In this document: positions 1 to 7,688 of the stretch, piece by piece | Layout of the letters: each line of letters begins with the position of its first letter | Position numbering within the stretch: position 1 is the first letter of the stretch | NCBI GenBank assembly: GCA_017617145.1 | Contig: JAFZWX010000075.1 | Coordinates: 1 to 7,688 of the forward strand | Length of the DNA stretch: 7,688 nucleotides | Direction of reading: 5' to 3' | Source: Treponema sp. | GTDB taxonomy: Bacteria; Spirochaetota; Spirochaetia; Treponematales; Treponemataceae | Position numbers and translations under genes: made by a program | The notes under the pieces: generated by a model | The model's input: only the letters and a program-made list of their open reading frames with translations | Told to the model about the DNA's origin: nothing | Databases searched by the model: none

Positions 1-1617
1 GTAGACAATTTTACAACCTTTGCTGCCGATTATAACGACTATTCGATTCTGCAGCTTTTGCTTTATGCATTCGGCAACAAACTTGAAGATTATGCTACCA
101 TGCTCTATTACGCTCCTTATGAACCAAATGAAGGAGACCCAAAACTTCTTTCGAATACTGATTGGGTACCTCCTGAAGACATAGACTGGACCCAGCGTGT
201 CTGGTTTATACAAGCCGTAATAAACGAAGGCAGAACAACCTACTCAACCCCTTATATAGATGCAAATACAGGAGAGCTTTGTGTTTCAATTTCACAGGCA
301 GTTTACAATTCTGAAGGAAAGCTTCAGGGTGTTGTTGGCTGCGATATTCTTCTTGACAGTCTTGTTAATGCAATAAAAGAAATAAAAATATCTAAAAACG
401 CAAAGCTTGATTTAATTACAGAAGCCGGATTGTATTTAACAAATGACGACCCTTCTAAAGTAATGACTGCAAACTGGAACGACTATACCTCTTACACCGG
501 TGACAAGACTTCCTGGTTTAATGGAAAAACCAAAACCTCCATTGAAAAAAAGAATTATTATGCTGTTTGCAAAATTGGTAACGCTCCATGGTTTATTGTT
601 GTAGAAGGTCCGGTTGTTGATTTTAAGGGAATGCTTGCAAACGTTATTGTTATCTTTGAAATTTTAATGTTTGTATTTAGTATTGCGGCATCTCTTTTAA
701 ATATCCGAACTCTTAATAAAATGCGCCAGGATGAACAGAAGCTTGCCGACCAGCTTTTTGAAGATGCACAAAGTCTTGTTGTTTCTTCTAAAGAAAATGC
801 GGCAACTGCCCAGGATCAGAGCGCGGCTGTAAAAGAAATAGTTGCAACCATGGAAGACAACACCGCGTTAAGCGAAGACATCTCTCAAAAAATAAAAGAT
901 GTTTCGGGAGTTGCAGTAAAAACAAATACTATTGTTGCAGAAGGCGTTTCGTTTATTGAAGCAAATATGCAGCAGCTTCAGGAAATTGCAGACACAAATC
1001 TTAATACAATCAGAGGAATCAAAGATCTGGGTGAAAAAATCGAAAACATCTGGAGTATTGTTTCTCTTATTAATTCCGTTGCAGACCAGGCAAAAATCAT
1101 TGCCTTTAATGCAGAGCTTGAAGCAAATAATACAAACTCAAGCGGTAAGAATTTCCATATTGTTGCAAATGAAATCCGCCGCCTTGCAGATGGAATTATT
1201 GAAAGCACAAAAGAAATTAAAACCCGCATAACAGAAATTCAGGAATCTTCTGATGACCTTATTCTTGCAAGTGAAAACGGAACAGAAAAAATTCAGTCTG
1301 GTGTTGAAAATGCAAAGAACCTTGAAACTCGTTTTTCGAGCATAAAGAACGCTTCCGAAATTACTGCCGAAAGTGCCGAAAAAATTACAACCATTATTCA
1401 GCAGCAGGCTCTGGCTAGTGAACAGATTCTTATAACTCTTAAACAGATTGCAGCCGGAGTTTCTAATTTCTCTATGGCTACAGATTACATTTCTAAAGCT
1501 TCCGAAAATCTTAAAACCGTTGCAACTGAACTTAGCGAAACAAAAGACACCGGCGAAGAAGACGCAGAAGATGCTGACGAAGACGTTGATGAAGAAGAAC
1601 ACGACGATGAGGAATAA
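1..1617 (+). CDS. Methyl-accepting chemoreceptor with dCache sensor, 5'-truncated by the window edge
   Basis: The reading frame is open from base 1, so the true start and first membrane segment lie upstream; 538 residues are visible. Residues about 1-205 look like the C-terminal part of a periplasmic dCache_1 domain: R66-x-W68, PYID at 84-87, and GVVGCD ending at D115. One hydrophobic membrane segment follows at about 211-234. I see no clear HAMP domain; a long coiled-coil signalling region runs from about 235 to 515, with roughly 140 residues on each side of the hairpin tip. The tip (D362 onward, with FNAELEA) keeps the Asn and Glu of the family core but is otherwise divergent. E279 sits in a stretch resembling a methylation site (AAVKEIVAT). 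The C-terminus has no CheR-tethering pentapeptide; instead 17 of the last 23 residues are Asp or Glu. It is the first visible gene of a chemosensory operon and presumably its input. The family call is secure; the ligand is unknown. Confidence 0.93.
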   Translation, partial: VDNFTTFAADYNDYSILQLLLYAFGNKLEDYATMLYYAPYEPNEGDPKLLSNTDWVPPEDIDWTQRVWFIQAVINEGRTTYSTPYIDANTGELCVSISQAVYNSEGKLQGVVGCDILLDSLVNAIKEIKISKNAKLDLITEAGLYLTNDDPSKVMTANWNDYTSYTGDKTSWFNGKTKTSIEKKNYYAVCKIGNAPWFIVVEGPVVDFKGMLANVIVIFEILMFVFSIAASLLNIRTLNKMRQDEQKLADQLFEDAQSLVVSSKENAATAQDQSAAVKEIVATMEDNTALSEDISQKIKDVSGVAVKTNTIVAEGVSFIEANMQQLQEIADTNLNTIRGIKDLGEKIENIWSIVSLINSVADQAKIIAFNAELEANNTNSSGKNFHIVANEIRRLADGIIESTKEIKTRITEIQESSDDLILASENGTEKIQSGVENAKNLETRFSSIKNASEITAESAEKITTIIQQQALASEQILITLKQIAAGVSNFSMATDYISKASENLKTVATELSETKDTGEEDAEDADEDVDEEEHDDEE

Positions 1618-1626
1618 GAGGTAGCC

Positions 1627-2133
1627 ATGAACGAAGAAATAATTGAAGAAATTGAAGCTAAAAGCGAAGAAAAAGCTGCCGCGAAAAAAGAAAAGGAAAT
1701 GACTACCTGGCTTATATTCCTTATTTCCGAAAAAAAATATGCAGTTCGTTCCAGCGATGTTGTTGAAATAATAAGTGACTTACCGGTTTACAAGCTTCCT
1801 TTTATGCCAAAATATATTGAAGGAGTTTTAAACCGCCGAGGGGACCCTTTTACTGTTGTAAATCCAAATCCTATTATTGACGGGGATTCAAACGCTGCGC
1901 CTCCAAAAAAATCAATTTTTATGATTTTTAAAAGAAGCGATGACCAGCTGGCCCTTCATATTTCGGATATTCTTTTGTTTACAAAAATCGAAGATATAAG
2001 ATTAAAGCTTATTCCCGATGCAACAGAAGAAAGTCTTTTTCTTGGAACTGTTGGTTTTGAAAAAGAAGAACTTCCTGTTTTAAATCCGAATGCATTTGAA
2101 ATACTTATAAGGAAAGATTGTGGAAAGTTCTAA
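1627..2133 (+). CDS. cheW: CheW-type coupling protein
   Basis: This 168-residue protein is a cytoplasmic adaptor expected to link the receptor tip to the CheA P5 domain. Residues about 27-165 match the CheW fold: a first strand WLIFLISEKKYAV, then VVEI at 45-48, and the family turn GVLNRRG at 66-72, where the conserved Arg-Gly of the NLRG motif is kept. The segment after it reads TVVNPN rather than the usual PVIDL. Residues 1-25 are a highly charged, Glu/Lys-rich extension not found in minimal CheW proteins. The ATG is preceded by an AAGAGG ribosome site at 1616-1621, which overlaps the stop codon of the receptor gene. The gap to the receptor gene is 9 bases, so co-translation is likely. Family assignment is confident. 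Confidence 0.9.
   Translation: MNEEIIEEIEAKSEEKAAAKKEKEMTTWLIFLISEKKYAVRSSDVVEIISDLPVYKLPFMPKYIEGVLNRRGDPFTVVNPNPIIDGDSNAAPPKKSIFMIFKRSDDQLALHISDILLFTKIEDIRLKLIPDATEESLFLGTVGFEKEELPVLNPNAFEILIRKDCGKF
2109..2113 (+). promoter_or_regulatory. Ribosome binding site for the GTG-started CheW-like gene
   Basis: AAGGA inside the 3' end of cheW stands about 6 bases before the GTG at 2120. No in-frame ATG occurs near it, which supports the GTG start and translational coupling to cheW. Confidence 0.6.
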
Positions 2134-2605
2134 TCAGTTTACCTGCTTAACCTACAACACAATAGATTTTCTCATTCAAAGTAAATATATTCTTTTTGGA
2201 CTGTATCTTAAAGAAGCAAATACAAACAAAAGTGCAGTTTTTGAAAATGAAGTTTTACCGCATATAAACATCAGCCAGTTTCTTGAAAATCAATTTATGT
2301 GTAAACCAACCGGCGAAAGCAACACTCTGCTTGTTATGAAAAAAGATGATTTTGATTCTGACTTTCAAAAACTGATTGTTGAATATACAGGTACCTCTTT
2401 TCCTGCAAGCGGGAACTTTGCAATTTCTGTTAATACTGCTGTTTCAAGCAGAGTTATGAATATAAAAATTTTACGACTGTTGCCACAAGGAATAAGAAAT
2501 GCCGTGAATGATTACGGCGTAAATGCCATTGCTTTTGCCAAACGCAGACAGCTTCTCATTTCTCCCGACAACCTTTTGAAACAACTTATGAGGTGTGAAA
2601 AATGA
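2120..2605 (+). CDS. Divergent CheW-like protein (second coupler candidate)
   Basis: This 161-residue cytoplasmic protein has no motif that identifies it outright. Its pattern of strands follows CheW: an opening strand pair (about 8-30), a stretch VLPHINISQFL at 45-55 placed where CheW has its VIPVIDL segment, a strand pair at about 69-90, and a closing segment of strand, YGVNAIAFAKRRQLLI and terminal helix (about 132-156). It lacks the G-x-x-N-x-RG turn needed by classical CheW. The position between cheW and cheB supports a coupler or array role, but that is inference. The start is a GTG inside the end of cheW, giving a 14-base overlap; an AAGGA lies at 2109-2113 just upstream, and the next in-frame ATG is about 60 codons downstream. 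It could instead be an unrelated small scaffold protein. Confidence 0.6.
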   Translation: MESSNQFTCLTYNTIDFLIQSKYILFGLYLKEANTNKSAVFENEVLPHINISQFLENQFMCKPTGESNTLLVMKKDDFDSDFQKLIVEYTGTSFPASGNFAISVNTAVSSRVMNIKILRLLPQGIRNAVNDYGVNAIAFAKRRQLLISPDNLLKQLMRCEK

Positions 2606-3585
2606 GAGTAATGCTTGTAGACTCATCTGCCGTAGTGCGAACAATCCTTGACCAGAATCTCATAAAATATGATGGAATACAAATAGTTGGCTCTGTATCA
2701 AATTGCCAGAAAATACTGGGACTTTTAAAAACTGAAAAACCAGATATTATCATTTGTGGCACCGACACAAACGACCAGAATGAAAAACAGGCCCTGGACT
2801 CAATTTGTAATGAAATAAAAATTCCTGTTGTTCTGCTCGGCGAGCCCCCCTTTTTTTCAAAGCTCATAGACACAATAGAAAAACCAAATTTAAAAGAATA
2901 CTCTCAAAGTTTTTTTGATTCGCTTGTTGAAAAACTTTCTGCCCTTTGTGCAAAACAAAAAAAGCCTGCTTCTCCATTATTGCAACCAAACAAAAACAAA
3001 GAAACCTATTCTGTTCTTTGCATTGGTGCTTCTACCGGAGGCCCTACCGCCGTTAGCGAAGTTTTGTGCGGACTTGGAAATAATTTTCCCTTGCCTGTTC
3101 TTTACACCCAGCATATTGATATTAACAGCGACAAAGAACTGGCAGAATGGTTAAACAGCGTTTGCCCGAATATTAATGTAAAGCTTGCGCAGGATGGCGA
3201 AACAGCAAAACCCGGAACTGTATACATGGCACCGGCAGAAAAACATCTGGTTATAAGTTATGTAAACAAAGACTTGCTTCCTGTTTTAAAACTTTCGGAT
3301 GAAGAACCTGAGCGATACCTTAGGCCTGCAGTAAACAAACTTTTTAAAAGCGCTGCCCTTAATTACAAAAATCACACGCTTGCAATTCTTCTAACAGGAA
3401 TGGGTGCAGACGGTGCCGACGGTTGTAAATCAATCTGCGAAAAAGGTGGCTGGACAATTGTAGAAGATAAATCTACCTGTACTGTATTTGGAATGCCTGC
3501 TGCTGCAATAGAAGCTGGAGCCGCAAAAGAAGTTTTGCCCCGCAATATGATTGCAAAACGAATTTTAGAAATGGTGAGTGAATGA
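2602..3585 (+). CDS. cheB: CheB methylesterase with a degenerate receiver domain
   Basis: CheB removes methyl groups from, and deamidates, receptor glutamate sites. This one has 327 residues: a receiver-like domain (about 1-100), a linker, and an esterase domain from about 133. The catalytic triad is complete by alignment: S144 in GASTGGP, H171 in TQHID, D270 in LTGMGADGADG. The esterase part therefore looks active. The receiver part does not look phosphorylatable: the acidic pair is D7-S8 instead of Asp-Asp, the acceptor position after KPDIIIC is G53, and the switch Thr/Ser after PVVLL is Gly. The conserved Lys is kept as K94 (KP). A Asp at 55 is two residues off. The start codon overlaps the upstream stop as ATGA, with GAGGTG about six bases before it. 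A C6-T7 tract lies at 2845-2857. Confidence 0.93.
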   Translation: MRVMLVDSSAVVRTILDQNLIKYDGIQIVGSVSNCQKILGLLKTEKPDIIICGTDTNDQNEKQALDSICNEIKIPVVLLGEPPFFSKLIDTIEKPNLKEYSQSFFDSLVEKLSALCAKQKKPASPLLQPNKNKETYSVLCIGASTGGPTAVSEVLCGLGNNFPLPVLYTQHIDINSDKELAEWLNSVCPNINVKLAQDGETAKPGTVYMAPAEKHLVISYVNKDLLPVLKLSDEEPERYLRPAVNKLFKSAALNYKNHTLAILLTGMGADGADGCKSICEKGGWTIVEDKSTCTVFGMPAAAIEAGAAKEVLPRNMIAKRILEMVSE

Positions 3586-4460
3586 TAAATAAACCTGCTG
3601 TTACACTTACAGAACAAGACCTCGATTCATTTATTTACATTCTCACAGATTGTACAGGTATTGTTCCGCGTGCATCTCACCGGGACGGAATAAAAACTTT
3701 TATTGAACAAAAAATTTCAGACAACAAATATTCTATCGAAGAATATAAGGAACTGCTGCTCACCGATAAAAATTTAAATTCTGAATTTGTAAATCAGAGC
3801 ACAGTAAACGAAACATATTTTTTCCGCGAAGAAAAACAGTTTGCTCTTCTTAAAGAAAAAATCTTTCCTGCCTGGAAAATTAAAAATCCCGGTAAGCCAA
3901 TTAAAATGTGGAGCGCAGCCTGTTCTTATGGCGAAGAAGCTTATTCTCTTGCAGTAATGGCTTTGAACTGCGGGCTTAATCCCGAAGTAGCCGCAAGCGA
4001 CATTAATTCAGATGTTCTTGAGCATTGCAAAAGCGGAGTATTTTTGGGGACTTCTCTGCGTTCTGTAGACGGAGTTCTGTTCCAGCAGTTAGTCTTACCT
4101 TACCGAAGAGCCGACGGTCGTGTTGCATTCAGCGACGATATAAAAAAACACATTAAGACAATGCAAATGAATCTTTCGGAAATTGATTCTATTTACACCG
4201 ACAGAATCCTTCCAAAAAATCAGAATATAATTTTTTTGCGCAATGTATTTATTTATTTTTCAATTCCATTAAGACAACGAATCTTAAAAGCAATTACACA
4301 AAAATGCCTTGCCGATGACGGATATCTTTTTGTTTCGATGAGCGAAATTGCGCAGCTTGATTCAACAATAGTCCCGGAAAATCTGGAAAAAATTGCAGAC
4401 GGAAACGTTTTTTATTTTCATAAATTGAGTCCGAATACAGGAGGTAATGCCAATGTCTAA
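3582..4460 (+). CDS. cheR: CheR chemoreceptor methyltransferase
   Basis: CheR transfers a methyl group from S-adenosylmethionine to receptor glutamates. The protein has 292 residues, close to the usual family length, with the small N-terminal helical domain at about 10-90 and a Rossmann-type domain after it. Family motifs are in order: NETYFFRE at 76-83 (R82 aligns with the conserved active-site Arg), the SAM loop SAACSYGEE at 111-119, ASDINSDVL with acidic D140, RNVFIYF at 220-226, and GYLFVSMSE at 247-255. No TPR extension or CheW fusion is present. The start ATG overlaps the cheB stop (ATGA), with only a weak GGTGA upstream, so translation is probably coupled to cheB. The receptor in this operon lacks the C-terminal pentapeptide tether that some CheR proteins bind, so recognition must be direct. 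Confidence 0.94.
   Translation: MINKPAVTLTEQDLDSFIYILTDCTGIVPRASHRDGIKTFIEQKISDNKYSIEEYKELLLTDKNLNSEFVNQSTVNETYFFREEKQFALLKEKIFPAWKIKNPGKPIKMWSAACSYGEEAYSLAVMALNCGLNPEVAASDINSDVLEHCKSGVFLGTSLRSVDGVLFQQLVLPYRRADGRVAFSDDIKKHIKTMQMNLSEIDSIYTDRILPKNQNIIFLRNVFIYFSIPLRQRILKAITQKCLADDGYLFVSMSEIAQLDSTIVPENLEKIADGNVFYFHKLSPNTGGNANV
4439..4444 (+). promoter_or_regulatory. Ribosome binding site deciding the cheA start
   Basis: A perfect AGGAGG lies within the last codons of cheR. Two in-frame ATG codons follow, at 4447 and 4453. Spacing is 2 bases to the first and 8 to the second, so the second is the better start and the protein begins MSKNSND. Confidence 0.8.
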
Positions 4461-6555
4461 AAATTCAAATGATATTACCGAAAGCTATGTTTCTGAAGTA
4501 AAAGAACTTCTGGAATCGGCACGCAAAGACATTATCGCATTAAAAGCAAACGAGCAGGATACCGAAAGTCTTACCCGTCTTTTGCGAAGTCTTCATACAA
4601 TAAAGGGAAATTCCCGAATGCTGGGATTTTCTACAATAGAAAAACTTGCCCATGCAGTCGAAGATATTTACAAAAGCGTAAAAGATTCAAAAATTAAAAA
4701 CTCAGACCGCCTTGTAAAACTGGTTTTTGCTGTTGCCGATAAAATTGAAAACTGCATTTCTTCTGTTTCGCAAAAAGGAAACGATACCCAGGATATAGAT
4801 CTTTATCTGCAATACTGCGACAAGCTTGCTGCCGGAGAACTTATAGACATAGACGCTTTCCTTGCCGAAGTCAATAAAAAAACAGACCTTGCACTTACAG
4901 ACGATGAAGAAGATGAGGTTGTTGAAAACGTAAATGACATTCAATCAATAAGAATTAAACTTTCGCGGGTCAACGAAATTATTACTGCCTTTGATACAAT
5001 GATAACCCGTGAGTTTCATTTAAAATCGCAGCTTGATGAACTTAAAAAACTTGAAGAAAAAATAAACAGCCGCGAGCTTTCTAAAATTCGTAAACAGCTT
5101 GAAAACGATATTTATTCCCTTGAAACTTCAATTTTTGATGTTCAGGAAAAAGCCTTTGATTTACGAATGCTTCCTATAAGTATTGTTTTGAATCCGCTTG
5201 AAATGACTGTTGCCCTTGAGTCAATCAACATGGGCAAAAAAGTAAAATGCCAGATTGATAAAACCGACATTGCAATAGACAAAGTAATTCTTGAAGAGCT
5301 TGGCGATGTGCTTATGCATCTTATAAGAAACGCGCTTGACCATGGAATTGAAACTCCTGATGAACGCAAAAAGGCCGGCAAAAACGAAGAAGGAATTATT
5401 AGTATTACCTGTGTACGCGAAGCACGATACATAGAGCTTACAGTTAGTGATGACGGCCGTGGTTTAAATTATGATAAAATCCGTGCAAAGGCAAAAACAC
5501 TGTATCCGGAACGCTCAGAAGAAATTCAAAATATGAATGAACGCGAGCTTTCGCAGTTTTTGTTCCAGTCGGGATTTTCTACAAAGGATGAAGTTACAGA
5601 GCTTAGCGGTCGTGGTGTTGGTCTTGATGTTGTCTGGTCAAATATTGAAAAAATTAAAGGCCGCGTAAGAATTGAAAGTACTCCGGGACAGGGCACTTCC
5701 TTTATTTTACACTTCCCGCTTTCGCTTTCGACCATGCAGGGACTTTTTGTTTATTCAAACAAAGAAAAATATCTTATTCCGGCCCAGCACATTGTAGATA
5801 TTATTTACCGAAAAAAATCAGATTATATTGTTTTGCAGAATCAAAACTATATGCGCTTTGAAGGTCAACTCATTCCATGCTTCCCGCTGTCATCGCTTTT
5901 TGAAGATAAAAAATCGGGACTTGCGCAGGATGAAGAACCAATTCTTATTGCAGAATACATGGAACAACGAATTGGAATTATTGTAGAACAGGTTGAACAG
6001 TATGTTTCGCTTGTTGTTAAACCAATGCCAAAGGGTTTACGCAATTGCACAATTCTTCAGGGAATTGTTTTTGACGAGCATTATGACATTGTACCTATTC
6101 TTCATGTTCCCGATATTTTGCAAAGATTCAAATCGCTCCGTGGTTACGATATTAAAAAATACGAAGCCGCAACTCAGAAAAAGACAATCAGAATTCTTGT
6201 TGTTGATGATTCGGCTACTACAAGAGAAATTGAAAAATCAATTCTTGAAGGCGCAGGTTATGTTGTTGAAGATGCTTTTGACGGACTCGACGGACTTGAA
6301 AAAGCAAAAGAAAACCATTACGACCTTATTCTTACCGATCACGAAATGCCTCGTATGACTGGTCTTGTTCTTCTTGATAACCTTCGTCGTCTTGAACAAT
6401 ACAAAGAAACTCCGGTTGTTGTTGTTACAGCCGACCGCAACCGTCAGACTGTCGATGAATTTGAGCGGCTTAAAGCTGGTGCCATTATTGCAAAGGAAGA
6501 TTTCAAACGTGGAAATCTGCTCAATGGAATTAATGAACTTTTAGGAGAAGCCTAA
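4453..6555 (+). CDS. cheA: Hybrid CheA histidine kinase with C-terminal receiver domain
   Basis: The 700-residue kinase autophosphorylates on a P1 histidine under receptor control. P1 (about 1-105) carries H48 in LHTIKGNSRMLGF. A short acidic linker follows and no P2 docking domain is recognisable. P3, the dimer helices, covers about 166-240. The P4 ATPase has the N box around N293 (HLIRNALDHG), G1 at 333-337 (DDGRG), G2 from G386 (GRGVG) and GTSF near 415. P5, CheW-like, covers about 425-565. The fused receiver (about 578-700) is complete: D585/D586, acceptor D629 (LTDHEMP), T659 and K681. It is therefore the obvious phosphate acceptor or sink in this operon. I chose the ATG at 4453 over 4447 because AGGAGG at 4439-4444 is 8 bases upstream of it but only 2 from the other. 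It overlaps the end of cheR by 8 bases. Confidence 0.95.
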   Translation: MSKNSNDITESYVSEVKELLESARKDIIALKANEQDTESLTRLLRSLHTIKGNSRMLGFSTIEKLAHAVEDIYKSVKDSKIKNSDRLVKLVFAVADKIENCISSVSQKGNDTQDIDLYLQYCDKLAAGELIDIDAFLAEVNKKTDLALTDDEEDEVVENVNDIQSIRIKLSRVNEIITAFDTMITREFHLKSQLDELKKLEEKINSRELSKIRKQLENDIYSLETSIFDVQEKAFDLRMLPISIVLNPLEMTVALESINMGKKVKCQIDKTDIAIDKVILEELGDVLMHLIRNALDHGIETPDERKKAGKNEEGIISITCVREARYIELTVSDDGRGLNYDKIRAKAKTLYPERSEEIQNMNERELSQFLFQSGFSTKDEVTELSGRGVGLDVVWSNIEKIKGRVRIESTPGQGTSFILHFPLSLSTMQGLFVYSNKEKYLIPAQHIVDIIYRKKSDYIVLQNQNYMRFEGQLIPCFPLSSLFEDKKSGLAQDEEPILIAEYMEQRIGIIVEQVEQYVSLVVKPMPKGLRNCTILQGIVFDEHYDIVPILHVPDILQRFKSLRGYDIKKYEAATQKKTIRILVVDDSATTREIEKSILEGAGYVVEDAFDGLDGLEKAKENHYDLILTDHEMPRMTGLVLLDNLRRLEQYKETPVVVVTADRNRQTVDEFERLKAGAIIAKEDFKRGNLLNGINELLGEA
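6543..6547 (+). promoter_or_regulatory. Ribosome binding site for the cyclase gene
   Basis: AGGAG within the final cheA codons lies 7 bases before the ATG at 6555. The stop and start share one base (TAATG), which favours reinitiation by ribosomes that finish cheA and ties cyclase level to kinase level. Confidence 0.75.
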
Positions 6556-7688
6556 TGTCAAAGAAAATTCTTATACTCGAAAGCTCCGTTACAATTCAAA
6601 AGCTCTTAACAAAAACTCTGGACGGCAAAAAGTATTCAATTAAGTTCGAAGCAGATTCCAAAAAAGTATTTTCTTCGCTTGTTGAATTTGAGCCTGACTT
6701 GTTTCTTATAAACTGCGATATTGAAAAACCGCGCAGCTTTGAAATTGTAAAAATTCTCAGGTCGCTCCAGGGCTTTGAAGCATTACCGGTTGGAATGTAT
6801 GCAAATATTCCTGGTGCTCTTGACCAGGCCTTTGCAAAAGAAGCGGGCGCAAATTTATTTATAAAGCTTGACCAGGAAAGTCTTGCAAAGGATGTTGAAG
6901 CGCTTGCCCAGATTGAAATTGAAGCACCAAAAAAAGCAAAGACTTCTAAAAAAGAAGCCGGCAAAAAGGCACCCGATGATTCTCTTCTTTTTTCAAATGC
7001 AACCCAGCTTCTGGACCGAAATACTTATAAAAAAGTAATGCTTTCAAAAATCGTAAAGCTTGTTGAGCATATTGAAAATCCCGAAAAAATGATACAGGAA
7101 TATCTGCTTCTTGTTGCGCAGGTTTGCGAAGTTCCTCTGGCAGCAATTTACCTTATGGAAAACGACGGCCCGCACGGTTATTATGTCTGCTCCGAAAAGC
7201 TTGATAAAAAAGATATTGCCGATTTTATGAATGTGTGTCAGATCGATTTTGAAAAAAATCAGACAGGCGGACACGCTGCAAAAATCAAACCAAAAAAACT
7301 TGAATCAGAAGAGCAGCTTGAAAACTTTTATAGTAGCGAAATTAAACTTTCAAGCTATGAATATCGTGTGTTAAAAACAGACTCCCTTGTAATGGGAACG
7401 GTGCATATTGTTTCGCAGGGCAATATCATAAGTGAAAAACTTGAGTATCTTGATTTTTGTGTTGAAGCCGCTAAAGACATTTTTGACAAAGCCCTGATTT
7501 TTGAAAAGAAAATCTTTTTTGAAAAACGAATCCGCAAAGCCTTTAGTCGTTTTGTTCCGGAACAGATTATCGACAGCCTTGTAACGCAGGCAGATAAATC
7601 AGATGAAAAAATTGCTGTTGGCGAAACCCGTGCAGTTGCAATTTTGTTCAGCGATATCCGTTCGTTTACAAACATCAGTGAAAAAAAC
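6555..7688 (+). CDS. Class III adenylate/guanylate cyclase with receiver-like and GAF-like N-terminus, 3'-truncated by the window edge
   Basis: The frame is open to the window end, giving 378 residues; most of the catalytic domain lies beyond. Residues 1-118 follow a receiver fold (KKILILESS, EPDLFLIN, LPVGMYA, NLFIKLD with K104), but the acidic pair is E9-S10 and the acceptor position is N53. A lysine-rich linker covers about 125-139. Residues about 165-312 resemble a GAF domain, followed by a helical linker FEKRIRKAFSRFVPEQIIDSL of the kind that precedes class III cyclases. The catalytic domain starts near 355 with AILFSDIRSFTNISE, in which D367 aligns with the first metal-binding Asp. Substrate choice (ATP or GTP) cannot be read because those residues are off-window. 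It starts in a TAATG overlap with cheA, with AGGAG seven bases upstream. It is probably the pathway's output enzyme. Confidence 0.88.
   Translation, partial: MSKKILILESSVTIQKLLTKTLDGKKYSIKFEADSKKVFSSLVEFEPDLFLINCDIEKPRSFEIVKILRSLQGFEALPVGMYANIPGALDQAFAKEAGANLFIKLDQESLAKDVEALAQIEIEAPKKAKTSKKEAGKKAPDDSLLFSNATQLLDRNTYKKVMLSKIVKLVEHIENPEKMIQEYLLLVAQVCEVPLAAIYLMENDGPHGYYVCSEKLDKKDIADFMNVCQIDFEKNQTGGHAAKIKPKKLESEEQLENFYSSEIKLSSYEYRVLKTDSLVMGTVHIVSQGNIISEKLEYLDFCVEAAKDIFDKALIFEKKIFFEKRIRKAFSRFVPEQIIDSLVTQADKSDEKIAVGETRAVAILFSDIRSFTNISEKN

Follow-up and report, generated by a model that had tools for sequence, protein, structure and literature searches.

Organization of the locus

The window analyzed here, meaning the whole 7,688-nt stretch of Treponema sp. 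DNA, contains seven open reading frames, all on the + strand and together spanning its full length. They are separated by one 9-base gap and overlaps of 14, 4, 4, 14 and 1 bases, and the frame map thus agrees with the tight packing from receptor to cyclase described in the original prediction. From their spacing the genes may well be cotranscribed, which we put less strongly than was claimed. A Pfam scan of the frames identified dCache_1 and MCPsignal; CheW; CheB_methylest; CheR; and Hpt, HATPase_c, CheW and Response_reg together in one protein.

The first gene (1..1617, cut at its 5′ end) encodes a chemoreceptor (MCP) with a dCache_1 sensor (PF02743, 2e-17; PF00015, 6.6e-20), whose hairpin tip at 1093..1131 reads KIIAFNAELEANN and is module-specific. 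It is followed by a CheW coupling protein (1627..2133; PF01584, 1.3e-9) and a frame with a GTG start (2120..2605), labeled a divergent CheW-like protein from operon maps and a weak fold match. Two couplers had been predicted; the first is upheld by its Pfam match, and the second is at best a tentative one. It has no Pfam match and no profile similarity to CheW1, and Foldseek matches to CheA-P5/CheW chains (E 0.03–0.35; mean pLDDT of the model 59) hint at a CheW-like fold. Its identification as a plain CheW was rejected, since the profile comparison with CheW1 failed and its profile matched no PDB CheW by sequence.

The CheB methylesterase (2602..3585; PF01339, 1.9e-56) has the catalytic S/H/D residues and a degenerate receiver, with Gly53 rather than Asp at the phosphosite position (2758..2760), and the CheR methyltransferase (3582..4460; PF01739, 1.5e-34) is 292 aa long. 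The hybrid CheA (4447..6555) comprises, by Pfam, Hpt (P1), HATPase (P4), CheW-like (P5) and receiver domains. It has the features expected of a kinase: the phosphorylatable P1 His50 lies in the motif HTIKG (4594..4608), and the kinase domain (5305..5724; PF02518, 9e-18) has intact N, G1 and G2 boxes (5317–5346, 5449–5463 and 5608–5628). The CheA receiver (6193..6522; PF00072, 2.4e-21) also has an intact phosphosite, Asp631 (6337–6339).

The last gene (6555..7688, cut at its 3′ end) encodes a predicted pseudo-receiver, a GAF-like part and a class III nucleotide cyclase domain. The catalytic domain starts at FSDIRSFT (7647..7670), whose Asp we take to be the first metal-binding Asp of the class III domain; the window covers only about 20 residues of it, ending after this Asp. 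The window was scanned for a separate cheY-like frame, tRNAs and Rfam families and none was found, in accord with the predicted absence of cheY.

Conservation of the module among relatives

The window's cyclase fragment used alone matched nothing in a profile search of genomes, and a 30-row alignment was used as the query. The loci scanned, 124 in all, include the matches listed with E no higher than 3.5e-36, minus one fragment (G179:C328), and in 122 of the loci a cyclase ORF was found; L140 and L141 were excluded because the ORF caller chose the opposite frame. Removal of identical copies (L121, L126, L127 and L149) left 118 loci, and two that end at contig ends (L181 and L196) were left out of the counts of kinase state.

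A CheA-like gene lies directly upstream on the same strand in 122/122 of these cyclase relatives (cyclase ORFs of at least 400 aa), among the matches listed, and the cyclase ORF overlaps it in 94. By the same criterion it is upstream of 2 of 56 control cyclases, for 54 of which the upstream ORF was covered (30 on the same strand), and one of the two, L027, falls within the module family in a rooted tree; a slightly different threshold gave the control no other result. Because of this difference, the linkage of CheA and cyclase is beyond chance; the comparison of gene order across Treponema that had been suggested thus shows the order to be conserved. Within the T. ruminis family the module is widely distributed (again among the matches listed), and it is conserved as a unit among relatives. 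Literature searches found no published description of it, as the original prediction had supposed.

In the flanking stretches examined at the 118 loci, no stand-alone receiver ORF shorter than 200 aa was found; the sole receiver-ORF match is a CheA truncated where its contig stops, and the receiver profile recovers the T. ruminis CheY at 71 bits. That CheY is encoded with CheX and a CheW-CheR fusion in one chemotaxis locus, separate from the module; in the stretches examined, a cheY/cheX pair beside the module, named beforehand as a refutation if it had a motor role, is not seen. Of ten ORFs read 3′ of some modules, nine resemble, by eye, the membrane part of another receptor. A cyclic-nucleotide receptor within the operon was considered and dropped, given these nine and with no link to a target found. 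cNMP-binding proteins are present in 14 of 14 genomes.

Loss of the CheA kinase in sister loci

In 28 sister loci the CheA has lost both P4, the ATPase domain, and the P1 His, as judged by profile and alignment, with Pfam scans of five (L010, L012, L015, L020 and L022); in L191 and L210 the CheA P1 and P4 are degenerate. The kinase-less loci form one clade in two trees and are split by the kinase-intact L114 in a smaller catalytic-domain tree. The cyclase tree places L191 apart from them (AU p 0.0165); the short CheA tree gives no such separation (p 0.60). An assembly error or pseudogene was rejected, since 28 distinct loci have the same in-frame deletion and dN/dS for the kinase-less CheA and its cyclase is 0.05–0.12 in the five of seven pairs with estimable dS, which is high (0.9–2.3); both genes are under purifying selection. 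A split CheA with its kinase in an adjacent gene was likewise rejected: beside the 28 loci the only P4 match is a weak one of 22 bits in an 844-aa ORF, and five of nine such genomes have a single CheA-type P4, which lies with the chemotaxis genes.

The CheA receiver has been more durable. Its phosphosite Asp is kept in 117 of the 118 loci, including all 28 without a kinase, and because the window's CheA is also an intact kinase, phosphorylation still matters somewhere. One possibility is that the kinase acts in trans: the kinase-less CheA would be a CheV-like adaptor (P5 plus receiver), the chemotaxis CheA would phosphorylate its receiver and CheB, and the phosphorylated receiver would control the cyclase, a task that in the window would fall to the module's own CheA. 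Both the Asp and the conserved Lys of the receiver are present in 28/28 kinase-less CheAs; the CheB receivers of this group keep the DD pair and phosphosite Asp in 21/25, which suggests such a kinase; and all 10 genomes searched, nine with a kinase-less module, encode at least one CheA-type P4. In five of those nine it is the only one and adjoins the chemotaxis CheW-CheR fusion, and the other four hold further P4-bearing CheAs.

Several observations argue against it, however. The receiver of the kinase-less CheA is 9 residues shorter in 25 of the 26 measured, at alpha4, which is part of the usual output face of receivers, and CheB has no receiver at all in 4/25 kinase-less modules. Moreover, the hairpin tip of the chemotaxis receptors in two relatives is mostly NLLAMNAAIEAAH rather than the module sequence. 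In T. ruminis 4 of the 17 receptors seen have the module-type tip; in genome G002 one of 14 has it, namely the operon's own, so that in these two genomes the tip of the module receptors is unlike that of the chemotaxis receptors. We regard a kinase in trans as a serious rival, albeit an unlikely one.

Other components vary. The second coupler occurs in window-type and many other kinase-intact modules and was not found in the operon maps of kinase-less ones. CheB and CheR are both absent from two kinase-less modules (L010 and L165), so methylation is not a feature of every module. The operon receptor was called in 27 of the 28 kinase-less loci. That receptor and cyclase outlast the kinase, together with their adjacency in 122/122 loci, speaks against linkage without direct control, whereby the array would act on an unlinked response regulator, the cyclase would be governed by its GAF-like domain or by metabolites, and the two would merely share expression. 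This reading can draw on the separate CheY and CheX of T. ruminis and on the fact that contact between array and cyclase is something we infer; we give it little credence.

The cyclase and its pseudo-receiver

The catalytic end of the protein is seen in the homologue P0001, a 616-aa protein that is 97% identical over all 378 residues and has a complete PF00211 domain. D367, D411, K407, N489 and R493 are invariant in 30 homologues, and we take them to be the metal Asps (D367 and D411), the substrate Lys and the transition-state residues (N489 and R493). Across the 118 loci the metal Asps and the adenine-type Lys are present in all, and the Asn and Arg in all that are not truncated there; a catalytically dead domain, named beforehand as a refutation, was not seen. 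By these residues the enzyme is assigned to class III, as originally predicted. K407 with D480 is presumably an adenine-type pair, and D480 is present in P0001 and in all window-type and kinase-less sequences reaching it except L114 and L161; the enzyme is probably an adenylate cyclase, with cAMP as its likely product. The catalytic domain is poorly modeled, and the GAF-like middle part is suggested by the model and by weak Pfam matches in two relatives, L012 and L023.

The N-terminus is modeled as a receiver at pLDDT 78–87, with TM as high as 0.89 against solved receivers and position 53 as the last residue of beta3. This position, the phosphosite, is Asn in the window (6711..6713). No cyclase of the window's clade has Asp there (0/64; 62 Asn, 1 His and 1 Thr), and the conserved receiver Lys is lost in the clade as well. 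The clade was defined by tree (35 kinase-intact loci, 28 kinase-less and L191); the window-type group had at first been set partly by the phosphosite residue, and the recount by clade gave the same numbers. The receiver-like N-terminus of the original prediction is thus, judging from residues and model, a pseudo-receiver, a receiver fold that lacks the phosphoacceptor Asp.

A different state is found elsewhere in the family. Of 50 cyclases in the other kinase-intact clade, 19 retain the Asp, and among early-branching cyclases both Asp and Lys are retained in 12/13 (nine newly read, with L283 left out as a duplicate of L024 and L286 for want of a cyclase ORF). In a tree rooted with the control cyclases the early-branching sequences are the two first branches, and the whole gut-Treponema clade is nested (100/98). 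From their sequences, the early-branching modules resemble a Wsp phosphorelay whose output is a cyclase. These canonical receivers and the 19 retained Asps, along with the intact kinase and P1 His of the window's CheA, are what favor a conventional Wsp-like relay in the window, in which CheA would phosphorylate Asp55 or some other residue of the cyclase receiver. Position 55, however, is not conserved, being Asp in 15/36 window-type rows (P0001 included) and Arg or Lys in 24/28 kinase-less rows, and with the Asn at position 53 and the lost Lys this makes such a relay quite improbable.

A model for control of the cyclase

The reading to which we lean is that a dedicated alternative-function (Wsp-like) array regulates what is probably an adenylate cyclase through protein contact rather than phosphotransfer. 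Given that the phosphosite of the cyclase receiver is lost and that the kinase is gone in close relatives, the phosphorelay from CheA to cyclase implied originally is unlikely here and contact control is probable. The dCache receptor with its module-specific tip would bind its own CheW proteins and CheA P5, its methylation being set by CheR and CheB. The ancestral module was probably a phosphorelay from CheA to the receiver of a REC-GAF-cyclase, and in the window's lineage Asp53 would have become Asn as that receiver turned pseudo-receiver. The state of the array most likely reaches the cyclase through contact of the C-terminal part of CheA (P5 and/or receiver) with the pseudo-receiver and GAF-like part; we infer both this contact and its direction. 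The window's CheA should still be able to phosphorylate its own receiver, and this may serve to adjust or reset the array. In the sister loci, where the kinase is gone, contact must be enough by itself unless some other CheA acts in trans.

A broader proposal, which we hold tentatively and with some doubt, is that gut Treponema arrays signal without His-Asp phosphotransfer, by contact through a CheW-like/REC scaffold (the former CheA) to a pseudo-receiver-gated adenylate cyclase, with each step still to be seen in present-day genomes, from a canonical relay through a pseudo-receiver beside an intact kinase, as in the window, to a deleted kinase.

Chemosensory signaling is defined by the kinase CheA, and in this family receptor and output outlive it. 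A survey of 13,673 CheA sequences reports a kinase domain in every homolog (PMC10782961); a set gathered as CheA may have missed kinase-less members. With this family one can test directly whether an array controls an enzyme by conformation alone, and its series would represent intermediates from phosphorelay to contact switch. The module is also a candidate for receptor-driven production of cyclic nucleotide in spirochetes, among which cAMP made by the light-activated cyclase LprA of Leptospira kobayashii is described as rapidly changing swimming (PMC9043183).

Comparison with known systems

The F2 chemotaxis system of Treponema is described as having a CheW-CheR-like protein, and T. denticola as having one cheA only (PMC7666581). 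F2 occurs in the same genomes and employs the same kinds of protein as the module, but the module lacks the CheW-CheR-like protein, CheX and CheY. Rhodobacter sphaeroides CheA3 is cited as a CheA without a working kinase (PMC10782961). It is phosphorylated by CheA4, whereas the kinase-less module CheAs also lack the P1 His and have no convincing P4 ORF nearby.

In the Pil-Chp system of Pseudomonas aeruginosa, a chemosensory system acts on cAMP via the adenylate cyclase CyaB, and FimL, a homologue of the N-terminal part of ChpA in which Gln replaces the phospho-accepting His, is reported to act on CyaB post-translationally (PMC3019171). FimL is a separate protein and ChpA remains a kinase, whereas here the module's own CheA gene became kinase-less; the module cyclase also lies within the operon and has its own pseudo-receiver. 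The cyclase receiver shares its fold with FrzS, which is among its matches. The FrzS receiver is not known to have a phosphosite.

The layout resembles that of Wsp (WspA-F and WspR): receptor, two couplers, the second a tentative one, CheR, CheB, CheA with a receiver, and a cyclase with an N-terminal receiver are found together in the module, and WspR (3i5a) is in the Foldseek list for the cyclase model. In Pseudomonas, WspE phosphorylates WspR (PMC8552884). The module differs in its output, class III (PF00211 in the full-length homologue) rather than REC-GGDEF; in the Asn phosphosite of its receiver, which is predicted not to be phosphorylatable in the usual way; and in having sister loci without a kinase. 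In WspH of Burkholderia a histidine kinase replaces GGDEF (PMC8552884), and the Wsp output thus appears exchangeable, a likeness to the module; WspH, however, is described as retaining a receiver, the presumed target of phosphorylation by WspE.

Organization of the module

All of the genes in the window lie on one strand and are spaced by overlaps or by a single 9-base gap, in the order dCache chemoreceptor (cut at its 5′ end), CheW, a 161-aa protein, CheB, CheR, hybrid CheA and a cyclase protein. The original prediction of a packed chemosensory–cyclase module is sound. The hybrid CheA has Pfam matches to Hpt (P1), HATPase (P4), CheW-like (P5) and receiver (REC) domains. The first 378 residues of the receiver-like cyclase protein are inside the window and its catalytic domain lies almost wholly beyond it; a homologue, P0001 (616 aa), is 97% identical across these 378 residues and matches PF00211 at 5.7e-28. 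No RNA families or tRNAs were found in the window.

The 161-aa protein (2120–2605) has no Pfam match. It belongs to a conserved family of ~130–180 aa, found second after CheW in kinase-intact modules (another member is at 6374–6805 of the related locus L113) and not found in kinase-less modules, and is probably a very divergent CheW.

Conservation among relatives

The module was studied through relatives of the window's cyclase; one homologue, P0058, has T. bryantii as its source name. Searching species genomes with an alignment of 30 homologues yielded 25 loci matching from the receiver onward—24 at whole length and one (L019) cut—including the complete genome of Treponema ruminis RU1. A receiver–GAF profile was also used to search 195 genomes of the T. 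ruminis family, and further loci were taken from among the matches listed. After gene calling, a cyclase ORF of at least 400 aa was recovered in 122 of the 124 loci, 118 of them distinct. A CheA-like gene is directly upstream on the same strand in all 122, overlapping the cyclase in 94; among 55 control loci matching the catalytic half only, 2 of 56 cyclase ORFs have such a neighbor. These two are in L027 and L035, and L027 groups inside the module family in a rooted tree, among the cyclases of the early-branching relatives.

Gene order was compared across relatives, as had been suggested with the original prediction. The complete window order, MCP-CheW-CheW2-CheB-CheR-CheA-cyclase, is present in 26 of the 35 window-type loci (kinase-intact relatives in the window's clade), 16 of the 26 with an extra MCP downstream; in the remaining nine at least one upstream gene was not seen, several of these loci being cut by contig ends. 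Several genomes contain two such modules. A further paralogous type (L111, L112, L113, L115, L166, L203 and others) has receptors downstream, receiver phosphosites that vary between Asp, Tyr, Ser and Asn, and a CheR of ~430–560 aa with a C-terminal extension, Pfam-unrecognised in the two scanned (L112, L115).

The cyclase receiver and catalytic domain

The modelled cyclase receiver (pLDDT 78–87) matches known receiver structures and places Asn53, the final β3 residue, at the phosphosite. Counted by tree clade, none of the 64 cyclases in the window's clade has Asp here (62 have Asn, one His and one Thr); Asp is present in 19 of 50 from the other gut-Treponema clade and in all four early-branching cyclases (23/118 overall), and the conserved receiver Lys is retained in 4/118. 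The domain is, on sequence and model, a pseudo-receiver, in agreement with the initial reading of the cyclase N-terminus. Asp55 was considered as a substitute phosphosite and rejected: only 15 of the 36 window-type rows, counting P0001, have Asp there, and 24 of the 28 kinase-less rows carry Arg or Lys.

A catalytically dead cyclase had been named as evidence that would count against the original prediction; both metal Asps and the Lys are intact in 118/118 relatives, with the Asn and Arg present in all those not truncated there.

Thirteen early-branching cyclases (four from the main set and nine new) form the two first branches of a catalytic-domain tree rooted on the control cyclases, with the gut-Treponema clade nested (100/98). 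Twelve retain both Asp and Lys, the exception being L293, so that the ancestral module was likely a Wsp-like phosphorelay onto a REC–GAF–cyclase.

Sister loci without the kinase

Twenty-eight distinct loci encode a CheA that lacks P4, has its P1 His replaced and retains P5 (five were Pfam-checked), as well as the REC Asp and Lys. The REC of these proteins (L010, L012, L015, L022 and others) is ~9 residues shorter at α4 in 25 of 26 measured. These loci form one clade in both the cyclase tree (SH-aLRT 85; 98 without locus L177) and the CheA P5–REC tree (100). A kinase-intact locus, L114, groups with some of them in a smaller catalytic-domain tree, which may reflect recombination or a second kinase loss. 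The dN/dS values for CheA and cyclase are 0.05–0.12 in kinase-less pairs (5/7 with usable dS; dS is high). Apart from one weak 22-bit match, no kinase gene was found beside these loci; a single CheA-type kinase domain, adjoining chemotaxis genes, is present in 5/9 kinase-less genomes; most of these genomes are possibly incomplete metagenome assemblies.

Two further CheAs are degenerate kinases beside intact cyclases: that of L191 has lost the P1 His, N and G2 boxes and REC Asp, and that of L210 the P1 His and G2. L210 is distinct from the kinase-less group (AU p 1e-5). The same holds for L191 on the cyclase tree (p 0.0165), but the short CheA tree does not separate it from that group (p 0.60). 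Thus at least two, perhaps three, losses of the kinase have occurred, and in each case the accompanying cyclase lacked a phosphosite.

Receptors and signal route

The T. ruminis chemotaxis locus (by Pfam, CheA with P2, a CheW–CheR fusion, CheX and CheY) is located away from the module. Module receptors share the hairpin tip KIIAFNAELEA, which differs from the usual chemotaxis tip, NLLAMNAAIEAAHAG; the module probably forms an array of its own. The pattern FN.E is present in 46/46 window-type, 19/20 kinase-less-type and 39/51 other-type receptors (the remainder fall outside the search pattern), and the five receptors from early-branching loci have FN.A or FN.S. Of 18 receptors matched in T. ruminis, the tip could be read in 17; four of these have the module form, and three of the four belong to the operon. 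Since the fourth (L244, G001:C1:1360776-1361240) is outside it, unlinked receptors may feed the array. In G002, a genome of the kinase-less type, only the operon's own receptor among 14 has the module tip.

In the mechanism we propose, receptor state, adjusted by CheR and CheB in modules that have them, would shift the state of the array, which the C-terminal part of CheA would pass by contact to the pseudo-receiver–GAF region of the cyclase. Such contact is the most likely signal route. A serious rival is a kinase acting in trans, with the former CheA behaving like CheV, since the CheA REC Asp is retained in 117/118 loci and a canonical-looking receiver is seen in 21 of 25 CheBs from kinase-less loci.

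The other four of these 25 CheBs are bare methylesterases without a receiver domain (L011:1042-1743; L138, L145, L146); neither CheB nor CheR was found in kinase-less L010 and L165. In the window itself the CheB receiver (2602–3000) is degenerate, with Gly53 in place of the phosphosite Asp; the phosphosite is also lost in several close relatives and retained in most CheBs of kinase-less loci. This pattern is the opposite of expectation.

The cyclase product is probably cAMP, Lys407 with Asp480 being a residue pair that we take to point to it. Proteins of ~380–430 aa with two cNMP-binding matches per frame (L245, L246, L250, L252) occur in 14/14 genomes searched and are candidate receptors for this product.

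Relationship to known systems

The titles and abstract openings searched in an open-access collection yielded no description of a Treponema chemosensory system that includes a class III cyclase, of a kinase-less CheA, or of phosphorylation-independent chemosensory control of a cyclase; a CheA survey reports HATPase_c in every homolog (PMC10782961). The relatives raise the interest of the module beyond what was first stated for it. Its nearest counterpart in plan is Wsp (PMC8552884) and in function Pil-Chp with FimL and CyaB (PMC3019171, PMC10519157); the module is Wsp-like in kind, in a form that is new.
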